From Bacteroidales bacterium (GTDB taxonomy: Bacteria; Bacteroidota; Bacteroidia; Bacteroidales; Marinilabiliaceae), in NCBI GenBank assembly GCA_003249255.1, contig QKJP01000029.1, positions 1 through 64,000 of the forward strand: a stretch of 64,000 nucleotides of DNA, written 5' to 3'. A program made the translations under genes and the position numbers. Below, in pieces: positions 1 through 64,000 of the stretch. Below the pieces are notes generated by a model. That model had not been told where the DNA came from. It did not search any database and was given only the letters and a program-made list of their open reading frames with translations. How positions within the stretch are numbered: the stretch's first letter is position 1; each line of letters begins with the position of its first letter.

Positions 1-510
1 GTGCCCTTCATTTTATTTACATAATAATATTACAAAAATGGGGAAAAATACTGACAATTCCTCTATATGGGGAATTACACCCTGTAAGTAAATGAAAAAT
101 AAAACTTTACAATATTAGCTTGACGGCTATGGCATCGGGCAGGTTTGCGTCTGTGTTGATGTTTTTTGGCGTTATATTAATAGCTTTTGCATTATGCATA
201 ATTGCGGACGTTCAAAATGTTTAATGAGTTTTTGCAATAAAACGATCGGCTGAAAATTTTTGCCGTGAAAGATTTTCTTTCGCCGAGACTCATCCCATAA
301 CACCTGATAAATTAACCGGGGCATTCTCTTAGTTGAATTAGAAATCAGTTTTGATTTTTTGGGAATACTATTTGTATAAGCAGAAAGAGTTTTTCTCAAT
401 GGGCAAAATACTTACTCATGCTATTTTAACAATATGATCAGAGTATTTTGTCTTAAATAATAGATATTTATTTATATTTGAGAATCTGAACCTTAAAAAT
501 AGAAAAGGAA
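1..510. other. Intergenic/left edge, no confident gene
   Basis: I see no convincing gene here. The minus strand carries a 75-codon open frame (172-399) with no recognisable domain. A 26-bp element (184-209) recurs inverted at 14130-14155, which suggests repeat or mobile-element debris. The 3' part (about 400-510) is AT-rich and is the likely promoter region of the gene starting at 511. Confidence 0.5.
184..209. repeat. 26-bp dispersed repeat, copy 1
   Basis: This 26-bp stretch, containing GCATAATTGCGGAC, matches the reverse complement of 14130-14155 at 25 of 26 positions. Both copies lie in gene-free DNA. A shorter version (ATAATTGCGGA) is at about 29706. Function unknown; it could be the end of a decayed mobile element. 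Confidence 0.6.
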
Positions 511-906
511 ATGAGTGAATATTTTAATAAAGTAAAGTCTTACTTGCTTGATCTTGAATATACCATCCTTCACGAAGATGCTGCAGAAGAATTGGTGGTA
601 GTAGAAAAAGAAGATGCCGGTATTACCAATTTGGTTATCGATTGTGAAGATCCGATTTTAATTATTGAAGGAATCCTTTTTGAAGTGAAAAGCACTTCAG
701 AAGATATGTTAAAGCAATTATTGATGAAAAACCGTGAGATTATTCATGGGGCTTTTACATTAGATGAAACCGGAACCAAAGTTATTTTCCGTGATACACT
801 TCAGTTAGAAAACCTTGATTTAAATGAATTGCAAGGTACACTTAACTCGTTAGAGTTATTGTTATCAGAATACAGTTCTGAAATTATTGAATTTTCAAAA
901 AACTAA
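511..906 (+). CDS. YjfI-like (DUF2170/YbjN-type) protein
   Basis: A soluble acidic protein of 131 residues without signal peptide or membrane segment. Length, composition and position directly before a pspA homologue match the E. coli YjfI (DUF2170) family, whose fold resembles YbjN and type III secretion chaperones. No catalytic motif is visible. It is the first gene of a same-strand cluster and is 17 bp from the PspA gene, so co-transcription is likely. By analogy it may bind or chaperone a partner in a PspA-type envelope stress response; this is inferred from context. The family call rests on sequence feel and synteny only. Confidence 0.65.
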   Translation: MSEYFNKVKSYLLDLEYTILHEDAAEELVVVEKEDAGITNLVIDCEDPILIIEGILFEVKSTSEDMLKQLLMKNREIIHGAFTLDETGTKVIFRDTLQLENLDLNELQGTLNSLELLLSEYSSEIIEFSKN

Positions 907-923
907 TTGACAAAAATACTACT

Positions 924-1622
924 ATGGGAGTTTTTAAACGTCTTTTTACAGTCGGAAAAGCAGAAGCTCATGCTGCAATTGATAAATTGGAAGATCCAAT
1001 TAAAATGACTGAGCAAGGAATTAGAGATTTAAAGTTAGATTTAGATAAAAGTTTACAGGCATTAGCCGAAGTAAAAGCTTTAGCTATTAGAAGTAAAAAA
1101 GATTTTTCGGATTATACTGCCAAAGCTAAAAATTACGAGGAAAAAGCTGTTTTATTAATTCAAAAGGCAGAACGTGGTGAACTCGATGTTGCCGAAGCAG
1201 ACCGTTTGGCAACAGAGGCATTAACCATGAAAGCATCTGCTGATGAAAATGCAGCAAGGTCAGGTGAAGAAGTGAAACGCTTTGATACTAACATTGCTCA
1301 GTTGGATGCCAATGTGAAAAAATTAAAATCAGCCATTACTAACTATGAAAATGAGTTACGGACTTTAAAAGCGCGTGCTCGTGTGAGTAAAGCAACTGAA
1401 AAAATTAACAAGCAACTATCCGGCATAGATAGCTCTGGAACTGTGGGAATGCTTGAAAAAATGAAAGATAAAGTAGCTCAACAAGAGGCTATGGCAGAAG
1501 CTTACGGTGAAATTGCAGTTGAGAACAAAAGTTTGGACGATGAAATTGATTCAGTATTAGATGATAAAAAGTTTAAAGCATCTCTTTCATTAGAAGAATT
1601 AAAAGCAAAGATGAAACAATAA
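924..1622 (+). CDS. PspA/IM30 family membrane-stress protein
   Basis: 232 residues, almost wholly helical and charged with long heptad-like stretches, beginning MGVFKRLFTVGKAEAHA, an amphipathic N-terminal helix of the kind that lets PspA/IM30/Vipp1 bind stressed membranes. The length equals that of E. coli YjfJ, the PspA paralog of the yjfIJKLM locus. ESCRT-III-like PspA proteins polymerise on the inner membrane face and help keep it ion-tight. No PspF-type regulator or PspBC pair is nearby; the neighbours are YjfI-like and DUF4178 genes instead. This points to the YjfJ branch rather than the classical psp operon. Confidence 0.9.
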   Translation: MGVFKRLFTVGKAEAHAAIDKLEDPIKMTEQGIRDLKLDLDKSLQALAEVKALAIRSKKDFSDYTAKAKNYEEKAVLLIQKAERGELDVAEADRLATEALTMKASADENAARSGEEVKRFDTNIAQLDANVKKLKSAITNYENELRTLKARARVSKATEKINKQLSGIDSSGTVGMLEKMKDKVAQQEAMAEAYGEIAVENKSLDDEIDSVLDDKKFKASLSLEELKAKMKQ

Positions 1623-1639
1623 TCTTGGTAATTTAAAAT

Positions 1640-2185
1640 ATGGGATTTTTTGATAAGTTTTTTAACAAAAAAGAAGAACCAAGTTACGATAGCACCAACA
1701 TTAGGGTACAAGACCTTAATGTTGGTTTTGTTTTTGATTACGACATGTCAACTTGGGAAGTTCAGGCAGCTTATGAATACGATTGGGGAGATAATTATTT
1801 TTCCAAAGAATATAAAATATTCAACGGTGCAGAAACCTGGTTCCTATCTGTAGAGGAAGATGATGAACTTGAATTGGCACTCACTAAAAAAGTAAAAGTG
1901 CGTCAACTGGGAAATGATATCATGAGTGTACTGCTTACTACTCAAAAACCTCCTGCCAAAATTACCTTCGAAGGCAAGGAGTTCTTTTTAGATGGAGAAG
2001 CTCCCGGGTATTTTCACGACCCTTTAAAAGGTAATGATTCCTGGGAAGAATTTATCTCGTGGAACTATGAAGATGACTCCGAGAATCTTTTAATAACCCT
2101 TGAGCAATGGGACGAGCAGGAGTTTGAAGCCTCTGTCGGAAAGTTTATTGAAGAATATGAAATTTCCAATATTTTACCTGCATAA
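1640..2185 (+). CDS. DUF4178 domain protein
   Basis: 181 residues, soluble, starting MGFFDKFF. The body fits DUF4178: a beta-rich module with an opening VQDLNVGFVFDYD strand, a W-x-VQAAYEYDWGD turn and a conserved WFLSVEEDDELELA strand. DUF4178 proteins are known mainly from gene neighbourhoods with PspA, DUF350 and spermidine-synthase-like proteins; the biochemical role is unknown. It takes the place of yjfK (DUF2491) in the E. coli locus. It starts 17 bp after the PspA gene, indicating one transcript. Confidence 0.8.
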   Translation: MGFFDKFFNKKEEPSYDSTNIRVQDLNVGFVFDYDMSTWEVQAAYEYDWGDNYFSKEYKIFNGAETWFLSVEEDDELELALTKKVKVRQLGNDIMSVLLTTQKPPAKITFEGKEFFLDGEAPGYFHDPLKGNDSWEEFISWNYEDDSENLLITLEQWDEQEFEASVGKFIEEYEISNILPA

Positions 2186-2214
2186 TTTATTAACCCTCTA
2201 TAATCTCCTTTTTT

Positions 2215-3018
2215 ATGAATAATGGATTTGTAAAAGTAATAATTGTTGTAATTATTGGCTTTTTTGTAATAAAAACCTGTTCCAATAGTGGTTCGTCTCG
2301 TATCTCAAATTGGGAAAAATCTCCGCTCGATACTTTTATTCGGGATATGTCGTCCGATTCAAATTATGTGGTAATACTTTATGATATGGACGTTGAAGAT
2401 CCAACTTTTGGATCAACAAAATATAAGCACAAATACCGTGTTATTAGAGAACTAAGCGGTGAGCCTCAAGAAAAAATTACCGATTGGTACACGGTGTCAG
2501 ATGTATTTTTTAATAAAAATGTGGATAACCTTGGGATGGAACTACTCTCTAAAAAGGATGGTGTTCTTCATAAAAATGTGGCTCCTGCCGGTTATTCAAA
2601 CTACATTGGAAACGAGAGGTATGGTCAATGGGTTGAGCGTAATGGAAGTTCATTTTGGGAATTCTATGGACAATATGCCTTTATGTCATCCATGTTTAAT
2701 TTAATGGCTTATCCTGCACGTTATTCGTACTGGAATGATTACCATCACGGAGGTTATTACAATACCGGCCGTTCGTATTATGGTCCCGGAGGCTCGCGTA
2801 TGTATGGAACTAAATCTTATGCCAATACAGATGTCGGAAAAAAAACCAGTTGGGGGGCAAAACCATCGTCTTTTAAGCAAACTGTGCGCAACAAAGTTCA
2901 GAGGTCATCTTACGATACAAAATCATCTAGTCGCACAACCAGAAGTTCTTCTAGGTGGGGATCTTCATCCTCCTCCTCATCTTCTTCCAGATCTCGTAGT
3001 GGTGGATTTGGTAAATAG
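2215..3018 (+). CDS. Membrane-anchored Ser/Arg-rich protein of the PspA cluster
   Basis: 267 residues. An N-terminal hydrophobic segment (about residues 5-20, VKVIIVVIIGFFVIKTC) could be an anchor or an atypical signal. The middle is globular with many Trp/Tyr, followed by a YHHGGYYNTG stretch. The last ~70 residues are low complexity, rich in Ser and Arg and ending GGFGK. A hydrophobic N-terminus plus Ser-rich, Gly-Phe-Gly tail recalls the E. coli YjfM/YgiB (DUF1190) proteins of the equivalent locus, but I cannot show homology. It lies 29 bp after the DUF4178 gene. Function unknown. Confidence 0.7.
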   Translation: MNNGFVKVIIVVIIGFFVIKTCSNSGSSRISNWEKSPLDTFIRDMSSDSNYVVILYDMDVEDPTFGSTKYKHKYRVIRELSGEPQEKITDWYTVSDVFFNKNVDNLGMELLSKKDGVLHKNVAPAGYSNYIGNERYGQWVERNGSSFWEFYGQYAFMSSMFNLMAYPARYSYWNDYHHGGYYNTGRSYYGPGGSRMYGTKSYANTDVGKKTSWGAKPSSFKQTVRNKVQRSSYDTKSSSRTTRSSSRWGSSSSSSSSSRSRSGGFGK

Positions 3019-3058
3019 TGAAGAACACGTTTTGTTGAATGTTAGACACAAACCTTTA

Positions 3059-3100
3059 ATGTGCTGATGTGCAAATTTGAACATAGCTAGATGTGCAATA
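3059..3100. repeat. TGATGTGCAAAT-type intergenic repeat
   Basis: A GTGCTGATGTGCAAATTTG unit followed by AGATGTGCAA lies in the 171-bp gap before the DUF350 gene. Related TGTGCTGATGTG/AATGTGC strings recur in other gaps (34997-35020, 36875-36894, 38410-38440, and inverted at about 63350-63390). It looks like a dispersed low-complexity repeat of the genome. Confidence 0.45.
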
Positions 3101-3189
3101 CTTTGTTGAGATTTAACGCACAATATAAGAGAGACTAACAAAATTTGTTAGATAGAAGAATCTGTTAACCCAAAGTAAAAGAAAAAATT

Positions 3190-4059
3190 ATGACATCATT
3201 TGAATTTTCATATATGGTTTATGATGCCATTGCTTACATCGTATTGGCCTTCATAATATTTTTTATTGGTAAAATAGTTTATCAATTCTTACATCGCGAT
3301 ATTGATGTCAAAGAAGAATTGGTAAAAAAAGACAATTTGGCCTTTAGTTTATCTCATGTTGGTTATTTTGTGGGCTTGCTTTTGGCCATTGGTAGTGCGA
3401 TTGTTGGACCTACCAATGGCTTGATTTCCGATATTATTGATATTTCAGTTTACGGTTTATTAGCTGTGGTCTTGTTAAATATTTCAGTATTTGTGACTGA
3501 TAAATTTATCTTACGTCGTTTTTCGATGAAGAAAGAGATTTGTGAAGATCAAAATGCAGGAGCTGGAATTGTTGAAGGCGCTGTTTCTGTGGCATCCGGG
3601 TTAATTATTTTTGGAGCAGTTAGCGGTGAAAGTAATGGTTGTATGGAAGGATTAATTTCAGCAACTGTTTTTTGGTTATTAGGTCAGATCGTTTTGATTT
3701 TTACAGCCCAGTTCTACAACTGGATTACACCTTATAGCATTCATGATCATATTGAAAAAGACAATGTGGCAGTAGGTGTTGGATTTGCCGGTGCTATTAT
3801 TGCGATGGCCAATTTAATTCGTTTTGGTATCACAGGCGATTTCCAAGGCTGGGGAGATACTCTTATGGAAGCTGGTTTAGAAGTTGCAGTGGGAGTCCTG
3901 TTATTACCGGTGATGCGTTTCTTTACCGATAAAATTTTATTGCCGGGAGAAAAGCTGGTGGACGAATTAATTAACCAGGAGAAACCCAATGTTGGCGCAG
4001 GTATTATTGAAGCATTTGCATACATCGGTGGTTCAGTGTTGATTACCTGGTGTTTGTAA
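3190..4059 (+). CDS. Duplicated DUF350 membrane protein
   Basis: 289 residues with about eight hydrophobic segments in two similar halves. Each half has a K(D/E)N-(L/V)A motif followed by a Gly-rich membrane helix (DNLAFSLSHVGYFVG near residues 49-63, and DNVAVGVGFAGAIIA in the second half), then a FxTDKxxLxR/PGEKxxxE turn and an acidic 'NxGAGIVE / NVGAGIIE' repeat. This is the layout of DUF350 (YjfL) proteins carrying two copies. The family is membrane-bound and of unknown function, recurrently next to PspA, DUF4178 and polyamine genes. Together with the downstream K+ channel it may act in ion homeostasis (inference). Confidence 0.85.
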   Translation: MTSFEFSYMVYDAIAYIVLAFIIFFIGKIVYQFLHRDIDVKEELVKKDNLAFSLSHVGYFVGLLLAIGSAIVGPTNGLISDIIDISVYGLLAVVLLNISVFVTDKFILRRFSMKKEICEDQNAGAGIVEGAVSVASGLIIFGAVSGESNGCMEGLISATVFWLLGQIVLIFTAQFYNWITPYSIHDHIEKDNVAVGVGFAGAIIAMANLIRFGITGDFQGWGDTLMEAGLEVAVGVLLLPVMRFFTDKILLPGEKLVDELINQEKPNVGAGIIEAFAYIGGSVLITWCL

Positions 4060-4163
4060 TAAGAAATTTGTGGGAGGCATTAGACTAACAGTAATTAGAG
4101 TCTAATGTCTTTGTTTTTTAGAGCAAAAGTAAGTTTTTGTTAAACCTATCTTTACGTTATTAA

Positions 4164-5708
4164 GTGATTCTTAAGAAGTCGAGCCTGTTAAAGGCAGCTA
4201 TCTTTGCTACCGGATTCTCCGGAGTTGTAGCAGAGTATATTTTATCTACATTAGCAACCTATTTTCTGGGAGATTCCATTTTTCAATGGATCATGATTGT
4301 ATCGCTCATGTTGTTTTCTATGGGCTTGGGAAGCCGCATTAGTAAATCGTTTAACACAAACCTTCTAAAGAAATTTTTGCTTTTAGAGTTTAGCCTTTCT
4401 GTATTAGTTTCATTCTCACCTTTACTCGTATACACTGTTGCTGCATTTAGCCAGGGATACGGATTGTTGATTTACACTTTAGCCATAGCCATAGGTATAC
4501 TCATCGGTATGGAGATTCCTTTGGTCATTCGTATTAATGATGAATTTGAAGAATTGAAGTATAACATTTCCAATATTCTTGAAAATGATTATTATGGAAG
4601 TTTATTAGGAGGCGTTTTTTATGCTTTTTTGGGTCTTCCTTTTTTAGGTTTGATGTATACGCCTTTTGTATTAGGGCTTATTAATTTGCTGGTAGCTTTT
4701 GCTTTATTGCTAAGTCTTTGGAAGGTAATGGAAGTGAAAGAACGGAAATTTATTTTGCCCTTGGGAGTTCTTATTAAAGTCGCTTTGATTTCCGGTTTCT
4801 TTATTGCTAAACCAATCATTTTGTTCGGCGAGCAGGAGAAGTATAAGGATAAAGTAATTTATACTGAGCAAACTAAGTATCAGCGCATTGTAATGACTCA
4901 GTGGGGTAAGGATTATTGGTTGTACCTAAATGGTAATCAGCAGTTGAGTACCAGGGATGAAATCATGTACCATGAACCCATCGTACATACTCCATTACAG
5001 TTGCATGGATATCCTCAAAATATCTTGGTATTAGGAGGAGGAGATGGTTGTGCTGTACGTGAAATATTAAAATATCCTTCCGTTAAAAGTATCAGGTTGG
5101 TTGATTTAGATCCGGCAATGACACGTTTAGCTATGGAGCATCCCATATTAACAGAACTTAATAAAAATTCATTGACCCATGAAAAGGTAGAGGTTTTAAA
5201 TGCAGATGGGTATAATTATATTTTAGAAGATGAAGATTTCTACGATGTAATAATTATTGATTTGCCCGATCCTCGAACCGTTGAGTTAGGGCGTTTATAT
5301 AGTTATGAGTTTTATCGAAGTTGTTATAAGCGATTACGACCTAAAGGTGTGATTATCACTCAAGGGGGTAGTCCATACTTTGCAACACGATCCTTTTTAT
5401 GTATAAACGAGACCATGAAAGAGGCTGGCTTTGTAACCGGAATGATCCACAATCAAATACTTACGATGGGAGAATGGGGTTGGATTATCGGTCAGAAAGA
5501 TGTGAGTTATGCTAATTTAAAACCTGTATTGCAGAAGCTCGATTTTAAGAATGTTGAAACCTCTTGGATAAATAATGAAGCCATGCAATTAATGACTTCA
5601 TTTGGAAAAGATATTTATCTGTGGAATAAAGATACAGTAAAGGTTAATCGAATTCATGATCCTGTATTGTATAAGTATTATTTAAAAGGAAACTGGGACT
5701 TATATTAA
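4164..5708 (+). CDS. Membrane-fused spermidine synthase-like aminopropyltransferase
   Basis: 514 residues. Residues 1-220 hold about six to seven membrane helices; residues ~230-500 are a spermidine-synthase Rossmann domain with ILVLGGGDGCAVREILKY (decarboxylated-AdoMet site), RLVDLDPAM and VIIIDLPDPR (catalytic Asp loop). The expected reaction transfers an aminopropyl group to a diamine such as putrescine at the inner membrane face. The start is a GTG (4164); no ATG gives a full first helix. A TATCTTTA box (4147-4154) lies so close that the mRNA would be nearly leaderless. It is 5 bp from the SpeD-like gene. It could use a non-standard amine; the substrate cannot be read from sequence. Confidence 0.88.
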   Translation: MILKKSSLLKAAIFATGFSGVVAEYILSTLATYFLGDSIFQWIMIVSLMLFSMGLGSRISKSFNTNLLKKFLLLEFSLSVLVSFSPLLVYTVAAFSQGYGLLIYTLAIAIGILIGMEIPLVIRINDEFEELKYNISNILENDYYGSLLGGVFYAFLGLPFLGLMYTPFVLGLINLLVAFALLLSLWKVMEVKERKFILPLGVLIKVALISGFFIAKPIILFGEQEKYKDKVIYTEQTKYQRIVMTQWGKDYWLYLNGNQQLSTRDEIMYHEPIVHTPLQLHGYPQNILVLGGGDGCAVREILKYPSVKSIRLVDLDPAMTRLAMEHPILTELNKNSLTHEKVEVLNADGYNYILEDEDFYDVIIIDLPDPRTVELGRLYSYEFYRSCYKRLRPKGVIITQGGSPYFATRSFLCINETMKEAGFVTGMIHNQILTMGEWGWIIGQKDVSYANLKPVLQKLDFKNVETSWINNEAMQLMTSFGKDIYLWNKDTVKVNRIHDPVLYKYYLKGNWDLY

Positions 5709-5713
5709 AGACT

Positions 5714-6064
5714 ATGGAGAAAACAGTTGAGTCAAAAATAGTACCGGCCAAAATAGTAAATTATAAATGTTGGATTCAATGTGTTGATCCGGCAGTTATG
5801 AAACATGCTTTTCAGGATATCTTAGAGCATTCCGAGTTTACTGTATTATGTTTTAATGAGCATCATTTTCCGGTGCAAGGTTACACGGCTTTTTGGTTAT
5901 TGGCCGAATCTCATTTGGCAATACATACCTTTCCTCAGGAAAACTGGAGTTATGTTGAATTAAGTAGTTGCAATAAGCATAAAGCTCAACTATTTGAAGG
6001 TTTAATTGCGGAATTACCTTTTGAGTTAAGGAATGATTCAATAGCACAATCTTCCCCTCAATAA
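5714..6064 (+). CDS. SpeD-like pyruvoyl-dependent decarboxylase
   Basis: 116 residues, the size of class 1 bacterial AdoMet decarboxylase proenzymes. The self-cleavage site is visible as AESHLAIHTFP: Glu65-Ser66 (Ser becomes the pyruvoyl group), His71 and Cys86, with the same His-to-Cys spacing as T. maritima SpeD (68/83). The usual Glu of the W-P-E turn is Gln75. Just downstream of an aminopropyltransferase, the obvious role is supplying decarboxylated AdoMet. Some SpeD homologues have become ornithine or arginine decarboxylases (published for this family), so putrescine supply is a real alternative. Confidence 0.85.
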   Translation: MEKTVESKIVPAKIVNYKCWIQCVDPAVMKHAFQDILEHSEFTVLCFNEHHFPVQGYTAFWLLAESHLAIHTFPQENWSYVELSSCNKHKAQLFEGLIAELPFELRNDSIAQSSPQ

Positions 6065-6202
6065 CTCTTTGGTTAATCCGAATTGCTTTTAGTGATAATT
6101 ATCAAAGACTATTTAATTTGGTGAGATCTAAAATCTAATTGTATTAAACGACAATGCAAAAGGCTTTACTTACAGGAGATTAAATATCCTTATTCGTCTT
6201 GG

Positions 6203-6210
6203 TATCTTTG
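6203..6210 (+). promoter_or_regulatory. TATCTTTG -7 box before K+ channel gene
   Basis: An exact TAnnTTTG Bacteroidota -7 element lies 19 bp upstream of the channel start codon. No clear TTTG -33 partner is visible. It suggests the channel gene can be transcribed separately from the upstream polyamine genes. Confidence 0.55.
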
Positions 6211-6228
6211 CGTTAAAATAATAAGCAC

Positions 6229-7254
6229 ATGAAAAAATGGAAATATCTGATTGGTGGTTTAGTGGTGTATTTGTTGGCCATTTTCATCATCAGTTTTGTT
6301 GAAAAAGGAGCCGAAGGCAGTAATATTAACAGTTTTACCGATGCACTGTGGTATGCCATTGTAACTCTTACAACAGTAGGGTATGGCGATTTCTTTCCGG
6401 TAACAACTGTTGGAAGGATGGTTGGATTACTTTTAATAATTGGTAGTATAGGCGTATTAGGATTTGTAATAAGTGAGATAACCGTAAGATTTAACAACTA
6501 TATGGAAAAGAAGAAAAACGGATTTTGGGGTACTGATTTTGAAAGTCATTACCTGATTATTGGATGGAATGAATTTAGTAAGCAGGTGGCCATGCAAATT
6601 TTTAATACCGGCCATAAAGTTGCTTTTGTTATTAATGATAAAAATCATTTAGAACTAATCAAAGACCTCTTTCCGGATGACAATTGTTTTTGCTTGTTTG
6701 CAGAATTTACCAACATGGAGGCTTACGAAAAGGTAAACATTTCAAAATGTAAAGGTGTTTTTGTGAATTTTGAAGAAGATACCGATACCTTGGTGTTTGT
6801 TCTCAATATGAAGAAAGCTTATCCGGATGCAGATATTGTGGTAACTTGTAAAAACTCAGCTTTAAAGGCAACCTTCAAAAATGCAGGGATTAATCATGTT
6901 GTAGCTCAATCTGAAGTAGCTTCTCGTCTTGTGGCAAGTTATATTTTTGAACCACAAGTGGCCTCGTATACCGAAGACTTAATTTCGACAAGTGAAAGCG
7001 AACATGATTTTGATATCCAGCAATACCGTTTAACTGATAAACATAAAATGACCAGTAAGTCGTTTTTGGATTTCTTTTGGGAGATGAAGGAGAAATACAA
7101 TGCAACAGTTATTGGGATGGTTGTGGATGGAAAAGTGATTAAAAATCCGGATAATAAATATGAACCCAAAATTGGTGATTATTTAATGCTTATTTCAGAT
7201 GGTAAATCTAAAAGAGGATTAGAGGTTGCTTTTGGCTGTAAAGAAGGCGAATAA
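6229..7254 (+). CDS. TrkA-domain potassium channel (two-helix type)
   Basis: 341 residues: membrane helix (~6-24), pore loop with the K+ selectivity filter TVGYGD (49-54), second helix (~63-85), then a RCK/TrkA-N domain (from ~105) and a TrkA-C-like domain (~250-335). The nucleotide-binding turn is IIGWNEFSKQV, where the usual second and third Gly residues are replaced, so ligand binding may be altered. Members gate K+ flow in response to nucleotides or ions. It closes the PspA-polyamine cluster; polyamines are known blockers of K+ channels, so co-localisation may be functional (inference). Confidence 0.9.
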   Translation: MKKWKYLIGGLVVYLLAIFIISFVEKGAEGSNINSFTDALWYAIVTLTTVGYGDFFPVTTVGRMVGLLLIIGSIGVLGFVISEITVRFNNYMEKKKNGFWGTDFESHYLIIGWNEFSKQVAMQIFNTGHKVAFVINDKNHLELIKDLFPDDNCFCLFAEFTNMEAYEKVNISKCKGVFVNFEEDTDTLVFVLNMKKAYPDADIVVTCKNSALKATFKNAGINHVVAQSEVASRLVASYIFEPQVASYTEDLISTSESEHDFDIQQYRLTDKHKMTSKSFLDFFWEMKEKYNATVIGMVVDGKVIKNPDNKYEPKIGDYLMLISDGKSKRGLEVAFGCKEGE

Positions 7255-7265
7255 GTGTAAAGAAA

Positions 7266-7751
7266 ATGGCAGTATATCATTTTAAAAATCGTCCAGATCG
7301 GGAGATAAAAGATAAAGCAGAACTCAACGGCATACTTCAGAATGGGAGGTATGCCGTTCTTTCTTTATGTAGAGGTAACGAACCTTATGTTGTAAGTTTA
7401 AGCTATGGTTATGATCCCGATGAACAGTGTTTGTATTTTCATTGTGCATCGCAAGGCCTGAAAATGGATTTTATCAAAGTAAATCCCAACGTTTGCGCAA
7501 CTATTATTGAAGATGGGGGATATGTATCGGGAGAATGTGGGCATCATTACCGTTCTGTTGTTATTTGGGGAGAAATTGAAATTATTCCAGATGAACATAG
7601 AAAGAAGGAGGGTATGCGTGTTCTATTAAATCATTTAGAAAGTGATCCATTGGTAATCAAGGAGAAGTTGAAGAAATTACCCTCGTTTGATTCGAAAATG
7701 ACCCTGCTTAAATTAAGATTTAAAGAAATTACAGGTAAGGTAGGACGATAG
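7266..7751 (+). CDS. Pyridoxamine 5'-phosphate oxidase-like flavoprotein
   Basis: 161 residues, single split-barrel FMN-binding domain of the NimA/PNPOx-like family: GRYAVLSLCRGNEPYVVSLSYG is the typical first strand pair and YFHCASQGLKMDFIKVNPNVCATI the FMN-phosphate region. Relatives reduce flavin-linked substrates including 5-nitroimidazoles; the substrate here cannot be deduced. The gap to the channel gene is 11 bp, so it may be read through from it, but the family is not a usual member of PspA clusters. Confidence 0.85.
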   Translation: MAVYHFKNRPDREIKDKAELNGILQNGRYAVLSLCRGNEPYVVSLSYGYDPDEQCLYFHCASQGLKMDFIKVNPNVCATIIEDGGYVSGECGHHYRSVVIWGEIEIIPDEHRKKEGMRVLLNHLESDPLVIKEKLKKLPSFDSKMTLLKLRFKEITGKVGR

Positions 7752-7961
7752 AAGTATCCCATATGCTGAACGTGCTAATGAATTAATGTATGATTGAGAA
7801 TAAAGCTGCTAGAGGCTGTTGTTATAGCGGATAGGATGTCTGTAAAATGATCATTAAAGCAGGGGGATTGTTTTTATTGTCAAAATATTATAACTCTTTG
7901 GGATATGTCCCGTAAAGGGGAGTGTTGTTTAGTTTAGCTTTAATATTTTTAATAAAGACGT

Positions 7962-9863
7962 ATGCGGGTGTTGAATAATATAAAAATCGGCAATCGACTG
8001 AATCTAATTTTAGGTTCAGTAATTGTACTATGCATCATGGCGATGGGCTTTTACATCGTTTCAGTGCAAAAACAGCAAACCATTGAATCTAATTTCCATC
8101 AAATGAACCAAGAGACTGCGAATGCAATGTTTATTATTGATGGTCCGGCTCTTGAAAATCAATACCGCTTAAGTACAACTTTTCAGTTGGCGGTGGGGAT
8201 GATGAATAAAGATGTTAACAAGTCAATTGATTCAAAGGAGATTGATGAGCTTGAAGTGAAAAATCGTGATACCAATGAAAAAATAAAGGTATCACTGCCC
8301 CAATTGTTATTTGACGGTCGCCCTGCACTTAGAGATACCCTGTTTTCGAAAATTGTTTTTGGGATGACATTTGGTTATACACAAATTTTTCAGCTTACTG
8401 AAGAAGGATTTGTGTGTATTACAAGTAACATTAAAGATGAGGCGGGTAATGATATTATGGATTATTATTTGCCTAGAGATTCTAAAGTGTCAGAAGTTGT
8501 ATTGAGTGGAAATTATATTGGAAATCGAGAGCAGTATGCAGGAGCTTGGTATTTAACCGCATATTATCCGATATATGTTGATGGTGCGATTGAAGGGATG
8601 ATTTGTTCGGCTTTTAAAGAAAAGAACATTCAACAGATTCATTTTCAATTTATGAACAGAAAGTACTTGTCAACCGGTTTTGCTTCGTATTTAGACTCTG
8701 ATGGTACATATTTGGTGCATCCTACTGAAAAAGGTAAAAATATAGCTGATTCTGAATTGTATAAAAAGCTTAGAGAACAAACCATAGAATATGGGGAAAT
8801 CAAGATTGATGAAGGAGATGAAACTGCTTTGTATTATTATCGGTATTCACAATATTCCAAAGGGTATGTAATCATAAAATTAAAAGAAAGTGAACTGATG
8901 GCGATGGTAAATAAGGTGAGGAATACCATGATAGTCGCCTTATCGATTACTGTATTGTTAATTTTATTAGCCAATACCTTTATTAGCCGTTCCATCATTC
9001 AATCGTTGAATAAAAGTGTTGCTTTTGCAAAACGAGTTGCAAAGGGAGATTTACAACAAACCATTGATATTAATCAAAAAGATGAAATTGGCCAACTGGT
9101 GAAAGCTTTGAATTCGATGGTGATGAACCTTAGGCCGGTGGTGAAAGAAATTATCAATAAATCCAATGAATTTGTGACTTCCAGCCAAGAGTTGAGTCGT
9201 ACCTCTAATAATTTATCGAGAGGAGCCACCGATCAGGCAAGCTCGGTAGAGGAAGTCGCATCAACCATGGAACAGATTGTGGCAAACATTAAAAACAACA
9301 ATGACAATGCTAAAACAACCAAGCTTATTTCGGAAGAGTCCCACCAAAATATGCTGAAAGTAAATGAACAAGCTTCCATTGCTGCAACTGCGACAAAAGA
9401 TATTACAGACAAAATTGCGGTCATTAATGACATTGCGTTTCAAACCAATATTTTAGCCTTAAATGCCTCAGTAGAAGCAGCGAGAGCCGGTGAGCATGGA
9501 AAAGGATTTGCGGTTGTAGCCGGAGAGGTGCGGAAGTTAGCTGACTTAAGTAAGGCCGCAGGTGTGGAGATTAGAGAGTTATCTGAGAGTAGTATGGAGC
9601 TTTCTGAGCGAACCGGAGTTCAGGTTAATGGGATGTTGGATGGTGTAATAAAAACCACTGAGTTAGTTGCCGAAATCTCTGTTTCAAGTGAAGAACAGCT
9701 TAATGGAGCAGAGCAGGTAAATAATGCACTTCAAGGCTTAAATAACATTACACAAAAGACGGCAGCTTCAAGTGAACATTTGGCCAATAGTGCAGAGAAG
9801 TTATCTTCAAAGGCAGAAGAGCTTAAACAATTAATCGCCTATTTTAAACTCGATCAAGCATAG
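7962..9863 (+). CDS. Methyl-accepting chemotaxis protein with Cache-type sensor
   Basis: 633 residues. TM1 (~12-32), a ~290-residue periplasmic sensor consistent with a fused Cache_3/Cache_2 domain ([22 protein letters not shown] is typical Cache), TM2 (~323-343), HAMP (~344-400) and a cytoplasmic signalling domain whose hairpin tip ([20 protein letters not shown]) is intact. No C-terminal CheR-binding pentapeptide is present (it ends KLDQA). It should sense a small extracellular ligand and signal to CheA/CheW, none of which is encoded nearby. An own promoter is likely in the 210-bp upstream gap. Confidence 0.93.
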
Positions 9864-9899
9864 TTTTTCGATTCATAATTTTAGTTAGTAATGCTTATT

Positions 9900-9924
9900 A
9901 AGCCCGGAATTTCCGGGCTTTTTG
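9900..9924. terminator. Terminator between convergent genes
   Basis: AGCCCGGAA/TTCCGGGCT is a perfect stem followed by TTTTTG on the plus strand. It sits between the chemoreceptor stop and the convergent DUF5686 gene, so it ends the former and may serve both. Confidence 0.8.
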
Positions 9925-9926
9925 CA

Positions 9927-12314
9927 TTAAAACCCAAACTCAAGACCTAGTTTAAATGCCCAATTGTCAATTTCCTTCGATAAAGAATAGTGCCCATAGC
10001 GATAATGAATGGAAAATCCATACCTGAAGAGCAGGTTACTCATGAGGTTTCTGAAATATATTCCGGATTCGTAATATCCTTTTTGTAAGCTGTTAATCCC
10101 TCGTGGAGCCTGACCAAAAGCCATATTGGTGTTGAACTCAACATGTGGCTTAAAACTTTGATTTTTGTTTTGAAACAAAGGAATGTCATGCGATAAAAAA
10201 CAGGCTGTATATTGGTCTGCTGCAAATTCATTTACACGCATGGTGGCAAAAGTATGAGGTACAAAAATGGTAAATGATTTATAGGTTCCTAAAGCGCTGT
10301 AAAGAAGTGTGTTGTTATAGGTTCCCCAAAGTTGTCCACCTGTCAAACGTATGCGTGTTTGCATGGCTGAAGGGTAGTTAAAGGTTTGCTCAACTTGAGC
10401 ATCTATTCTTTGATAAGTTGCTTGATGATCAGTTTCTCCATAAGTGCCATTGATCCATACTTTGGGCCATTTTGATCCGTTCGAAATCTTGCCTAAAGGT
10501 GAATCGGAGAAGGTTTCTTTATGCTGCCATTTTAATTTTAAGCCATATTCATTTTGTTGGAAGCTCTGGTCTGTTTCAGACGATGAGCTAAAGCGATAAA
10601 CTTTTTGAGGACTTACATCGGCCCATTTGTAATACAAACCTGATTTAAAATATTTCAAAAACCTAAATTCACTCCCCATTATATTTGACTTAACAGCCTC
10701 CATGTTTTCTGTCATGAAACGTCCAAAAAGTTCTGCTGATCGCTTGTTGATTCCATCCATAAAAGTGACCGATCCACTTGCTATAACATCATTTTTATGT
10801 GAAAAGTACAGCTGGTTTTCTTTGTTTTTAAAGGGCATTAAAGCTCCCATAAAACCATATTTATAGCTCTTATCAGTAAACCCATAAGCAATGTAACCAC
10901 CTGTTTTAAAGGTTTCAGATAATTTCGGACTGGTATATATTCCTAATCCTGCTTTAAAACCTTCAAAATCGTTATAATCTAATAAGCGGTTTAAATCCAA
11001 TTGGAGTTTTCCCATGGGTAGTTTTCCTTTTGCAACAGCTAATTGGGTGTTAATCATGGCATCCATGTAATGCCGTTTGCCTAGGCTATCCAAGATGTGA
11101 TAGGTTAGCGAATCTTTGGCAGAAAGAGGTAGGTAGCGGTAATTGCTTATAACAGGCGCATCTTTTTCATTGCTCTTATCTTCAAAAGTGATGTTGTCAA
11201 ACTCTTTGGGCTCAAAAGTAGGAGAGGTGTTAATGGCTGTTACGTAGCTTTTACCTATACCGATTAAAGGAAAAGGGCTGTTTTTGTTTTTAACGGATTC
11301 GCCAAAGTGTAAGGTGCTTTCGAGTTGAAGCGGAAACCATAGGTCTGAATTGTTGTCCTTTTGGTAATTCTGTTTGATACTTAATTGTACCCCTTGGTTA
11401 TTAATAGCTGTGTTGGCAATGGCAGTATTAATCGAAAAGTCGTTGCCATTAATATGGAATGAACCATTAAGGCCATGAAAGTTTTTATCTGCTTTAGGTT
11501 GATAACTGATGTAGAATAGGGTGTCACCTGTGGTGTTGATTAAAGTGTCTTTGATGCTGAAGTTATAATGGTCTAAGCCCGGTTTTGAAACCGGATTAAG
11601 GTAGGTGAATTCAAGCAGGTTGATGTACTTGTTGTAAAAAGAAAAAGGTTGAATAAGAGCCGGAAACGACGCTAACTTTGGATCTTTTAATCCGCTGACA
11701 CGACCCGAAATTACTGTTTCTTTTTCGTTGTCTTGATTGAGGTGTTTTTTCTCTGAGATGGATTCGAAAAGCATCAGGTAACTATCCGAACTGATCGATG
11801 CATTGGGAATTAAGGATGGTAAATTTATATCAGACAGATTTTGGGGTAAATCATATTCAATGACCATTTTATGGTAAATGATGCATGAAAAAGGCAGGTA
11901 GTTTTTGGGGTTATGTAATGAACTATTATCAACTACTTGACGCATGATCTTAGTTGCCGGATTTTCACCCGGAGTAACACTTATTTCTTGCAAGGAAATA
12001 GCCTGGGGACTCATGTAAATGCTTTGGCCATTTTTACAGGTGTCTAATGCTATTTGCAGTTTTTGATACCCAATGCAACTGAATGAAATTATTTCGTCAT
12101 TGGTAAGGCTTTGAATGGTAAAAGTTCCATTTATATCCGAAATGGTTCCACGCCCTCCGTTCAGGGTGATGTTTACAAAAGGTAAAGCCTCATTTGTTTC
12201 ACGATCTTTTATTTCCCCATAAAAAGATTGAGAAAATGATACTGCAATGAAATTAATCCAGAATAACAGGACTAGGAAAAATCTAAATAATACAGTGTTT
12301 AGGATTAATTTCAT
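9927..12314 (-). CDS. DUF5686 outer-membrane protein with carboxypeptidase-like domain
   Basis: 795 residues. Signal peptide (~1-28), then a carboxypeptidase-regulatory-like beta-sandwich (~30-110: GEIKDRETNEALPFVNITL, GTISDINGTF) as found at the start of TonB-dependent and related Bacteroidota envelope proteins, followed by a long beta-rich DUF5686 region that ends in an aromatic strand (FKLGLEFGF) like an outer-membrane barrel. No TonB plug is seen, so it is not a SusC-type receptor. It begins 18 bp after the pseudouridine synthase gene and is probably co-transcribed. Molecular role unknown. Confidence 0.85.
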   Translation of the reverse strand: MKLILNTVLFRFFLVLLFWINFIAVSFSQSFYGEIKDRETNEALPFVNITLNGGRGTISDINGTFTIQSLTNDEIISFSCIGYQKLQIALDTCKNGQSIYMSPQAISLQEISVTPGENPATKIMRQVVDNSSLHNPKNYLPFSCIIYHKMVIEYDLPQNLSDINLPSLIPNASISSDSYLMLFESISEKKHLNQDNEKETVISGRVSGLKDPKLASFPALIQPFSFYNKYINLLEFTYLNPVSKPGLDHYNFSIKDTLINTTGDTLFYISYQPKADKNFHGLNGSFHINGNDFSINTAIANTAINNQGVQLSIKQNYQKDNNSDLWFPLQLESTLHFGESVKNKNSPFPLIGIGKSYVTAINTSPTFEPKEFDNITFEDKSNEKDAPVISNYRYLPLSAKDSLTYHILDSLGKRHYMDAMINTQLAVAKGKLPMGKLQLDLNRLLDYNDFEGFKAGLGIYTSPKLSETFKTGGYIAYGFTDKSYKYGFMGALMPFKNKENQLYFSHKNDVIASGSVTFMDGINKRSAELFGRFMTENMEAVKSNIMGSEFRFLKYFKSGLYYKWADVSPQKVYRFSSSSETDQSFQQNEYGLKLKWQHKETFSDSPLGKISNGSKWPKVWINGTYGETDHQATYQRIDAQVEQTFNYPSAMQTRIRLTGGQLWGTYNNTLLYSALGTYKSFTIFVPHTFATMRVNEFAADQYTACFLSHDIPLFQNKNQSFKPHVEFNTNMAFGQAPRGINSLQKGYYESGIYFRNLMSNLLFRYGFSIHYRYGHYSLSKEIDNWAFKLGLEFGF

Positions 12315-12332
12315 AGTTAGGGAAAGGGAATT

Positions 12333-13238
12333 TTATCGCCAGAAACCTGCTTTTAAGCGTGAAATTTCTTTGTCTGTTAATAAACGGTAACGGCCACGAG
12401 GAATGTTTTGCTTGGTTAAGCCTGCAAAATACACACGGTCTAGTTTTGTGACTTCATAACCTAAATGGGCAAACATGCGACGCACAATTTGGTTTTTTCC
12501 GGATTGGATTTCAATGCCTATTTGGGTTTTGTCTTCTTTTTCAACAAAGCTTACGGCCTCTGCATTTACGAAGCCATCTTCCAGGGTAATACCTTCGGCC
12601 AGTTCTTCAAGGTGCTTGGTAGTAACTGCTTTATCGGTGATGACATGATAGATTTTTCGGGCTTTACTTTTCGGATTTGAAAGCTTGGTTGCTAATTCTC
12701 CGTCGTTGGTAAAAAGTAATAATCCGGTAGATTTTTTATCTAAGCGGCCAATTGGATATACTCTTTCAGAACACGCATCTTTAATGATGTCCATAGCTGT
12801 TAATTTGTCGCTCGGGTCATCCTTGGAAGAAGCTACATTTTTGGGTTTGTTTAGAAGAATGTAAACTTTCTGTTCTGCATTTAAACGTTTGCCATTGTAC
12901 TCAACCACATCAGAATGTTTAACGTTGAAACCCATTTGAGTAACGGCTTTTCCATTTACTTTAATTTCACCGGCTTCAATTAATTTATCGGCTTCTCGGC
13001 GTGAGCAAACCCCGGCATTGGCCACATATTTATTCAGGCGCATTCCTTCTTTGGCCAGCTCTTTTGCCGGTGTATTTTCTTTCGGACTTTTTTCTTCTTT
13101 TTTAGAATGTTGGCTAAAGTCAGGTACGTTATCTCCTGCTGTGTGGTCCAAGCCACTCTTTTTTTTACGTTTGAAGTCTTTGTTTTTGCTACCAAAATCC
13201 TTCTTACCTGATTCTTTATGTGTACGCCCCTTATGCAT
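12333..13238 (-). CDS. RsuA/RluB-family rRNA pseudouridine synthase
   Basis: 301 residues. A Lys-rich disordered N-terminus (~1-65), an S4 RNA-binding domain (~68-120, RLNKYVANAGVCSRREADK) and the catalytic domain with GRLDKKSTGLLLFTNDG carrying the nucleophilic Asp of the RsuA/RluB/E/F family. The C-terminal GKNQIVRRMFAHLGY motif is also present. It converts a uridine in rRNA to pseudouridine; the exact site cannot be called, but S4 plus catalytic domain is the RluB-like plan. The basic N-terminal extension is common in Bacteroidota homologues. A near-consensus -7 box (CAACTTTG, minus strand, 13268-13275) lies upstream. Confidence 0.92.
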   Translation of the reverse strand: MHKGRTHKESGKKDFGSKNKDFKRKKKSGLDHTAGDNVPDFSQHSKKEEKSPKENTPAKELAKEGMRLNKYVANAGVCSRREADKLIEAGEIKVNGKAVTQMGFNVKHSDVVEYNGKRLNAEQKVYILLNKPKNVASSKDDPSDKLTAMDIIKDACSERVYPIGRLDKKSTGLLLFTNDGELATKLSNPKSKARKIYHVITDKAVTTKHLEELAEGITLEDGFVNAEAVSFVEKEDKTQIGIEIQSGKNQIVRRMFAHLGYEVTKLDRVYFAGLTKQNIPRGRYRLLTDKEISRLKAGFWR

Positions 13239-13570
13239 GTTTCTATCCTCTTAGTTTTATGATGGTGCAAAGTTGCTAAATTTATGTGATAATAAATTGA
13301 ATCCATGGTCTTTTTGTATTTGCGAATAAGTAGATTGATTCAATTCTGATAATTAGCAGAAAAAATGCCGTGAGAAAAGCAGTGAATCTTTAGTTAAAAA
13401 AATAGCCCACATGAATTGGATTTTGGGACTGATGAGTAGGAATGGATTCAAAATTGAGTTTTGGGATCATGGGGAGTTTATTGTTTCTAAATGGAAGTCT
13501 TCAAGCATTTTCGAGGTAATGCTAATATTCTTTTTCTTTTGATGAATTAATAATGGAGTTCAAATGTGAT
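13239..13570. other. Intergenic region
   Basis: The right side of the divergence from the pseudouridine synthase gene holds its presumed promoter. The rest is AT-rich and I see no further gene or strong hairpin. Confidence 0.5.
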
Positions 13571-14053
13571 CTAGGATGTCTTCCTTTTTGAAAAGTAAAA
13601 AATGATTATAAAATTCATCAAGCCCATTCCTAAAACTACCGGAAATAAAAAAAGAGAGCCTATAAGACCTGTAATTAATGAGGCGATTATAAAATATCCA
13701 AATTCACACATGACCTTATCCAAATTTGGATTGCCTCTTAACTTCTCTATGATCATAGCAAAAGAATTTCCTAGGATGATAATAAGACTACAGAGAAGAA
13801 TAGATAAGAAAAGGACCGGGAGCATTTTTTTTCGAGTTACATCCACTATCCCGAAAAATAGTGTGTAAACTAAAATGCACGCTAAAGTCATTCCCAGCGC
13901 TAAAGAAATATTCCAATTATCGTGGATTAATATTATGTTACCTACAATAATATTTGCAACAATTACAGTTAATGCCGGTTGAATTTTTCTATTCATCACA
14001 AAAATATTTGAGTTTTCTTTTGGAACTCTAAACTTTAAAATCAATGAAAGCAT
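13571..14053 (-). CDS. Small four-helix membrane protein, unknown
   Basis: Up to 160 residues; four predicted membrane helices (about residues 28-44, 48-68, 79-98 and 118-152) with little loop sequence and no motif I recognise. A second possible start (Met20, 13996) would give 141 residues and removes an unusual basic leader, so the true start is uncertain. It stands alone between two gene-free stretches and has no obvious operon partner. Confidence 0.55.
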   Translation of the reverse strand: MLSLILKFRVPKENSNIFVMNRKIQPALTVIVANIIVGNIILIHDNWNISLALGMTLACILVYTLFFGIVDVTRKKMLPVLFLSILLCSLIIILGNSFAMIIEKLRGNPNLDKVMCEFGYFIIASLITGLIGSLFLFPVVLGMGLMNFIIIFYFSKRKTS

Positions 14054-14129
14054 TGACGTGGCTAATGTATATCAAATTTACCTCATTCATGTTTTCCAAA
14101 AATAGAATAGAGAATTGCTCTTTCTGTAT

Positions 14130-14155
14130 GTCCGCAATTATGTATAATGCAAAAG
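14130..14155. repeat. 26-bp dispersed repeat, copy 2
   Basis: Starts GTCCGCAATTATG; inverted relative to 184-209 with one mismatch. It is followed within 20 bp by a long hairpin. Confidence 0.6.
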
Positions 14156-14172
14156 TGATTGGCATAATGTAA

Positions 14173-14227
14173 AAAAACACAGAGACCCAAAGGTTTATAT
14201 TTTTACTTTATGAAACTCTGTGTTTTT
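14173..14227. repeat. Hairpin with 12-bp arms
   Basis: AAAAACACAGAG (14173-14184) pairs exactly with CTCTGTGTTTTT (14216-14227) around a 31-nt AT-rich loop. With no gene ending beside it, it is more likely part of a dispersed element than a transcription terminator. Confidence 0.55.
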
Positions 14228-14270
14228 ATGATAAAATCATTATGCGTAAAAACTGATATATGCATTACTC

Positions 14271-14340
14271 TTTTTTGAGGTCAGTAGATAAGTACATATA
14301 TTTCGGTATAAATCTAAAAAAGCCCCAAAGTGGGCGATAT
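14271..14340. repeat. 70-bp dispersed repeat, copy 1
   Basis: The reverse complement of this stretch matches 29610-29679 at about 66 of 70 positions. It includes GCCCCAAAGTGGGCGATAT at one end and TTTTTGAGGTCAGTAG at the other. Both copies are intergenic. Confidence 0.8.
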
Positions 14341-14738
14341 CACAAAGATATTCATAGCTCTTCAGGCTATGCTTAATGTCACGGCATCTTTGATGCTACC
14401 GTAAGCTTTCTATTGATAAGTATTTAACTGCTTACGTCTAACTCTTTTAATTCACTGAATGAAAATTGTGTTTTTTTTGTTTAGTTTATTTCTATTCTGG
14501 CAATCGCTTTTAAGACAAGATTAACAGGATTTACAAGATTTTAAAAAAATCATCTCAGTAATCCTGTCCAAATAACATGTGGTTAAACTCTGTCTCATAC
14601 AAGATATGTTAACGGCGAAATCCCTGTCATTTTTATGTCTCATAACTAAAAACTAAGGATTTATTTTACATTATATTTTTTGTTTCACCCAAAAAATAAA
14701 ATCATTTTTGTGCATCAAGAATCGAAATTAAAAGAATT

Positions 14739-16121
14739 ATGACATTAATAAAATCAATATCAGGTATTCGTGGAACGATTGGAGGTAAGCCCGGTGAAGG
14801 ACTTTCTCCTTTAGATGTAGTTAAATTTACATCGGCTTATGGTGAGTGGCTAAAGAAACAACACCGTGGAAAAGTTCGCGTTGTGGTGGGACGAGATGCC
14901 CGTATTTCCGGTGAGATGGTGAAGAATTTAGTCATCGGCAGTTTGCAGGGCTTAGGTATTGATGTGGTACACATTGGGCTGGCAACAACGCCTACTACCG
15001 AGATTGCTGTTACGGCTGAAAAAGCCCAAGGAGGTATCATATTAACTGCTTCTCATAACCCAAAACAATGGAATGCCTTAAAGTTATTAAACGAAAAAGG
15101 TGAATTCTTAACGGCTGCAAATGGAGCTGAAGTATTGGAAATAGCCGAAAATGAAGCCTTCGATTTTGCTGAGGTGGATGATTTGGGAAAAGTAACCGAG
15201 AAGGAAAACTATACTGATTATCACATTCAGCATGTATTAGATCTGAAAATGGTGAACGTAGAAGCCATTAAAGCAGCTAATTTCACTGTTGCCATTGACT
15301 GCGTAAACAGTGTTGGAGGTGTGGTGCTTCCTCCATTGTTAAAAGCCTTAGGGGTAAATACTGTGATTGAATTGTACACCGAGCCAAATGGTGAATTTCC
15401 TCACAACCCGGAACCATTACCTGAACATTTAGCCGAAATTTCTTCAGTTATCAAAGAAAAGAAAGCCGATTGTGGTTTTGTGGTAGATCCGGATGTAGAC
15501 CGTTTGGCCATCATCAACGAAGATGGTAGCATGTTTGGCGAAGAATATACCTTGGTGGCTGTGGCTGATTATATTTTGAGTAAGCAAGTAGGAAATACCG
15601 TTTCTAACTTGTCTTCATCACGAGCGTTGGCTGATGTGACTGTGGAGTTTGGTGGATCATACTCACCGGCTGCTGTGGGTGAGGTGAATGTGGTTGCCAA
15701 AATGAAAGAAACCAATGCGATCATTGGTGGAGAAGGAAATGGAGGAGTGATTTATCCGGAGAGTCATTATGGCCGTGATTCTTTAGTTGGAATTGGCTTG
15801 TTCCTTTCTCATTTAGCCGAGAGTAAAATGAAGTGTTCGGAGTTAAGAGCTAAATATCCGGCTTATTTCATTTCAAAAAACAAGATGGAATTAACTCCTG
15901 ATATTGATGTGGATGGTATTTTAGAAAGCATCAAGCAAAAATACAGTCACGAAAACATTAATGATATTGATGGATTAAAAATTGATTTTCCGGAGAAGTG
16001 GGTGCAGTTGCGCAAGTCAAACACAGAACCGATTATCCGTATTTATGCCGAGGCAAAAAGTGAGGCCGATGCAGCCGCTTTAGCCGAAACGATTATTGGT
16101 GATATTAAGGCGTTGATATAA
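14739..16121 (+). CDS. glmM: Phosphoglucosamine mutase-type phosphohexomutase
   Basis: 460 residues with the four-domain alpha-D-phosphohexomutase plan. The active-site phosphoserine is Ser105 in TASHNPKQWNALK, the metal loop is DPDVDRLA (~250-257), the sugar-binding loop is GEGNGGV (~325-331) and the C-terminal phosphate loop is RKSNTEPIIRIYAE. It should convert glucosamine-6-phosphate to glucosamine-1-phosphate for peptidoglycan and LPS precursors; phosphomannomutase activity cannot be excluded from sequence. It is monocistronic, with a terminator directly after it. Confidence 0.9.
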   Translation: MTLIKSISGIRGTIGGKPGEGLSPLDVVKFTSAYGEWLKKQHRGKVRVVVGRDARISGEMVKNLVIGSLQGLGIDVVHIGLATTPTTEIAVTAEKAQGGIILTASHNPKQWNALKLLNEKGEFLTAANGAEVLEIAENEAFDFAEVDDLGKVTEKENYTDYHIQHVLDLKMVNVEAIKAANFTVAIDCVNSVGGVVLPPLLKALGVNTVIELYTEPNGEFPHNPEPLPEHLAEISSVIKEKKADCGFVVDPDVDRLAIINEDGSMFGEEYTLVAVADYILSKQVGNTVSNLSSSRALADVTVEFGGSYSPAAVGEVNVVAKMKETNAIIGGEGNGGVIYPESHYGRDSLVGIGLFLSHLAESKMKCSELRAKYPAYFISKNKMELTPDIDVDGILESIKQKYSHENINDIDGLKIDFPEKWVQLRKSNTEPIIRIYAEAKSEADAAALAETIIGDIKALI

Positions 16122-16142
16122 GAAGTTCCTTTTTAAAGATTT

Positions 16143-16169
16143 AAAAGCTCGCTTATGCGGGCTTTTTTT
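16143..16169 (+). terminator. Terminator of glmM
   Basis: AAGCTCGC-TTAT-GCGGGCTT stem (one G-U pair) followed by a run of seven T, 21 bp after the glmM stop codon. Confidence 0.85.
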
Positions 16170-16245
16170 ATGTTCTTTTAGTAGAGTTTAGGGGTTGAGG
16201 ATGCAATCAAATATTAAAATCACTTTCAATGCTTAACAAAATAAT

Positions 16246-16253
16246 TATCTTTA
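16246..16253 (+). promoter_or_regulatory. TATCTTTA -7 box upstream of repeat array
   Basis: A near-consensus Bacteroidota -7 element. It would place the start of transcription just before the 42-bp repeat array, making the array part of a ~470-nt leader of the gene at 16734 or of a short reading frame. Confidence 0.45.
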
Positions 16254-16283
16254 TATCTAACCAAACCAATAAAACCTAAGATC

Positions 16284-16670
16284 TTGCTGCAAATACGATT
16301 AAAAGTAGTTCCTGTTTCTTCTGCTGTTAAAGGGGATGAGTTGAACGAAACAACTACTGAGCTATCATCAAATATTTATTACCTCACCGGAACTCCTGAC
16401 AAGCCATCATCAAACGATATTTACTTCCCCGGAATTGCAGGCAAGCCATCATCAAATGATATTTACCTCACCGGAACTCCGGAGAATGAATCATCAAATA
16501 TTAATTGCTTCCCCGAAACAGCGGGCAGTGAATCATCAAATGTTAAATGCTTCCCCGGAATTCCAGACAGGTTATCATCAAACATTAATTGCTTCCCCGG
16601 ATCAGAGGGCAGCCAATCATCAAATATTAATAGTTGTCCGGCCAAGCGGAAGCGAATCATCAAATGTTAA
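16284..16670 (+). CDS. Possible repeat-encoded protein (doubtful)
   Basis: 128 codons from a TTG start running through the 42-bp array; it would contain about seven 14-residue units (for example PSSNDIYFPGIAGK). There is no signal peptide and no known domain. The frame is open because the repeat lacks stops in several frames, and the 40-bp last interval breaks the period just before the stop. I list it so that it can be tested; a non-coding leader role is at least as likely. Confidence 0.2.
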   Translation: MLQIRLKVVPVSSAVKGDELNETTTELSSNIYYLTGTPDKPSSNDIYFPGIAGKPSSNDIYLTGTPENESSNINCFPETAGSESSNVKCFPGIPDRLSSNINCFPGSEGSQSSNINSCPAKRKRIIKC

Positions 16671-16690
16671 TTAGCGTCCGGAGTTCCGGA
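16364..16690 (+). repeat. 42-bp tandem repeat array
   Basis: ATCATCAAA recurs at 16364, 16406, 16448, 16490, 16532, 16574, 16616 and 16656: seven intervals, six of exactly 42 bp and the last of 40 bp. Each unit also carries a TT(A/G)CxTCxCCGGAA core and ends in a purine-rich GGCAG/GACAAG block; copies differ by several bases, so the array is old or under selection. Because 42 is a multiple of three, a frame from a TTG (16284-16670) stays open and would encode 14-residue repeats (xxSSNIxxxPGxxx). Minus-strand and alternate frames are open too, so coding is unproven. The array ends 43 bp before the next gene. Confidence 0.9.
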
Positions 16691-16733
16691 CGGAAAAAAT
16701 AAAATATTTTAAATCATTCAAACCAAAAACAAA

Positions 16734-17432
16734 ATGAAGAAGATCGAAAAAGTAATGGTGAACACCTTCACCACCGAATTAGCAACCTTATTTCAAGCTG
16801 TGTTGAAGTCTGCAGAAACCTCAGCATGGGAAAACGATCGGTTTTTAAATGCCACATTAAGTACTTTAAAGGAAAAAGTAAGTCTCTTGACCGGCGCCAT
16901 TAACCGTAGTAAAAACATCTCACAATTAGAGACGATTGATCGCAAGCGAGATCAAAACATTCGTTCTATTTATTATTTAAATAAAGGGTATACCTACTAT
17001 CATGTTACCGAAGTGGTAGAGGCAGCCGAGCAGATCGATAAGATTTTAGATAAATACTCCTTAAAAATTATCGAAGAAAGCTATGCCAAAGAGTCTGCAC
17101 TTATCGAATCTCTTTTAAAAGATTTGCAAACGAATGAAAACATGAGTGTAGTTTCTAAATTACCCGGACTGTTAGAGGGTGTTCAATCTTTAGAAAGCGT
17201 GCAAAAGGAGTTTGTAGATAACTATGTGGCTTATGCCGAAGTGAAATCCCAAGAGAACGAGTATGTAAGTGCCACCGAAATGAAGAAAGAACTCTTGGAG
17301 CTTTTTAATACCAAGCTGGTGGTATATCTACGTGCCATGCAGCAAGCCATGCCCGAGCAATATGGCGTTTTTGCCAATTCTGTAGCCCAATTAATAGAAG
17401 ATAACAATGCCGCTGTAAGAAGAAGGAAATAA
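16734..17432 (+). CDS. DUF6261-like helical protein
   Basis: 232 residues, helical, no signal peptide or membrane segment. The sequence resembles the Bacteroidota-specific DUF6261 group of ~230-250-residue proteins (N-terminal NTFTTELATLFQAV, central RDQNIRSIYYLNKGY, C-terminal region before a basic RRRK tail). Function unknown. It is preceded by the 42-bp repeat array and followed by a REP-flanked transposase gene. The leader repeats could act in regulation (inference). Confidence 0.65.
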   Translation: MKKIEKVMVNTFTTELATLFQAVLKSAETSAWENDRFLNATLSTLKEKVSLLTGAINRSKNISQLETIDRKRDQNIRSIYYLNKGYTYYHVTEVVEAAEQIDKILDKYSLKIIEESYAKESALIESLLKDLQTNENMSVVSKLPGLLEGVQSLESVQKEFVDNYVAYAEVKSQENEYVSATEMKKELLELFNTKLVVYLRAMQQAMPEQYGVFANSVAQLIEDNNAAVRRRK

Positions 17433-17440
17433 ATGCGTTG

Positions 17441-17475
17441 CTCCTGATGAATAGCTCCTGACTTCAGTCAGGAGC
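17441..17475 (+). repeat. REP-like hairpin, left of transposase
   Basis: A tag CTCCTGATGAA is followed by a hairpin with 10-bp arms GCTCCTGACT/AGTCAGGAGC (17454-17475) and loop TC. The same tag-plus-hairpin lies inverted at 18029-18061, so the two bracket the transposase gene. The tag may be the transposase recognition guide, as in RAYT/REP systems. Confidence 0.8.
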
Positions 17476-17488
17476 CTATAAAATAATA

Positions 17489-17938
17489 TCACCCCAAACA
17501 ATCATCCTGAATTCTCTCAAACCCATGAATCTCCAAAAAATCATTTAGTTCATCACGATAAGGTTTTGCCGCATGATGTATCTTTTGCCTTTTTATATAC
17601 TCCCGGGTTTTGTTAAGTATTGATTCAGATACCGATGCCGCAAAATAATCATTTTGCCATTTAAATTTTTCATTACAAAACCCTTGTTGATTAATCCAAT
17701 GTGCGGATTCACCTTTTATGAGTTGCATAATATCCTGTATCCTTTGTCCGGTTCCTAAAGATACCAGGCAATGGCAATGGTCTGAGTAGCCATTAATAAA
17801 ATCAATATGGATATCTTTCTTGAGGGCATTTTCTCTTATGTGCTTCCATACCAGATCTTGCATATTATGGGTTGATAAAAAACGGTATCGGTGTTTGGTA
17901 CTCCATACAAAGTGGATGTATACTTTTACAAAGGGCAT
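17489..17938 (-). CDS. Y1 (IS200/RAYT-type) transposase
   Basis: 149 residues from MPFVKVYIHFVWSTKHRY, the conserved start of the REP-associated tyrosine transposase family; an upstream in-frame Met (17992) is less likely. It shows the HUH metal motif HCHCL in SDHCHCLVSL and a late REYIKRQKIHH helix with the nucleophilic Tyr. These enzymes cut and join single-stranded DNA at hairpins. The gene is flanked by inverted REP-like hairpins and is full length, so it may still act on REP sequences elsewhere in the genome. Confidence 0.9.
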   Translation of the reverse strand: MPFVKVYIHFVWSTKHRYRFLSTHNMQDLVWKHIRENALKKDIHIDFINGYSDHCHCLVSLGTGQRIQDIMQLIKGESAHWINQQGFCNEKFKWQNDYFAASVSESILNKTREYIKRQKIHHAAKPYRDELNDFLEIHGFERIQDDCLG

Positions 17939-18028
17939 AGTGCTTGGTTTTGGTTTGATGTTTAAGATATGGGATTCAATACTTAAAATCAATCTTTGGC
18001 TAAAGCCGATGAGGATAACTTAAAGATG

Positions 18029-18061
18029 CCTTGACTGAAGTCAGGGACATTTCATCAGGGG
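18029..18061 (-). repeat. REP-like hairpin, right of transposase
   Basis: A hairpin CCTTGACT/AGTCAGGG (18029-18046, one imperfect pair) followed by TTCATCAGGGG, the reverse complement of CCCCTGATGAA. It is an inverted, slightly diverged copy of 17441-17475. Confidence 0.78.
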
Positions 18062-18112
18062 AATGCTATTAGGTGCACAGCAATAGGATTATGTCATTTA
18101 TTTACAAAAAAC

Positions 18113-18150
18113 AATAAAGGGTATTCGATTAATTTTGAACACCCTTTATT
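18113..18150 (-). terminator. Terminator, minus strand
   Basis: AATAAAGGGT/ACCCTTTATT form a 10-bp stem; on the minus strand it is followed by GTTTTTTG. It would end transcription of the short remnant at 18169-18270. Confidence 0.6.
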
Positions 18151-18168
18151 AGCTCTATTTGTCTAGCT

Positions 18169-18270
18169 CTATTGATCATTTTTAGGATAAATGAGTTCTA
18201 GTATGTCTGTTACAGGAATATTAAAGGTTTTTGAAATGTACTCTTTCTTAAAAAGCAAAAACAGTTTTCA
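18169..18270 (-). pseudogene. C-terminal remnant of a small (HTH-like?) gene
   Basis: About 33 minus-strand codons reading ...FKKEYISKTFNIPVTDILEL... before a TAG. The pattern resembles the last helices of a short XRE-type DNA-binding protein, but no start or N-terminal half is present. The minus-strand terminator at 18113-18150 sits in the right place for it. Likely a decayed gene beside the REP transposase. Confidence 0.3.
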
Positions 18271-18336
18271 TAATAGAACCAGTAATACCATTTTAAGTAA
18301 GGCATGACACTTGGTATAAGTATCGTGGGAATTTTC

Positions 18337-19443
18337 CTAAGCTAATGAATTGTCATCATCCCGTGTTGTTTTTAGGATGAACCGTTTGTAATACGAAATG
18401 ATTAAAGTGGTTAAAGGAAGAGCCAGTAACATTCCGATTAAGCCCATTAAACTTCCCCAAATGGATAAAGCAAGAAGTACAAAAGCCGGACTTAGGCCAT
18501 AAGCTTTTCCTAATATTTTGGGGATAAGTACAATCTCCTGAATAAGCTGAACTACCGCTAAAACGATAATCACTAATAAAGCCATCTGCCAAAAACTTCC
18601 CTGAGTTTCCATGGCTTTAAGTAGGGCCAGTAATAGGGCAGGGACGATACCTGCAATCTGTAAGTAAGGTACAATGTTTAAGGCTCCTATAAAAAGCCCC
18701 ATGATGATAGGCATTGGTAAGCCTATTATGCTAAAGCCAATGGCTAATAATATGCCTACAATCAGTGCAATTAAGCCTTGGGAGCGAAAATACAAGTTCA
18801 TCGCTTCTGATAGATCTTTAATGACCTCAGTGGTGTAGATGTGGTAACGTTCAGGAATTAAGTCTGAAGCGGTGTTTTTTAAGCCTTCAAAATCAGTTAA
18901 GATAAATACCGTGTATAAAACAATAATGAGTAAGCTCATGGCTCCCAGTAATAGCTGCATCGATCCGGAAAAGATGTTCCAAAAACCGGGTAAAATCTTT
19001 TTTAAGGCTGATGTGATGTTTTGAATGTTAAAGTAGTCTGCGACGTTGGCCTCCTTGATGTAGGTTCTTATTATTGTTTCAATGTGTGCAGGTAATATAT
19101 CGTGGTAGTCAGTGTTTGACATGTAAATTTTAATTAGGCTGGCCATTTTGTTCATTTCTTTAACGAATGCCGGAACTAAAAAGGCAGTGCCTATCGCCAA
19201 TATGATCATCACCAATATCACCGTAATGATTACAGAAAGTCCACGGTGTTTAACTTTCAGTTTTTCCTGAATAAAAACGACCATTGGGTTTAGAAAGTAA
19301 CTGGCAAAAAGCGCAATAAAGAAAGGCGTAAGCACCGATTTTAGTTGGTTTATGGTAAATAAAATACCGATGATAACAAGTGTGCTTAAAACCATTCTGA
19401 CTACCCGGTCAAAGGTGTAAGGTCGTTGTATGTTAGGATTCAT
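18337..19443 (-). CDS. AI-2E family (PerM/TqsA-like) permease
   Basis: 368 residues from MNPNIQRPYTF; an open frame extends 40 codons further up, but that leader is unlike family members. About eight membrane helices: two pairs at the N-terminus (~18-60), a cytoplasmic or periplasmic middle with an amphipathic stretch, then a cluster of helices from ~190 on including the conserved GLFIGALNIVPYLQIAG segment. Members export AI-2 or Na+/Li+ or are of unknown substrate. It stands alone on the minus strand, after the terminator of the GH8 gene. Confidence 0.88.
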   Translation of the reverse strand: MNPNIQRPYTFDRVVRMVLSTLVIIGILFTINQLKSVLTPFFIALFASYFLNPMVVFIQEKLKVKHRGLSVIITVILVMIILAIGTAFLVPAFVKEMNKMASLIKIYMSNTDYHDILPAHIETIIRTYIKEANVADYFNIQNITSALKKILPGFWNIFSGSMQLLLGAMSLLIIVLYTVFILTDFEGLKNTASDLIPERYHIYTTEVIKDLSEAMNLYFRSQGLIALIVGILLAIGFSIIGLPMPIIMGLFIGALNIVPYLQIAGIVPALLLALLKAMETQGSFWQMALLVIIVLAVVQLIQEIVLIPKILGKAYGLSPAFVLLALSIWGSLMGLIGMLLALPLTTLIISYYKRFILKTTRDDDNSLA

Positions 19444-19532
19444 AATGTAGTTTTGATTTTTAATGGCGAATATAGTGAAATAAGGCGAGGTAGAGTTATG
19501 ATAGTTGCTACAGGGAATGGATTTAAATTGTG

Positions 19533-19568
19533 CAAAAAAAAGCCGTGCAATACGAAATTGCACGGCTT
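19533..19568 (-). terminator. Terminator of the GH8 gene
   Basis: On the minus strand, AAGCCGTGCAAT and ATTGCACGGCTT pair around TTCGT and are followed by eight T. It lies 29 bp after the GH8 stop codon. Confidence 0.9.
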
Positions 19569-19596
19569 CCCAACTTAATTATAAATGAAAAAAAAA

Positions 19597-21651
19597 CTAC
19601 TTCTTGATAAACTTCTTGATGGCAAGGGTTTCTCCATCGTTGGTAATACTAATGAAATAAATACCACTGGATAAGTGACTGATGTTGATGCTTCTTTCAG
19701 AGCTTTCTGCAACAACAAGACCTTGTGCATTCAGAATCTTGATTTGTCCTTCACCCGCAGATGATACAGTGATGTAATCAATGGCCGGATTAGGGTAGAA
19801 TCTTAACTTATAAGCTGATTTATTTTCAACCGAAGTTGGTAAATCATTTGGCTCATTCTCATGCATGATGAAGTACGAATCGTTGTTCTTATTATCAAAT
19901 CTAAGATCCCCGTTTTCATCAATGTGAACCTGGTAGCTTCCATTTAAATTTGGAATTTCAGTAATGCCGCTTAAGGTACAAGCGTCATTGGTATTCCAGG
20001 TTTGCGATATGTTTGCTAAGCATTCTTTGTAATGAGGCGCTTCTTTGAAATTTACACTAAACGAGTATAAGCCATTATTAGTAGCATCCCAGTTGATGTT
20101 AAAGGTGTTTACCTTACTAAAATCAGGAGCTTCTTTACCAACAGATGTGAAATATGCAAATTGCTTGTTGCTCACAGATGCTAATGGGCCATAGTCATCC
20201 GCAACCGGAGCAGTTCCCACAGTGGCTTTAAAGATGAATGGAGCCGAGTAGTTGGTGCCATCAAACACTTTAATTTCAATGTTTAATTGACCGTTAAAAC
20301 CTTTTTTAGGAGTGATTTCTGTGCCATTTACCGAGTAGTTTGTGCCGTCCATAATTTCTAATGAAAGTGCGTCATTCTCAGCATCTGTTACAGTGATGTC
20401 ATTTATTGAAATGGTGAAGCTTTCATTCTCATCCACTTTTACTTTGGTAGTCTGCCCAGTTATAACAGGAGGTCTGTTTTCGGTAGCTAGTTTCATAAAG
20501 TTGGCAAAGTTACCAGATAATGATAAGCGATAAATAATATCTAAAGCTCCTCCAAAATATTCGTTCGTAATAGCATATTCCTGACCTTCCAGATTGGTGT
20601 AATAATCGGTTAGTTTCGCACTGTACGATGAGGATCTTAAGAAAATAGATCCGATACCACCCACAAAAGTAGCATTGTTCCAAGTGCTGGTTGCCGGGCT
20701 AGGAGGTGTGATATTACCCTCAGGGTACGAAATTTTGTCTGATATAGAAGTAGAAGCATTGTTTCCAAAATGCCCAATCGCTTTATCAAGATATGCTTCG
20801 GCCTTGCTACCTCCCCACCAGGCATAACCTAAACCAATACGCCAAGGTGTTCTGATTGCATCGTAGCTCATGTTGGTTAGAGTGCCTTGAGTTCCTGTAT
20901 TATCTTTTGGGTTTCCTGGTACATACCAGTCTGAGGATACTCCATTTGCACTTTGGTTTTCCAATACTTCATCAAAGCTGGCATCGGTAACTGAGTTCCA
21001 AAAAGCAGTATTTTCTGTGTCAAATTCTGCAAATAACTTAAGTGCGAAATAGGAAAAGTACGATGGGTTTTTATAATCATCCCAAGCATCTCCCGGCTTT
21101 AAGATGTATTTGTCATCAACCTCAAATTCTTTAATTTTATGAATTAAACTTAAGGCATCCTTTTTATATTTTTCATCCCCAAACTGGTAATAAGCCATAA
21201 TTAATGCATGAGCTGCATCCAGTTCGGCATCAGTAGCGGCATAGGTCGAATGTTTTTGTGTGCTCACACCGGTAAATCCTTCAATACGCCAGTTCATTAA
21301 GCCGTATTCGTCCAAGAAAGCATTGTAGTACGCCCAAAGTTTGTCAAATTCAGCCTGATAGCTTTTTTCGTTGTTACTCATGTATACCGAAATTAACAAT
21401 CCATAACCAATTCCTTCTGAAACGGTTAAGTTTCGTTGGTCATATTTAATTCGACCTAAAGTTTTGTCGTCATTTTCAACATAAAAATTTCCCCACCAGG
21501 TTTCAAAATCACTTTTCAATTTAGCAGTGTTGACGTTTGTAAGGTTATGTCCATGCGGATAAGCTACGTTTTGTGGAAATGGAAAGTTTACTTCTGCAAA
21601 AATCCCTTGCCATAAAAAGACAATAGGTAATAAGGCGACTAATTTTTTCAT
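19597..21651 (-). CDS. Secreted GH8 glycoside hydrolase with T9SS tail
   Basis: 684 residues. Signal peptide (~1-19), then a GH8 catalytic domain (~20-390): the acid Glu79 in VSEGIGYGLL, ATDAELDAAHALIMA and SYDAIRTPWRIGLGYAWW with the base Asp. Next a cadherin/Ig-like repeat (~395-480, VDENESFTISINDITV), another beta domain and a C-terminal type IX secretion sorting domain (~615-684, LRFYPNPAIDYITV to IKKFIKK). GH8 enzymes cut beta-1,4- or mixed-linked glucans, xylan or chitosan; the exact polymer cannot be called. No SusCD pair is adjacent. It should be exported through the outer membrane and cell-attached or released. Confidence 0.92.
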   Translation of the reverse strand: MKKLVALLPIVFLWQGIFAEVNFPFPQNVAYPHGHNLTNVNTAKLKSDFETWWGNFYVENDDKTLGRIKYDQRNLTVSEGIGYGLLISVYMSNNEKSYQAEFDKLWAYYNAFLDEYGLMNWRIEGFTGVSTQKHSTYAATDAELDAAHALIMAYYQFGDEKYKKDALSLIHKIKEFEVDDKYILKPGDAWDDYKNPSYFSYFALKLFAEFDTENTAFWNSVTDASFDEVLENQSANGVSSDWYVPGNPKDNTGTQGTLTNMSYDAIRTPWRIGLGYAWWGGSKAEAYLDKAIGHFGNNASTSISDKISYPEGNITPPSPATSTWNNATFVGGIGSIFLRSSSYSAKLTDYYTNLEGQEYAITNEYFGGALDIIYRLSLSGNFANFMKLATENRPPVITGQTTKVKVDENESFTISINDITVTDAENDALSLEIMDGTNYSVNGTEITPKKGFNGQLNIEIKVFDGTNYSAPFIFKATVGTAPVADDYGPLASVSNKQFAYFTSVGKEAPDFSKVNTFNINWDATNNGLYSFSVNFKEAPHYKECLANISQTWNTNDACTLSGITEIPNLNGSYQVHIDENGDLRFDNKNNDSYFIMHENEPNDLPTSVENKSAYKLRFYPNPAIDYITVSSAGEGQIKILNAQGLVVAESSERSINISHLSSGIYFISITNDGETLAIKKFIKK

Positions 21652-21926
21652 CGTTTAATAAATAATTATTTTAAAAATAACGTAAGTATGTTATGTTAGA
21701 AAATTGTTTTCCCTTTTTCTACGTTTAGGACATTGTTGCTTTAGAATACCCTACATTAGTCTGCTGTTTTTTTGCTGAGTTGAGTAATTAAAGTGCAAAT
21801 GGTTTTATATGCTGCTAGCTATGCTTTGTTTATTGTTGCTCTTTTAAGTAATTTTCTCGCTTGAAATTAAAATAGGATGAGGCTTTCGGCGTTTTATTTA
21901 TCAGAAGTCTTTAAAAAATTGGATTA

Positions 21927-23402
21927 ATGAAGAAGAGTTATCTGTTTGTTCTGAGTGTAGTAGGCTTAGTGTTGTTTTTCTCGTGCGAGAAGAAATTTGA
22001 TTTTCGGGGCAATAGTGAAGGTGTTTATTTTTCGAGTGACACGGTTAGTTTCGATACCATCTTTTCAACTTTTGGCTCCACTACCTATCAGTTAAAGGTT
22101 TATAATCCAACGGATGAAGATATGATTATTGGTCAAATTGCTTTGGCAGGAGGTGAACAGTCTGTTTTTCGTTTGAATATTAATGGGAATAAAGCGAATC
22201 GTTTGCAAGAAGTTCGTCTGCATGCAAGCGATAGTTTATACATATTTGTCGAATTAACGACAAAGGACAGTAACAGTGATGCACCCATTATTATGAAAGA
22301 TTCCATCTTGTTTCAAACCGAGTTGGTGCAGCAGTATGTTCAATTAATCGCTCATAGCCAGGATGTAATCGTTTTGCGCAATCAAGTATTGACGACTCAA
22401 ACCTTAAAACGAAACCGGCCTTACGTTATATACGATTCCTTAATTGTGGATAAAGATCAGGTAGTAACCGTCGAACCCGGCTCACGCTTGTATTTTTATA
22501 AAGGTGCCGGATTGTACGTAAAGGGAACTCTTCTTGCAGAAGGAACCTTTGGAGATTCAATTGTATTTGCCAGTACTCGGATTGATGATTATGGCGAGGG
22601 GTATTTGTCAGACAAGCCCGGCCAGTGGAACGGCATTGAACTGATGCCAAATTCAGGAGCCTCAAAGTTTAATCATGTGAATTTAATGCATGGGATTTAT
22701 GGTTTAGTGGTTGATTCGGTAGGTGTGGATTTCGATGAGTTTGTGGAGATTCATAATTCAATTATTCAGCATCATAGTACACATGGTTTAGCAGCAATAA
22801 ATTCATCCATTAAATCAAGTAATTGTGTTTTTGCCAGATCGGGTAATAGTTTGGTGGCATTAACAGCTGGAGGTAATTACGAGTTTACGCATTGTACTTT
22901 TACCAATGAACCAAGTTGGGATAAAGCCGCTGGAGCAATTTCAAATGAAGTTTATTTGAGTAATTATTATACCGATATGGAAAATAATTTTGAAAAGGTT
23001 CATGTTCCTTTAAAGAAAGCCCATTTTAAGAATTGCATACTTTGGGGAAGAACTGATGATGCTGCAACTTTTGATTTGATGGGCGAAGAGGATGGTGTTG
23101 CCGAATCAGAAAGTCAGTACTTGTTTGACCATTGTTTAATGAGGGTTTCTGATGAGGTGGATGTTACGAATGAAAGTCATTATAAAGCCATTATTACAGA
23201 GGGCGAACCAAACTTTAAAAAGAAAGATTATTTAAATCATATTTATAATTACCGGTTAGATACCTTGTCGACCGCAAAAGATGCCGGATATAAAGAATAT
23301 GCCGAAGATGTGCCAATGGATATTCTTCAAATAAGTAGGTTGGATGATGCTGCACCAGATTTAGGAGCTTATGAGCGAATTGAGGAAGTTGCCAAGGAAT
23401 AA
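21927..23402 (+). CDS. Lipoprotein with parallel beta-helix region
   Basis: 491 residues with an SPII signal (lipobox LFFSC, Cys20). Residues ~35-140 form an Ig-like domain (DTIFSTFGSTTYQLKVYNPTDEDM), followed by a right-handed beta-helix-like part (~150-400: VVTVEPGSRLYFYKGAGLYVKGTL, HSTHGLAAINSSI). Such proteins are common Bacteroidota surface lipoproteins; the ligand is unknown. Its end overlaps the next gene by 32 bp, indicating translational coupling with the exo/endonuclease/phosphatase-family protein. Confidence 0.8.
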   Translation: MKKSYLFVLSVVGLVLFFSCEKKFDFRGNSEGVYFSSDTVSFDTIFSTFGSTTYQLKVYNPTDEDMIIGQIALAGGEQSVFRLNINGNKANRLQEVRLHASDSLYIFVELTTKDSNSDAPIIMKDSILFQTELVQQYVQLIAHSQDVIVLRNQVLTTQTLKRNRPYVIYDSLIVDKDQVVTVEPGSRLYFYKGAGLYVKGTLLAEGTFGDSIVFASTRIDDYGEGYLSDKPGQWNGIELMPNSGASKFNHVNLMHGIYGLVVDSVGVDFDEFVEIHNSIIQHHSTHGLAAINSSIKSSNCVFARSGNSLVALTAGGNYEFTHCTFTNEPSWDKAAGAISNEVYLSNYYTDMENNFEKVHVPLKKAHFKNCILWGRTDDAATFDLMGEEDGVAESESQYLFDHCLMRVSDEVDVTNESHYKAIITEGEPNFKKKDYLNHIYNYRLDTLSTAKDAGYKEYAEDVPMDILQISRLDDAAPDLGAYERIEEVAKE

Positions 23403-24378
23403 GTTTTTCTTACTCTTTGTGATGAGTTGTTTTGTTGGAAAAGTTCTAATTGCTCAAGAAAACAACTTTTCGCTCATGTTTTATAATGTAGAAAACCTCT
23501 TTGATTGTAAAGATGATTCGTTGAAAAACGATGCGGAGTATCTTCCTGAAGCCAAGAAAAGATGGGACAATTATAAGTATCAGCAAAAAGTAAAATACCT
23601 TGCCAAAGTAATTTTAGCAGCCAACGGATGGAATTTGCCCGACGTAATTGGCTTGTGCGAAGTCGAAAATGAAGACTGTATAAAATCTCTTTTATTTACT
23701 ACAAACCTTTTTAAATTGGGCTATCGATACATACATTACGAAAGTCCTGATAGACGCGGAGTGGATGTTGCTTTATTGTACCGCAAAGATCGGTTTCAGC
23801 CATTAAATAGCCAAGCCTTGGATATGTCGTCCGACTCATTGCGCCTGATTACCCGCGATGTATTGTATGTAAAAGGATTGTTGGCTCAGAACGATACGCT
23901 TCATTTTTTTGTGAATCATTGGCCATCCAAGTATGGAGGAGCCACCAAGTCGCGTCCCAAGCGTATTTATGTTGCTCATCAGGTCAAAGCAAAGACAGAT
24001 TCTATTTTAAAAACAAATAATCAAGCCTCAATAGTGGTTATGGGAGATTTGAATGCTGAGATAGAGGAGCCTTCGGTAAAAATTCTGATGGAAAATCCAC
24101 CTCGCCTACATGCAGCTCATAATTATAATCGCATTGGAAATAAGATTGGAGGAACACATAAATACAAAGGTCAATGGGCGATAATAGATCATGTATTTGT
24201 GTCTGAAAGCCTTCATCATCAACTTCAACAGCGTCAGGTGAAATGTGAAATTGTTGATTTGCCATTTATTTTGGAAGAAGATAAGACTTATAGTGGCGTA
24301 AAGCCTTTTCGAACTTATTATGGCCCACGATATAACGGTGGTGTTAGTGATCATTTACCAGTTTTGTTGAGCTGGTAA
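23371..24378 (+). CDS. Exported endonuclease/exonuclease/phosphatase-family protein
   Basis: 335 residues. An N-terminal signal peptide (basic start, hydrophobic FFLLFVMSCFVGKVLIAQ) is best served by the 23371 start, which overlaps the upstream lipoprotein gene by 32 bp. The EEP fold is seen from LMFYNVENLFDCKDD (~30), with catalytic VIGLCEVENE, VVMGDLNAE and C-terminal GGVSDHLPVLLSW. These Mg2+-dependent phosphodiesterases include DNases and phospholipid phosphatases. A periplasmic nuclease or phosphatase role is most likely; the substrate is unknown. Confidence 0.88.
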   Translation: MSELRKLPRNKFFLLFVMSCFVGKVLIAQENNFSLMFYNVENLFDCKDDSLKNDAEYLPEAKKRWDNYKYQQKVKYLAKVILAANGWNLPDVIGLCEVENEDCIKSLLFTTNLFKLGYRYIHYESPDRRGVDVALLYRKDRFQPLNSQALDMSSDSLRLITRDVLYVKGLLAQNDTLHFFVNHWPSKYGGATKSRPKRIYVAHQVKAKTDSILKTNNQASIVVMGDLNAEIEEPSVKILMENPPRLHAAHNYNRIGNKIGGTHKYKGQWAIIDHVFVSESLHHQLQQRQVKCEIVDLPFILEEDKTYSGVKPFRTYYGPRYNGGVSDHLPVLLSW

Positions 24379-24461
24379 TACTATATTCTGATTTGAAGTT
24401 GTCATTTGTATTAGCTCATTTCATTTGTAATCTGATACTGTTCGGTATTACATTAGAATTT

Positions 24462-24490
24462 TTTGAACACTCCAGTAATTTTTATCTTTG
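24462..24490 (+). promoter_or_regulatory. Bacteroidota promoter
   Basis: TTTG (24462-24465), 17 bp, then TATCTTTG (24483-24490). It lies 19 bp before the ATG at 24509 and supports that start over an upstream in-frame TTG located inside the -7 box. Confidence 0.75.
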
Positions 24491-24508
24491 GATCAAAAAA
24501 ATAGAAAA

Positions 24509-26089
24509 ATGGCACACAATAGCGATAATACAGATTTTCAGGTAACAAATAATCCTGATCTTTTTGATAAACAATATGGAATAACGCCAGAATTAAAGAA
24601 CCAGTTAGATGACCTACGAATATTAGCTAATTCGGGAAAGAAATCAGGAATTAAAAAGTTGGAAAGCCTGATAGAAAAGCACCCTCAAAACCCACAACTA
24701 AAAAACTTTTTAGTGGTTTTGTATTCGAAAATGGGACAGTACAAGAAGGCTTATGAGGTTAATCGGCAAATAGTCGATGAGCATCCGGATTATTTTTTCG
24801 GTTTGGCTAATTTAGTCGCGGAGTATTTGGGAGCTGGCGAGCCTGAAAAGGTAAAAGAAGTGTTTGGAGAATCACTTACTTTAAAAGGTATGTATCCAAA
24901 TCGCGACATGTTTCATATTAGTGAGGTGCTGTTCTTCTTTTTTCTTTTGGTCAAGTACTATGTTGCCATAGATGAGTTAGACATAGCAGAATCTTATTGC
25001 GAAAAAATGAATATGCTCGATCCGGATCATTCGCACACCAAAAATGCCTATGATATTCTTAGGTTCGAACAGATGGAGAGTTCAGGTCTATTTTGGGATG
25101 AAGATGAGGGTGATTATCCTATGGTAAAGGATATTTCAGAAGCTATCGATAGTACCGAGACAAATCCACCTGTGTTTACCCACAAAGAAATTGAAGAGCT
25201 TTATAAATATGATTTGAATATTGATAAGGATTTGCTGCGAAATATCCTTCAGTTACCAAGAGAAACGGTCATCAAAGATTTAGAATTGGTTCTTTCCGAT
25301 AGTATTCGTCGCTTTAATTGGTTTAATGATGTATATAACGCTCCAAATGATTCTTATGATTTTGTGCTTCATGCACTTTTCCTACTATCGGAATTAAAGT
25401 CTTATGGCAGCTTGCCGGTATTTTTAAAGGTCTTATCGCAACATAATGAGTATTACGATTTGTTTTTTGGTGATATAATAACAGATCTTACTTGGCCGGC
25501 TTATTATGTAATTGCCACTAATCAGTTGGAAGTACTTAAGGATTATATGATGAAGCCCGGGGTGTATACTTTTTCAAAGGAGGTGGTTAATCATGTTGTT
25601 GAACAACTGGCACTACACCAGCCCGAACGGAAGGAAGAAGTGGTGCAATGGTACCGTGATGTGTTGTCTTTTTACAATTCGGCATCGCTTGAAGATAATG
25701 TTATTGATGGGACTTTACTTGCATTTATGGCCGGTTCATTGGTAAAGGTATGTGGTGAAGAGACTGAGTCCATTATTAAGCCTCTTTTCGATAAAGGATA
25801 TGTTAATTTGTCGGTATCGGGTGATTTAAAGTCTACCATTAAGTATTTAAAGAATGGCGAGCCGGAAGTTTTAAACAATATGTTTGACCACTATGATTAC
25901 TATAGCACTATGTGGCAGGATGATTCTTGGGATGATGAAGATGAGGATTCTTTCTTAGATGAAGAATTCGATGATTATCCGTTTTACTATAAGCAGCAAC
26001 AACCGGTTGTTAATGGACCTAAAATTGAGCGTAATGACCCTTGTCCCTGTGGAAGTGGAAAGAAGTATAAAAAGTGCTGTTTGAAATAG
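24509..26089 (+). CDS. TPR-like protein with C-terminal SEC-C zinc motif
   Basis: About 526 residues. An N-terminal helical-repeat region (~20-190) resembles TPRs ([21 protein letters not shown]), followed by a helical middle domain, an acidic stretch ([12 protein letters not shown]) and a C-terminal SEC-C motif [17 protein letters not shown] that binds zinc. SEC-C tails occur on SecA and on many uncharacterised adaptor proteins. No signal peptide: cytosolic. The start was chosen downstream of the -7 box. It is a single-gene unit. Function unknown beyond likely protein binding. Confidence 0.85.
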
Positions 26090-26334
26090 CCATAACGTTT
26101 ATTTCAAAACTTAAATACTAAGGGCTGTTTTATGCCCAAATGCCTATTAAGCTGATAGCGACAAGTAGTCCTGTCAGCTTTTTTGATAAAAACGCTATTC
26201 CCGCCATGTAATAGATCGTGTCCATATTTTGTCTGGAGTGCCTTTTGCAGTCGTATTTCAAGTTAAAAGAGAGGGGGGAAATGGTTATCAACTGATAAAA
26301 TAAATCTTTATTATGGTTGAATGGTTCATTTAAA

Positions 26335-26342
26335 TAACTTTG
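26335..26342 (+). promoter_or_regulatory. TAACTTTG -7 box
   Basis: A consensus TAnnTTTG element 30 bp before the start of the FG-GAP protein; a TTG lies 15 bp upstream, short of the usual spacing. Confidence 0.55.
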
Positions 26343-26372
26343 TATTCCATTGTAAAATAGCTTCTGATAATT

Positions 26373-29300
26373 ATGAAACACATCTTAGTATCATTATTCA
26401 TGTTTTTTGCATTTGCAGGTGTAAATGCACAGCTTCTTTCAAAGCCGCTTCGGGTTGGATTAACTTCCCCGGTTGAATTAGACTACGCGGTCAAAGGCTC
26501 TTTAATAAAAAAGCTAATTGTAGCCGTAAATCTTGAAGGAGATTATGCCAACCTTAGTTTATATGCTAACGAGCAATTGTTGGTAGATAATGTTGATGTG
26601 CCAAGTGCAGGTGATCACATTTTAAATTTATTGGTAAAGTTTAGGGCTAATGAAGCTATAAAGCTAAAGTTAGTAGCAATGAATAATGACCTTGTTATTA
26701 AAGATATTAAACTGGAGGATGTTACTGATATAGAATATCCAATCTTTAAAGATATTTCTGAAAAAGCCGGATTAGATCGTGTCAACTCCATTAAATATGG
26801 TGGCCCATGTGTGGCAGATTTAGATCAGGATGGAGATTATGACTTCATTGTTATTAATCATAATGCCGAAACCAATAAATTGTATTGGAATAACGGAGAT
26901 GGAACTGTAACAAAGCATAATCAGAATTTATCGCGTTGGTTTATGCAGGATTTGCATGGCGCTTCATGTGCTGATTATGATGGTGATGGCGATTTGGATA
27001 TCATGCAAACCAAAGGTGGTGGAAATGGTAAGGCTCCATCCTTACCTGATTTTTACCGTAACGATAATGGAAAACTTACATTGGTCACTTTAGATGCCGG
27101 AATTACTGTTGGTGCTCGTGGTCGAGGAGCCAAGTGGTCTGATATGGATAAAGATGGCGATTTAGATTTGATGCTAGTCAATGCCAAAGGTATTAATGGA
27201 GAAACGCCACAGCATAATTTTTACCGTAACAATGGTGATGGAACTTTTGATACCATTCGAGTTGCAGGTATCGAAAATGCAGATGCACAACGCGCATTAA
27301 TAACTGATCTTAATAATGATAACATTGATGATTTAGTCATGTATGATCCTACCAATACAATTTGGTTGGGTAATGGTGATTTTACCTTTACAAATATTAC
27401 CGATCGCTTGCCGGAAGGATTTATGGACATCAATCGCATGATGGGAGTAACTGATATAGATATTGATAACGATGGTGATTTAGATCTTTATTATGCCAGA
27501 GGTAATGCCTTTGGAGTTGGCGTAAAACCATCTTTTGATTTCTGTCCGGTACACATGCGTATGGATATTAAAATCAGGAATAAAGGAAGTTTTGAATTGG
27601 CTTTAGAGTCTGAAAAAGATATCGATTTACATGATTATGATTTTACCGGTCGTAATGGATTTAAGGGTGAAGAGTTTCCAATTTATTTAGGGCAGAAAAA
27701 GGTAACTAGTTTCTTGAATAAAGGCGGTCGTATGCTAATTTCACAGGCTGATGCCAATGGGTGGCCAAAGGATATTTCGGGTAACGGAATTTATTTCGGA
27801 CATATTGGTGATGGCAATTGGCGATCAGCAGTTGTCATCAATGGAGATATATTTTGGAACGTTGGGTTTTCATTAATTGGTATCAAGAATGCCACACCAG
27901 AGTTTATCCGATTGAACAAAAATCCTAAAGATGTTTTGTTAAGAAATGATGGAGGTACTTTTGTAGATGTTTCGGATGAGTGGAATATTCCTACAGGTGG
28001 AAATCATTCGGGAGTTGCTGTTGGAGATTTTAATAACGATGGTTGGAATGATTTATTTATTCATCGTTATGGGCAAATCCGATCAAAAGATTCTGATCTG
28101 ATGTTGATTAATAATGGTAAAGGAAGTTTTGAGACCATTACCGCTCATGGTGCCAACGATATGGAAGATAAAGGCAATGGTGACATGGGGCAGGTGTTCG
28201 ATTTTGATTTGGATGGCGATGTAGACATGCTCAACGGAAGCGAAGAAAACGGTATGTGGTACCTCTACGAAAACCAATACTCAGCCCATAATAATTATGC
28301 TTTGGTAAAAGTTGGTTATGCCCCGGAATCTAAAATGGATGCAATTTCAGCCACTGTGGTATTAGAAACGCCAAGTAAAATTTACCGCAAGCGAGTTGGT
28401 TCATCCGGTGAGATTTTCTCTCAAAGCTTATTAAATATTGTGCACTTCGGTTTAGGTGAAGATGAGGAGATTAAAAAAATAACCGTTGAATGGCGCAATG
28501 GTGAGAAAGTGATTATCACAGATAAGAAAGCCAACCGTGTTTTTGATACCGACAATGTTGATCCAACATCAATCACATTTATTGATGCAGAGTCTGAAGT
28601 TCGAAAAGGAACAAAAATTCAGCTTAGTGCACAGATTCTACCAATTAATGCTAATCAGGAATTAGTATGGACTTCTTCCGACGAAAATGTGTTAAAAGTT
28701 GATCAGAATGGAATTGTAACCGCTGTTGGTAAAGCTGGAAAAAGTGCTATTGTAACCGCTAAATCTAAGCTAAATGAGGTTGTAGCCAATGTCAAGCTAA
28801 AGGTTGTAAAGAATTATAAAATTGATGTGAATAAAATTGATCTTTCAGCTGAAAAGAACATGGTATATACCAATCATCAACTTCAACTAATCGCAACCGT
28901 ATTGCCAAAGTATGCTGATAATCAATCGGTAGTTTGGAGTAGTAGTGATGCTGCCATTGCAACTGTGAATGAAAGTGGGGTAGTCACTGGTATGGCGGCC
29001 GGCAATGTTGTTATAACAGCCGTTTCTCAGGATAATAAAACTATTGTTGGAAGTTTCAACTTAAATGTGCAGGCTTATGTTGAGCCGGGGATCTTTATTC
29101 AGGATTCAATAAAGTTTACCACTCAGGAATTTGCCATTGGAGATACCATGGAAGTAGTTGTGAATTATTCTGCAGGATCAGGAAATGTAGTAGCGGCTCA
29201 AGATCTGGGAGGGGTTAAAATATGGTTTCGCCAGATGAATAACCGTTGGATGGCATCGGGAAATTACGATTGTATTGTAGATGCAGATGCTTTAGGAAAA

Positions 29301-29465
29301 GAGTCAGGTGTAACAAAAGCTTATGTAACCATTGATGAGCTAACACCTTCTGCGGAGTTACCTGAAGGTTATTTATATTACCTATATGTTGGTATGGCAT
29401 CGAGTAATGGTAATATTTACACCAAAGAGTTTTATCCAATTAAGATAGTTGCCAAGAAGAAGTAA
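26373..29465 (+). CDS. Secreted FG-GAP/ASPIC-UnbV protein with two BIG2 domains
   Basis: 1030 residues. Signal peptide (~1-20, ending VNAQ), many Asp-rich FG-GAP/VCBS calcium-type repeats (DLDQDGDYDF, DYDGDGDLDI, DMDKDGDLDL, DIDNDGDLDL, DFNNDGWNDL) forming a propeller to ~650, an ASPIC/UnbV domain (~655-730, AISATVVLE... TVEWRNGEK), then two BIG2 domains (~740-815 and ~825-905: VVWSSSDAAIATVNESGVVT) and a beta-rich C-terminus. There is no T9SS tail. It likely binds glycans or cell-surface partners; there is no catalytic motif. It has its own promoter and terminator. Confidence 0.88.
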   Translation: MKHILVSLFMFFAFAGVNAQLLSKPLRVGLTSPVELDYAVKGSLIKKLIVAVNLEGDYANLSLYANEQLLVDNVDVPSAGDHILNLLVKFRANEAIKLKLVAMNNDLVIKDIKLEDVTDIEYPIFKDISEKAGLDRVNSIKYGGPCVADLDQDGDYDFIVINHNAETNKLYWNNGDGTVTKHNQNLSRWFMQDLHGASCADYDGDGDLDIMQTKGGGNGKAPSLPDFYRNDNGKLTLVTLDAGITVGARGRGAKWSDMDKDGDLDLMLVNAKGINGETPQHNFYRNNGDGTFDTIRVAGIENADAQRALITDLNNDNIDDLVMYDPTNTIWLGNGDFTFTNITDRLPEGFMDINRMMGVTDIDIDNDGDLDLYYARGNAFGVGVKPSFDFCPVHMRMDIKIRNKGSFELALESEKDIDLHDYDFTGRNGFKGEEFPIYLGQKKVTSFLNKGGRMLISQADANGWPKDISGNGIYFGHIGDGNWRSAVVINGDIFWNVGFSLIGIKNATPEFIRLNKNPKDVLLRNDGGTFVDVSDEWNIPTGGNHSGVAVGDFNNDGWNDLFIHRYGQIRSKDSDLMLINNGKGSFETITAHGANDMEDKGNGDMGQVFDFDLDGDVDMLNGSEENGMWYLYENQYSAHNNYALVKVGYAPESKMDAISATVVLETPSKIYRKRVGSSGEIFSQSLLNIVHFGLGEDEEIKKITVEWRNGEKVIITDKKANRVFDTDNVDPTSITFIDAESEVRKGTKIQLSAQILPINANQELVWTSSDENVLKVDQNGIVTAVGKAGKSAIVTAKSKLNEVVANVKLKVVKNYKIDVNKIDLSAEKNMVYTNHQLQLIATVLPKYADNQSVVWSSSDAAIATVNESGVVTGMAAGNVVITAVSQDNKTIVGSFNLNVQAYVEPGIFIQDSIKFTTQEFAIGDTMEVVVNYSAGSGNVVAAQDLGGVKIWFRQMNNRWMASGNYDCIVDADALGKESGVTKAYVTIDELTPSAELPEGYLYYLYVGMASSNGNIYTKEFYPIKIVAKKK

Positions 29466-29488
29466 GAAGTGATAAAGAAATGATAGAA

Positions 29489-29526
29489 AGCATCAGGATA
29501 ATTGATTGATCCTGATGCTTTTTTTG
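29489..29526 (+). terminator. Terminator of FG-GAP gene
   Basis: AAGCATCAGGAT and ATCCTGATGCTT pair around TAATTGATTG-type loop sequence and run into seven T, 24 bp after the stop codon. Confidence 0.9.
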
Positions 29527-29895
29527 TTGATGTTATTGATGTTTAACTTTAATTTTGTGGCATGGAGAAAGGTAAGAAGTGGATACGAAATCTTGGAGGA
29601 GTGATTCGGATATCGCCCACTTTGGGGCTTTTTTAGATTTATGCAGAAATGTATGTACTTATCTACTGACCTCAAAAAGATTATTTAAAAAAGTTGCTGG
29701 TATTAATAATTGCGGATGTTGGTTGTTGATCATGAACAGGAAGTGTTTGATTTGCACTACGCCTTAATATAATGGGCTTGAACCACGCTGATTTCATAGT
29801 CATTTGGGTTATTTGCAGTGGATGTTGCCTAAAACATTAGTCAAGTATTCATGATCTATGGATTTAATTGAGTATATTCAGAATAAAAACCAACT
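29527..29895. other. Intergenic region with dispersed repeat
   Basis: No gene is recognised. It contains the second copy of the 70-bp repeat (29610-29679) and a partial ATAATTGCGGA element (~29706). The last ~100 bp is the likely promoter of the next gene. Confidence 0.5.
29610..29679. repeat. 70-bp dispersed repeat, copy 2
   Basis: Inverted copy of 14271-14340, about 66 of 70 identical. The ATATCGCCCACTTTGGGGC start includes a small CCCAC/GGGGC-type stem and a T-run, so it might also work as a weak terminator. Confidence 0.8.
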
Positions 29896-30354
29896 ATGAC
29901 CTTGAGAAAAAAATCAGCTTACTACCTCTTAATAGGACTCTCTATTCTTTTAACTGTGGTTTATTTAGCGGGACAAACTTTAAGTATGATAGATTGCGAA
30001 TTGGCAACCTCATTTGGCCTTAATGAACCCAAAGAGCAATTAACGAAGTTGGGATTAGCATTAAACAAAGAATTTGGTTTTGCGGATGTTTTTGTATACC
30101 TCCCTCTGCTCATTGTAGGTATCATTTTTTTAATTAAAAAAAGTACCATGGGATTTTTTGCAATGTGTGCAGCCATGGCTATTACAATTTATTGGCCGGT
30201 GGTTAGTATGTCAACTTTGTTTTATGCCAAAGGAGCTCCCGGTTTTACCTTTGATGATTTCTTATCGTATTCGATTTTTCTATCGATTATCGCGTTTTTT
30301 GGTTTATGGGGCTTCGTGTTTTTATATCGAAATCGGAAGTATTGGATGGGATAG
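29896..30354 (+). CDS. Small membrane protein, unknown
   Basis: 152 residues with four predicted membrane helices (about 9-30, 59-77, 83-103 and 121-143) and short basic ends, ending YRNRKYWMG. I recognise no family motif. The DxxxYLP...FLIKK layout suggests a compact integral membrane protein of unknown role. It is monocistronic and convergent with the RNA methyltransferase gene. Confidence 0.65.
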   Translation: MTLRKKSAYYLLIGLSILLTVVYLAGQTLSMIDCELATSFGLNEPKEQLTKLGLALNKEFGFADVFVYLPLLIVGIIFLIKKSTMGFFAMCAAMAITIYWPVVSMSTLFYAKGAPGFTFDDFLSYSIFLSIIAFFGLWGFVFLYRNRKYWMG

Positions 30355-30383
30355 TATCCCAATCACTCACCACTGATTTAGTG

Positions 30384-30905
30384 TTAATCGGTAAAGTGGT
30401 CACTCCACCATTTGAATAAACAAACGGCAGCTGCATGGCTTACATTCATGCTTTGTATACTTCCCGGCATGGGGATGTATACGAATTGCGTACATAGGTT
30501 TATTATTTCAGGCGTTATTCCAAGTTTTTCATTACCCAATACTAAAGCCATATTTTGAGGTAGGGGTTGGGCATATACACTGGTGGCTCCCTGGTGGGTT
30601 TCTAATCCTATTAAGGAGTAATCTTTAGGGATGTGCATTTGAAATTCATCAACATTTGTCCAAACTATTTCTAGATGATTATAAGCTGCCCCTGCAGTCT
30701 TTTTAACTTTAGTTGTTCGAAATTGTTGGTCAACTAAATTAATAATCTTCTTTGCCCCAATATTAGCTCCAAGGCGAACGATACTGCCAATGTTTTCCGG
30801 TGTGTTAAAATGATCTGTGATAAGGATTGGTTTAAACTCTTCGGGTACAGGAGTTTGTTGGTGTTGCTCAAAGAATTGTTGGGAATGTGTATTGGGTTTG
30901 TTCAT
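30384..30905 (-). CDS. TrmH/SpoU-family RNA 2'-O-methyltransferase
   Basis: 173 residues: a single SPOUT domain without the N-terminal substrate-binding domain. The three SpoU motifs are present: NTPENIGSIVRLGANIGAKK, ALVLGNEKLGI and IPMPGSIQSMNVSHAAAV, which form the knotted AdoMet site. It should 2'-O-methylate a tRNA or rRNA ribose; the short size resembles TrmL/TrmH-like enzymes, but the target is not readable. It is downstream of the tRNA CCA-adding gene on the same strand, about 200 bp apart with a repeat between. Confidence 0.88.
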   Translation of the reverse strand: MNKPNTHSQQFFEQHQQTPVPEEFKPILITDHFNTPENIGSIVRLGANIGAKKIINLVDQQFRTTKVKKTAGAAYNHLEIVWTNVDEFQMHIPKDYSLIGLETHQGATSVYAQPLPQNMALVLGNEKLGITPEIINLCTQFVYIPMPGSIQSMNVSHAAAVCLFKWWSDHFTD

Positions 30906-30950
30906 TATTAACAGATCTGGAATTGGATATTGATGAGGTAATTTTGCTTG

Positions 30951-31034
30951 CGCCCCTTCAGGGCTTGATTTGCAAATTGTTTTAACCTAGGGCTGCACCC
31001 TAGGCTATTGATGTCGCACCTTTGGTGCTTTTTT
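30951..31034. repeat. Triple-hairpin dispersed element, copy A
   Basis: Three consecutive hairpins: CGCCCCTTCAGGGC (30951-30964), CCTAGGGCTGCACCCTAGG (30986-31004) and GCACCTTTGGTGC (31016-31028) followed by TTTTTT. The same order and spacing occur at 49512-49597 and, inverted, at 44507-44584. The last hairpin plus T-run may also act as a terminator. Confidence 0.75.
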
Positions 31035-31103
31035 ATAAGAACGGAAGTATGTATGACGTTGTTCAATATGATTTGTACATCATTAATAATTAACCATTAT
31101 TCA

Positions 31104-32549
31104 TTATTCATTATTATTTAGAGTAAGCCCCATTTCTTTTCCAAGCTTCAGCATGTACTCAAAGGCCGGTTCATATTCATTCGGGATTTTTCCATCGAGA
31201 ATTGCATCTTTAATGGCTGTTTTAATATCACCAATGGCTTTGCAAGGATCAAGTTTAAATGTTTCAATGATTAATTCGCCGGAAATAGGAGGTTGGAAGT
31301 TACGAACCCGGTCTTTTTCTTCTATCTCTTTCAGCTTTTGTCGAACTAATTTAAAGTTGCGCATGTAGCGTTTTACTTTATCTTCGTTTTTCGAAGTAAT
31401 ATCAGCTTCGCAAAGTGTCATTAAATCATCAATGTCGTCACCTGCTTCAAAGAGAAGACGGCGAACAGCAGAGTCTGTTACGATTTCCTGGCTGAGTACA
31501 ATTGGCCGCATGTGTAATCCAACCATTTTTTGAACGAATTTTAGTTTTTCATTCATCGGTAGTTTCATGCGTCGAAAAATACCCGGTATCATTTTCTCGC
31601 CAATAAAGTTGTGGTTGTGGAAAGTCCATCCTTGACCTTTTTCGAATTTCTTGGTGCGTGGCTTGGCAATGTCATGCAAAATGGCAGACCAACGAAGCCA
31701 TAAATTATCGGTGTTGGGCACAATCCTGTCGAGTACTTCTAGGGTGTGGTAAAAATTGTCTTTGTGAGCACGACCGTTAACTTTATCCACACCTTTCATT
31801 TCTTGTAATTCGGGGAAGATAATGTTTAGCAATCCTGTTTTATCCAATAGCTTAAAGCCAATGGATGGTTTTGCTGCCAGTACAATTTTATTTAGTTCGT
31901 CGGCAATGCGCTCTCCACTTACAATTTCGATGCGGTCTTTGTTGTTGATGATGCCTTCAAAAGTTTTTTCTTCAATTTTAAAACCTAGTTGAGTGGCAAA
32001 GCGTATTGCTCTCATCATTCGAAGTGGGTCATCAGAGAAAGTTACATCAGGATCCATAGGAGTGCGGATGGTCTGAGTTTCTAAATCTGCCATTCCACCA
32101 AATGGATCGAGTAAATCACCAAAATTTTCTTTTTTCAAACTAAGAGCGAGTGCATTGATGGTAAAGTCGCGCCTGTTCTGGTCATCTTCTAAGGTGCCAT
32201 TTTCTACAATGGGTTTACGAGAATCACGTTGATACGATTCTTTTCGGGCACCAACAAATTCAACTTCCAAATCGCGGTAGCGTAACATGGCCGTGCCAAA
32301 GTTTTTAAAGACGTTTAATCTGAGGTTTCCTAATTTGATCGCCACCTTTTCGGCTAATTCAATGCCGCTTCCAATAACAACTACATCGATGTCTTTAGAA
32401 GGTCGTTTTAAAAACAAATCTCTTACAAATCCTCCAATCACGTAGGCTTCTAAATTATCTTCACTGCAAATGTCGCTAATGGTTTTAAAAACGATGTGGT
32501 CTAAATGTTTTTTCATTCCCGTGTAAACTTCTGGTGTATTTTGCTGCAA
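31104..32549 (-). CDS. cca: CCA tRNA nucleotidyltransferase with HD domain
   Basis: Up to 481 residues; Met12 (32516, [10 protein letters not shown]) is an alternative start. The class II nucleotidyltransferase head carries [14 protein letters not shown] and the metal pair in [18 protein letters not shown] and the [19 protein letters not shown] helix follow. A HD phosphohydrolase domain (~260-370, [11 protein letters not shown]) sits in the C-terminal half, as in most Bacteroidota homologues. It adds or repairs the 3' CCA of tRNAs; poly(A) polymerase activity is possible for related enzymes but less likely. Confidence 0.92.
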
Positions 32550-32706
32550 AATTAGCTAAATTTTAATGTTTTGTCAGGTTAATCTGGCTTAAAGGCGTTA
32601 ATGCTAAACATTGATTCTGTCAGTTTGTTTTAATTTTAGGATCTAAATAGCGAGAATTAACTGTCTAATTGGCAGTTTTTGTAAGAGAAATCATTTGGCA
32701 CAAAAG

Positions 32707-32738
32707 TTGACATCTAAATATCTAAATATGTAACTTTA
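32707..32738 (+). promoter_or_regulatory. Promoter of thioredoxin gene
   Basis: TTG (32707-32709), 21 bp, TAACTTTA (32731-32738); transcription would start about 45 bp upstream of the ATG at 32789. Confidence 0.6.
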
Positions 32739-32788
32739 AGTTTATAGGATTGTATAACAGAGTATCAAACTCATAAAATAGAAAAACT

Positions 32789-33148
32789 ATGGTAGAGCAT
32801 TTAACGAACACCTCTTTCAAGGAAAAAGTGTTTAACTACGAAGCAAATAAGGAATGGAAATTTGAAGGTGATAAGCCTTGTATTATAGATTTTTATGCCG
32901 ATTGGTGTGGGCCTTGTAAAATGGTAGCGCCTGTATTGGAAGAATTAGCCAAAGAGTACGCAGGCAAAATTGATATTTATAAAGTAGATACTGAAAAAGA
33001 ACGTGAGCTATCTGGCGTATTTGGAATTCAGAGTATTCCTTCATTATTATTCGTACCTAAAGGTGCTCAGCCTCAAATGGCTCAAGGCGCATTACCAAAA
33101 GATTCATTTGAGCGTGCCTTTAAAGAAGTATTAGGGGTGGAGAAATAA
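32789..33148 (+). CDS. trxA: Thioredoxin (cytosolic)
   Basis: 119 residues with the redox site WCGPCK (Cys40, Cys43) after FYADW and the cis-Pro loop GIQSIPSL. No signal peptide: cytosolic disulfide reductase. An N-terminal extension (residues 1-25, FKEKVFNYEANKEW) precedes the usual fold and is shared with the lipoprotein paralog 211 bp downstream, showing that the pair arose by duplication. Confidence 0.93.
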   Translation: MVEHLTNTSFKEKVFNYEANKEWKFEGDKPCIIDFYADWCGPCKMVAPVLEELAKEYAGKIDIYKVDTEKERELSGVFGIQSIPSLLFVPKGAQPQMAQGALPKDSFERAFKEVLGVEK

Positions 33149-33358
33149 TGAATAATTTTGTATTAGGTATCTACACAATTGTTCTCTATTATTTATACAT
33201 TATTCATTTTCTTTGTAAGGAATCACATCTTCTTGCGACAAAACAGTTAGAAAATGTATCTTTCATTTCTTTTTTTCGTTATGGAAGTCAGAAGGGGAAA
33301 GATTTTTTGTTAGAGTGGAAACATTCAATATTTTTGTTGGATTCAAATCAGATTAAAA

Positions 33359-33841
33359 ATGAAGAAATTACTTATAGTATTAGGATTTGCAGGATTCTTT
33401 TTTTCAACTGTTTCTTGTGCAAATAATGGTGAAGCGAAAGCGGTTGAGGAAAATTCAGCCGCAGTTGAAGCTAACCCGGAAGGCGTGATACACCTTACAA
33501 AAGAAACCTTCAAGCAACAGGTTTTTGATTACGAAAAAAATCAACAATGGGCTTATGCCGGAAAAGTTCCTGCTATTTTAGATTTTTATGCCGATTGGTG
33601 CGGGCCATGTAAAATGTTGTCGCCGGTATTAGAAAAAATGCAAAAGGAGTATGGTGGTAAAATTCAGGTGTTTAAAGTAAATACAGATAAGGAAAAAGAA
33701 TTAGCGGCTACTTTTGGGATTCGCAGTTTGCCAACCGTTGTATTTATTCCGGTAGACGGTGAACCGCAAGCTGTTATGGGCTTCAGACCTCAGGAGGAAA
33801 TGGAAAAAATGGTGACAGAAGTGCTTAAGGTTCAGAAGTAA
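33359..33841 (+). CDS. Thioredoxin-fold lipoprotein
   Basis: 160 residues with an SPII signal (lipobox TVSC, Cys20), a short linker, then a thioredoxin domain with FYADWCGPCK and cis-Pro GIRSLPTV. The domain, including the FDYEKNQQW lead-in, is clearly paralogous to the upstream cytosolic thioredoxin, so the pair is a duplication with one copy retargeted to the envelope. It probably keeps a periplasmic or outer-membrane partner reduced. The electron donor (a DsbD/CcdA-type protein) is not in the window. Confidence 0.88.
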   Translation: MKKLLIVLGFAGFFFSTVSCANNGEAKAVEENSAAVEANPEGVIHLTKETFKQQVFDYEKNQQWAYAGKVPAILDFYADWCGPCKMLSPVLEKMQKEYGGKIQVFKVNTDKEKELAATFGIRSLPTVVFIPVDGEPQAVMGFRPQEEMEKMVTEVLKVQK

Positions 33842-33856
33842 ATAGATAATATCATT

Positions 33857-34180
33857 ATGACACCTGATAAGATTAAAATATTAAAAGATTTAAAGCGAGA
33901 TTTGCAAAATAACCTGCATGGTAATATAAAGGAGCTTGTGTTGTTTGGGTCTCAATTAAAGGATGAAACAACTTTTGAATCAGATTATGATGTTTTGATC
34001 ATTGTGAAGGGTGAAAAAGATTGGAAATTAGAACGTGAAATATCAGATGTTTGCTATGGTATTGATCTAAGGTATAATATAATTACAGATGCTCATGTTC
34101 TTGCAGAATCTGAATTGGAATCTCCAAGAGGACAGCAGCCTGTGTTTGTTAATGCCATTAAGCAGGGTTATCACGTATGA
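33857..34180 (+). CDS. MNT-type nucleotidyltransferase (antitoxin)
   Basis: 107 residues, minimal nucleotidyltransferase fold: LVLFGSQLKDETTFESDYDVLIIV has the GS and the D-x-D metal pair (DYD). In MNT/HEPN toxin-antitoxin pairs this protein modifies (adenylylates) and silences the HEPN RNase. The stop overlaps the HEPN start in an ATGA (34177-34180), so the two are translationally coupled. The HEPN partner here is broken, leaving this as an orphan antitoxin. Confidence 0.88.
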   Translation: MTPDKIKILKDLKRDLQNNLHGNIKELVLFGSQLKDETTFESDYDVLIIVKGEKDWKLEREISDVCYGIDLRYNIITDAHVLAESELESPRGQQPVFVNAIKQGYHV

Positions 34181-34640
34181 TAAACGAACAGGATCGAACA
34201 TCATTAATTGAATATCGTTTTGTACAGGCCAAAGAAACTATTGATTTGGTGAGGTTTTTAATCGAGTCGGGACGATTTGCTGTAGCTGTAAATCGCATTT
34301 ATTATGGAATGTATTATGCAGTTACTTCGTTGCGATAAAAAATCGATTTGAAACATCTAAGCATGCACAACTTATTGGATGGTTTAATAAGGAGTTTATA
34401 GCAAAGGGTATCGTTGAAGTTCGATATGGAAAGATGTTACGAAATGCTTTTCAGATTAGAACTAAGGGAGATTATGATGCCTTTGTGGAGTTTAAATGTG
34501 ATGAAGTTGAATTGATGTTTCAAGAAATGATATTGTTTATTGATGAGATAGGAGAAATCTTAAAAAATAATTTTGCTCAAAACACAAGCCGAAGATCAAT
34601 TCTTCGGCTTTTTTATTTCTCTTTTCCGATTTTCCGTTAA
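34177..34640 (+). pseudogene. Frameshifted HEPN toxin gene
   Basis: The first frame (34177-34338) encodes a HEPN start (RTSLIEYRFVQAKETIDLVRFLI...NRIYYGMYYAVTSL) and stops at TAA 34336. The -1 frame continues the domain immediately (AIKNRFETSKHAQLIGWFNKEF...). A single lost base near 34332 (TTG GCG to TTG CG) explains it. The second frame then reads past the natural end (a TAA is present in another frame at 34568) into the terminator. The toxin is therefore truncated to about 53 residues. A sequencing or assembly error in a single base is the main alternative. Confidence 0.85.
34587..34615 (+). terminator. Terminator after MNT/HEPN pair
   Basis: AGCCGAAGA/TCTTCGGCT stem, loop TCAAT-like, followed by TTTTTTA. 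It isolates the toxin-antitoxin unit from the thiamin operon. Confidence 0.88.
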
Positions 34641-34645
34641 CTTTG
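34638..34645 (+). promoter_or_regulatory. TAACTTTG -7 box of thiamin operon
   Basis: A consensus -7 element placed 11 bp before the predicted riboswitch, so transcription begins at or just before its first helix. Confidence 0.65.
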
Positions 34646-34655
34646 ACATGGAAAA

Positions 34656-34735
34656 ATTTTGGGGGTGCCTAAAACATACAGGCTGAGATCATACCCTTTG
34701 AACCTGAAACAGGTAATGCTGCACAGGGAAGAAGT
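34656..34735 (+). ncRNA. TPP riboswitch (THI element)
   Basis: The conserved THI-box sequence is present: GGGGGTGCC (34661-34669), the pyrimidine-sensing CTGAGATCATACCCTTTG-type loop (34683-34700), AACCTGA, AACAGGTAATGCTGC and the closing CAGGGAA. It sits between the -7 box and thiS, so TPP binding should repress the thiS-thiH operon. No intrinsic terminator hairpin with a T-run is obvious before thiS (34787), so control of translation start or a weak terminator is likely. Confidence 0.97.
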
Positions 34736-34786
34736 TTGATGGAATAACTGCCTCTTTTTATTTTGTAACACTCAAAGAGTAATATT

Positions 34787-34990
34787 ATGGTCGTATTTGT
34801 TAACGGACAGGAAGAGTCTGTTGAAGTAAATGCAAACATCCAGACTTTGTTGGCTAAAATTGGTCAGGAGGGAAAAGGAGGAATTGCTGTAGCTATTAAT
34901 GAAGTTGTAGTGCCAAAAGGAGAGTGGGGTTCTGCTCAACTTCAAGAAAATGATAAAGTGTTAATCATTAAAGCCAGCCAGGGTGGTTGA
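34787..34990 (+). CDS. thiS: Sulfur carrier protein ThiS
   Basis: 67 residues, ubiquitin-like fold, ending in the required Gly-Gly (KASQGG). The C-terminus is adenylated and thiocarboxylated to carry the sulfur for the thiazole ring. It is the first gene after the TPP riboswitch. The adenylating partner ThiF is not found in the rest of the operon. Confidence 0.92.
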   Translation: MVVFVNGQEESVEVNANIQTLLAKIGQEGKGGIAVAINEVVVPKGEWGSAQLQENDKVLIIKASQGG

Positions 34991-34997
34991 TAATTAA

Positions 34998-36857
<1,860 letters not shown>

Positions 36858-36874
36858 TGATGTGTAAATGAATC

Positions 36875-36936
36875 AATGTGCAAATGTGCTGATGATAGAG
36901 CTTAATGCTGTGGACTTCCCACGATAATTATCGTGG
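36875..36936. repeat. Gap repeat and perfect palindrome
   Basis: The 168-bp gap between thiC and the next gene holds an AATGTGCAAATGTGCTGATG string (36875-36894) and the perfect palindrome CCACGATAATTATCGTGG (36919-36936). Palindromes of this NNCGATANNTATCG kind recur (40133-40148). Function unknown; it is not followed by a T-run. Confidence 0.6.
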
Positions 36937-37025
36937 CTGAGGTTTTCAGATTTTAATGATTTATCAAGAAAAACAAAATAGAGCCTGAGATTTTAGCTAT
37001 TTTTAATAGAACAAAAATATACTTT

Positions 37026-37631
37026 ATGAAACCAGTTGTTATTTGCCATCCGGAACGTCCAAGGAAAGAATTGGAAGCTGTTAATGCATTATTTGCAGCA
37101 GGTTTAGAGATTTTTCATCTACGTAAACCGGGTTGGACAGAGGAAGAACTTAGAGCGTGGATTGAGGGTGTGGATACTCAGTATCGAAACCGTCTTATGG
37201 TTCACAGTCATTTAGGTTTGGCCGAAGAGTTGAATTTAAGAGGGGTTCATTTTACGACTTATAACCGTCATTTAATGGAAGATTATCTCAAAACAAGTGT
37301 GCCTAAAAGTATTGCGGTTCATTCCATGGAAGAATTAACTTATTTGGATGATGCTTTTTCCTATGCTTTTTTAAGTCCTGTTTTTGAAAGTATTTCAAAA
37401 GCCGGTTATGGTCCTCAGATTGATCACGGCGAATTAAAAGAGTTTTTAAAGACTTTTAATAAACTTCAGGTTTTAGCTTTAGGTGGAATTGATGGAGATA
37501 ACATTGATATAGCCAAAGACTTAGGTTTTGATAGCGTGGCTTTGCATGGTGCACTTTGGGTACAATTTGCAAAGGATGCTAAAGTTGATGCCTTGGTAAC
37601 AAAGTACAAGTCCATCGCCGAAAAATGGTAA
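37026..37631 (+). CDS. ThiE/TenI-like thiamine phosphate synthase paralog
   Basis: 201 residues, TIM-barrel ThiE/TenI family: short first strand PVVICHPE, EIFHLRKPGW where canonical ThiE has a LR-K motif, NRLMVHSHLGLAEELNLRGVHFT, FLSPVFESISKAGYGP and ALGGI phosphate loop. The canonical D/ND pyrophosphate motif of true ThiE (seen in the second copy at 38525) is missing here (MVHSHLGL instead of LNDHVEIA). It may therefore be a TenI-type thiazole aromatase rather than a second coupling enzyme (inference). Confidence 0.8.
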   Translation: MKPVVICHPERPRKELEAVNALFAAGLEIFHLRKPGWTEEELRAWIEGVDTQYRNRLMVHSHLGLAEELNLRGVHFTTYNRHLMEDYLKTSVPKSIAVHSMEELTYLDDAFSYAFLSPVFESISKAGYGPQIDHGELKEFLKTFNKLQVLALGGIDGDNIDIAKDLGFDSVALHGALWVQFAKDAKVDALVTKYKSIAEKW

Positions 37632-37638
37632 TGAAGAA

Positions 37639-38385
37639 ATGAATCAAATACCTTATGTATTGTCAATTGCCGGTTTTGATCCCTCGGGAGGTGCCGGTGT
37701 TTTAGCAGATGTTAAGACCTTTGAAGCCCATAAGGTGTTTGGTTTAGGCGTGGTGAGTGCATTAACCTATCAGCATGAATCTCATTTTGCAAGTGTGAAT
37801 TGGGTTGCTTTTGATGAGATCGCAAAGCAGATTGAAGTACTGGCTCAAAAATATCGCATTGGTTTTGTAAAGATCGGTCTTATCGAATCGGGTGAATGTT
37901 TACAGCAATTGGTAAACTTGTTAAAATCTTTTTGGCCGGATTGCTTTATTATTTGGGATCCGATCTTAAAAGCTTCTTCCGGATTTGATTTTCACGAATC
38001 AGCTGGTTTGGAAATTGCACAGTTGGTGAAAGGGAAGATTAACCTGATAACGCCTAATATACCGGAATACGAGTTTTTATTTGGAACAGAACAGGCACAA
38101 GCGATTGTCAATGATTTAGAATGTGCAATTCTTGTTAAAGGCGGTCATTCTGATAAGGATGTGGTTTGTGATCAGCTTTATCAAATGAACAAAGATTGTG
38201 TTTCTGTTGTAAGTAAAAAGGTAGAAGGCGATTGGCAAAAGCACGGAACCGGTTGTGTGTTGTCCGCGGCTATCTGTGCACACCTCGCCAACGGCTATGA
38301 CTTAAAAAAAGCTTGTACCAATGCTCATTTTTACGTTAAAAAGTTCATTGCCTCACATGAAAGTCTGTTAGGGTTTCATGGATAA
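37639..38385 (+). CDS. thiD: HMP/HMP-P kinase
   Basis: 248 residues, ribokinase-like fold. N-terminal VLSIAGFDPSGGAGVLADVKTFEA binds the hydroxymethylpyrimidine; the C-terminal GTGCVLSAAICAHLANG motif holds the catalytic Cys/Asp anion hole region of the family. It phosphorylates HMP and HMP-P to HMP-PP for coupling. It starts 7 bp after the TenI-like gene. Confidence 0.92.
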   Translation: MNQIPYVLSIAGFDPSGGAGVLADVKTFEAHKVFGLGVVSALTYQHESHFASVNWVAFDEIAKQIEVLAQKYRIGFVKIGLIESGECLQQLVNLLKSFWPDCFIIWDPILKASSGFDFHESAGLEIAQLVKGKINLITPNIPEYEFLFGTEQAQAIVNDLECAILVKGGHSDKDVVCDQLYQMNKDCVSVVSKKVEGDWQKHGTGCVLSAAICAHLANGYDLKKACTNAHFYVKKFIASHESLLGFHG

Positions 38386-38407
38386 GCATAATAACAGGAT
38401 GGAAATT

Positions 38408-38510
38408 ATTGATGTGCTAATTTGCTAATGTGACAATGTACTAATTAGGGAATTTGGAAATTGAGTTTTGATACTTGATACCTGCCTCACCAGTCAGGCA
38501 GGCTCACATC
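38408..38510. repeat. Gap repeats before thiE
   Basis: GATGTGCTAATTTGCTAATG (38411-38430) belongs to the same TGTGCTAATGTG family as other gaps. It is followed by a CCTGCCT...AGGCAGG inverted repeat (~38480-38501). Confidence 0.5.
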
Positions 38511-38524
38511 TTAATACTACTAAA

Positions 38525-39193
38525 ATGAATAAAGATATCGCACGCTTACAGTTTATCACTTCACCGGAAACGAAGTTGAGCTACCAAGAACAAATTCGTT
38601 TGTTTACTTTGGGTGGTGGTAACTGGGTGCAACTTAGAATGAAAGATGAAACTCCTGAAGAGATCGAAAAGGAAGCGATTCGATGCTTTTCTTACTGTAT
38701 GGATAATGGAGTGAAGTTTATTTTAAATGATCACGTTGAGATTGCCGCCAGGATTGGTGCAGACGGTGTGCATTTAGGAAAAAATGATATGGCCCCATCA
38801 AAAGCCCGCCAGATCTTAGGCGAGCAAACCATTATTGGTGGTACTGCAAATACCTTTGAAGACATCAAACGTTTGGTTGCCGAAGGTGTTGATTACATTG
38901 GTTTAGGGCCATTCCGTTTTACATCTACCAAAAAGAACCTGAGTCCGATATTAGGCCTTGAGGGTTATGAAAAGATATTTGCTCAATGTAAAGAAGCCGG
39001 GATTAATATCCCCATTATTGCCATTGGCGGATTAACCGAAGATGATTTTAAGGGCTTATTTGATACCGGAGTGCATGGTGTGGCTTTAAGTTCAAACATC
39101 ACAGAAAGTGATCAGCCCGGCGCTAAAACATTGGAGTTGTTAACTGAAATTGGGAAGTTGACTTCGATGCAGTATAATCAGAAAATAAAATAA
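38525..39193 (+). CDS. thiE: Thiamine phosphate synthase
   Basis: 222 residues from MNKDIARLQFITSPE; an upstream frame extension runs through repeat DNA and is not likely coding. The TIM-barrel motifs of ThiE are complete: VQLRMKDETPEEIEKEA, FILNDHVEIAARIGADGVHLGKNDM (with the pyrophosphate-binding ND), GPFRFTSTKKN and IIAIGGLTEDD. It joins HMP-PP with thiazole phosphate to make thiamin phosphate. Confidence 0.93.
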   Translation: MNKDIARLQFITSPETKLSYQEQIRLFTLGGGNWVQLRMKDETPEEIEKEAIRCFSYCMDNGVKFILNDHVEIAARIGADGVHLGKNDMAPSKARQILGEQTIIGGTANTFEDIKRLVAEGVDYIGLGPFRFTSTKKNLSPILGLEGYEKIFAQCKEAGINIPIIAIGGLTEDDFKGLFDTGVHGVALSSNITESDQPGAKTLELLTEIGKLTSMQYNQKIK

Positions 39194-39272
39194 ATTATTA
39201 ATGATTAATGATGAATTATAAATGCAGGGTAATCACCTCATTAATAACTAATCATTAACAATTAAACATTAT

Positions 39273-40046
39273 ATGAGCGTATTAAATTTAGGCGATCGTG
39301 AGTTTAAATCACGTTTGTTTACCGGAACAGGGAAATTTGCTTCCAATCAATTGATGGAAGATGCGATTTTGGCAAGTGAGTCGGAGTTAGTGACGGTAGC
39401 CTTACGTCGTGTTGATTTAAAGAGTAATGTAGATGATATTCTTAAACATTTAAATCATCCGCATATTCAGTTATTGCCCAATACCAGTGGGGTACGTAAT
39501 GCGAAAGAGGCGGTTTTTGCGGCTCAGTTAGCGCGTGAAGCTTTGCAAACAAATTGGTTGAAATTAGAGATTCATCCGGACCCAAAATATTTATTACCTG
39601 ATCCAGTAGAGACATTAAAAGCTGCTGAAGAATTAGTGAAGCTTGGTTTTATTGTGTTGCCTTACATCCAGGCTGATCCTGTATTGTGTAAGCGTTTAGA
39701 AGAAGTTGGTACAGCCGCAGTTATGCCACTTGGAGCGCCTATTGGATCCAATCAAGGTTTGCAAACTAAAGAAATGTTGCGCATTATCATCGAACAAAGT
39801 AACGTGCCTGTTGTGGTAGATGCCGGTATTGGTGCACCATCTCATGCCGCTGATGCTATGGAAATGGGAGCCGATGCAGTATTGGTAAATACGGCCATTG
39901 CTGTTTCTCCTAATCCGGTTGAGATGGGACGAGCTTTTAAAATGGCTGTTGAGGCCGGACGAATGGCTCATGAAGCTCAATTGGCTCAAACTGGAACGGT
40001 AGCCGAAGCAAGTAGTCCTTTGACGGCGTTTTTGGATGAGCTTTAG
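39273..40046 (+). CDS. thiG: Thiazole synthase
   Basis: 257 residues. Schiff-base Lys region VALRRVD / [31 protein letters not shown] and [31 protein letters not shown] mark ThiG. It condenses DXP, dehydroglycine and ThiS thiocarboxylate into the thiazole ring. Its dehydroglycine source is ThiH just downstream. Confidence 0.96.
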
Positions 40047-40163
40047 AGTCCGAAGCCCGAAGTCCGGAGTCCGAAAGTACAAGACTTTTAAACTCCGAAC
40101 CCCGAACTCCGAACTAAAATCTATTGTCTAACCCCGATAGCTATCGGGACTAATGTCTAAATA
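40047..40163. repeat. AGTCCGAA repeats and palindrome
   Basis: The gap between thiG and thiH contains short direct repeats (GAGTCCGAAGCCCGAAGTCC, CCGAACTCCGAACT) and the palindrome CCCGATAGCTATCGGG (40133-40148). The repeats look like replication-slippage products and are not coding. Confidence 0.6.
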
Positions 40164-41273
40164 ATGACCTTCGAATCAAAGCATTCTTCCTATAACTGGG
40201 ATGAAGTAAAAGAATCAATTTACAACAAAACGGCTGCTGATGTAGAACGTGCTTTGTTGGCAACACGAGCTAATCTGGAAGATTTTAAAGCTTTGATTTC
40301 GCCTGCTGCCCAGCCATATTTGGAGCAGATGGCTGCTAAGAGTCGTGCATTGACTTTAAAGCGTTTTGGAAAGGTGATGCAGATGTACATTCCATTATAT
40401 CTTTCTAACGCTTGTGCTAATGCTTGTGTTTATTGTGGGTTTAATCACAGCAACGATATTCAGCGGATAACTTTAACTCTGGATCAGGTAAAGCAAGAAA
40501 TAGCAGTTATTAAAAGCATGGGTTTTGATCACTTGCTTTTAGTAACGGGTGAGCATCCTAAAGATTGTGGCTTTTCTTATTTAAAAGATGTGATAGAATT
40601 GGTTAAACCTCATTTCTCACAGGTGTCTATCGAGGTGCAACCCATGAAGACGGAAGAGTATAAGGAGTTAGTAGATGCTGGTTTGAATACGGTTTATATC
40701 TATCAGGAAACTTATCACAAAGAGCGTTATGCGGTTTATCATCCGGCCGGGAAGAAATCTAATTTTTCATTTCGCTTAGAAACCCCTGATCGCTTAGGTG
40801 AAGCTGGCGTGCATAAAGTTGGCTTGGGGTGTTTGCTTGGTCTGGAAGACTGGCGCACTGATTCTTTTTTTACTGCAGCTCATTTAGACTATTTAGAAAA
40901 AAACTATTGGCGTACGCGCTATTCCATATCATTCCCGCGATTAAGGCCTCATGCTGGTTCTTTTGAGCCTAACTCACCGGCATCAGATCGTGATTTGGCT
41001 CAATTGATCATGGCTTACCGTATTTTTAATCCGGATGTTGATTTGTCGCTATCCACTCGCGAAAGCGTGAAGTTTAGAGATAATATGATGCAATTGGGCA
41101 TAACGGCCATGAGTGCAGGTTCAAAAACCGAACCGGGTGGTTATGCAGTTTACAATAAAGCCTTGGAGCAGTTTAAAGTGGCTGACGATCGTTCACCGGA
41201 AGTAGTCTGCGACATGATCAAAGCAAAAGGTTACGAACCGGTTTGGAAAGACTGGGACGATTGTTTGCAGTAG
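40164..41273 (+). CDS. thiH: 2-iminoacetate synthase (tyrosine lyase)
   Basis: 369 residues, radical SAM enzyme with the CxxxCxxC cluster motif (Cys84, Cys88, Cys91 in NACANACVYC) and the Tyr-lyase C-terminal Fe-S-type region (SAGSKTEPGGY). It cleaves tyrosine to dehydroglycine for ThiG, the oxygen-sensitive route that fits an anaerobic or microaerobic host. Last gene of the operon before a terminator; thiF would normally be near here but is absent. Confidence 0.96.
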   Translation: MTFESKHSSYNWDEVKESIYNKTAADVERALLATRANLEDFKALISPAAQPYLEQMAAKSRALTLKRFGKVMQMYIPLYLSNACANACVYCGFNHSNDIQRITLTLDQVKQEIAVIKSMGFDHLLLVTGEHPKDCGFSYLKDVIELVKPHFSQVSIEVQPMKTEEYKELVDAGLNTVYIYQETYHKERYAVYHPAGKKSNFSFRLETPDRLGEAGVHKVGLGCLLGLEDWRTDSFFTAAHLDYLEKNYWRTRYSISFPRLRPHAGSFEPNSPASDRDLAQLIMAYRIFNPDVDLSLSTRESVKFRDNMMQLGITAMSAGSKTEPGGYAVYNKALEQFKVADDRSPEVVCDMIKAKGYEPVWKDWDDCLQ

Positions 41274-41397
41274 GTGCTAGAATATAGATAGTGAACGTTG
41301 ACCTTAGATGATTTGCAAGGTGTTTATGTTTAACTATGGAAGGCACGGGGAATCACGGAAAAGTAAATAATGATAAACTAAGAAAAGCACGAAAGAT

Positions 41398-41423
41398 CAC
41401 GAAAATGATTTTCGTGCTTTTTC
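41398..41423. terminator. Terminator between convergent genes
   Basis: CACGAAAAT/ATTTTCGTG stem followed by CTTTTTC. It lies between the thiH stop and the convergent gene at 41441 and could serve both strands. Confidence 0.75.
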
Positions 41424-41440
41424 TTTGGTGGCTGTTTTAA

Positions 41441-42580
41441 TTAATACGAAAAAATAAATCCATTTTTATGTTCCGGACTGAAGAAGACATAATTCTGGTT
41501 GGTAGAGTCTGGGGTAAATTCAATAATTTGGCAATGTATACGAGATGGATCGTTTTGTGTGATGAAAGTACTTTGGGTAGGGTGTGAAGCTTCTTCCGGA
41601 TTTAGAAATGAAGTGTATTTATAATCAACCGTGCAAATGAATCCATAATCCCCTTTTTGTTTGAATAAGTGATCATAACTAGTATCAAATAATATAAATC
41701 GAAGAGGTGTTTCTGTATTTTTGTCAATTTTAAATATTGGGGCATTGGGTGAGTAGTAATACTTGTTGATGTTGTAATGGTGATTACCTCCCCATAAAAT
41801 TTTACCAGTTTTTTCTTCAGAATCATAATGTAATTTAACCTTGGGGATAGCGATGTATTTATCTGAAGCTAATAGGTAAATTCCTTTTCTGTTTGATATT
41901 TGTACCAAAGTGATGTTTTTTTGAAGCTGTTTGGTTCGAGGACGGATATCAATATGAGTTAAAGAATGATTGTAATTTAGTCTGTTAAAGGATATTGTGC
42001 ATTTGTTTTTATGAAACTTGAAATTTCCTTCCTTATCCGAGGTGCAATTAAAAATGCTATCTGTCAGGCTTACTTTTGCATTTTGTAAAGGTTTTCCGAA
42101 TTCATTACATACTTTTCCTGAAAAACTCATTTGTTTAGGAAAGGGATTTGAGACCTTTGGCTGGAGGATGAGAAGGTCATTGGTCTTAATCTCAGACTTT
42201 GTTAAAACGATGGTGTCAAATTCATAGTTTGCATATTCTGAAAAGTTTATAAGTTTTATACGTTTAGGTTGGTAATCTTTTTTTGAGATTTCAATCCACA
42301 ATGAGTTGGGATAGTATAGTGTGTATTGACCTAATGAATCTGTGGTGGTTGATGTACACGAGTCCTTAAAAGAGATGGTTGCGCTATCAAGTGGAGAGTG
42401 AGTTTCATCGGTAATGATACCAGAGATTTCGTAGTTGTAGATTGGAGTATCGGATGAGTTTTCACAGGAATGTAATACGTATAATGAGATAATGGTAAAA
42501 ATGAAAAGGATAGATAAAATTACGATTCCAATTATTTTTAAAATTGCACTTAGAAATCTAAAGATTGGGTGACGTTGCAT
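41441..42580 (-). CDS. Membrane-anchored protein with carboxypeptidase-like repeats
   Basis: 379 residues. N-terminal membrane helix (~15-34), then a Cys at ~37. Two carboxypeptidase-regulatory-like (CarboxypepD_reg) modules follow: GIITDETHSPLDSATISFKD...DSLGQYTLYYP (~53-115) and GKVCNEFGKPLQNAKVSLTDS...DKEGNFKFHKN (~155-225), then a C-terminal beta-rich part with no recognised domain. The modules often act as spacers in envelope proteins. It is a single-gene unit, divergent from the YwqK-like protein. Function unknown. Confidence 0.75.
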   Translation of the reverse strand: MQRHPIFRFLSAILKIIGIVILSILFIFTIISLYVLHSCENSSDTPIYNYEISGIITDETHSPLDSATISFKDSCTSTTTDSLGQYTLYYPNSLWIEISKKDYQPKRIKLINFSEYANYEFDTIVLTKSEIKTNDLLILQPKVSNPFPKQMSFSGKVCNEFGKPLQNAKVSLTDSIFNCTSDKEGNFKFHKNKCTISFNRLNYNHSLTHIDIRPRTKQLQKNITLVQISNRKGIYLLASDKYIAIPKVKLHYDSEEKTGKILWGGNHHYNINKYYYSPNAPIFKIDKNTETPLRFILFDTSYDHLFKQKGDYGFICTVDYKYTSFLNPEEASHPTQSTFITQNDPSRIHCQIIEFTPDSTNQNYVFFSPEHKNGFIFSY

Positions 42581-42740
42581 GCTTTATATTGATTTGAAGT
42601 AAAAACAAAGATAAACTACAAAAAGCCCGAAAGTTCACGAAAAGAACTTTTTATAAATTGAAAGTATAATTTTGTTGAATTCTTTTTATGGAAAATATTC
42701 CTTCCATGCATCTTTTAGAGAGAACTGAAAAAAATAAGGT

Positions 42741-43709
42741 ATGAAACAGCTTACATGTATTCTAATTTTATCATTGTTTATGACCTGTATCCATGCAAAG
42801 CAAAAATACAAGAGGCTAAAAAAATCAGATGTAACAGAAGTTGATGGGCAACTTTTTCATCAAGAAGAAGCGTTAGAAGGCCATTATCGAATCAAATATA
42901 AGAGAAAGACGTTTGAAGAATCAGAATTTGAAAATGGAAAGCGAAAAGGTTTTTCTAAATCTGTAAATCATGGTTTTGTTACGCAGCTAAATTATGAAGA
43001 CGGATTAAAACATGGTGAGCAAGTAGATTATTATCGTGATAGTGATACCTCCAGTGTTTTTCATTACAATAAAGGTGTGTTAGATGGCTGGCGTACTTTT
43101 TATAGTATCATTTCTCCCATAAAAGATTCTACGCTCTATAAACAAGGATGTAAAATTCGGTCTGTAAAAACTCAATTAGACGGTAAAGTTTTAGAAAGGT
43201 GTGTGTATAAAGGGAAGGATAAAAGCTGTATTCAATTTCAGGAAGATAAGGATGTGCATAAAGATTATGAGATTATTGATAGCTTGTTTTATAGTCATGA
43301 AATTTTGACTAAACGATGTTCTTATGTGAATGATCAATTGGATTTTGAGATGACTATTAATTCACGAATAGACAGTTTGAATTCTGATCATGACGAAATG
43401 ATAAAGGTGTCATTTATTAAGCAAGGGGAGGTTCTAAAAGAGTATGAAATCCATTTAGAGCCCTATAATTTTTTTTACCAAGGTGATGTACTTATACGTT
43501 ATTTGCAATATGGATACAATACTTATTTTTCTGAGCAAGAGTCTAAAATAGTGAATCGATTTACCGATGCTTGTTTTATTTTTCGAGAGATTGCTCTCAT
43601 GGAGGCTCATGAGTACACCAGGTTTTTTGTTACGGAGAACGGGAAGACCAAAGAGTTAGGGTTTCAACCTGATGATAACTATTTTATTGGCTATTGTTAC
43701 AATAAATGA
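42741..43709 (+). CDS. Exported MORN/YwqK-like repeat protein
   Basis: 322 residues with a signal peptide (~1-20, ending HAK). Degenerate Gly-x-x-(H/G)G-x-x-x-x-Y/F repeats (ENGKRKGFSKSV, EDGLKHGEQVDYY, NKGVLDGWRTFY) match the MORN-like pattern of YwqK proteins in residues ~60-150; the rest is unclassified. Proteins of this group are found among Bacteroidota envelope genes and as accessory or immunity genes of polymorphic toxins. It is 35 bp before the next lipoprotein and may be co-transcribed. Confidence 0.65.
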   Translation: MKQLTCILILSLFMTCIHAKQKYKRLKKSDVTEVDGQLFHQEEALEGHYRIKYKRKTFEESEFENGKRKGFSKSVNHGFVTQLNYEDGLKHGEQVDYYRDSDTSSVFHYNKGVLDGWRTFYSIISPIKDSTLYKQGCKIRSVKTQLDGKVLERCVYKGKDKSCIQFQEDKDVHKDYEIIDSLFYSHEILTKRCSYVNDQLDFEMTINSRIDSLNSDHDEMIKVSFIKQGEVLKEYEIHLEPYNFFYQGDVLIRYLQYGYNTYFSEQESKIVNRFTDACFIFREIALMEAHEYTRFFVTENGKTKELGFQPDDNYFIGYCYNK

Positions 43710-43744
43710 TATGTTTACAGTCATTAATCTAAATTAAAATAAAT

Positions 43745-44425
43745 ATGAAATTCACATTTTTAAAAGTTTTCCTTGTGATTTGCTGTTTGGGACTATTGAC
43801 ATCATGTGACAAAGACGAAACCGAAGAGCCGGAAGATAAACCTGGAGAAATAGAGAATAATGGCTCTGATAACGAAACAGAAGGTTCTGATAATGAATCA
43901 AGGATTACATCCACCTTTTATTTTCATGCTACCATTGATGGTAAAGAAGTGCTGATTCAGGATGGAAAGTTTGTTGGTTCCGGAATTTCAAGTTCTGCTG
44001 GCATAGTGGAAGGTGGATATGTTGCGGTTGAGTCAACCATTTTAATAAATCCTGTTGAACAAAAAAATCATGCAGGCTTTGGTATCATCAAATACTTTCC
44101 GAATAATTCCGTCTCATCAAAGGATAAAGAGGCAATGTTTACAGAAAGGGCTTATGTTTTTGGAAAAAAAACCAATTCTTATCATACCGGTTTTGATGGT
44201 GCTTATGTGCATTACCTGGATGAAAATGGTGTAAACTGGCGATCCGACTATGGTAGTGGAGATCAGAGGGGAAGCTCTTTTGAAATTACTGAGCACAAAG
44301 CAGTTCAGGATTTTAATGCCAAGTATTATACTACAGCTAAGTTTGATTGTGTTTTATACGATTCATCCGGAAATTCTATCAAATTGGAAAATGGAGTCTG
44401 CAAGAGCCGAACATTAGCGCATTGA
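43745..44425 (+). CDS. Lipoprotein, unknown
   Basis: 226 residues with an SPII signal (lipobox LLTSC, Cys22) followed by an acidic linker (DKDETEEPEDK, NGSDNETEGSDNE) and a beta-rich domain. No motif is recognised. The DNA of the linker contains short repeats (GATAACGAAACAG / GATAATGAATCAA), so the Glu/Asp/Asn stretch may vary in length. Envelope localisation is the only supportable statement. Confidence 0.72.
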   Translation: MKFTFLKVFLVICCLGLLTSCDKDETEEPEDKPGEIENNGSDNETEGSDNESRITSTFYFHATIDGKEVLIQDGKFVGSGISSSAGIVEGGYVAVESTILINPVEQKNHAGFGIIKYFPNNSVSSKDKEAMFTERAYVFGKKTNSYHTGFDGAYVHYLDENGVNWRSDYGSGDQRGSSFEITEHKAVQDFNAKYYTTAKFDCVLYDSSGNSIKLENGVCKSRTLAH

Positions 44426-44472
44426 TGGTTTTGATGGAATAAAGATCTTTAAGAACTGAAATGTTTCATAAC

Positions 44473-44630
44473 CTCCGCTACCGCACGATTAATGTCATTA
44501 AGTTAAGGCTGAAAGCCTTGTTTAAATTAGCGTAGAGCATAGCCCTACGTCAATTGGTTCGGTTTTAAATAGCTCTGTAAGAGCGAAATATTTCTTAAGT
44601 TAATGACATTGGCAGCGCGGCAGCCGGGGA
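44473..44630. repeat. Nested inverted-repeat element (MITE-like)
   Basis: Outer arms CTCCGCTACCGC (44473-44484) and GCGGCAGCCGGGG (44617-44629) are related to the junction repeat of the 52-56-kb region. Inner arms AATGTCATTAAGTTAAG (44491-44507) and CTTAAGTTAATGACATT (44594-44610) pair with one mismatch. Inside lies the triple-hairpin element inverted (44507-44584). This looks like one repeat inserted inside another. Confidence 0.7.
44507..44584. repeat. Triple-hairpin dispersed element, copy B (inverted)
   Basis: Hairpins GGCTGAAAGCC (44507-44517), CGTAGAGCATAGCCCTACG (44531-44549) and AGCTCTGTAAGAGC (44571-44584). Read on the minus strand this is the same order as at 30951 and 49512. Confidence 0.7.
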
Positions 44631-44706
44631 AATACACGCATAAACAAGGAGTTGAAGCGTTTACCAAAACCTCAACTCCTTCTACCTTTGCTAATTGATT
44701 CATCAT

Positions 44707-45207
44707 TCACGTAAAGATTATTTGAGTTCCTTCGCCACCGCACATGGCATAAAATTCGCCCACAGTAAGTATCGCGCTTACTTCTTCGTGCAAATCGCTT
44801 TTATCCAGTTTAAACATATCCATGGCCAGTTTGCAAGCATATATTTCCCCGCCTCCGGCGGTTATCATTTCCAGAAATTCATCCACCGGCGGAATATCCA
44901 GTTTATCCATTTGACTGCGCATCATGGCAGAAACACCTGCTTCTACCCCCGGTATCATCCCTAAAAATGTTGGGAATGCTAACCCTCCGGGCATTCGCAT
45001 AGCAGGGTTACCCACAGTTGCCGTATGTAATTTCTTCATTTGCTTTTTGGTAATGGCATCAAGGCCAAAAAATGTAAAGAAAACCTTCGCTTCAATGCCT
45101 TCCATTACCGCTCCGTTGGCCATTACCAACGTCGCATACACATCTTCAATTGTACCCTTGGCACATATTATACAGACTTTTTTTAATGGTTTATCAGTGT
45201 CGCTCAT
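44707..45207 (-). CDS. DsrE/DsrF-family sulfur-relay protein
   Basis: 166 residues with the DsrE-like start KKVCIICAKGTIEDVYATLVMANGA (Cys at 12 and 15) and a conserved GGEIYACKLAMDMF (active-site-type Cys). The central MRMPGGLAFPTFLGMIPGVEA segment is the insertion typical of the DsrE2/DrsE-like peroxiredoxin-type branch. Such proteins carry persulfide sulfur between enzymes. It is the last gene of the SQR-DUF1641-DsrC-DsrE set, 32 bp after the DsrC-like gene, and likely cytosolic but near the membrane. Confidence 0.87.
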   Translation of the reverse strand: MSDTDKPLKKVCIICAKGTIEDVYATLVMANGAVMEGIEAKVFFTFFGLDAITKKQMKKLHTATVGNPAMRMPGGLAFPTFLGMIPGVEAGVSAMMRSQMDKLDIPPVDEFLEMITAGGGEIYACKLAMDMFKLDKSDLHEEVSAILTVGEFYAMCGGEGTQIIFT

Positions 45208-45239
45208 TTCGATTGCTTTTTATTAAACTTTTACACTTA

Positions 45240-45551
45240 TTACACGCAACTTACCGGTTTTGGAATTCCTGCTATTTTAGAAGAATACTTTAAAGGACCT
45301 CCCGGGAAAAGGGCATAAAATTCTTTAATATCTACAATTCCGGATTTACCTACTTTACGGATGGTAAGCGGTTCCCCGGCCTCTTTTTTCTCACGTAAAA
45401 AGGCAAGGACTTCAAAGTGTTTATCGGTGAGTTCAATGCCGATTTCTTTTGCTATTTCCACAGCAATTTCTTTATCCCATTGTGAAGCGTCTAATAAATA
45501 GCCTTCATCGTTTACCTGTACAGTTTTACCTGCTATTACTTTATCTGCCAT
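45240..45551 (-). CDS. DsrC/TusE-family sulfur carrier
   Basis: 103 residues with the DsrC/TusE fold and the conserved C-terminal arm KIAGIPKPVSCV carrying penultimate Cys102 (CysA). The second DsrC Cys (CysB), 11 residues earlier, is Ser91 here (YSSKIAG), so the intramolecular trisulfide chemistry of true DsrC is not possible. It is thus TusE-like or a dedicated persulfide carrier. It lies between the DUF1641 and DsrE-like genes. Confidence 0.92.
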   Translation of the reverse strand: MADKVIAGKTVQVNDEGYLLDASQWDKEIAVEIAKEIGIELTDKHFEVLAFLREKKEAGEPLTIRKVGKSGIVDIKEFYALFPGGPLKYSSKIAGIPKPVSCV

Positions 45552-45581
45552 GATGATATAGTTTTAAGTTAATGCTCTTGT

Positions 45582-46250
45582 TTATGCTTTATCCATTTCT
45601 TTCATAAAAGTGATGGCAAAACCGAATGCGCGTTTCATTTCGGGCTTGTTTAATTGCCGCATCATTTTAAATAATGAGTACTCCGGTATTTCTTGTGATT
45701 GAATGCTTTCGAAAACGGCGAGTGCATTATTAGCCGGTTTAAGTAATTCCGGTGAAGTCAGTTTTTTTGCAAGCTCAATCAGTATTCCAATATTTCCGGC
45801 TAATTGTTTAATATCCTCCACCGAAATCTGACTAACGGCAAGGTCTATGACCTTTGCTAACTCCGAAAGCTTATCGAAATACCCTTTTTCATCGAATTGA
45901 TTGAGTGTTTTGGTTAAGTCCAGAATGGCATCGTGAACAATTGGCTCGGCATCCTTGGCAAAGTCGTTAACACTCTCAAACAAGGCGATGGCTTTATTGA
46001 AGTTTTTAATGTTTCGAAGAAATCCCGTTCCTAACTCAATCAAATCTTCGGGTTGCAACTCAATCTTTTGATTATCGAGTTCTTCCACGGCCGAATCATA
46101 AATATCTTTCCCTACTATTGCCAAATCATCCGCTAAATCATTTAGCTCTTCAGTTTTCATTTTTTGATGACTGACAATTTCGAGAATCATATCCATTTTA
46201 CGGTCGAGCTCATCCATTCTATTGTTTAATTTTAATGTATCCATGACCAT
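45582..46250 (-). CDS. DUF1641 protein
   Basis: 222 residues, helical, with a leucine/isoleucine-rich N-terminal half (MDTLKLNNRMDELDRKMDMILEIVSHQ) and a C-terminal MMRQLNKPEMKRAFGFAITFMKEM that is the DUF1641 signature. Members recur beside sulfide:quinone and formate oxidoreductases; the role is unknown, probably as a partner of the SQR-like enzyme. It is 6 bp from the SQR gene and clearly in the same operon. Confidence 0.87.
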   Translation of the reverse strand: MVMDTLKLNNRMDELDRKMDMILEIVSHQKMKTEELNDLADDLAIVGKDIYDSAVEELDNQKIELQPEDLIELGTGFLRNIKNFNKAIALFESVNDFAKDAEPIVHDAILDLTKTLNQFDEKGYFDKLSELAKVIDLAVSQISVEDIKQLAGNIGILIELAKKLTSPELLKPANNALAVFESIQSQEIPEYSLFKMMRQLNKPEMKRAFGFAITFMKEMDKA

Positions 46251-46256
46251 AAAATT

Positions 46257-47495
46257 TTAGAAACTAACTTTTTTCTTTCCGGCCATCGTCATGTCGGCTT
46301 CAACTGGTAACTCTTTGCCTTTTAGTAAGATGTGCCAATAAATCCAGCGGAACATGATTTTTCCGTAATGGTTTATCTTGGTGTTTTTCAATAAGCCGAA
46401 TGGGCCTAAACCCGGTAGTGGAAAGGTTCCCGGAAGCGGTTCGGTATCGTAATTAAAATCTATCAATGCCCCTTTACCAAAACCGGTTTCGATGTAACAA
46501 TTGGCATGTCCGTCAAATTTGGCTGATAAAGGTCGGCCTTCGATGGCATCCATAATGTTATCAAACAATATTTCGGAAGCGAAGTGAGCTACCGACCCTG
46601 CTTTCGAGGTAGGAATGTTGGAAGCATCTCCCAGTACAAAAATATTCTCGTATTTTTCACTTTGAAGTGTGTGCTTGTTAGTTGGTACAAAGTTTAAATC
46701 GTCGCCCATTTCGCTTCGGGCAATCATTGGGTCGCCCATGTTTACCGGAACTATGGTAAGCAGGTCGAAGGGGACTTCCTTATTGTCGTAAGAAACTAGT
46801 TTCTTTTCATCGTTGTTAATGCTCTCGATGTAAAATTCACTTTCTACATTGATGTTCTTATCTTTCAGTAACTCGCTTAACATCTTAGTGGCTACGGGCT
46901 TTGTAAATGCACCGGGAAGAGGAGTTACCAAGGTAATATCCACTTTATCGCGAATTCCTTTTTTGGTAAAATAATCATCGGCCAAAAAAACAAATTCAAG
47001 GGGAGCTACCGGACATTTGTAAGGCAATTCGGTAATGGCCATCACTAACTTACCACCTTCCCATTGCTTAAATTTACGCTGTAAAGCACAGGCTCCTTCG
47101 ACGGTATAAAAATCAAAAATATCTTTGTACCAAAGCTTCTCTTTTAAGCCGGGGGTTTCTTCCGGAACTGTTTTGGTACCGGTTGCAATGATTAAATAGT
47201 TATAATGTAAAACGCGGCCGTCTTCTAAAAGTACTTTGTTTTCGTCGGGCTCAATTTTATTCACATCACTAAAAATGACTTTTACGCCGGGAGGGAAGAA
47301 ATTGGCTTTGGGCTTTTCGACGTCTTTCCGGTTATAAATGCCGAAAGGGATAAATAAAAATCCCGGTTGATAATAATGGGTTTTGTACTTATCAACTATC
47401 GTAATTTCCCATTCTTCGTTATCTAAGGCTTTTACAAGCTTGTTAGCCATCATGGTACCGGCTGTACCTCCGCCTAATATGAGTAGTTTTTGCAT
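46257..47495 (-). CDS. Sulfide:quinone oxidoreductase-like flavoprotein
   Basis: 412 residues. N-terminal FAD site LLILGGGTAGTMMANKL, second NAD/FAD strand LLEDGRVLHYNYLIIATGT, and GDASNIPTSKAGSVAHFAS. The Cys residues expected for persulfide chemistry are present in YKCPVAPLE and HANCYIETG. The C-terminal MFRWIYWHILLKG stretch could bind the membrane. It should oxidise sulfide to sulfane sulfur and pass electrons to quinone, with the sulfur going to the DsrC/DsrE-like proteins downstream. First gene of the operon; the divergent promoter carries FNR-like sites. Confidence 0.9.
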   Translation of the reverse strand: MQKLLILGGGTAGTMMANKLVKALDNEEWEITIVDKYKTHYYQPGFLFIPFGIYNRKDVEKPKANFFPPGVKVIFSDVNKIEPDENKVLLEDGRVLHYNYLIIATGTKTVPEETPGLKEKLWYKDIFDFYTVEGACALQRKFKQWEGGKLVMAITELPYKCPVAPLEFVFLADDYFTKKGIRDKVDITLVTPLPGAFTKPVATKMLSELLKDKNINVESEFYIESINNDEKKLVSYDNKEVPFDLLTIVPVNMGDPMIARSEMGDDLNFVPTNKHTLQSEKYENIFVLGDASNIPTSKAGSVAHFASEILFDNIMDAIEGRPLSAKFDGHANCYIETGFGKGALIDFNYDTEPLPGTFPLPGLGPFGLLKNTKINHYGKIMFRWIYWHILLKGKELPVEADMTMAGKKKVSF

Positions 47496-47566
47496 GGCTG
47501 TATGTTTTAGTTATTTCTTTTATTAATTTTACGAATAAGCCTCTGCAAGTGTGACATTTGAAGCAA

Positions 47567-47595
47567 TGACAATTATCATTTACTGATATTTATCA
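47567..47595. promoter_or_regulatory. Two FNR/Crp-like palindromes
   Basis: TGAC-AATT-ATCA (47567-47578) and TGAT-ATTT-ATCA (47584-47595) lie between the divergent SQR operon and the Crp/Fnr gene. The second matches the FNR half-sites TGAT-N4-ATCA exactly; the first is one base off. Their starts are 17 bp apart. Binding by the adjacent regulator is a direct, testable inference. Confidence 0.65.
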
Positions 47596-47754
47596 TATTT
47601 TGTCACTTAATAACATTTGAATGAAACTTGTACGAAATCTGCTTTAATATGTGGGATTAGCTTGCTGATGTGAGAAATGAGATGTGAGTAGTGAGGAATG
47701 AGCTGATGTTTTTGCCGGCTAAAAGGTTTCGATGAATAAAATAGACGAGGAACT

Positions 47755-48438
47755 ATGGAGAAATGTAATTGTAGCAACTGCGAATTAAAAGCTATGTTTT
47801 TCGAAAATATTTCGAAAGATGATATTAACTCGATATGTTCCCGTAAGATTGAAAAGTCGTTTGACAAAGGAGACTACATCTTATCCCAGGGCGATGAAAT
47901 TATGGATTTTTTATACTTAAAAAGTGGCCTCGTAAAACTATTTATTCACAACGAAAACGATAAAGAGCAAATCATAGCCTTTGCCAAACCCTTTGATTTT
48001 TTAAGTATTTTAAGTGTGTTTTCGGGCAAATACTATTCGTACTCAATTAAGGCGATTGAAAAGTCGGTAACCTGTAATATTAAGATGGAAGAAATTAGAA
48101 AATTAGCTGCCGAAAATGGTGCATTCTCTTTTGATTTATTACAGCGCATGAGTCTTATTTCTGATAAAATTATTCTCGAATCGCTCGAAATACGTAAGCG
48201 AAATCTCAAAGGACGCGTGGCCTATATTCTGCTGTTTTTTAAAAATCACATTTACCAAGCTGCCGAATTTGAGTTACCCATTTCGAGAAAGGAAATTGCC
48301 GAATACATTGGCATGACAACCGAAAATGTAATACGAGCTTTAACCGAATTCAGAAAAGACAATATTATTAAAATCTACGGTAAAGTAATTGAAATAACTG
48401 ATATTAAGAGGCTGGAGAGCATATCAAAGCATGGTTGA
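47755..48438 (+). CDS. Crp/Fnr-family regulator, FNR-like
   Basis: 227 residues. A Cys cluster (Cys4, Cys6, Cys9, plus Cys28) precedes the cyclic-nucleotide-like sensory barrel (~30-130, EKSFDKGDYILSQGDE; LKSGLVKLFIH). A long helix and a winged HTH with the FNR-type recognition helix (ISRKEIAEYIGMTTENVIRALTEF) follow. The Cys pattern suggests a Fe-S or redox sensor. It is divergent from the sulfide operon with FNR-like boxes between, so it probably controls it in response to O2, NO or sulfide. The TAAAAGG/GAGGAAC leader is a plausible RBS. Confidence 0.9.
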   Translation: MEKCNCSNCELKAMFFENISKDDINSICSRKIEKSFDKGDYILSQGDEIMDFLYLKSGLVKLFIHNENDKEQIIAFAKPFDFLSILSVFSGKYYSYSIKAIEKSVTCNIKMEEIRKLAAENGAFSFDLLQRMSLISDKIILESLEIRKRNLKGRVAYILLFFKNHIYQAAEFELPISRKEIAEYIGMTTENVIRALTEFRKDNIIKIYGKVIEITDIKRLESISKHG

Positions 48439-48610
48439 TTTCAGATAATTTATTTTAAGTTAAACCTGGCTTATGGATTACTTTTTTTTCTTTTAGATTC
48501 ATGTGTTTAAAATTTTCACGCCAAGACGCTAAGACGCCAAGATGCAGAAGGTAGTTTATTTCCCCCGTAGCTATCCGAACTTCAATGAGTAAGGTTTTTA
48601 CATGGTCGTT
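48439..48610. repeat. Short gap with CGCCAAGACGCTAAG repeats
   Basis: CGCCAAGACGCTAAGACGCC (48522-48541) is a direct-repeat stretch; the same kind of string is known from intergenic DNA of many Bacteroidota. No gene is visible. Confidence 0.5.
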
Positions 48611-49429
48611 TTAGTTTAATAATAACGAATGTTTAAACATCCAAGGCAACAATGCCTCATCCTTATAACATGCGCCTGCACTATGCCCCATGCCGGTATA
48701 CTCGCTATACTTAAACATTTCGCGCTCCTGTCTGCTTAAAGTAATTGTGGTTCGGTCGTAACCGGTAATATTGTCCGAAACACTCGTTTCGATAGCGGTT
48801 TTATTGCAATCGTAATTGCGCATATTATCCATGGCATCGCGTGCTACCTGAACTCTAACAGGCTCATCGTTTAATCCTATATGGTACCAAACTGCTGTTT
48901 TCGTTGCGATATCGTTTCCTAAATCGGACTGACTTTGGCCGGCTACACGAATAATGGCTGCAAAGTACATTCCTTCTTGATGTAATCCTTGGGCTAAGGG
49001 ATAAGAACTTGAGCCTCCCCACGAAAAGCCGGTTAAATAGATGCGGTTGGGATCTATGCGGTAACCCTCGCTTACGGCACTTTGTATCCATTGCCCCAGG
49101 GCTTGACCATCGCCGGAAGAAGTTTTCTGATAATCAATTACGAATGCAGGGTAGTCTTGCTCTACGTTTTTATAGTAGTTTGCTCCTTCGCCCCATTTAC
49201 CAACTACAACAATTGGGTAATTTCGGGTTGAATTAGCACTTTTGTTGTATCCCCAAGGTCCAGTGAAATTCAGGTTTTCGTGGGTGAAGTTTTCAGGAGC
49301 ATCGCTTTCTGCAAATGTTTCAGTAGGATTTAAGTCAATGGTATTTTCAGGATTGGTGCTATCCTTTTTGCATGAAATTGTTAGGATAGATAATATGCCG
49401 ATAAGTGTAAATGTGATGTTTGTTTTCAT
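48611..49429 (-). CDS. Lipoprotein alpha/beta-hydrolase (esterase-like)
   Basis: 272 residues with an SPII signal (lipobox LTISC, Cys20). The alpha/beta-hydrolase fold shows the nucleophile motif GFSWGGSSSY (Ser in G-x-S-x-G) after a DPNRIYLT strand, and a late His in YTGMGHSAGACY. Relatives are esterases or depolymerases (PHB depolymerase/feruloyl-esterase-like). The substrate is unknown. It is exported and lipid-anchored. There is no adjacent polysaccharide locus; the next open DNA holds gene debris. Confidence 0.82.
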   Translation of the reverse strand: MKTNITFTLIGILSILTISCKKDSTNPENTIDLNPTETFAESDAPENFTHENLNFTGPWGYNKSANSTRNYPIVVVGKWGEGANYYKNVEQDYPAFVIDYQKTSSGDGQALGQWIQSAVSEGYRIDPNRIYLTGFSWGGSSSYPLAQGLHQEGMYFAAIIRVAGQSQSDLGNDIATKTAVWYHIGLNDEPVRVQVARDAMDNMRNYDCNKTAIETSVSDNITGYDRTTITLSRQEREMFKYSEYTGMGHSAGACYKDEALLPWMFKHSLLLN

Positions 49430-49511
49430 TTCTCGGGTTTTGGTTGTTATTGTTAATGTTAAAGGCGACCGATTTATTTTATCGTTCAGAGTCTATTTCG
49501 TTTTGTTAGTA

Positions 49512-49597
49512 CGCCCTTTCAGGACTATTCCTCATTCCTATAGCAAAATAGGGCGATGCCCTATGCTGAATTACGGATGGCTTTCAGCCTTTACTTT
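49512..49597. repeat. Triple-hairpin dispersed element, copy C
   Basis: Hairpins CGCCCTTTCAGGAC (49512-49525), ATAGGGCGATGCCCTAT (49548-49564) and GGCTTTCAGCC (49579-49589), in the same order and with similar spacing as at 30951-31034. Confidence 0.75.
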
Positions 49598-49612
49598 TTC
49601 TCGCAAATGTAT

Positions 49613-49822
49613 TTATGCACTAAGTTTTCTACCATTTTCATAGGAAATCGTCCGTATTTTAATTGCATCGTGGAAATCACGAATATAATAATTATCGACC
49701 AATTCCTTCTCAACCTTCGTTCTAAACTCCAATAACTTAATCATTCCTATTTTATGGTCTGAGATTTTAGAACTCTTCTCCTTGCGGTAATTGATAACTC
49801 CTTCTTTGCCTGGGAAAATAGA
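49613..49822 (-). pseudogene. C-terminal gene remnant, unknown family
   Basis: 69 minus-strand codons with coding-like composition (FPGKEGVINYRKEKSSK... KVEKELVDNYYIRDFHDAIKI...). A stop precedes the stretch and no start-proximal half is present. It is more structured than the surrounding intergenic DNA. I do not recognise the family. It may be the tail of a gene disrupted by the adjacent repeat. Confidence 0.3.
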
Positions 49823-49889
49823 TTAGTTAAAGGAAGAATTTTGTTTTCTTTGTTTTCAATATTTAGAATTCGTTTACAAAGAAAATTTT

Positions 49890-51374
49890 ATGAAGCTTAA
49901 CCTTTTGATACCATCACCTGTGGTATCTGCCTTTCTACTTGTATTTGTAACTGTTGCCAGTTGTCAAACCTCCTCCAGAAAAGCCACACAGCCAATTGAA
50001 GAGGTGAAATTACCTCAAGCGGATACCGTTTTAGAAATAGACCCGGTACAGCTTGCTGAAGTTCAGAAAAAGAACATTTCAAATAGTTCAAGCATTCAGC
50101 AGATTGAGTTTAAAGAAGTGCCAAACGTGTATCACGAAGATTCATCTTATCACATTTCAAGATATTTAACGGAAATTACCCCGGATGTTTTTCTGGAAGT
50201 TAAAAATAGGCAATTGAATCTACTTGATACGAGTGAACTAATTCTGCCCATTGATCATGTTATCAGTATTCCTACTCAAACAGGCAAGAAGCAATATGAG
50301 ATTCATACGTTTGAAGAATATGGGTACGAAGGCGTAGAGTATAAGTATGTTGGTTATTGTCCGAATGTAAAAGCACATATTCTAAGCGTTTCTTTTGCTG
50401 AAGGTTTTGGATACCGTATGGTATTTGAAGATACAGGAAAGGAGATTGTGTTAATGGAATTTCCTTATTTATCTAATGATAATCAGTTAATTGTTACGTG
50501 TCGCATTGATGGTGAAAACATTGTAATGGGTAGTTTGGAGCTAAAAAGTACTAACCCGGAAGAGCCAGATGAATTATGGGCTGCCTGGTCTGATTACACG
50601 TTTTTACCCATTGAGGCTGTTTGGGAAACGGATAGTACTTTTTTAGTTAAAGCTGAAGAGTATGAGTCTGAAGCTGCTTATTATGAGCGTGAAAAACCGG
50701 TATATAAATATGGGCGATTGTCAATCAAATTACCTTCCGCTTATGAAGTAAAGCATCAAGTAAATACTGATAATACTAAACATGCAAAGGATAGAACTTT
50801 TAACCATGTACAAGCACTCACTCTCCCTACATGTGAAGGTGTACTGGATGCACATATTAATTTTGATAAAACGTTTTGTTATCAAAATATAAAGATTGCA
50901 GTTGGTTATTATAAACCTATAGAGGGGCAAATGTCAGCCTTTGATTCTGAGTTAGATTATGGTTGGAGGTTGTTTCTTTACGATGCTCAAAATCAATTAA
51001 TCACTAAATCGAAAGGAGCAATGGGTACTTATAGTTTTAAACCATTGTTCTATACCTTAGCCGAATCTGAAGATTTATTGTGCGTGGTGCAAATGGCTTC
51101 TGAATATGATGATGGCTTAGTCTTGTATTTGTTAAATAGCAATGACTTACGTTATATAGGTGACATTGATGAGGTGGGCACCACAGATGAAAATTTATAC
51201 TTGTCTGAAGTTTTAGAAATAAATCAACAATCAGAAAGCTTGGTGTTTACTTTTAATACGGAAAAACTACTGTATTGGGAAGAGGGAAAAGGTGATGACA
51301 TGGATGAAGTTAATAGTTGTGATGTTAGTTATGTGTATGAAAATGGCAAGTTTAGATTCGTAAGTGCTTTTTAA
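49890..51374 (+). CDS. Exported lipoprotein, unknown
   Basis: 494 residues. The N-terminus is hydrophobic with a candidate lipobox VASC (Cys26, FLLVFVTVASC). The rest is acidic and beta-rich; the C-terminal half has alternating aromatic strands (YTFLPIEAVWETDSTFLVKAEEYE). No domain is recognised. It is the first gene of the AT-rich accessory stretch and ends before a terminator shared with neighbouring cassettes. Immunity or toxin-associated lipoproteins of unknown fold look similar, but that is inference only. Confidence 0.6.
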   Translation: MKLNLLIPSPVVSAFLLVFVTVASCQTSSRKATQPIEEVKLPQADTVLEIDPVQLAEVQKKNISNSSSIQQIEFKEVPNVYHEDSSYHISRYLTEITPDVFLEVKNRQLNLLDTSELILPIDHVISIPTQTGKKQYEIHTFEEYGYEGVEYKYVGYCPNVKAHILSVSFAEGFGYRMVFEDTGKEIVLMEFPYLSNDNQLIVTCRIDGENIVMGSLELKSTNPEEPDELWAAWSDYTFLPIEAVWETDSTFLVKAEEYESEAAYYEREKPVYKYGRLSIKLPSAYEVKHQVNTDNTKHAKDRTFNHVQALTLPTCEGVLDAHINFDKTFCYQNIKIAVGYYKPIEGQMSAFDSELDYGWRLFLYDAQNQLITKSKGAMGTYSFKPLFYTLAESEDLLCVVQMASEYDDGLVLYLLNSNDLRYIGDIDEVGTTDENLYLSEVLEINQQSESLVFTFNTEKLLYWEEGKGDDMDEVNSCDVSYVYENGKFRFVSAF

Positions 51375-51412
51375 AATACAAGTTGGTATTACTAGAAGAA
51401 ATAAAGTTTCAG

Positions 51413-51442
51413 ACCTTACTGATTAAATTTATTAGGCTTTTG
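51413..51442 (+). terminator. Terminator, cassette type
   Basis: ACCTTACTGAT... TTTATTAGGCTTTTG: a partial stem followed by T-rich DNA, 40 bp after the upstream stop. It resembles the terminators at 54563-54594 and 55575-55610 (CTTACAGATT core). Confidence 0.5.
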
Positions 51443-51493
51443 TTTTAACAGTAAATAGAGAGACTGTTTTTTAAGCAATGCTTCGTTAAACTT

Positions 51494-52708
51494 TTAAGCA
51501 GCAATAGTGCCATAATATAATAGCTCCCTTGCCTTCTTCTGATATTTAGGTAAGTGTGGGTTTGTGCCGAACTTATCAAAAAAACAAATTCAACTGTAAG
51601 GCATTGTGGTTTATTGTTTTAACATCCGTCATTGAAAATGACTTTCTTTCTTGTTTTGGAATACTCAACCAATGTGTGCTTTTGCAATATTAATGGCAGT
51701 CAGAGAAGCGTTAAAGTGAAAGTCCAATTTTTTTTCACTTCTGGCTTGACAATCATTTAGACCTGTATGTTGCTTTCCATCGCGATATAGAAATTCAATC
51801 TGAAAACGACTTTGATAAAACTTCAGAATATCCGAAGCATTCAGGTTAATATCTGTTGAGAAATACAACTTGCAAGTCTGATTCCCCTTTTTATTGCAGT
51901 AAAGGACATGCACAACCTTTATGCAACGCTTTAAAGATATGGAATACACAATAGCACTATTAATGATGGTCTGATCATCCTTTGATACTAATTCAAAGTG
52001 TTTGCTGTCGATATTGTTATTATCAACTTTACCGTCATATTTTTTGGGTCTTCCTCTTTTACCTGTCGGCTCACCTTGATGCAAGTATCGTAGATTTGCA
52101 TCATCTCTCAATCGGTTTATCAAATGCATTTCGGCATTAATTACTCGGTCAACAAATGTGCATTTTGCAAACCATGCATCAGCAACTAAATATGAAGATA
52201 CCTCAAGTAATTGTGTTTTTCGTTCAGTTATAATATCTGCATACCAATCAGAAAGAGATTGTTCTTTATTGACCATTGTCTGTATAGCCTCTAAATGAAA
52301 GGCTGTATGATTATCTATATCAATTGCGGCAAGTCCTCCAATTTCTAGTCCCCATTTTGCGCGACTTGCACATCCTGACCAGAAATAACCGATTCCTGGT
52401 GTATGTTTGCCGGATTTGCTGATGTATGAAGGGTCGAAAGCAATTACATATTTACCACTACCATGAGCCAAGATAAATTCTTTATTGAAAGTTAAAAAGT
52501 CAAATGGTTTTTCAAATTGTTGTCGACATCTTTGTTCCTTGTACAAGCCAAAGCGCCCTAATTGTAAAAAGTTAATACGGCCTTTGATGCATAAAAATAG
52601 GATAAGAGTCTCTGTTACAAACTCTTTTCTCCATTTGTTGATATTTGGCATTTTCCCTAACGCGCTATGTATGTGTGTTTTATAAATAATATTTCCCTTG
52701 ATAGTCAC
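51494..52708 (-). pseudogene. Frameshifted IS4-type transposase
   Basis: The N-terminal 347 codons (51665-52708) encode a DDE transposase of the IS4-like group (KGRINFLQLGRFGLYKEQR, FAFDPSYISKSG, DAWFAKCTFVDRVI, FQIEFLYRDGKQHTGLNDCQ). The frame ends at TGA 51665, but the family continuation is visible in another frame (HWLSIPKQERKSFSMTDVKT), and again shifts at a run of seven T to give FDKFGTNPHLPKYQKKAREL before a TAA at 51494. So at least two single-base changes separate it from function. I could not find terminal inverted repeats. Confidence 0.88.
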
Positions 52709-52841
52709 CCTTAATGAAGTTGTCGAAATTCTCCATTAAGATACTGATTTTCAGGGGTTTAATCAAGTTTTCGAGCGATTTATTTGGTTGATTTTCAGCT
52801 ATTTAAACCTGAATATAACGGACTGTTGTTGAGTTAACTGA

Positions 52842-52903
52842 TAAATATTTGTAGTTTAGTTTATTGTTAAACCACGCGAAGCATTCGCGCGGTAGCCGGG
52901 AAA
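52842..52903 (+). repeat. ~60-bp junction repeat, copy 1
   Basis: ATAAATATTTGTAG...GTTAAACCACGCGAAGC followed by ATTCGCGCGGTAGCCGGGAAA. It matches copies at 54631-54693 and 55959-56019 in order: an AT-rich lead, GTTGTTAAACCATGCGAA-like, TTCGCGCGGTAGCGGGGAAA. The CGCGAA/TTCGCG pair can form a small stem. Each copy precedes a coding cassette, and in copies 1 and 2 a frame reads through it (LLNHAK...RGS). Confidence 0.8.
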
Positions 52904-53385
52904 CAACAATTTCTGATATAGTTGAATATCGTTTAGAGATTAGTTTTCGTCAATTTCTTGATGATGCAGAACAATTAAAGTTTGAAGTATATTATTATAA
53001 AAATGGTGTAGCATCATGTAATGGTGAGAAGATTGATGTTAATGTCATTAGTAAGGTTTTAAGGGTAGGGAATCAGCAAAAGAAAATTATTCCTACGCTA
53101 CAATTGGATTTTGGGATTGATCCATCTGTGATGGAAAATAACATTGCAAGTCAATTACTGTTTGTTTGTTGGTTGGATATTAGAGATAGTGATAGCTATC
53201 CATTTTCTATAAACAAGAATAGACGATATATAGGTGGAAAGTTTACTACTACAGAGAATGTAACCGTTGGGAAAAAAGGTTTGTTAAGTAAAGAAATTTA
53301 TAAGAAAAGTGATTTTGTTCAATCGATAAAAATAGCAACAAAAGATGACTTGAAAAGTAATAAGGCTTGGCATAAAGCAAATTAA
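52864..53385 (+). CDS. Cassette tail protein, unknown
   Basis: 173 residues from a TTG inside the junction repeat; no ATG gives the same frame. The first ~15 residues are repeat-encoded (LNHAKHSRGSRETT) and the remainder is unique (DIVEYRLEISFRQFLDDAEQ... KFTTTENVTVGKKGLL). No known domain is seen. The reading-through start and lack of a natural start make it look like the C-terminal segment of a larger, modular protein (a polymorphic-toxin-like tail) rather than a complete gene. It is 10 bp before the next gene, which may be its partner. Confidence 0.45.
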   Translation: MLNHAKHSRGSRETTISDIVEYRLEISFRQFLDDAEQLKFEVYYYKNGVASCNGEKIDVNVISKVLRVGNQQKKIIPTLQLDFGIDPSVMENNIASQLLFVCWLDIRDSDSYPFSINKNRRYIGGKFTTTENVTVGKKGLLSKEIYKKSDFVQSIKIATKDDLKSNKAWHKAN

Positions 53386-53395
53386 AAGAATTGGT

Positions 53396-54430
53396 ATGAG
53401 CCAAATACAAAAGATTAAGGTAAAGGATAGATTTAGAAAAAAACGTCTTAAGCTAGAAGTTAGCAAAATAGACAAATTGTCATTTGTAAATTTAGGTGAA
53501 AAATATAGTAGAGTAAAGGTTGATGAAGAGGGGGGGAGGTTAATATTAAATCAGAATTATTACGCTTGGGTATATGTAGGGATGACCTTTTTTGTGTTCT
53601 TATTATTGATTCTGTTAGGGCGTAATGATGAAGGTTTTTTAAAATGTCTTATTCCTACAGGTGTTGGTGCTTTAGTTATTTCATTATTTTGGTTATTTAC
53701 TAAGCCAAGCCAAATTATAATATTTGATAGAATTAATGGAACAATTACTTATCCTGGCTTTTGGTGGTCTAGTCCTATTTATACAAAATTTGATGATGTG
53801 GTTGCTATTATTTCAAATACAGGAAAAGGACAGTCTTTAAAGTTGTGTCATCCAAATTTATTCACAAATTGTATCGTTGGTTCAAATGGAGCCAGTTTGA
53901 GGGCCCAATGGTCATATTATGTATGGTATATGGATAAGAATAGACCATTACCTCCAGGAAGTGCATTTGATTCTTATAGAGATAAGGATTTTGAGAGAAG
54001 AAAATCTTTAGGATTTCCAGATCCATTGTATTTAAGTGTAATAGAGACTCCAGAAGCAAATAGCTATCAGCAACATGAGCGAGATCAGTATTGGAAAGAA
54101 TCACCATTTAGTAATGAAAGTGAAAGAGGAGTTGTTATTCAAAAAAATCATCACTCACACAAGCAATATAGTGATGAGGTTAAGGCAAAAGTAAAAAAGA
54201 TGAATTCTAATGTTGAGCTTTTTGATATAAAAGTACATGTGGATTGGACAAGAACTAGATGTATTGATGAGGGTGTTAATCAACCAATGATTAATACTTA
54301 TTTTATTTATAAAATGAAAAATGGTGTGGATGTATTGGTGAAATCAGATATTAATGGGAATTCTTATAGACCACCATTGGGTACATATAATAGTGTGAAA
54401 ATAATTAATAAAGATAATTATACAAATTAA
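53396..54430 (+). CDS. Membrane protein, paralog A of cassette region
   Basis: 344 residues with two membrane helices (~57-75, VYVGMTFFVFLLLILLG; ~83-100) followed by a domain with IIIFDRINGTITYPGFWW and the conserved YMDKNRPLPPG...FDSY-RDKDFERRK block (~178-205). The same block (YMDRNRPLP) occurs in the protein at 56330, so the two are paralogs. Function unknown; paired with a tail protein upstream, it could be an immunity-type membrane protein (inference). AT-rich. Confidence 0.6.
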   Translation: MSQIQKIKVKDRFRKKRLKLEVSKIDKLSFVNLGEKYSRVKVDEEGGRLILNQNYYAWVYVGMTFFVFLLLILLGRNDEGFLKCLIPTGVGALVISLFWLFTKPSQIIIFDRINGTITYPGFWWSSPIYTKFDDVVAIISNTGKGQSLKLCHPNLFTNCIVGSNGASLRAQWSYYVWYMDKNRPLPPGSAFDSYRDKDFERRKSLGFPDPLYLSVIETPEANSYQQHERDQYWKESPFSNESERGVVIQKNHHSHKQYSDEVKAKVKKMNSNVELFDIKVHVDWTRTRCIDEGVNQPMINTYFIYKMKNGVDVLVKSDINGNSYRPPLGTYNSVKIINKDNYTN

Positions 54431-54513
54431 GTTTTAATGCGAATCAAGGGTTGAAAAAATATAAAAAAAGAGTGCTAATTAGTTGATAATCAATCACTAT
54501 AATTTGTTTAAAT

Positions 54514-54689
54514 CCCCGCTACCGCACGATTTTATCGTGTGGTATAAGCAGATTACCTCGGGTCTTACAGATTTTAATTTGTAAGGCTTTTTTTGTAGTA
54601 GAATGGAGCGGCCATTATTAAGTTAAGTAATAAATATTAGTTAGTTTAGATGTTGTTAAACCATGCAAAGGATTCGCGCGGTAGCGGGG
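54514..54689. repeat. 176-bp element with inverted ends
   Basis: The left end CCCCGCTACCGC (54514-54525) is the exact inverted copy of the right end GCGGTAGCGGGG (54678-54689). The right part is the junction repeat (54631-54693), the left part extends as CACGATTTTATCGTG. A terminator (54563-54594) sits inside. The layout is MITE-like, but no clear target duplication is present. Confidence 0.65.
54563..54594 (+). terminator. Terminator of paralog A cassette
   Basis: CTTACAGAT...ATTTGTAAG stem followed by GCTTTTTTT, 133 bp after the preceding stop. Nearly the same core as at 55575-55610. Confidence 0.75.
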
Positions 54690-54693
54690 AAAA
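54631..54693 (+). repeat. ~60-bp junction repeat, copy 2
   Basis: TAAATATTAGTTAGTTTAG, GTTGTTAAACCATGCAAAG and GATTCGCGCGGTAGCGGGGA in order. Related to copies 1 and 3. Confidence 0.8.
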
Positions 54694-54790
54694 TTTACCT
54701 CAGCTTGATATGGAAGGATTAAAAATAACAAAAGAGAAGGTGGTTATCGATAAATTAGATAAATTTTATAAAGATGAATTTAAATCATAG
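54650..54790 (+). CDS. Short reading frame through junction repeat
   Basis: 46 codons from ATG (54650): repeat-encoded MLLNHAKDSRGSGE then unique ENLPQLDMEGLKITKEKVVI... before TAG, overlapping the next gene's start (54774) by 17 bp. It starts in the same frame as the tail protein at 52864, so both could be remnants of the 3' end of one modular gene. Alternatively it is a chance frame over the repeat. Confidence 0.3.
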   Translation: MLLNHAKDSRGSGENLPQLDMEGLKITKEKVVIDKLDKFYKDEFKS

Positions 54791-55505
54791 TATTGGGTTT
54801 CTGACAAGTGTTTTTTTTATTGTCATATTTGTACAGTGTAATTCTAAACCAGTAAAGAAAAAAAAGGAAGTCAAGGAGGTTGTTAAAGAAGTGGTTTTTT
54901 CGGTTAAAGAAAAAGCTGTTACAGATATAGATGGCAATGTGTATAGTTCTGTAGTTATAGATGGCAATGAATGGATGACTTCAAATTTAAAAGTTACTAA
55001 GTTTAACGATGGGACTCCAATTGAATATGCTGAAAGTAATGAAAATTGGAATGAAAATAGGAGAGGCCGTTTTTATTGTTGGGTAAATAATGATATAACA
55101 TTAAAGGATGAATATGGAGCTTATTATAATTATTATTCTGTTGAATCTGGAAAGTTATGTCCTGAAGGTTGGCATGTCCCTTCAAAAGAAGAATGGGTGA
55201 ATGGAGTTTTAGATTATACATGTGATGTCCTTAAGGATGAGCGATATGCTCAAAATCTTAGATCCCCAAAGGATTGGGATCAGTATTTGCGTGGAACTGA
55301 TAAGTATAAATTGAATGTATTACCTAGTGGATATAGAGAGGTTGATGGTAAGATTGAGTATTTTAAGAGAGGAGGCGGTTTTTGGACAAGTACACAAAAA
55401 GGAGGGCCTCGAGCTATAGTGTTTTTAGATGACGGTACTACTGGGATTCGATTTGCAGGAGTTAGGCGTATTGGTCAGGCAGTGCGATGTGTGAAAGATA
55501 AATGA
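54774..55505 (+). CDS. FISUMP-domain lipoprotein
   Basis: 243 residues. A hydrophobic start with lipobox FVQC (Cys23), a Lys/Glu-rich linker, then a Fibrobacter succinogenes major paralogous domain (from ~55: ITDIDGNVYSSVVIDGNEWM-TSNLKVTKFNDG, CPEGWHVPSKEEW, FWTSTQ, RIGQAVRCVK). FISUMP domains occur on Bacteroidota/Fibrobacterota surface proteins; the role is unknown. In this array it is one of the unique cassettes between junction repeats. Confidence 0.82.
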   Translation: MNLNHSIGFLTSVFFIVIFVQCNSKPVKKKKEVKEVVKEVVFSVKEKAVTDIDGNVYSSVVIDGNEWMTSNLKVTKFNDGTPIEYAESNENWNENRRGRFYCWVNNDITLKDEYGAYYNYYSVESGKLCPEGWHVPSKEEWVNGVLDYTCDVLKDERYAQNLRSPKDWDQYLRGTDKYKLNVLPSGYREVDGKIEYFKRGGGFWTSTQKGGPRAIVFLDDGTTGIRFAGVRRIGQAVRCVKDK

Positions 55506-55574
55506 TCTATTTAATTAGCCTGCGATTACATGGTGTTGTAAATACTTATTCTCAGGATAAAGTAATGTTCTAGG

Positions 55575-55610
55575 CCTTACAGATTCAATGCTGTAAGGTT
55601 TTTGTTTTTA
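55575..55610 (+). terminator. Terminator of FISUMP gene
   Basis: CCTTACAG and CTGTAAGG form an exact stem around ATTCAATG, then TTTTTG. Confidence 0.85.
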
Positions 55611-55731
55611 GCGAGTAATATAGAGCTGGGTAGATTTTATATCATTCGAATCGAAAATGCATCGTGAGTGGTTATTATTTAGCTTATTTAATAAAAGACA
55701 TGAGTCGAAATTATAAGTTTAAATTGGTTGA

Positions 55732-55941
55732 TTTTCAATTCGTAATCTTGAAGAAGTTTATTTTGTAAGTTTTGCAGTTGTTGAATGGTTAGATGTAATT
55801 TACACAAAAAGAGTACAAGTTTATTTTATTGGGGCAGATGTTAGTAAATATCAATTTTGGAGTAATAAAGACTCGGATGAAAAGATAAGGGATAATCATA
55901 ATAATCCGGAAGAATATGTATATAGTAGTGCAAAAGATTAG
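55732..55941 (+). pseudogene. Orphan tail of a cassette gene
   Basis: 69 codons without a plausible start (a stop just before): SIRNLEEVYFVSFAVVEWLD, then KRVQVYFIGADVSKYQFWSNKDSDEKI and ending SSAKD. The pattern looks like a beta-strand tail of a large protein. It is followed by junction-repeat copy 3. It likely represents a severed C-terminal module, as in orphan toxin cassettes, but this is inference. Confidence 0.4.
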
Positions 55942-55958
55942 AGTGGTGAATTGGGTAT

Positions 55959-56019
55959 TAAATAATAGTTAGCTTAGTTGTTGTTGGCCATGCGAAAAGT
56001 TCGTGCGGTAGCGGGGAAA
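55959..56019 (+). repeat. ~60-bp junction repeat, copy 3
   Basis: TAAATAATAGTTAGCTTAG, TTGTTGGCCATGCGAAAAG and TTCGTGCGGTAGCGGGGAAA; it preserves the GCGAA/TTCGTGC stem. It immediately precedes the small gene at 56072. Confidence 0.78.
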
Positions 56020-56071
56020 GATAAGTTTTAAAGCAAGAGTAAGAAGAATAATGAGTATAAAACATTGATAG

Positions 56072-56287
56072 ATGGAAATTAGTAAAAAATCCAGGACATA
56101 TTTAGCTGTTTTGATAGGAATATTATCTTTTGTTTTTAATGTTTCTATAATAATGGGCGCTTTTTTTGTAAACGATTATTTAGAACCGTATTTGAAGACA
56201 CCTGGATTGTATGAATTGGATAGGAAGATTGCAGCTGAAAAAGATGGAGAAAAAAGAGTTCTATTAGGATATGAATTTAAAAAGTAA
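56072..56287 (+). CDS. Small single-helix membrane protein
   Basis: 71 residues with a membrane helix (~10-32, YLAVLIGILSFVFNVSIIMGAFF) and a charged C-terminus (LYELDRKIAAEKDGEKRVLLG). No family recognised. It directly follows the third junction repeat and is 42 bp before the paralog B gene, so the two may be one cassette. Confidence 0.5.
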   Translation: MEISKKSRTYLAVLIGILSFVFNVSIIMGAFFVNDYLEPYLKTPGLYELDRKIAAEKDGEKRVLLGYEFKK

Positions 56288-56329
56288 CAAACAAGAGAAT
56301 TAAATGTTTTCCAAAAAACATCACTCGGG

Positions 56330-57328
56330 TTGCTTCAGGCATTTGTATTTCTATTGGGTGTTCTAGTATTGCCTCTTGGTTTAGCATTAATATTTAAAAT
56401 AAAGCCATCTCGTAAGTTGCTTTCAAAGGCAATTATTAGAAATAATCTGTTTCGGATGGATAGATTTATTCTTAATCAAGCAGAAACGGAGGGGATATAT
56501 AAATTTCATCGGGTAGACGATGAGTTCATTATTTTTAGTAAGCCTAAGATGAAACGGAAATTAATAAAGACTCTTGTTATTTGGATGGTAATTACAATAG
56601 TGGCATTTAATGGTTTGTATGATCCCAAAACAGTTGAGATATTAGGTGTGCCAGTAGCTGCTTTACTTATTACTCTATTAATTTTCTTTCGATTTATATT
56701 GCCTGCTCCAAAACTTATTTTTGATCGTTTAAATAATAAAGTAGTTTTTAAAGGGAATTTTGTTAACCCCAGATTTAGTGCAAGTTTTGATGCTATTGAT
56801 CCTGCTTTATTATATGATGATCTGTTAGCGGTATCACATCCTATTTTTTCCTATAGTGTTTTGGCATTTGGAGAATTTAAGCAAGATACATGGAGTTTTT
56901 ATGTGCAATATATGGACAGGAATCGTCCTTTGCCGGTTGGTGATGTTTTTGATGACTATCGGGAGAAAGATTATTTGAGAAGAAAAAAAGATGGGTATCA
57001 TTCGTCACTTTATCCTTCAAGTAGCTATATATGTGAGGCCAATAGTGGCTTTGTTAATGGAACTCCCGAGTTTAAAAAGCAGTTTTCAGCTTTTACCTTA
57101 AAAATAGAAGATGCTCACCAAAGAGTGATAAAATATATTGAAAAAGATGGAAATCGGTTGGTTGATATTGATAAATTAAGGTTTACAGGTTTGTATAAGG
57201 ATAATATGGTGTTTCAGTATCAATCAGAACCAAAATATGATGATTTAAAAGTGTACAAAAGTGAAGATGAATTAAAAGGGTGTTATTTGATTCACAAGAA
57301 GAATATGACTATTAAAGTTGTATCGTAG
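56330..57328 (+). CDS. Membrane protein, paralog B of cassette region
   Basis: 332 residues from TTG; three hydrophobic stretches (~3-22, ~81-98, ~105-122) and the same conserved YMDRNRPLPVGDVFDDYREK block as at 53396. The likely native start is an ATG at 56304 (MFSKKHHSG) in another frame; losing one T in the GGTTGC region (about 56328) would separate it from the rest. This suggests a frameshift at the very start or a real TTG initiation. An AT-rich gene unlike its lipid-operon neighbour. Confidence 0.55.
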   Translation: MLQAFVFLLGVLVLPLGLALIFKIKPSRKLLSKAIIRNNLFRMDRFILNQAETEGIYKFHRVDDEFIIFSKPKMKRKLIKTLVIWMVITIVAFNGLYDPKTVEILGVPVAALLITLLIFFRFILPAPKLIFDRLNNKVVFKGNFVNPRFSASFDAIDPALLYDDLLAVSHPIFSYSVLAFGEFKQDTWSFYVQYMDRNRPLPVGDVFDDYREKDYLRRKKDGYHSSLYPSSSYICEANSGFVNGTPEFKKQFSAFTLKIEDAHQRVIKYIEKDGNRLVDIDKLRFTGLYKDNMVFQYQSEPKYDDLKVYKSEDELKGCYLIHKKNMTIKVVS

Positions 57329-57398
57329 AGGTTTTTGTGATTTATATATGATGCACAGGTTATTGTATTACGCCACTGATGCTTCTGTGAAAAAAAGC

Positions 57399-57433
57399 AC
57401 CGGCAGTTATTAAAGATACTGCCGGTTTTTTTG
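57399..57433 (+). terminator. Terminator of paralog B
   Basis: ACCGGCAGT/ACTGCCGGT stem with TATTAAAGAT loop and seven T. It is convergent with the ynb-like operon end and can serve both. Confidence 0.88.
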
Positions 57434-57441
57434 TTTAGATT

Positions 57442-59139
57442 CTATAATGTAGCTGCCGACACGGTGAAAATACCGTAATCATCAATTAACATTTCCTGCT
57501 TGTTTAAACCGGTAGAAGCAAATAGGTTATCCAGCTCATTTTGCGATCTGCGGCGCATTACCCAATCTTTGTTTTGATGGCTTTTAAGCACGTAGGCAAT
57601 GGTTTTAAGCTGTGGATGCCATGGTTGGCCGGTATAGATTACTGCTGCGTTAGGTTCTGCAATAGTAGTAAGACCATTGATGGCTTTGAGTACTTGCTCG
57701 TTGTCTTCAAATAATTCAAAAATACCTGAAACAACCACAATGTTTGGCTTGAAATTTAACTTGGCGTAATTAGCCGAATCAAAACAATCGTAATTGGTAA
57801 AACGCATGTTTTTGATGTTGTTGTCAGTCAGGTACTTTTCGCCCACTTCGATGTTTGATTTCACAAAGTCGTTGGCTACCACTTCAACCTGCGGATATTT
57901 CTTAATGATGTCGAATAAGTAGTTTCCGGTTCCTGCCGCAATGTCCAGTATTTTTACGGTTTTATTTTCTGCAAGGAGTTTTTCAATTTGAGATTCCAGC
58001 AATTGAAGTAAGTGTTGCTTACGCTTTCTGATTCCCTTCCAGCCAATGGCATTCAGGTAGTTTTTATCCATCATCTTACCAAAGCCAATTTTACCCTGCG
58101 CTTTGTTTTGGTACACATAATCCAACGAAATGCCGGAATCAAAACCGTATTCTAAGCCAATGCACATGCCTTTACTGAGCTTTCCAATTTTACCTAACGA
58201 GAATTTCTGCATGGCAAAATTTACTTTTTCATGCCAGGGGATCATTTTTAAGCTGATGCAGTCATGCTCGTCTTTGGTGAATTTTTCCGGTATGGTACAG
58301 ATTCCTTCATTCTTTATCTCGAAAGCCTGCTTTGCAAAATTCAGGATGTAATCGTACACCAGGCTTCTGTTCTGCTCAAATAAGATTCCGTGATAGAAGT
58401 CTTTTAGTAGAGTCAGTTTTTTATGCGGCGAAGAGAGTTTTAAATAAAAGTTTTTAATCACCGAATTCTTTACCACATAATCTTTTTCGGCTGCCAATAT
58501 TTGTGTCGGTATGCTGATTGCCGCAGCATCTTCCACAATGCGTTTTCCACCTTCCAGCATATCAATCAGCATACGTCCGTTTATTGATTTGGTAATCAGT
58601 TTATCTGCATCATAAGCATCCTGTTGTGTCTTGTCGTGAGTTAACACTTTGGCTTTAACATAACTTGGGACTTCCATGTTTTTGTTAAAAACGGTTCCCA
58701 TTTTGATAAAGGTTTTGGCCAGAGGTACATACAGGTTAATGTCGAAAGCTGGAGCCAATAAGGTCATTCCGGCAATTTTAGGCGCATAATCGTGAACCCA
58801 GGCCGAAACGATCATCCCGGCAATGCTGTTAGCTAATACGAATAAGTTTTGCTGCTTAATCTCGTAGTTTTGATTTAAATAGCGAACAAAAGCTTCCAGG
58901 TCACGCACGTAGTCCATAAAAACCGGTGAGATAGGCGTAGGTGTATGGCCATGGCCTCTCATGTCGTAACTAAAAATGTTGTAGGCTGCGAATCTTTGGT
59001 CAGTTGCAAATTCTTCTAATCGAGCCGAGTGTTCGTGTCCGCGATGTAAAACAAGTATTGTTTTTTTGTCTGCTTCAAAGCCCCAATGGCGATAAAACAT
59101 CTCTGAATTGTCGTAGCTAGTAAATGTTCCTGTATTCAT
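57442..59139 (-). CDS. Alpha/beta-hydrolase / SAM methyltransferase fusion (YnbC-like)
   Basis: 565 residues. N-terminal hydrolase (~1-290): LHRGHEHSARLEEFA, nucleophile Ser105 in ANSIAGM, Asp in ILAAEKDYVV and His in FYHGILFE. C-terminal class I methyltransferase (~370-565) with motif I ILDIAAGTGNYLFDII and VVANDFVKSNIEVG. The two-domain order matches E. coli YnbC. A combined acyl-ester hydrolase and methylation step on a lipid-linked substrate is plausible, but the reaction is unknown. It is the last gene of the operon; ATGA overlap with PAP2 gene. Confidence 0.9.
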   Translation of the reverse strand: MNTGTFTSYDNSEMFYRHWGFEADKKTILVLHRGHEHSARLEEFATDQRFAAYNIFSYDMRGHGHTPTPISPVFMDYVRDLEAFVRYLNQNYEIKQQNLFVLANSIAGMIVSAWVHDYAPKIAGMTLLAPAFDINLYVPLAKTFIKMGTVFNKNMEVPSYVKAKVLTHDKTQQDAYDADKLITKSINGRMLIDMLEGGKRIVEDAAAISIPTQILAAEKDYVVKNSVIKNFYLKLSSPHKKLTLLKDFYHGILFEQNRSLVYDYILNFAKQAFEIKNEGICTIPEKFTKDEHDCISLKMIPWHEKVNFAMQKFSLGKIGKLSKGMCIGLEYGFDSGISLDYVYQNKAQGKIGFGKMMDKNYLNAIGWKGIRKRKQHLLQLLESQIEKLLAENKTVKILDIAAGTGNYLFDIIKKYPQVEVVANDFVKSNIEVGEKYLTDNNIKNMRFTNYDCFDSANYAKLNFKPNIVVVSGIFELFEDNEQVLKAINGLTTIAEPNAAVIYTGQPWHPQLKTIAYVLKSHQNKDWVMRRRSQNELDNLFASTGLNKQEMLIDDYGIFTVSAATL

Positions 59140-59762
59140 TTGTTAAGATTTATTTTATTTGGAATTAGTTTAAAAATTAAAGCGACTAAAATAAGTGCTG
59201 ATAGGATATCTATTAAATGATGCTGATAAACGGTTAGGGTAGAGATGCATAAAAGCACCAACCAACCTTTTAATAGCGTTGAAATTGTTTTTTGTTTGAT
59301 AAAAGAAGCGGCCGTCCAATAAGTGCAGGCATAAGCAATGTGTAATGATGGTGCTTGATTAAATGGTGTGTCCCATTCTTTCAATTGCTGAAAAAAGAAG
59401 CTTAAACCCAGAGTCGTTACTTCCGGCTTTATAAAACTGTTTTTTAATGGAAAGAGCATGAAAAGTACACCTGATACAATGGTTAATAGGATGATGCGTT
59501 TGCTAATGAGCATCAATTGCTCCCTGGTTTCACAAAAGTAAAAAGACAGGAGGAATAAGCAACCACTGCTCATGTAAGGAATTATCATCCAGGAGGTAAA
59601 TGGTATCAATCGTTCAAAATCAAAAGCAACTGAAGGTACGTCGTTTAAGCCCTGTGCATATTTGCCGGTGTTGTAATAAATTACGGCAAATAACAGGTAG
59701 CTAATGGCCAGCCAGATACTTTTTTGAAGTAAAGATGCTTTATTGCTTACTGTTGCCTGCAT
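59136..59762 (-). CDS. PAP2-family membrane phosphatase (YnbD-like)
   Basis: About 208 residues from MQATVSNKASLL; an in-frame start 14 codons earlier would extend deeper into the SDR gene. Several membrane helices (about five to six) and the PAP2 motifs PSLHIAYACTYW and VYQHHLIDI (H...HH...D) of the inositol-phosphorylceramide-synthase-like branch. It should remove or exchange a lipid phosphate. It lacks the extra dual-specificity domain of E. coli YnbD. It overlaps both neighbours. Confidence 0.85.
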   Translation of the reverse strand: MQATVSNKASLLQKSIWLAISYLLFAVIYYNTGKYAQGLNDVPSVAFDFERLIPFTSWMIIPYMSSGCLFLLSFYFCETREQLMLISKRIILLTIVSGVLFMLFPLKNSFIKPEVTTLGLSFFFQQLKEWDTPFNQAPSLHIAYACTYWTAASFIKQKTISTLLKGWLVLLCISTLTVYQHHLIDILSALILVALIFKLIPNKINLNK

Positions 59763-60505
59763 GCGTGTTGTTTTTGTTTGGACATTATCAAACTCAGAAG
59801 CCACTTGGGTAGTACAGAAAGAAAAGTCATCAGGTATTTCATCTTAGGTGGAAAGATGATGACGTCCTTCTTTTTTTCAATGGCGTTGGTAATAATGGCA
59901 ACAGCTTCATGGCAGCTTAGCAGGAACATCTTTTTCGATAAATCATTATTATTCAGACTTCTCAGTTTAAGCGTGTCTACATAGCCGGGCATAACGGCCG
60001 TTACCCAAATGCCAAACGGCGCTAAAGCGGTTCGGTAAGCATCGCACATTTGAACATTTGCCCGTTTTGATTTGGTATAAACCGTTGCTTTGGGATAATC
60101 TAGCAGGGATGATACTGAAGCAATTGAAACCAGATGGCCTTTTTTATTGCGATGCATGCATGCTCTTGCAGCTTCAAAGGCATTAATCATCCCAATCATG
60201 TTCACCTTTAGCATATTGGTGCACTCTTCATAGTCCGGTCCGTTGGATAATTCATTGTAATAATGTCCGGCAGATGCAATCAATAGATCTAAATGTTCGC
60301 CTTGGCAAAAGTTATTTAGAGCAGATTGCAAATCTGTTTTGGTATAGACATCTAATTGATAGGCTTGTAATTGAGCTTCAATAAGAGCGGCGTTTATTTT
60401 AGAAATGTCACGTCCGCAAACACCTACTTTATGCCCGTTATTTATATAATACTCAGCCAAGGCGAGTCCAATGCCTGAGGTTCCTCCGGTTATAAATACA
60501 TTCAT
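59747..60505 (-). CDS. Short-chain dehydrogenase/reductase
   Basis: 252 residues. The Rossmann start TGGTSGIGLALAEYY binds NAD(P), with catalytic Ser and YTKSK in SIASVSSLLDYPKATVYTKSK. The C-terminal part VIIFPPKMKYLMTFLSVLPKWLLSLIM is hydrophobic and may associate with the membrane. Members of this SDR group act on ketone or hydroxyl lipids such as 3-ketodihydrosphingosine, but the substrate is not provable here. It overlaps the patatin-like gene by ATGA and the PAP2 gene by 16 bp. Confidence 0.88.
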   Translation of the reverse strand: MNVFITGGTSGIGLALAEYYINNGHKVGVCGRDISKINAALIEAQLQAYQLDVYTKTDLQSALNNFCQGEHLDLLIASAGHYYNELSNGPDYEECTNMLKVNMIGMINAFEAARACMHRNKKGHLVSIASVSSLLDYPKATVYTKSKRANVQMCDAYRTALAPFGIWVTAVMPGYVDTLKLRSLNNNDLSKKMFLLSCHEAVAIITNAIEKKKDVIIFPPKMKYLMTFLSVLPKWLLSLIMSKQKQHACRQQ

Positions 60506-61545
60506 GGTTTTAAGCTGTTTTTAACTTTGTTATAGCCATAAGCCCATTGCACTTCCATGTCTTTTTTAAACTTTAGGTGGCTTTGTGGCAATGTGATGTT
60601 GACTTTAAACTTTGTCCACTCAATGTATTTTTTGACATAATGATTTTGTAATTCTTTTTCGATTGATCTTGTGTCAATACTATGATTTACAAGTGTATTG
60701 TTGATCTCTCCCAAACGCTCGTTTCCACTAAAACCAAATACCGACCTGACCAAAGCCTCTTCAACCCGGCTGTAACTTTGTTTTTGTTCCATAATGATGG
60801 TATCACCAAGGGCTTGGCTAAGTTCTAGTGGAACCAAATCAATTGCTCCTCCCAGGTAATGTTGCCCATTATATTGAGCCGGTTGCATGTAAAACATATC
60901 TGATATGGATATGCGCATGGCCATTGGTACTGTTATGTCACTTATAATTTTGGTTTGAGGATGAATGGCCGTGTTTTTATAACTTTCAGACTGGATGTTG
61001 ATTTTTTCTAAGTCAATGTTTGCTGCTGTTTCCGGATCGGTAAATAATACCTTTTGATACAGAGCTTTTCCATTTCTGGCATGGCCAACTTGGTTTTTCG
61101 AAAACAATAATTCCGACCCGATAAAGACCGATTTTATATTGGTGTTAAACGACATAGACAGGGAAGGCAGTTGTTTAGATAAGTCATTGGGCATATTCAC
61201 AATGAAGTTATCAAATACATTTTCAATGGTGGGAGCCTTTTCTTTATTAAAGACCTTCTGTAAGCAATACCAACCTATTTTATCAAGTCTGCTGTGTTGA
61301 GTTAATCTTTCAGTTTTTACAAAATTGAAAAATTCATCGGATTGTAAATATGCTTTTCGTTGGGCGTTATTCGAGAAGGAATTGATGATAGCCGTAGAAA
61401 TGGCTCCTCCACAAGTGGCAATTACCACATCCGGTTTTATGCCAAGGTCTTCCATCGCTGCATACATACCCACATAACTGGCAAAGCGTGTACCACCACC
61501 TGAAAAGATGGCTATCGGTTTTTTATTTCCGTTAATCCGACTCAT
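60502..61545 (-). CDS. Patatin-like protein with altered catalytic site
   Basis: 347 residues from MSRINGNKK; the ATG overlaps the stop of the CdsA-like gene in ATGA, which decides the start. Patatin fold: oxyanion loop SGGGTR (15-20), nucleophile region ATCGGAIS, where the usual Ser of G-x-S-x-G is Cys45, and YLGGAIDLVPLEL, where the catalytic Asp of D-G-(G/A) is replaced by Leu. Both dyad residues are therefore missing, so it is a pseudoenzyme or acts by a Cys-based mechanism. It lies in the middle of the lipid operon. Confidence 0.88.
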   Translation of the reverse strand: MSRINGNKKPIAIFSGGGTRFASYVGMYAAMEDLGIKPDVVIATCGGAISTAIINSFSNNAQRKAYLQSDEFFNFVKTERLTQHSRLDKIGWYCLQKVFNKEKAPTIENVFDNFIVNMPNDLSKQLPSLSMSFNTNIKSVFIGSELLFSKNQVGHARNGKALYQKVLFTDPETAANIDLEKINIQSESYKNTAIHPQTKIISDITVPMAMRISISDMFYMQPAQYNGQHYLGGAIDLVPLELSQALGDTIIMEQKQSYSRVEEALVRSVFGFSGNERLGEINNTLVNHSIDTRSIEKELQNHYVKKYIEWTKFKVNITLPQSHLKFKKDMEVQWAYGYNKVKNSLKP

Positions 61546-62372
61546 AATAAGGTGTTTAGTAAGATATAGCAAACAGGTAGCACAAAGGTTAAACTGTCAA
61601 TGCGATCAAGTAATCCACCATGACCGGGTATTAATGATCCAAAATCTTTTACACCAGCATCTCTTTTGATAGATGACAAATAAACATCTCCTGCAAACCC
61701 CAATGTACTTATGATTAAACCTAAAAAGGTGTATTGGATGATGTTGTAGCCAGTTAATAAAAAGGGACCTAAGCTATTCGCCAGGATGATACTTAAAAGG
61801 ATGCCACCCAGTAGGCCTTCCTGTGTTTTATTCGGACTTATTTTGGGGACGATTTGTTTTTTACCAAATAGTTTACCTGATAAATACTGAAATACGTCGT
61901 TTAATTGGGTGGTAACAAGTATAAATAAGACCACTTTAATGCCAAACCAAGGGTTAGTTTCGATATTAAAATAGCGAATAAACAATAGGTGGCCAATGGG
62001 AAAGGTGCAGAGTATTATCCCGGTAAGGATATTTTTTGACAGTAATCGGTTTTTGTAACGTAAGTGGGTAATGGCAGAAAGTATTATTGCGTATAAAGGT
62101 ATGGAAACTACAAAGAGCTTATAGTTGTTGAGGTATCCAGTCGATAACAACAATAGTACCGCAGGATAGCATAAATAACTCAGGCTATTTGTCTTTAAAT
62201 CAATAATTCTAAAATATTCGTGTAACGCCCTGGCAGACATGCTACCAACAAAGAGAAGCGTTAGCAAAGGATGTAAGAGCCCAATGGATAGAATTATGAT
62301 AATAATCCCCCAGCTTCGAACCCTAATAGGTACATCGGCAAATTTATTGGTGTTTGTTACCTGGGTGTTCAT
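61542..62372 (-). CDS. Phosphatidate cytidylyltransferase-like (YnbB-like)
   Basis: 276 residues, about eight membrane helices. The CdsA signature is complete: [31 protein letters not shown] and [32 protein letters not shown]. It should make a CDP-activated lipid from CTP. It is separate from any general cdsA and matches the second gene of the E. coli ynb operon. Translational coupling at both ends (ATGA overlaps). Confidence 0.92.
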   Translation of the reverse strand: [276 protein letters not shown]

Positions 62373-62971
62373 AGCGCCTTTAAGGTCTTAGTAACGCGTA
62401 CAATGGTACTAAGGATTAGCAAAGTACATAAGATTGAAAAGATCCATGAGGAATAAGTAGAAAGGTTAACGCCTGTATAGCAAAGTATTCCATAAATGCC
62501 CAGTAATAAAGCCCGGTCACTTTTGCCCATGGGACCTTCGTAACGCCGTTCGTCGGAAATAACTTTTCCCATGATGCCTGCAAATTCGTTAACAGGGCTA
62601 AGTGCAATGAATAAAACAACCGGAAAAATGGCTTCGGGCTGGAATTTTATGAGTGGGAAGAAAACGAATAAATCAGATACAACATCGCCGAGTTCATTGT
62701 ATAATTCTCCTTTTTTTGAGATTTGGTTAAACTGCCTGGCCATCATTCCATCTAAAGCATTTAAGGCCATCCTTAACAATAAACCAATGGGAAGAGCTAA
62801 GTAGAACAAAGGATTTTGATCTGCAAACCAAAATAAAACTCCAATGAGAAATGAAAAGAAAAAAGCACTTATGGTTATTTGGTTGGCAGTAACCTTGTTG
62901 CGATTAAGAAAAAGTAGGATAGGGTGTAAAGTCCTCTGAAACCAGGGTTTAATCTTGTAAACTGAGATCAT
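62369..62971 (-). CDS. CDP-alcohol phosphatidyltransferase-like (YnbA-like)
   Basis: 200 residues, about six membrane helices. The CDP-alcohol motif D-xx-DG-xx-AR-(8)-G-xxx-D-xxx-D appears as N71-AL-D74-GMMAR...G88-ELY-N92-ELG-D96, so two of the four Asp residues are Asn. Length and the NELGD variant fit E. coli YnbA. It should join a CDP-lipid and an alcohol headgroup, though the altered metal site may change chemistry. It starts the six-gene operon; no other gene precedes it on this strand. Confidence 0.85.
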   Translation of the reverse strand: MISVYKIKPWFQRTLHPILLFLNRNKVTANQITISAFFFSFLIGVLFWFADQNPLFYLALPIGLLLRMALNALDGMMARQFNQISKKGELYNELGDVVSDLFVFFPLIKFQPEAIFPVVLFIALSPVNEFAGIMGKVISDERRYEGPMGKSDRALLLGIYGILCYTGVNLSTYSSWIFSILCTLLILSTIVRVTKTLKAL

Positions 62972-63477
62972 GAATTAAAGGGTTAGTTAACTTTGGATTT
63001 TTTCGGTGGGCAAAAATAAGAATTTTTTATTGCCACAGATACACGGATGAAAAAAGAAATCATCTAACCACAAAAATCACTAAAGTACATGAAAAGAGTT
63101 TGCGTAAAAAGAAATGAAGAACTACGGAATGCACTGAATTATACGGAAGATAGGCAGTCTAATAAAAGCCTTTGCGGATTCTCTGCGTACTTTGCGGTTA
63201 ACTTTTTGTAGTTCAATTATTTATAAGTTAAGTAACTCAATTCTCACATTGATACATTAACTAATTTGTTCATTAAAAACTTCCATCTAATAGTATTGTT
63301 AGATATTGTATTTTAACCTATCGGTAAATGTTGAATAGTAAATAAATTAATTAGCACATCGACACATTAGCAAATTTATACATCAACTACTTTTATCCGG
63401 GTATCTGTAGCTAAATCAGTCTTATAAAAGCTTTATTTTATTAGATTTGCCAGAAATTAAAACTAAACTTAATCTTT
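62972..63477. other. Intergenic region, divergent promoters and repeats
   Basis: The region holds dispersed repeat strings (ATTGCCACAGATACACGGATG-like, CTTTGCGGATTCTCTGCG/ACTTTGCGGTTAA, and inverted TTAGCACATCGACACATTAG). A TAGATTTG -7 box (63442-63449, plus strand) lies 28 bp before the DUF3592 start. The lipid operon promoter must be near 62975-63010. No gene seen. Confidence 0.55.
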
Positions 63478-64000
63478 ATGAAAACGATCAGTATTGTATC
63501 CAAGGTTTTCCTTGTAGTTGGAATCCTTATGCTCATTGGTGCTTATTTTACCTATTCAAACACGAGTGATTTTTTAAAAACTGCCGATAAATCCTTTGGG
63601 ATGGTAATCGATTATCAAGAAAAAGAGTCGAGAGATTCAGATGGTCACTACAGTATGATGTATTATCCGGTAGTGGCTTATGTATTAGAAGATGGTACGC
63701 CTTTACAATTTGTTTCATCAACCGGATCCGGAAGACCAACTTACTTATTAAATCAGCAGATTGATATTTATGTGAGCTCTGAAAATCCCGGAGATGCCCG
63801 TATTGCTTCTTTCTTTTCGCTTTGGGGTGGAACCACTATTTTGGGTGGCTTAGGACTTGTGTTTGCTTTAATTGGTGGAGGAATGATTTTCTTCTCAAAG
63901 AAAGACGAGCGGGACGAAATTAAAGCCGCAACTTATACCATGCAGGTGGAAGCCGACGTAAAAGGGGTTTTTGAAAATACCAACATCGAGGTAAATGGAA
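63478..64000 (+). CDS. DUF3592 membrane protein (partial)
   Basis: 174 codons to the window edge, open at the 3' end. Membrane helix (~8-25), then a DUF3592 domain (GMVIDYQEKESRDSDG-HYSMMYYPVVAYVLEDG; IDIYVSSENPGDARIAS) and a second helix (~116-136, GGTTILGGLGLVFALIGGG). The role of DUF3592 is unknown. The final residues begin a second domain cut by the window end. A -7 box (63442-63449) lies upstream. Confidence 0.8.
   Translation, partial: MKTISIVSKVFLVVGILMLIGAYFTYSNTSDFLKTADKSFGMVIDYQEKESRDSDGHYSMMYYPVVAYVLEDGTPLQFVSSTGSGRPTYLLNQQIDIYVSSENPGDARIASFFSLWGGTTILGGLGLVFALIGGGMIFFSKKDERDEIKAATYTMQVEADVKGVFENTNIEVNG

Follow-up and report, generated by a model that had tools for sequence, protein, structure and literature searches.

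The closest described relatives of the operon analysed here are ynbA, ynbB, ynbC and ynbD of Escherichia coli K-12, which adjoin one another and for which no function was found in the papers searched. Overproduction of E. coli YnbB leads to more MPIase, and YnbB, although a paralogue of CdsA, is unable to replace it (PMC6362211). YnbD replaces neither the PGP phosphatase nor the C55-PP phosphatase (PMC7413402), so it probably acts on another substrate than PGP or C55-PP, and the old annotation of YnbA as a cholinephosphotransferase has been withdrawn by EcoCyc (PMC3781023).

A variant of the ynb genes in a single operon

In the window, which is the whole 64,000-nucleotide stretch of DNA analysed, six reading frames run along the minus strand from 62971 to 57442, all of them open and with every junction overlapping. 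They and the terminator that follows are:

62369..62971, minus strand: YnbA homologue with a CDP-alcohol phosphotransferase fold, 200 aa (Pfam PF01066, motif, model)
61542..62372, minus strand: YnbB homologue, CdsA-like cytidylyltransferase, 276 aa (PF01148, tree)
60502..61545, minus strand: patatin-like protein, 347 aa (PF01734, alignment to PlpD)
59747..60505, minus strand: short-chain dehydrogenase/reductase (SDR), 252 aa (PF00106)
59136..59762, minus strand: PAP2-type membrane phosphatase/phosphotransferase, 208 aa with an ATG start (PF14378, weak)
57442..59139, minus strand: YnbC homologue, fusion of an alpha/beta hydrolase and Methyltransf_20, 565 aa (PF12146 and PF12147)
57390..57426, minus strand: intrinsic terminator past the last gene (read directly from the sequence)

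Counted on the sequence, the overlaps are 4, 4, 4, 16 and 4 bp, assuming ATG starts at 61545 for the patatin-like gene and at 59762 for the PAP2 gene; with these starts, the first-pass annotation was correct in describing six minus-strand genes with 4-bp overlaps at four junctions and 16 bp at the fifth. The domain contents it had stated were also confirmed by Pfam for all six genes (CDP-OH_P_transf, CTP_transf_1, Patatin, adh_short, PAP2_3, and Hydrolase_4 with Methyltransf_20), the PAP2_3 score being just over the cut-off. The terminator lies directly after the ynbC homologue (57426-57390) and reads ACCGGCAG...CTGCCGGT followed by T7; it was read directly from the sequence, and its loop of 12 nt is above the 8-nt limit of the automated terminator scan. 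Given the overlaps at every junction and the intrinsic terminator, the six genes look like a single transcription unit. The sites returned by a consensus promoter scan were no more numerous than in shuffles. That the products form a "stoichiometric" pathway, as had been predicted from this tight coupling, does not follow from 4-bp overlaps. Beside the operon, a 332-aa protein (56330-57328) lacks any Pfam match; by eye it looks similar to a longer protein (L060, 4399-5634) located beyond the operon of another locus.

The window YnbA, YnbB and YnbC are homologous to their E. coli counterparts over nearly the whole length, and the PAP2 protein is homologous to the first (N-terminal) half of YnbD, with 36% identity. 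The content had been said to equal the E. coli ynbABCD set: the four genes are indeed true relatives, but the sets are not identical. The E. coli order is A-B-C-D, whereas here it is A-B-patatin-SDR-PAP2-C, and YnbD combines PAP2 with a dual-specificity phosphatase domain, whereas the window protein consists of PAP2 alone in its 208 aa. The Cys-patatin and the SDR described below are absent from the E. coli set and were rightly regarded as additions; they recur together on a Moraxella plasmid. With linked homologues of YnbA, YnbB and YnbC, and lacking both the A-B-C-D order and the dual-specificity phosphatase domain, the operon counts as a new version of the ynb module.

Active sites of the encoded proteins

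The standard motif of CDP-alcohol phosphotransferases is D1xxD2G..AR..G..D3..D4. In MtPIPS, two metals are bound by the four residues D68, D71, D89 and D93, the last of which (D4) has been proposed to act as the base (PMC6506517, PMC4634129). The corresponding motif of the window YnbA is N71xxD74G..A..G88xxxN92xxxD96, with Asn in place of Asp1 and Asp3. All 18 full-length YnbA compared have Asn at these two positions and retain Asp2 and Asp4, and the E. coli protein carries the same Asn/Asn motif. The window YnbA is 35-42% identical to aligned YnbA from other phyla and 46-56% identical to those of its own phylum. Asn also occupies both positions in three divergent CDP-alcohol phosphotransferases encoded beside YnbB, in Vibrio, in a planctomycete and in a record under the title Kuenenia, as opposed to D/D in the other CDP-alcohol phosphotransferases of the phylum found with the same profile (21 of 21 readable motifs, that is, those matched by a regular expression; several loci gave no readable motif). 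On this partition, the Asn/Asn pair marks a distinct line of enzymes, a signature for which literature searches found no describing paper. YnbA shares the CDP-alcohol phosphotransferase fold (PF01066 is above its cut-off) and not the canonical four-Asp active site; with two of its four metal ligands replaced, it could be inactive or could carry out another reaction. Its AlphaFold model (pLDDT 77, with three sequences in the alignment), which bears on the fold and not on residue assignments, is nearest to PIP synthases, with TM up to 0.79 and Z of about 18-19 (for PIP synthase 5d92, Z 19.2 and 2.8 A over 191 residues).

The acceptor site offers a second comparison with these enzymes. R155 and R195 of MtPIPS bind the phosphate of inositol phosphate, with S132 and K135 near it (PMC4634129). 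In a sequence-profile alignment, the two arginines correspond to R153 and R192 of YnbA, which are invariant in the 18 sequences; S132, Y133, K135 and R137 align with positions 132, 133, 135 and 137 of YnbA, where residues are small, hydrophobic or variable and the inositol-contacting residues of the Mycobacterial and Renibacterium phosphatidylinositol-phosphate synthases are not kept. YnbA shares with these synthases the fold and the two predicted acceptor-phosphate arginines, but they keep the metal-ligand Asp, two of which are Asn in YnbA. No match to an inositol-1-phosphate synthase was found in the window genome, the E. coli control being also without one. The conserved phosphate arginines, the lost inositol contacts and the missing synthase point to an acceptor that is probably a phosphorylated alcohol, but not inositol phosphate. 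An inositol lipid pathway was rejected on the absence of the synthase from the genome, and PG synthesis through PGP was rejected because E. coli YnbD fails to complement the PGP phosphatase (PMC7413402).

The window YnbB carries near its C-terminus the complete CDP-DAG synthase signature (SxxKRxxxxKDxGxxxPGHGGxxDRxD). In a tree of 14 proteins, for which the tool gave a long-branch warning, it groups with YnbB, apart from the E. coli CdsA and from that of its own genome (support 96/96), a separate housekeeping CdsA being encoded elsewhere. In the PAP2 protein, the phosphatase catalytic residues H141, H182 and D185 are invariant in six sequences. YnbC consists of a monoacylglycerol-lipase-like alpha/beta hydrolase half fused to Methyltransf_20; S105, D220, H250 and the SAM-site residues are invariant in eight sequences. 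The SDR has intact TGGTSGIG and YTKSK motifs, which conform to the classical TGxxxGxG and YxxxK, and is 40% identical to its Moraxella counterpart, with a segment LRSLNN in both. The methylation, reduction and dephosphorylation steps proposed by the first-pass annotation thus have matching domains in these proteins, from which the steps themselves are extrapolated.

The patatin-like protein is altered in its catalytic motifs. Its Pfam patatin domain scores 44.5 bits against a cut-off of 27.7, but the nucleophilic Ser, found in GTSMGA in PlpD, is replaced by Cys45 (ATCGGA; ASCGGA in Moraxella), and the catalytic Asp of DGG is replaced by Leu in the window protein, the residue being Leu or Met in the window and Moraxella proteins, which are 30% identical. 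As neither has the GxSxG Ser and DGG Asp dyad of patatin-like phospholipases, ordinary patatin hydrolysis is unlikely and the gene is not to be taken for one of a usual lipase; to judge from these substitutions, the protein may form a Cys acyl-enzyme or may have a role other than catalysis. A profile of the pair found otherwise weak, N-terminal matches in 395 genomes of the phylum. A structure model of the window patatin from sequence alone had a pLDDT of 30 and was left out of the analysis.

Related loci, constant core and probable mobility

A scan of genome contigs for YnbB gave six named loci, some adjoined only by a divergent YnbA. Among the loci examined in detail, the order is A-B-PlsC-C-D-small protein in Citrobacter, and the same kinds of genes are found rearranged in Rhizobium, Shinella and Burkholderia. 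Pseudanabaena has A-B-PlsC-methyltransferase, Caballeronia has A, PlsC and B, and Fusobacterium has C-A-B. The locus of Moraxella osloensis pNP7-2 (NZ_CP024445.1) matches the window in content, with the Cys-patatin and the SDR among its six gene kinds; however, instead of one contiguous operon it forms two convergent halves in another order, with A, C, patatin and SDR on one strand and B and PAP2 on the opposite one. An in-frame stop interrupts its ynbC (L040, 7983-9752), and ynbB is separated from PAP2 by a transposase gene, so that the cluster on this plasmid seems to be in decay. The association of patatin and SDR nevertheless holds in this second lineage, and no PlsC match was found at either of the two loci that have the pair, the window and Moraxella.

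Six other genomes of the phylum carry A-B-PlsC modules, with an adjacent YnbB and with a PlsC acyltransferase where the window has patatin and SDR; neither YnbC nor PAP2 was found at these loci. Nor was a PAP2 gene found at the Fusobacterium locus. Dephosphorylation is therefore not an invariable step, and YnbC is not a fixed component of the module either. In two of the same-phylum genomes, a protein of roughly 265 aa is encoded next to the ynbA-ynbB-plsC core (L107, 7211-7996; L108, 4036-4848). The two resemble each other by eye, neither has a Pfam match, and the gene of one overlaps ynbA by 4 bp. In L108, plsC is followed by a 115-aa membrane protein (4876-5223), also without a Pfam match, which resembles by eye flippases of the small multidrug-resistance type. 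At the loci compared, ynbA and ynbB occur together in several phyla, mostly with a PlsC-type acyltransferase, and ynbC, PAP2, patatin and SDR are present at some sampled loci and absent at others; at the loci of E. coli K-12 and Fusobacterium, PlsC is missing and so are patatin and SDR. From this sampling, the constant core appears to be ynbA-ynbB, mostly with plsC. A unit of six co-occurring genes, as the first-pass annotation had envisaged, was thus borne out in part: the genes are linked across phyla and not simply scattered, but this core alone is constant.

Within its own lineage the operon is isolated. Searches of 395 genomes from the phylum, which gene content suggests to be Bacteroidota, and of 247 from the order gave a full-length match to Methyltransf_20 in the window genome alone, with weak and partial matches otherwise, and among 71 genomes of the family YnbA was found in the window genome alone, except for one weak relative with the canonical motif. 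Four genomes of the same family have a counterpart, 71-78% identical, of a gene that lies 10 kb from the operon, which indicates that the contig is native; with the operon confined to this genome within the family, horizontal acquisition is the simplest explanation, and the operon was probably acquired in that way. Another test gene, at 49890-51374, is an orphan within the family. The operon genes have a GC3 of 0.36-0.44, a little above the value for the remaining genes tested in the window (0.329, sd 0.043). A gene encoding DDE transposase domains at 51665-52708, some 5 kb away from the operon, may mark a mobile context. YnbC homologues on plasmid records include those of Shinella, Rhizobium, Sinorhizobium, Escherichia, Citrobacter, Burkholderia, Moraxella and one record of Fusobacterium vincentii, whose "plasmid" pSB055A (L039) spans 2.1 Mb and is probably a mislabelled chromosome. 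Assembly contamination was rejected in view of the 287-kb contig, the neighbour gene 78% identical in same-family genomes and a GC like that of its neighbours. A phage role was rejected because tblastn searches for YnbC found nothing in the phage collection or in viral contigs, as was a defence role, for which PADLOC gave one weak methyltransferase match only.

Proposed pathway and alternatives

We propose that the operon is a variant, acquired horizontally, of a ynbAB(plsC)CD lipid module and encodes a side branch in the synthesis of phospholipid head groups, and give this reading a probability of about 0.5. YnbB would make CDP-activated diacylglycerol, and YnbA would move the phosphatidyl group onto a small phosphorylated alcohol, not inositol phosphate, through its Asn-substituted metal site. 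The PAP2 protein would then take off a phosphate, and YnbC would both methylate the head group, or else an intermediate, and trim an acyl chain. The Cys-patatin and SDR would stand in for the PlsC that most relatives have, changing either the acyl or the alcohol part. All these reactions, their order and the product are what we infer from the observed homology, linkage, motifs and single-operon anatomy. A membrane lipid pathway, suggested on first inspection, is thus plausible for genes linked across phyla, its exact chemistry being conjectural.

It is unlikely that these proteins make no new lipid and serve instead in remodelling or salvage, with the hydrolase, patatin, PAP2 and YnbB recycling lysolipids and head groups. 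The YnbC hydrolase half is closest to monoacylglycerol lipases, and acyltransferase or acyl-hydrolase-like genes lie beside ynbAB at most loci, as such a function would have it; the SAM-methyltransferase domain and the conserved phosphatidyltransferase nevertheless fit synthesis better, and the patatin is without its lipase residues. Less likely again is the production of an MPIase-like pyrophosphate-linked glycolipid, in which YnbB would make GlcNAc-PP-diacylglycerol from CDP-DAG and the other proteins would trim or modify it. YnbB overproduction raises MPIase, and CdsA and YnbB have been proposed to make GlcNAc-PP-DAG, but deletion of ynbB barely alters MPIase (PMC6362211). Moreover, a glycosyltransferase among the linked genes was seen only beside the Caballeronia copy, and YnbA would be left without a clear task.

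The differences in gene content and order among lineages, the sporadic occurrence of the operon and its relatives on plasmids could also be the outcome of a chance assembly of mobile lipid genes, co-transcribed without a common product. We consider this the least probable of the alternatives, since Moraxella and the window have six gene kinds in common, four core genes are linked in several phyla and tight overlaps are found at five of the five junctions.

Beyond the operon itself, the side-branch reading can be extended, tentatively and with considerable doubt, to the wider family: YnbA and YnbB, usually with PlsC, may constitute an undescribed head-group branch with an Asn metal site in many phyla, including E. 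coli K-12, in which case the Cys-patatin of the window would be an acyltransferase that replaces PlsC. The strongest new handles on this system are the Asn/Asn signature, the two arginines and the Cys-patatin; the signature and the arginines, together with the portable core, make testable predictions on acceptor and product. Because the module is present in E. coli K-12, it could reveal a lipid class missed in the best-studied bacterium.
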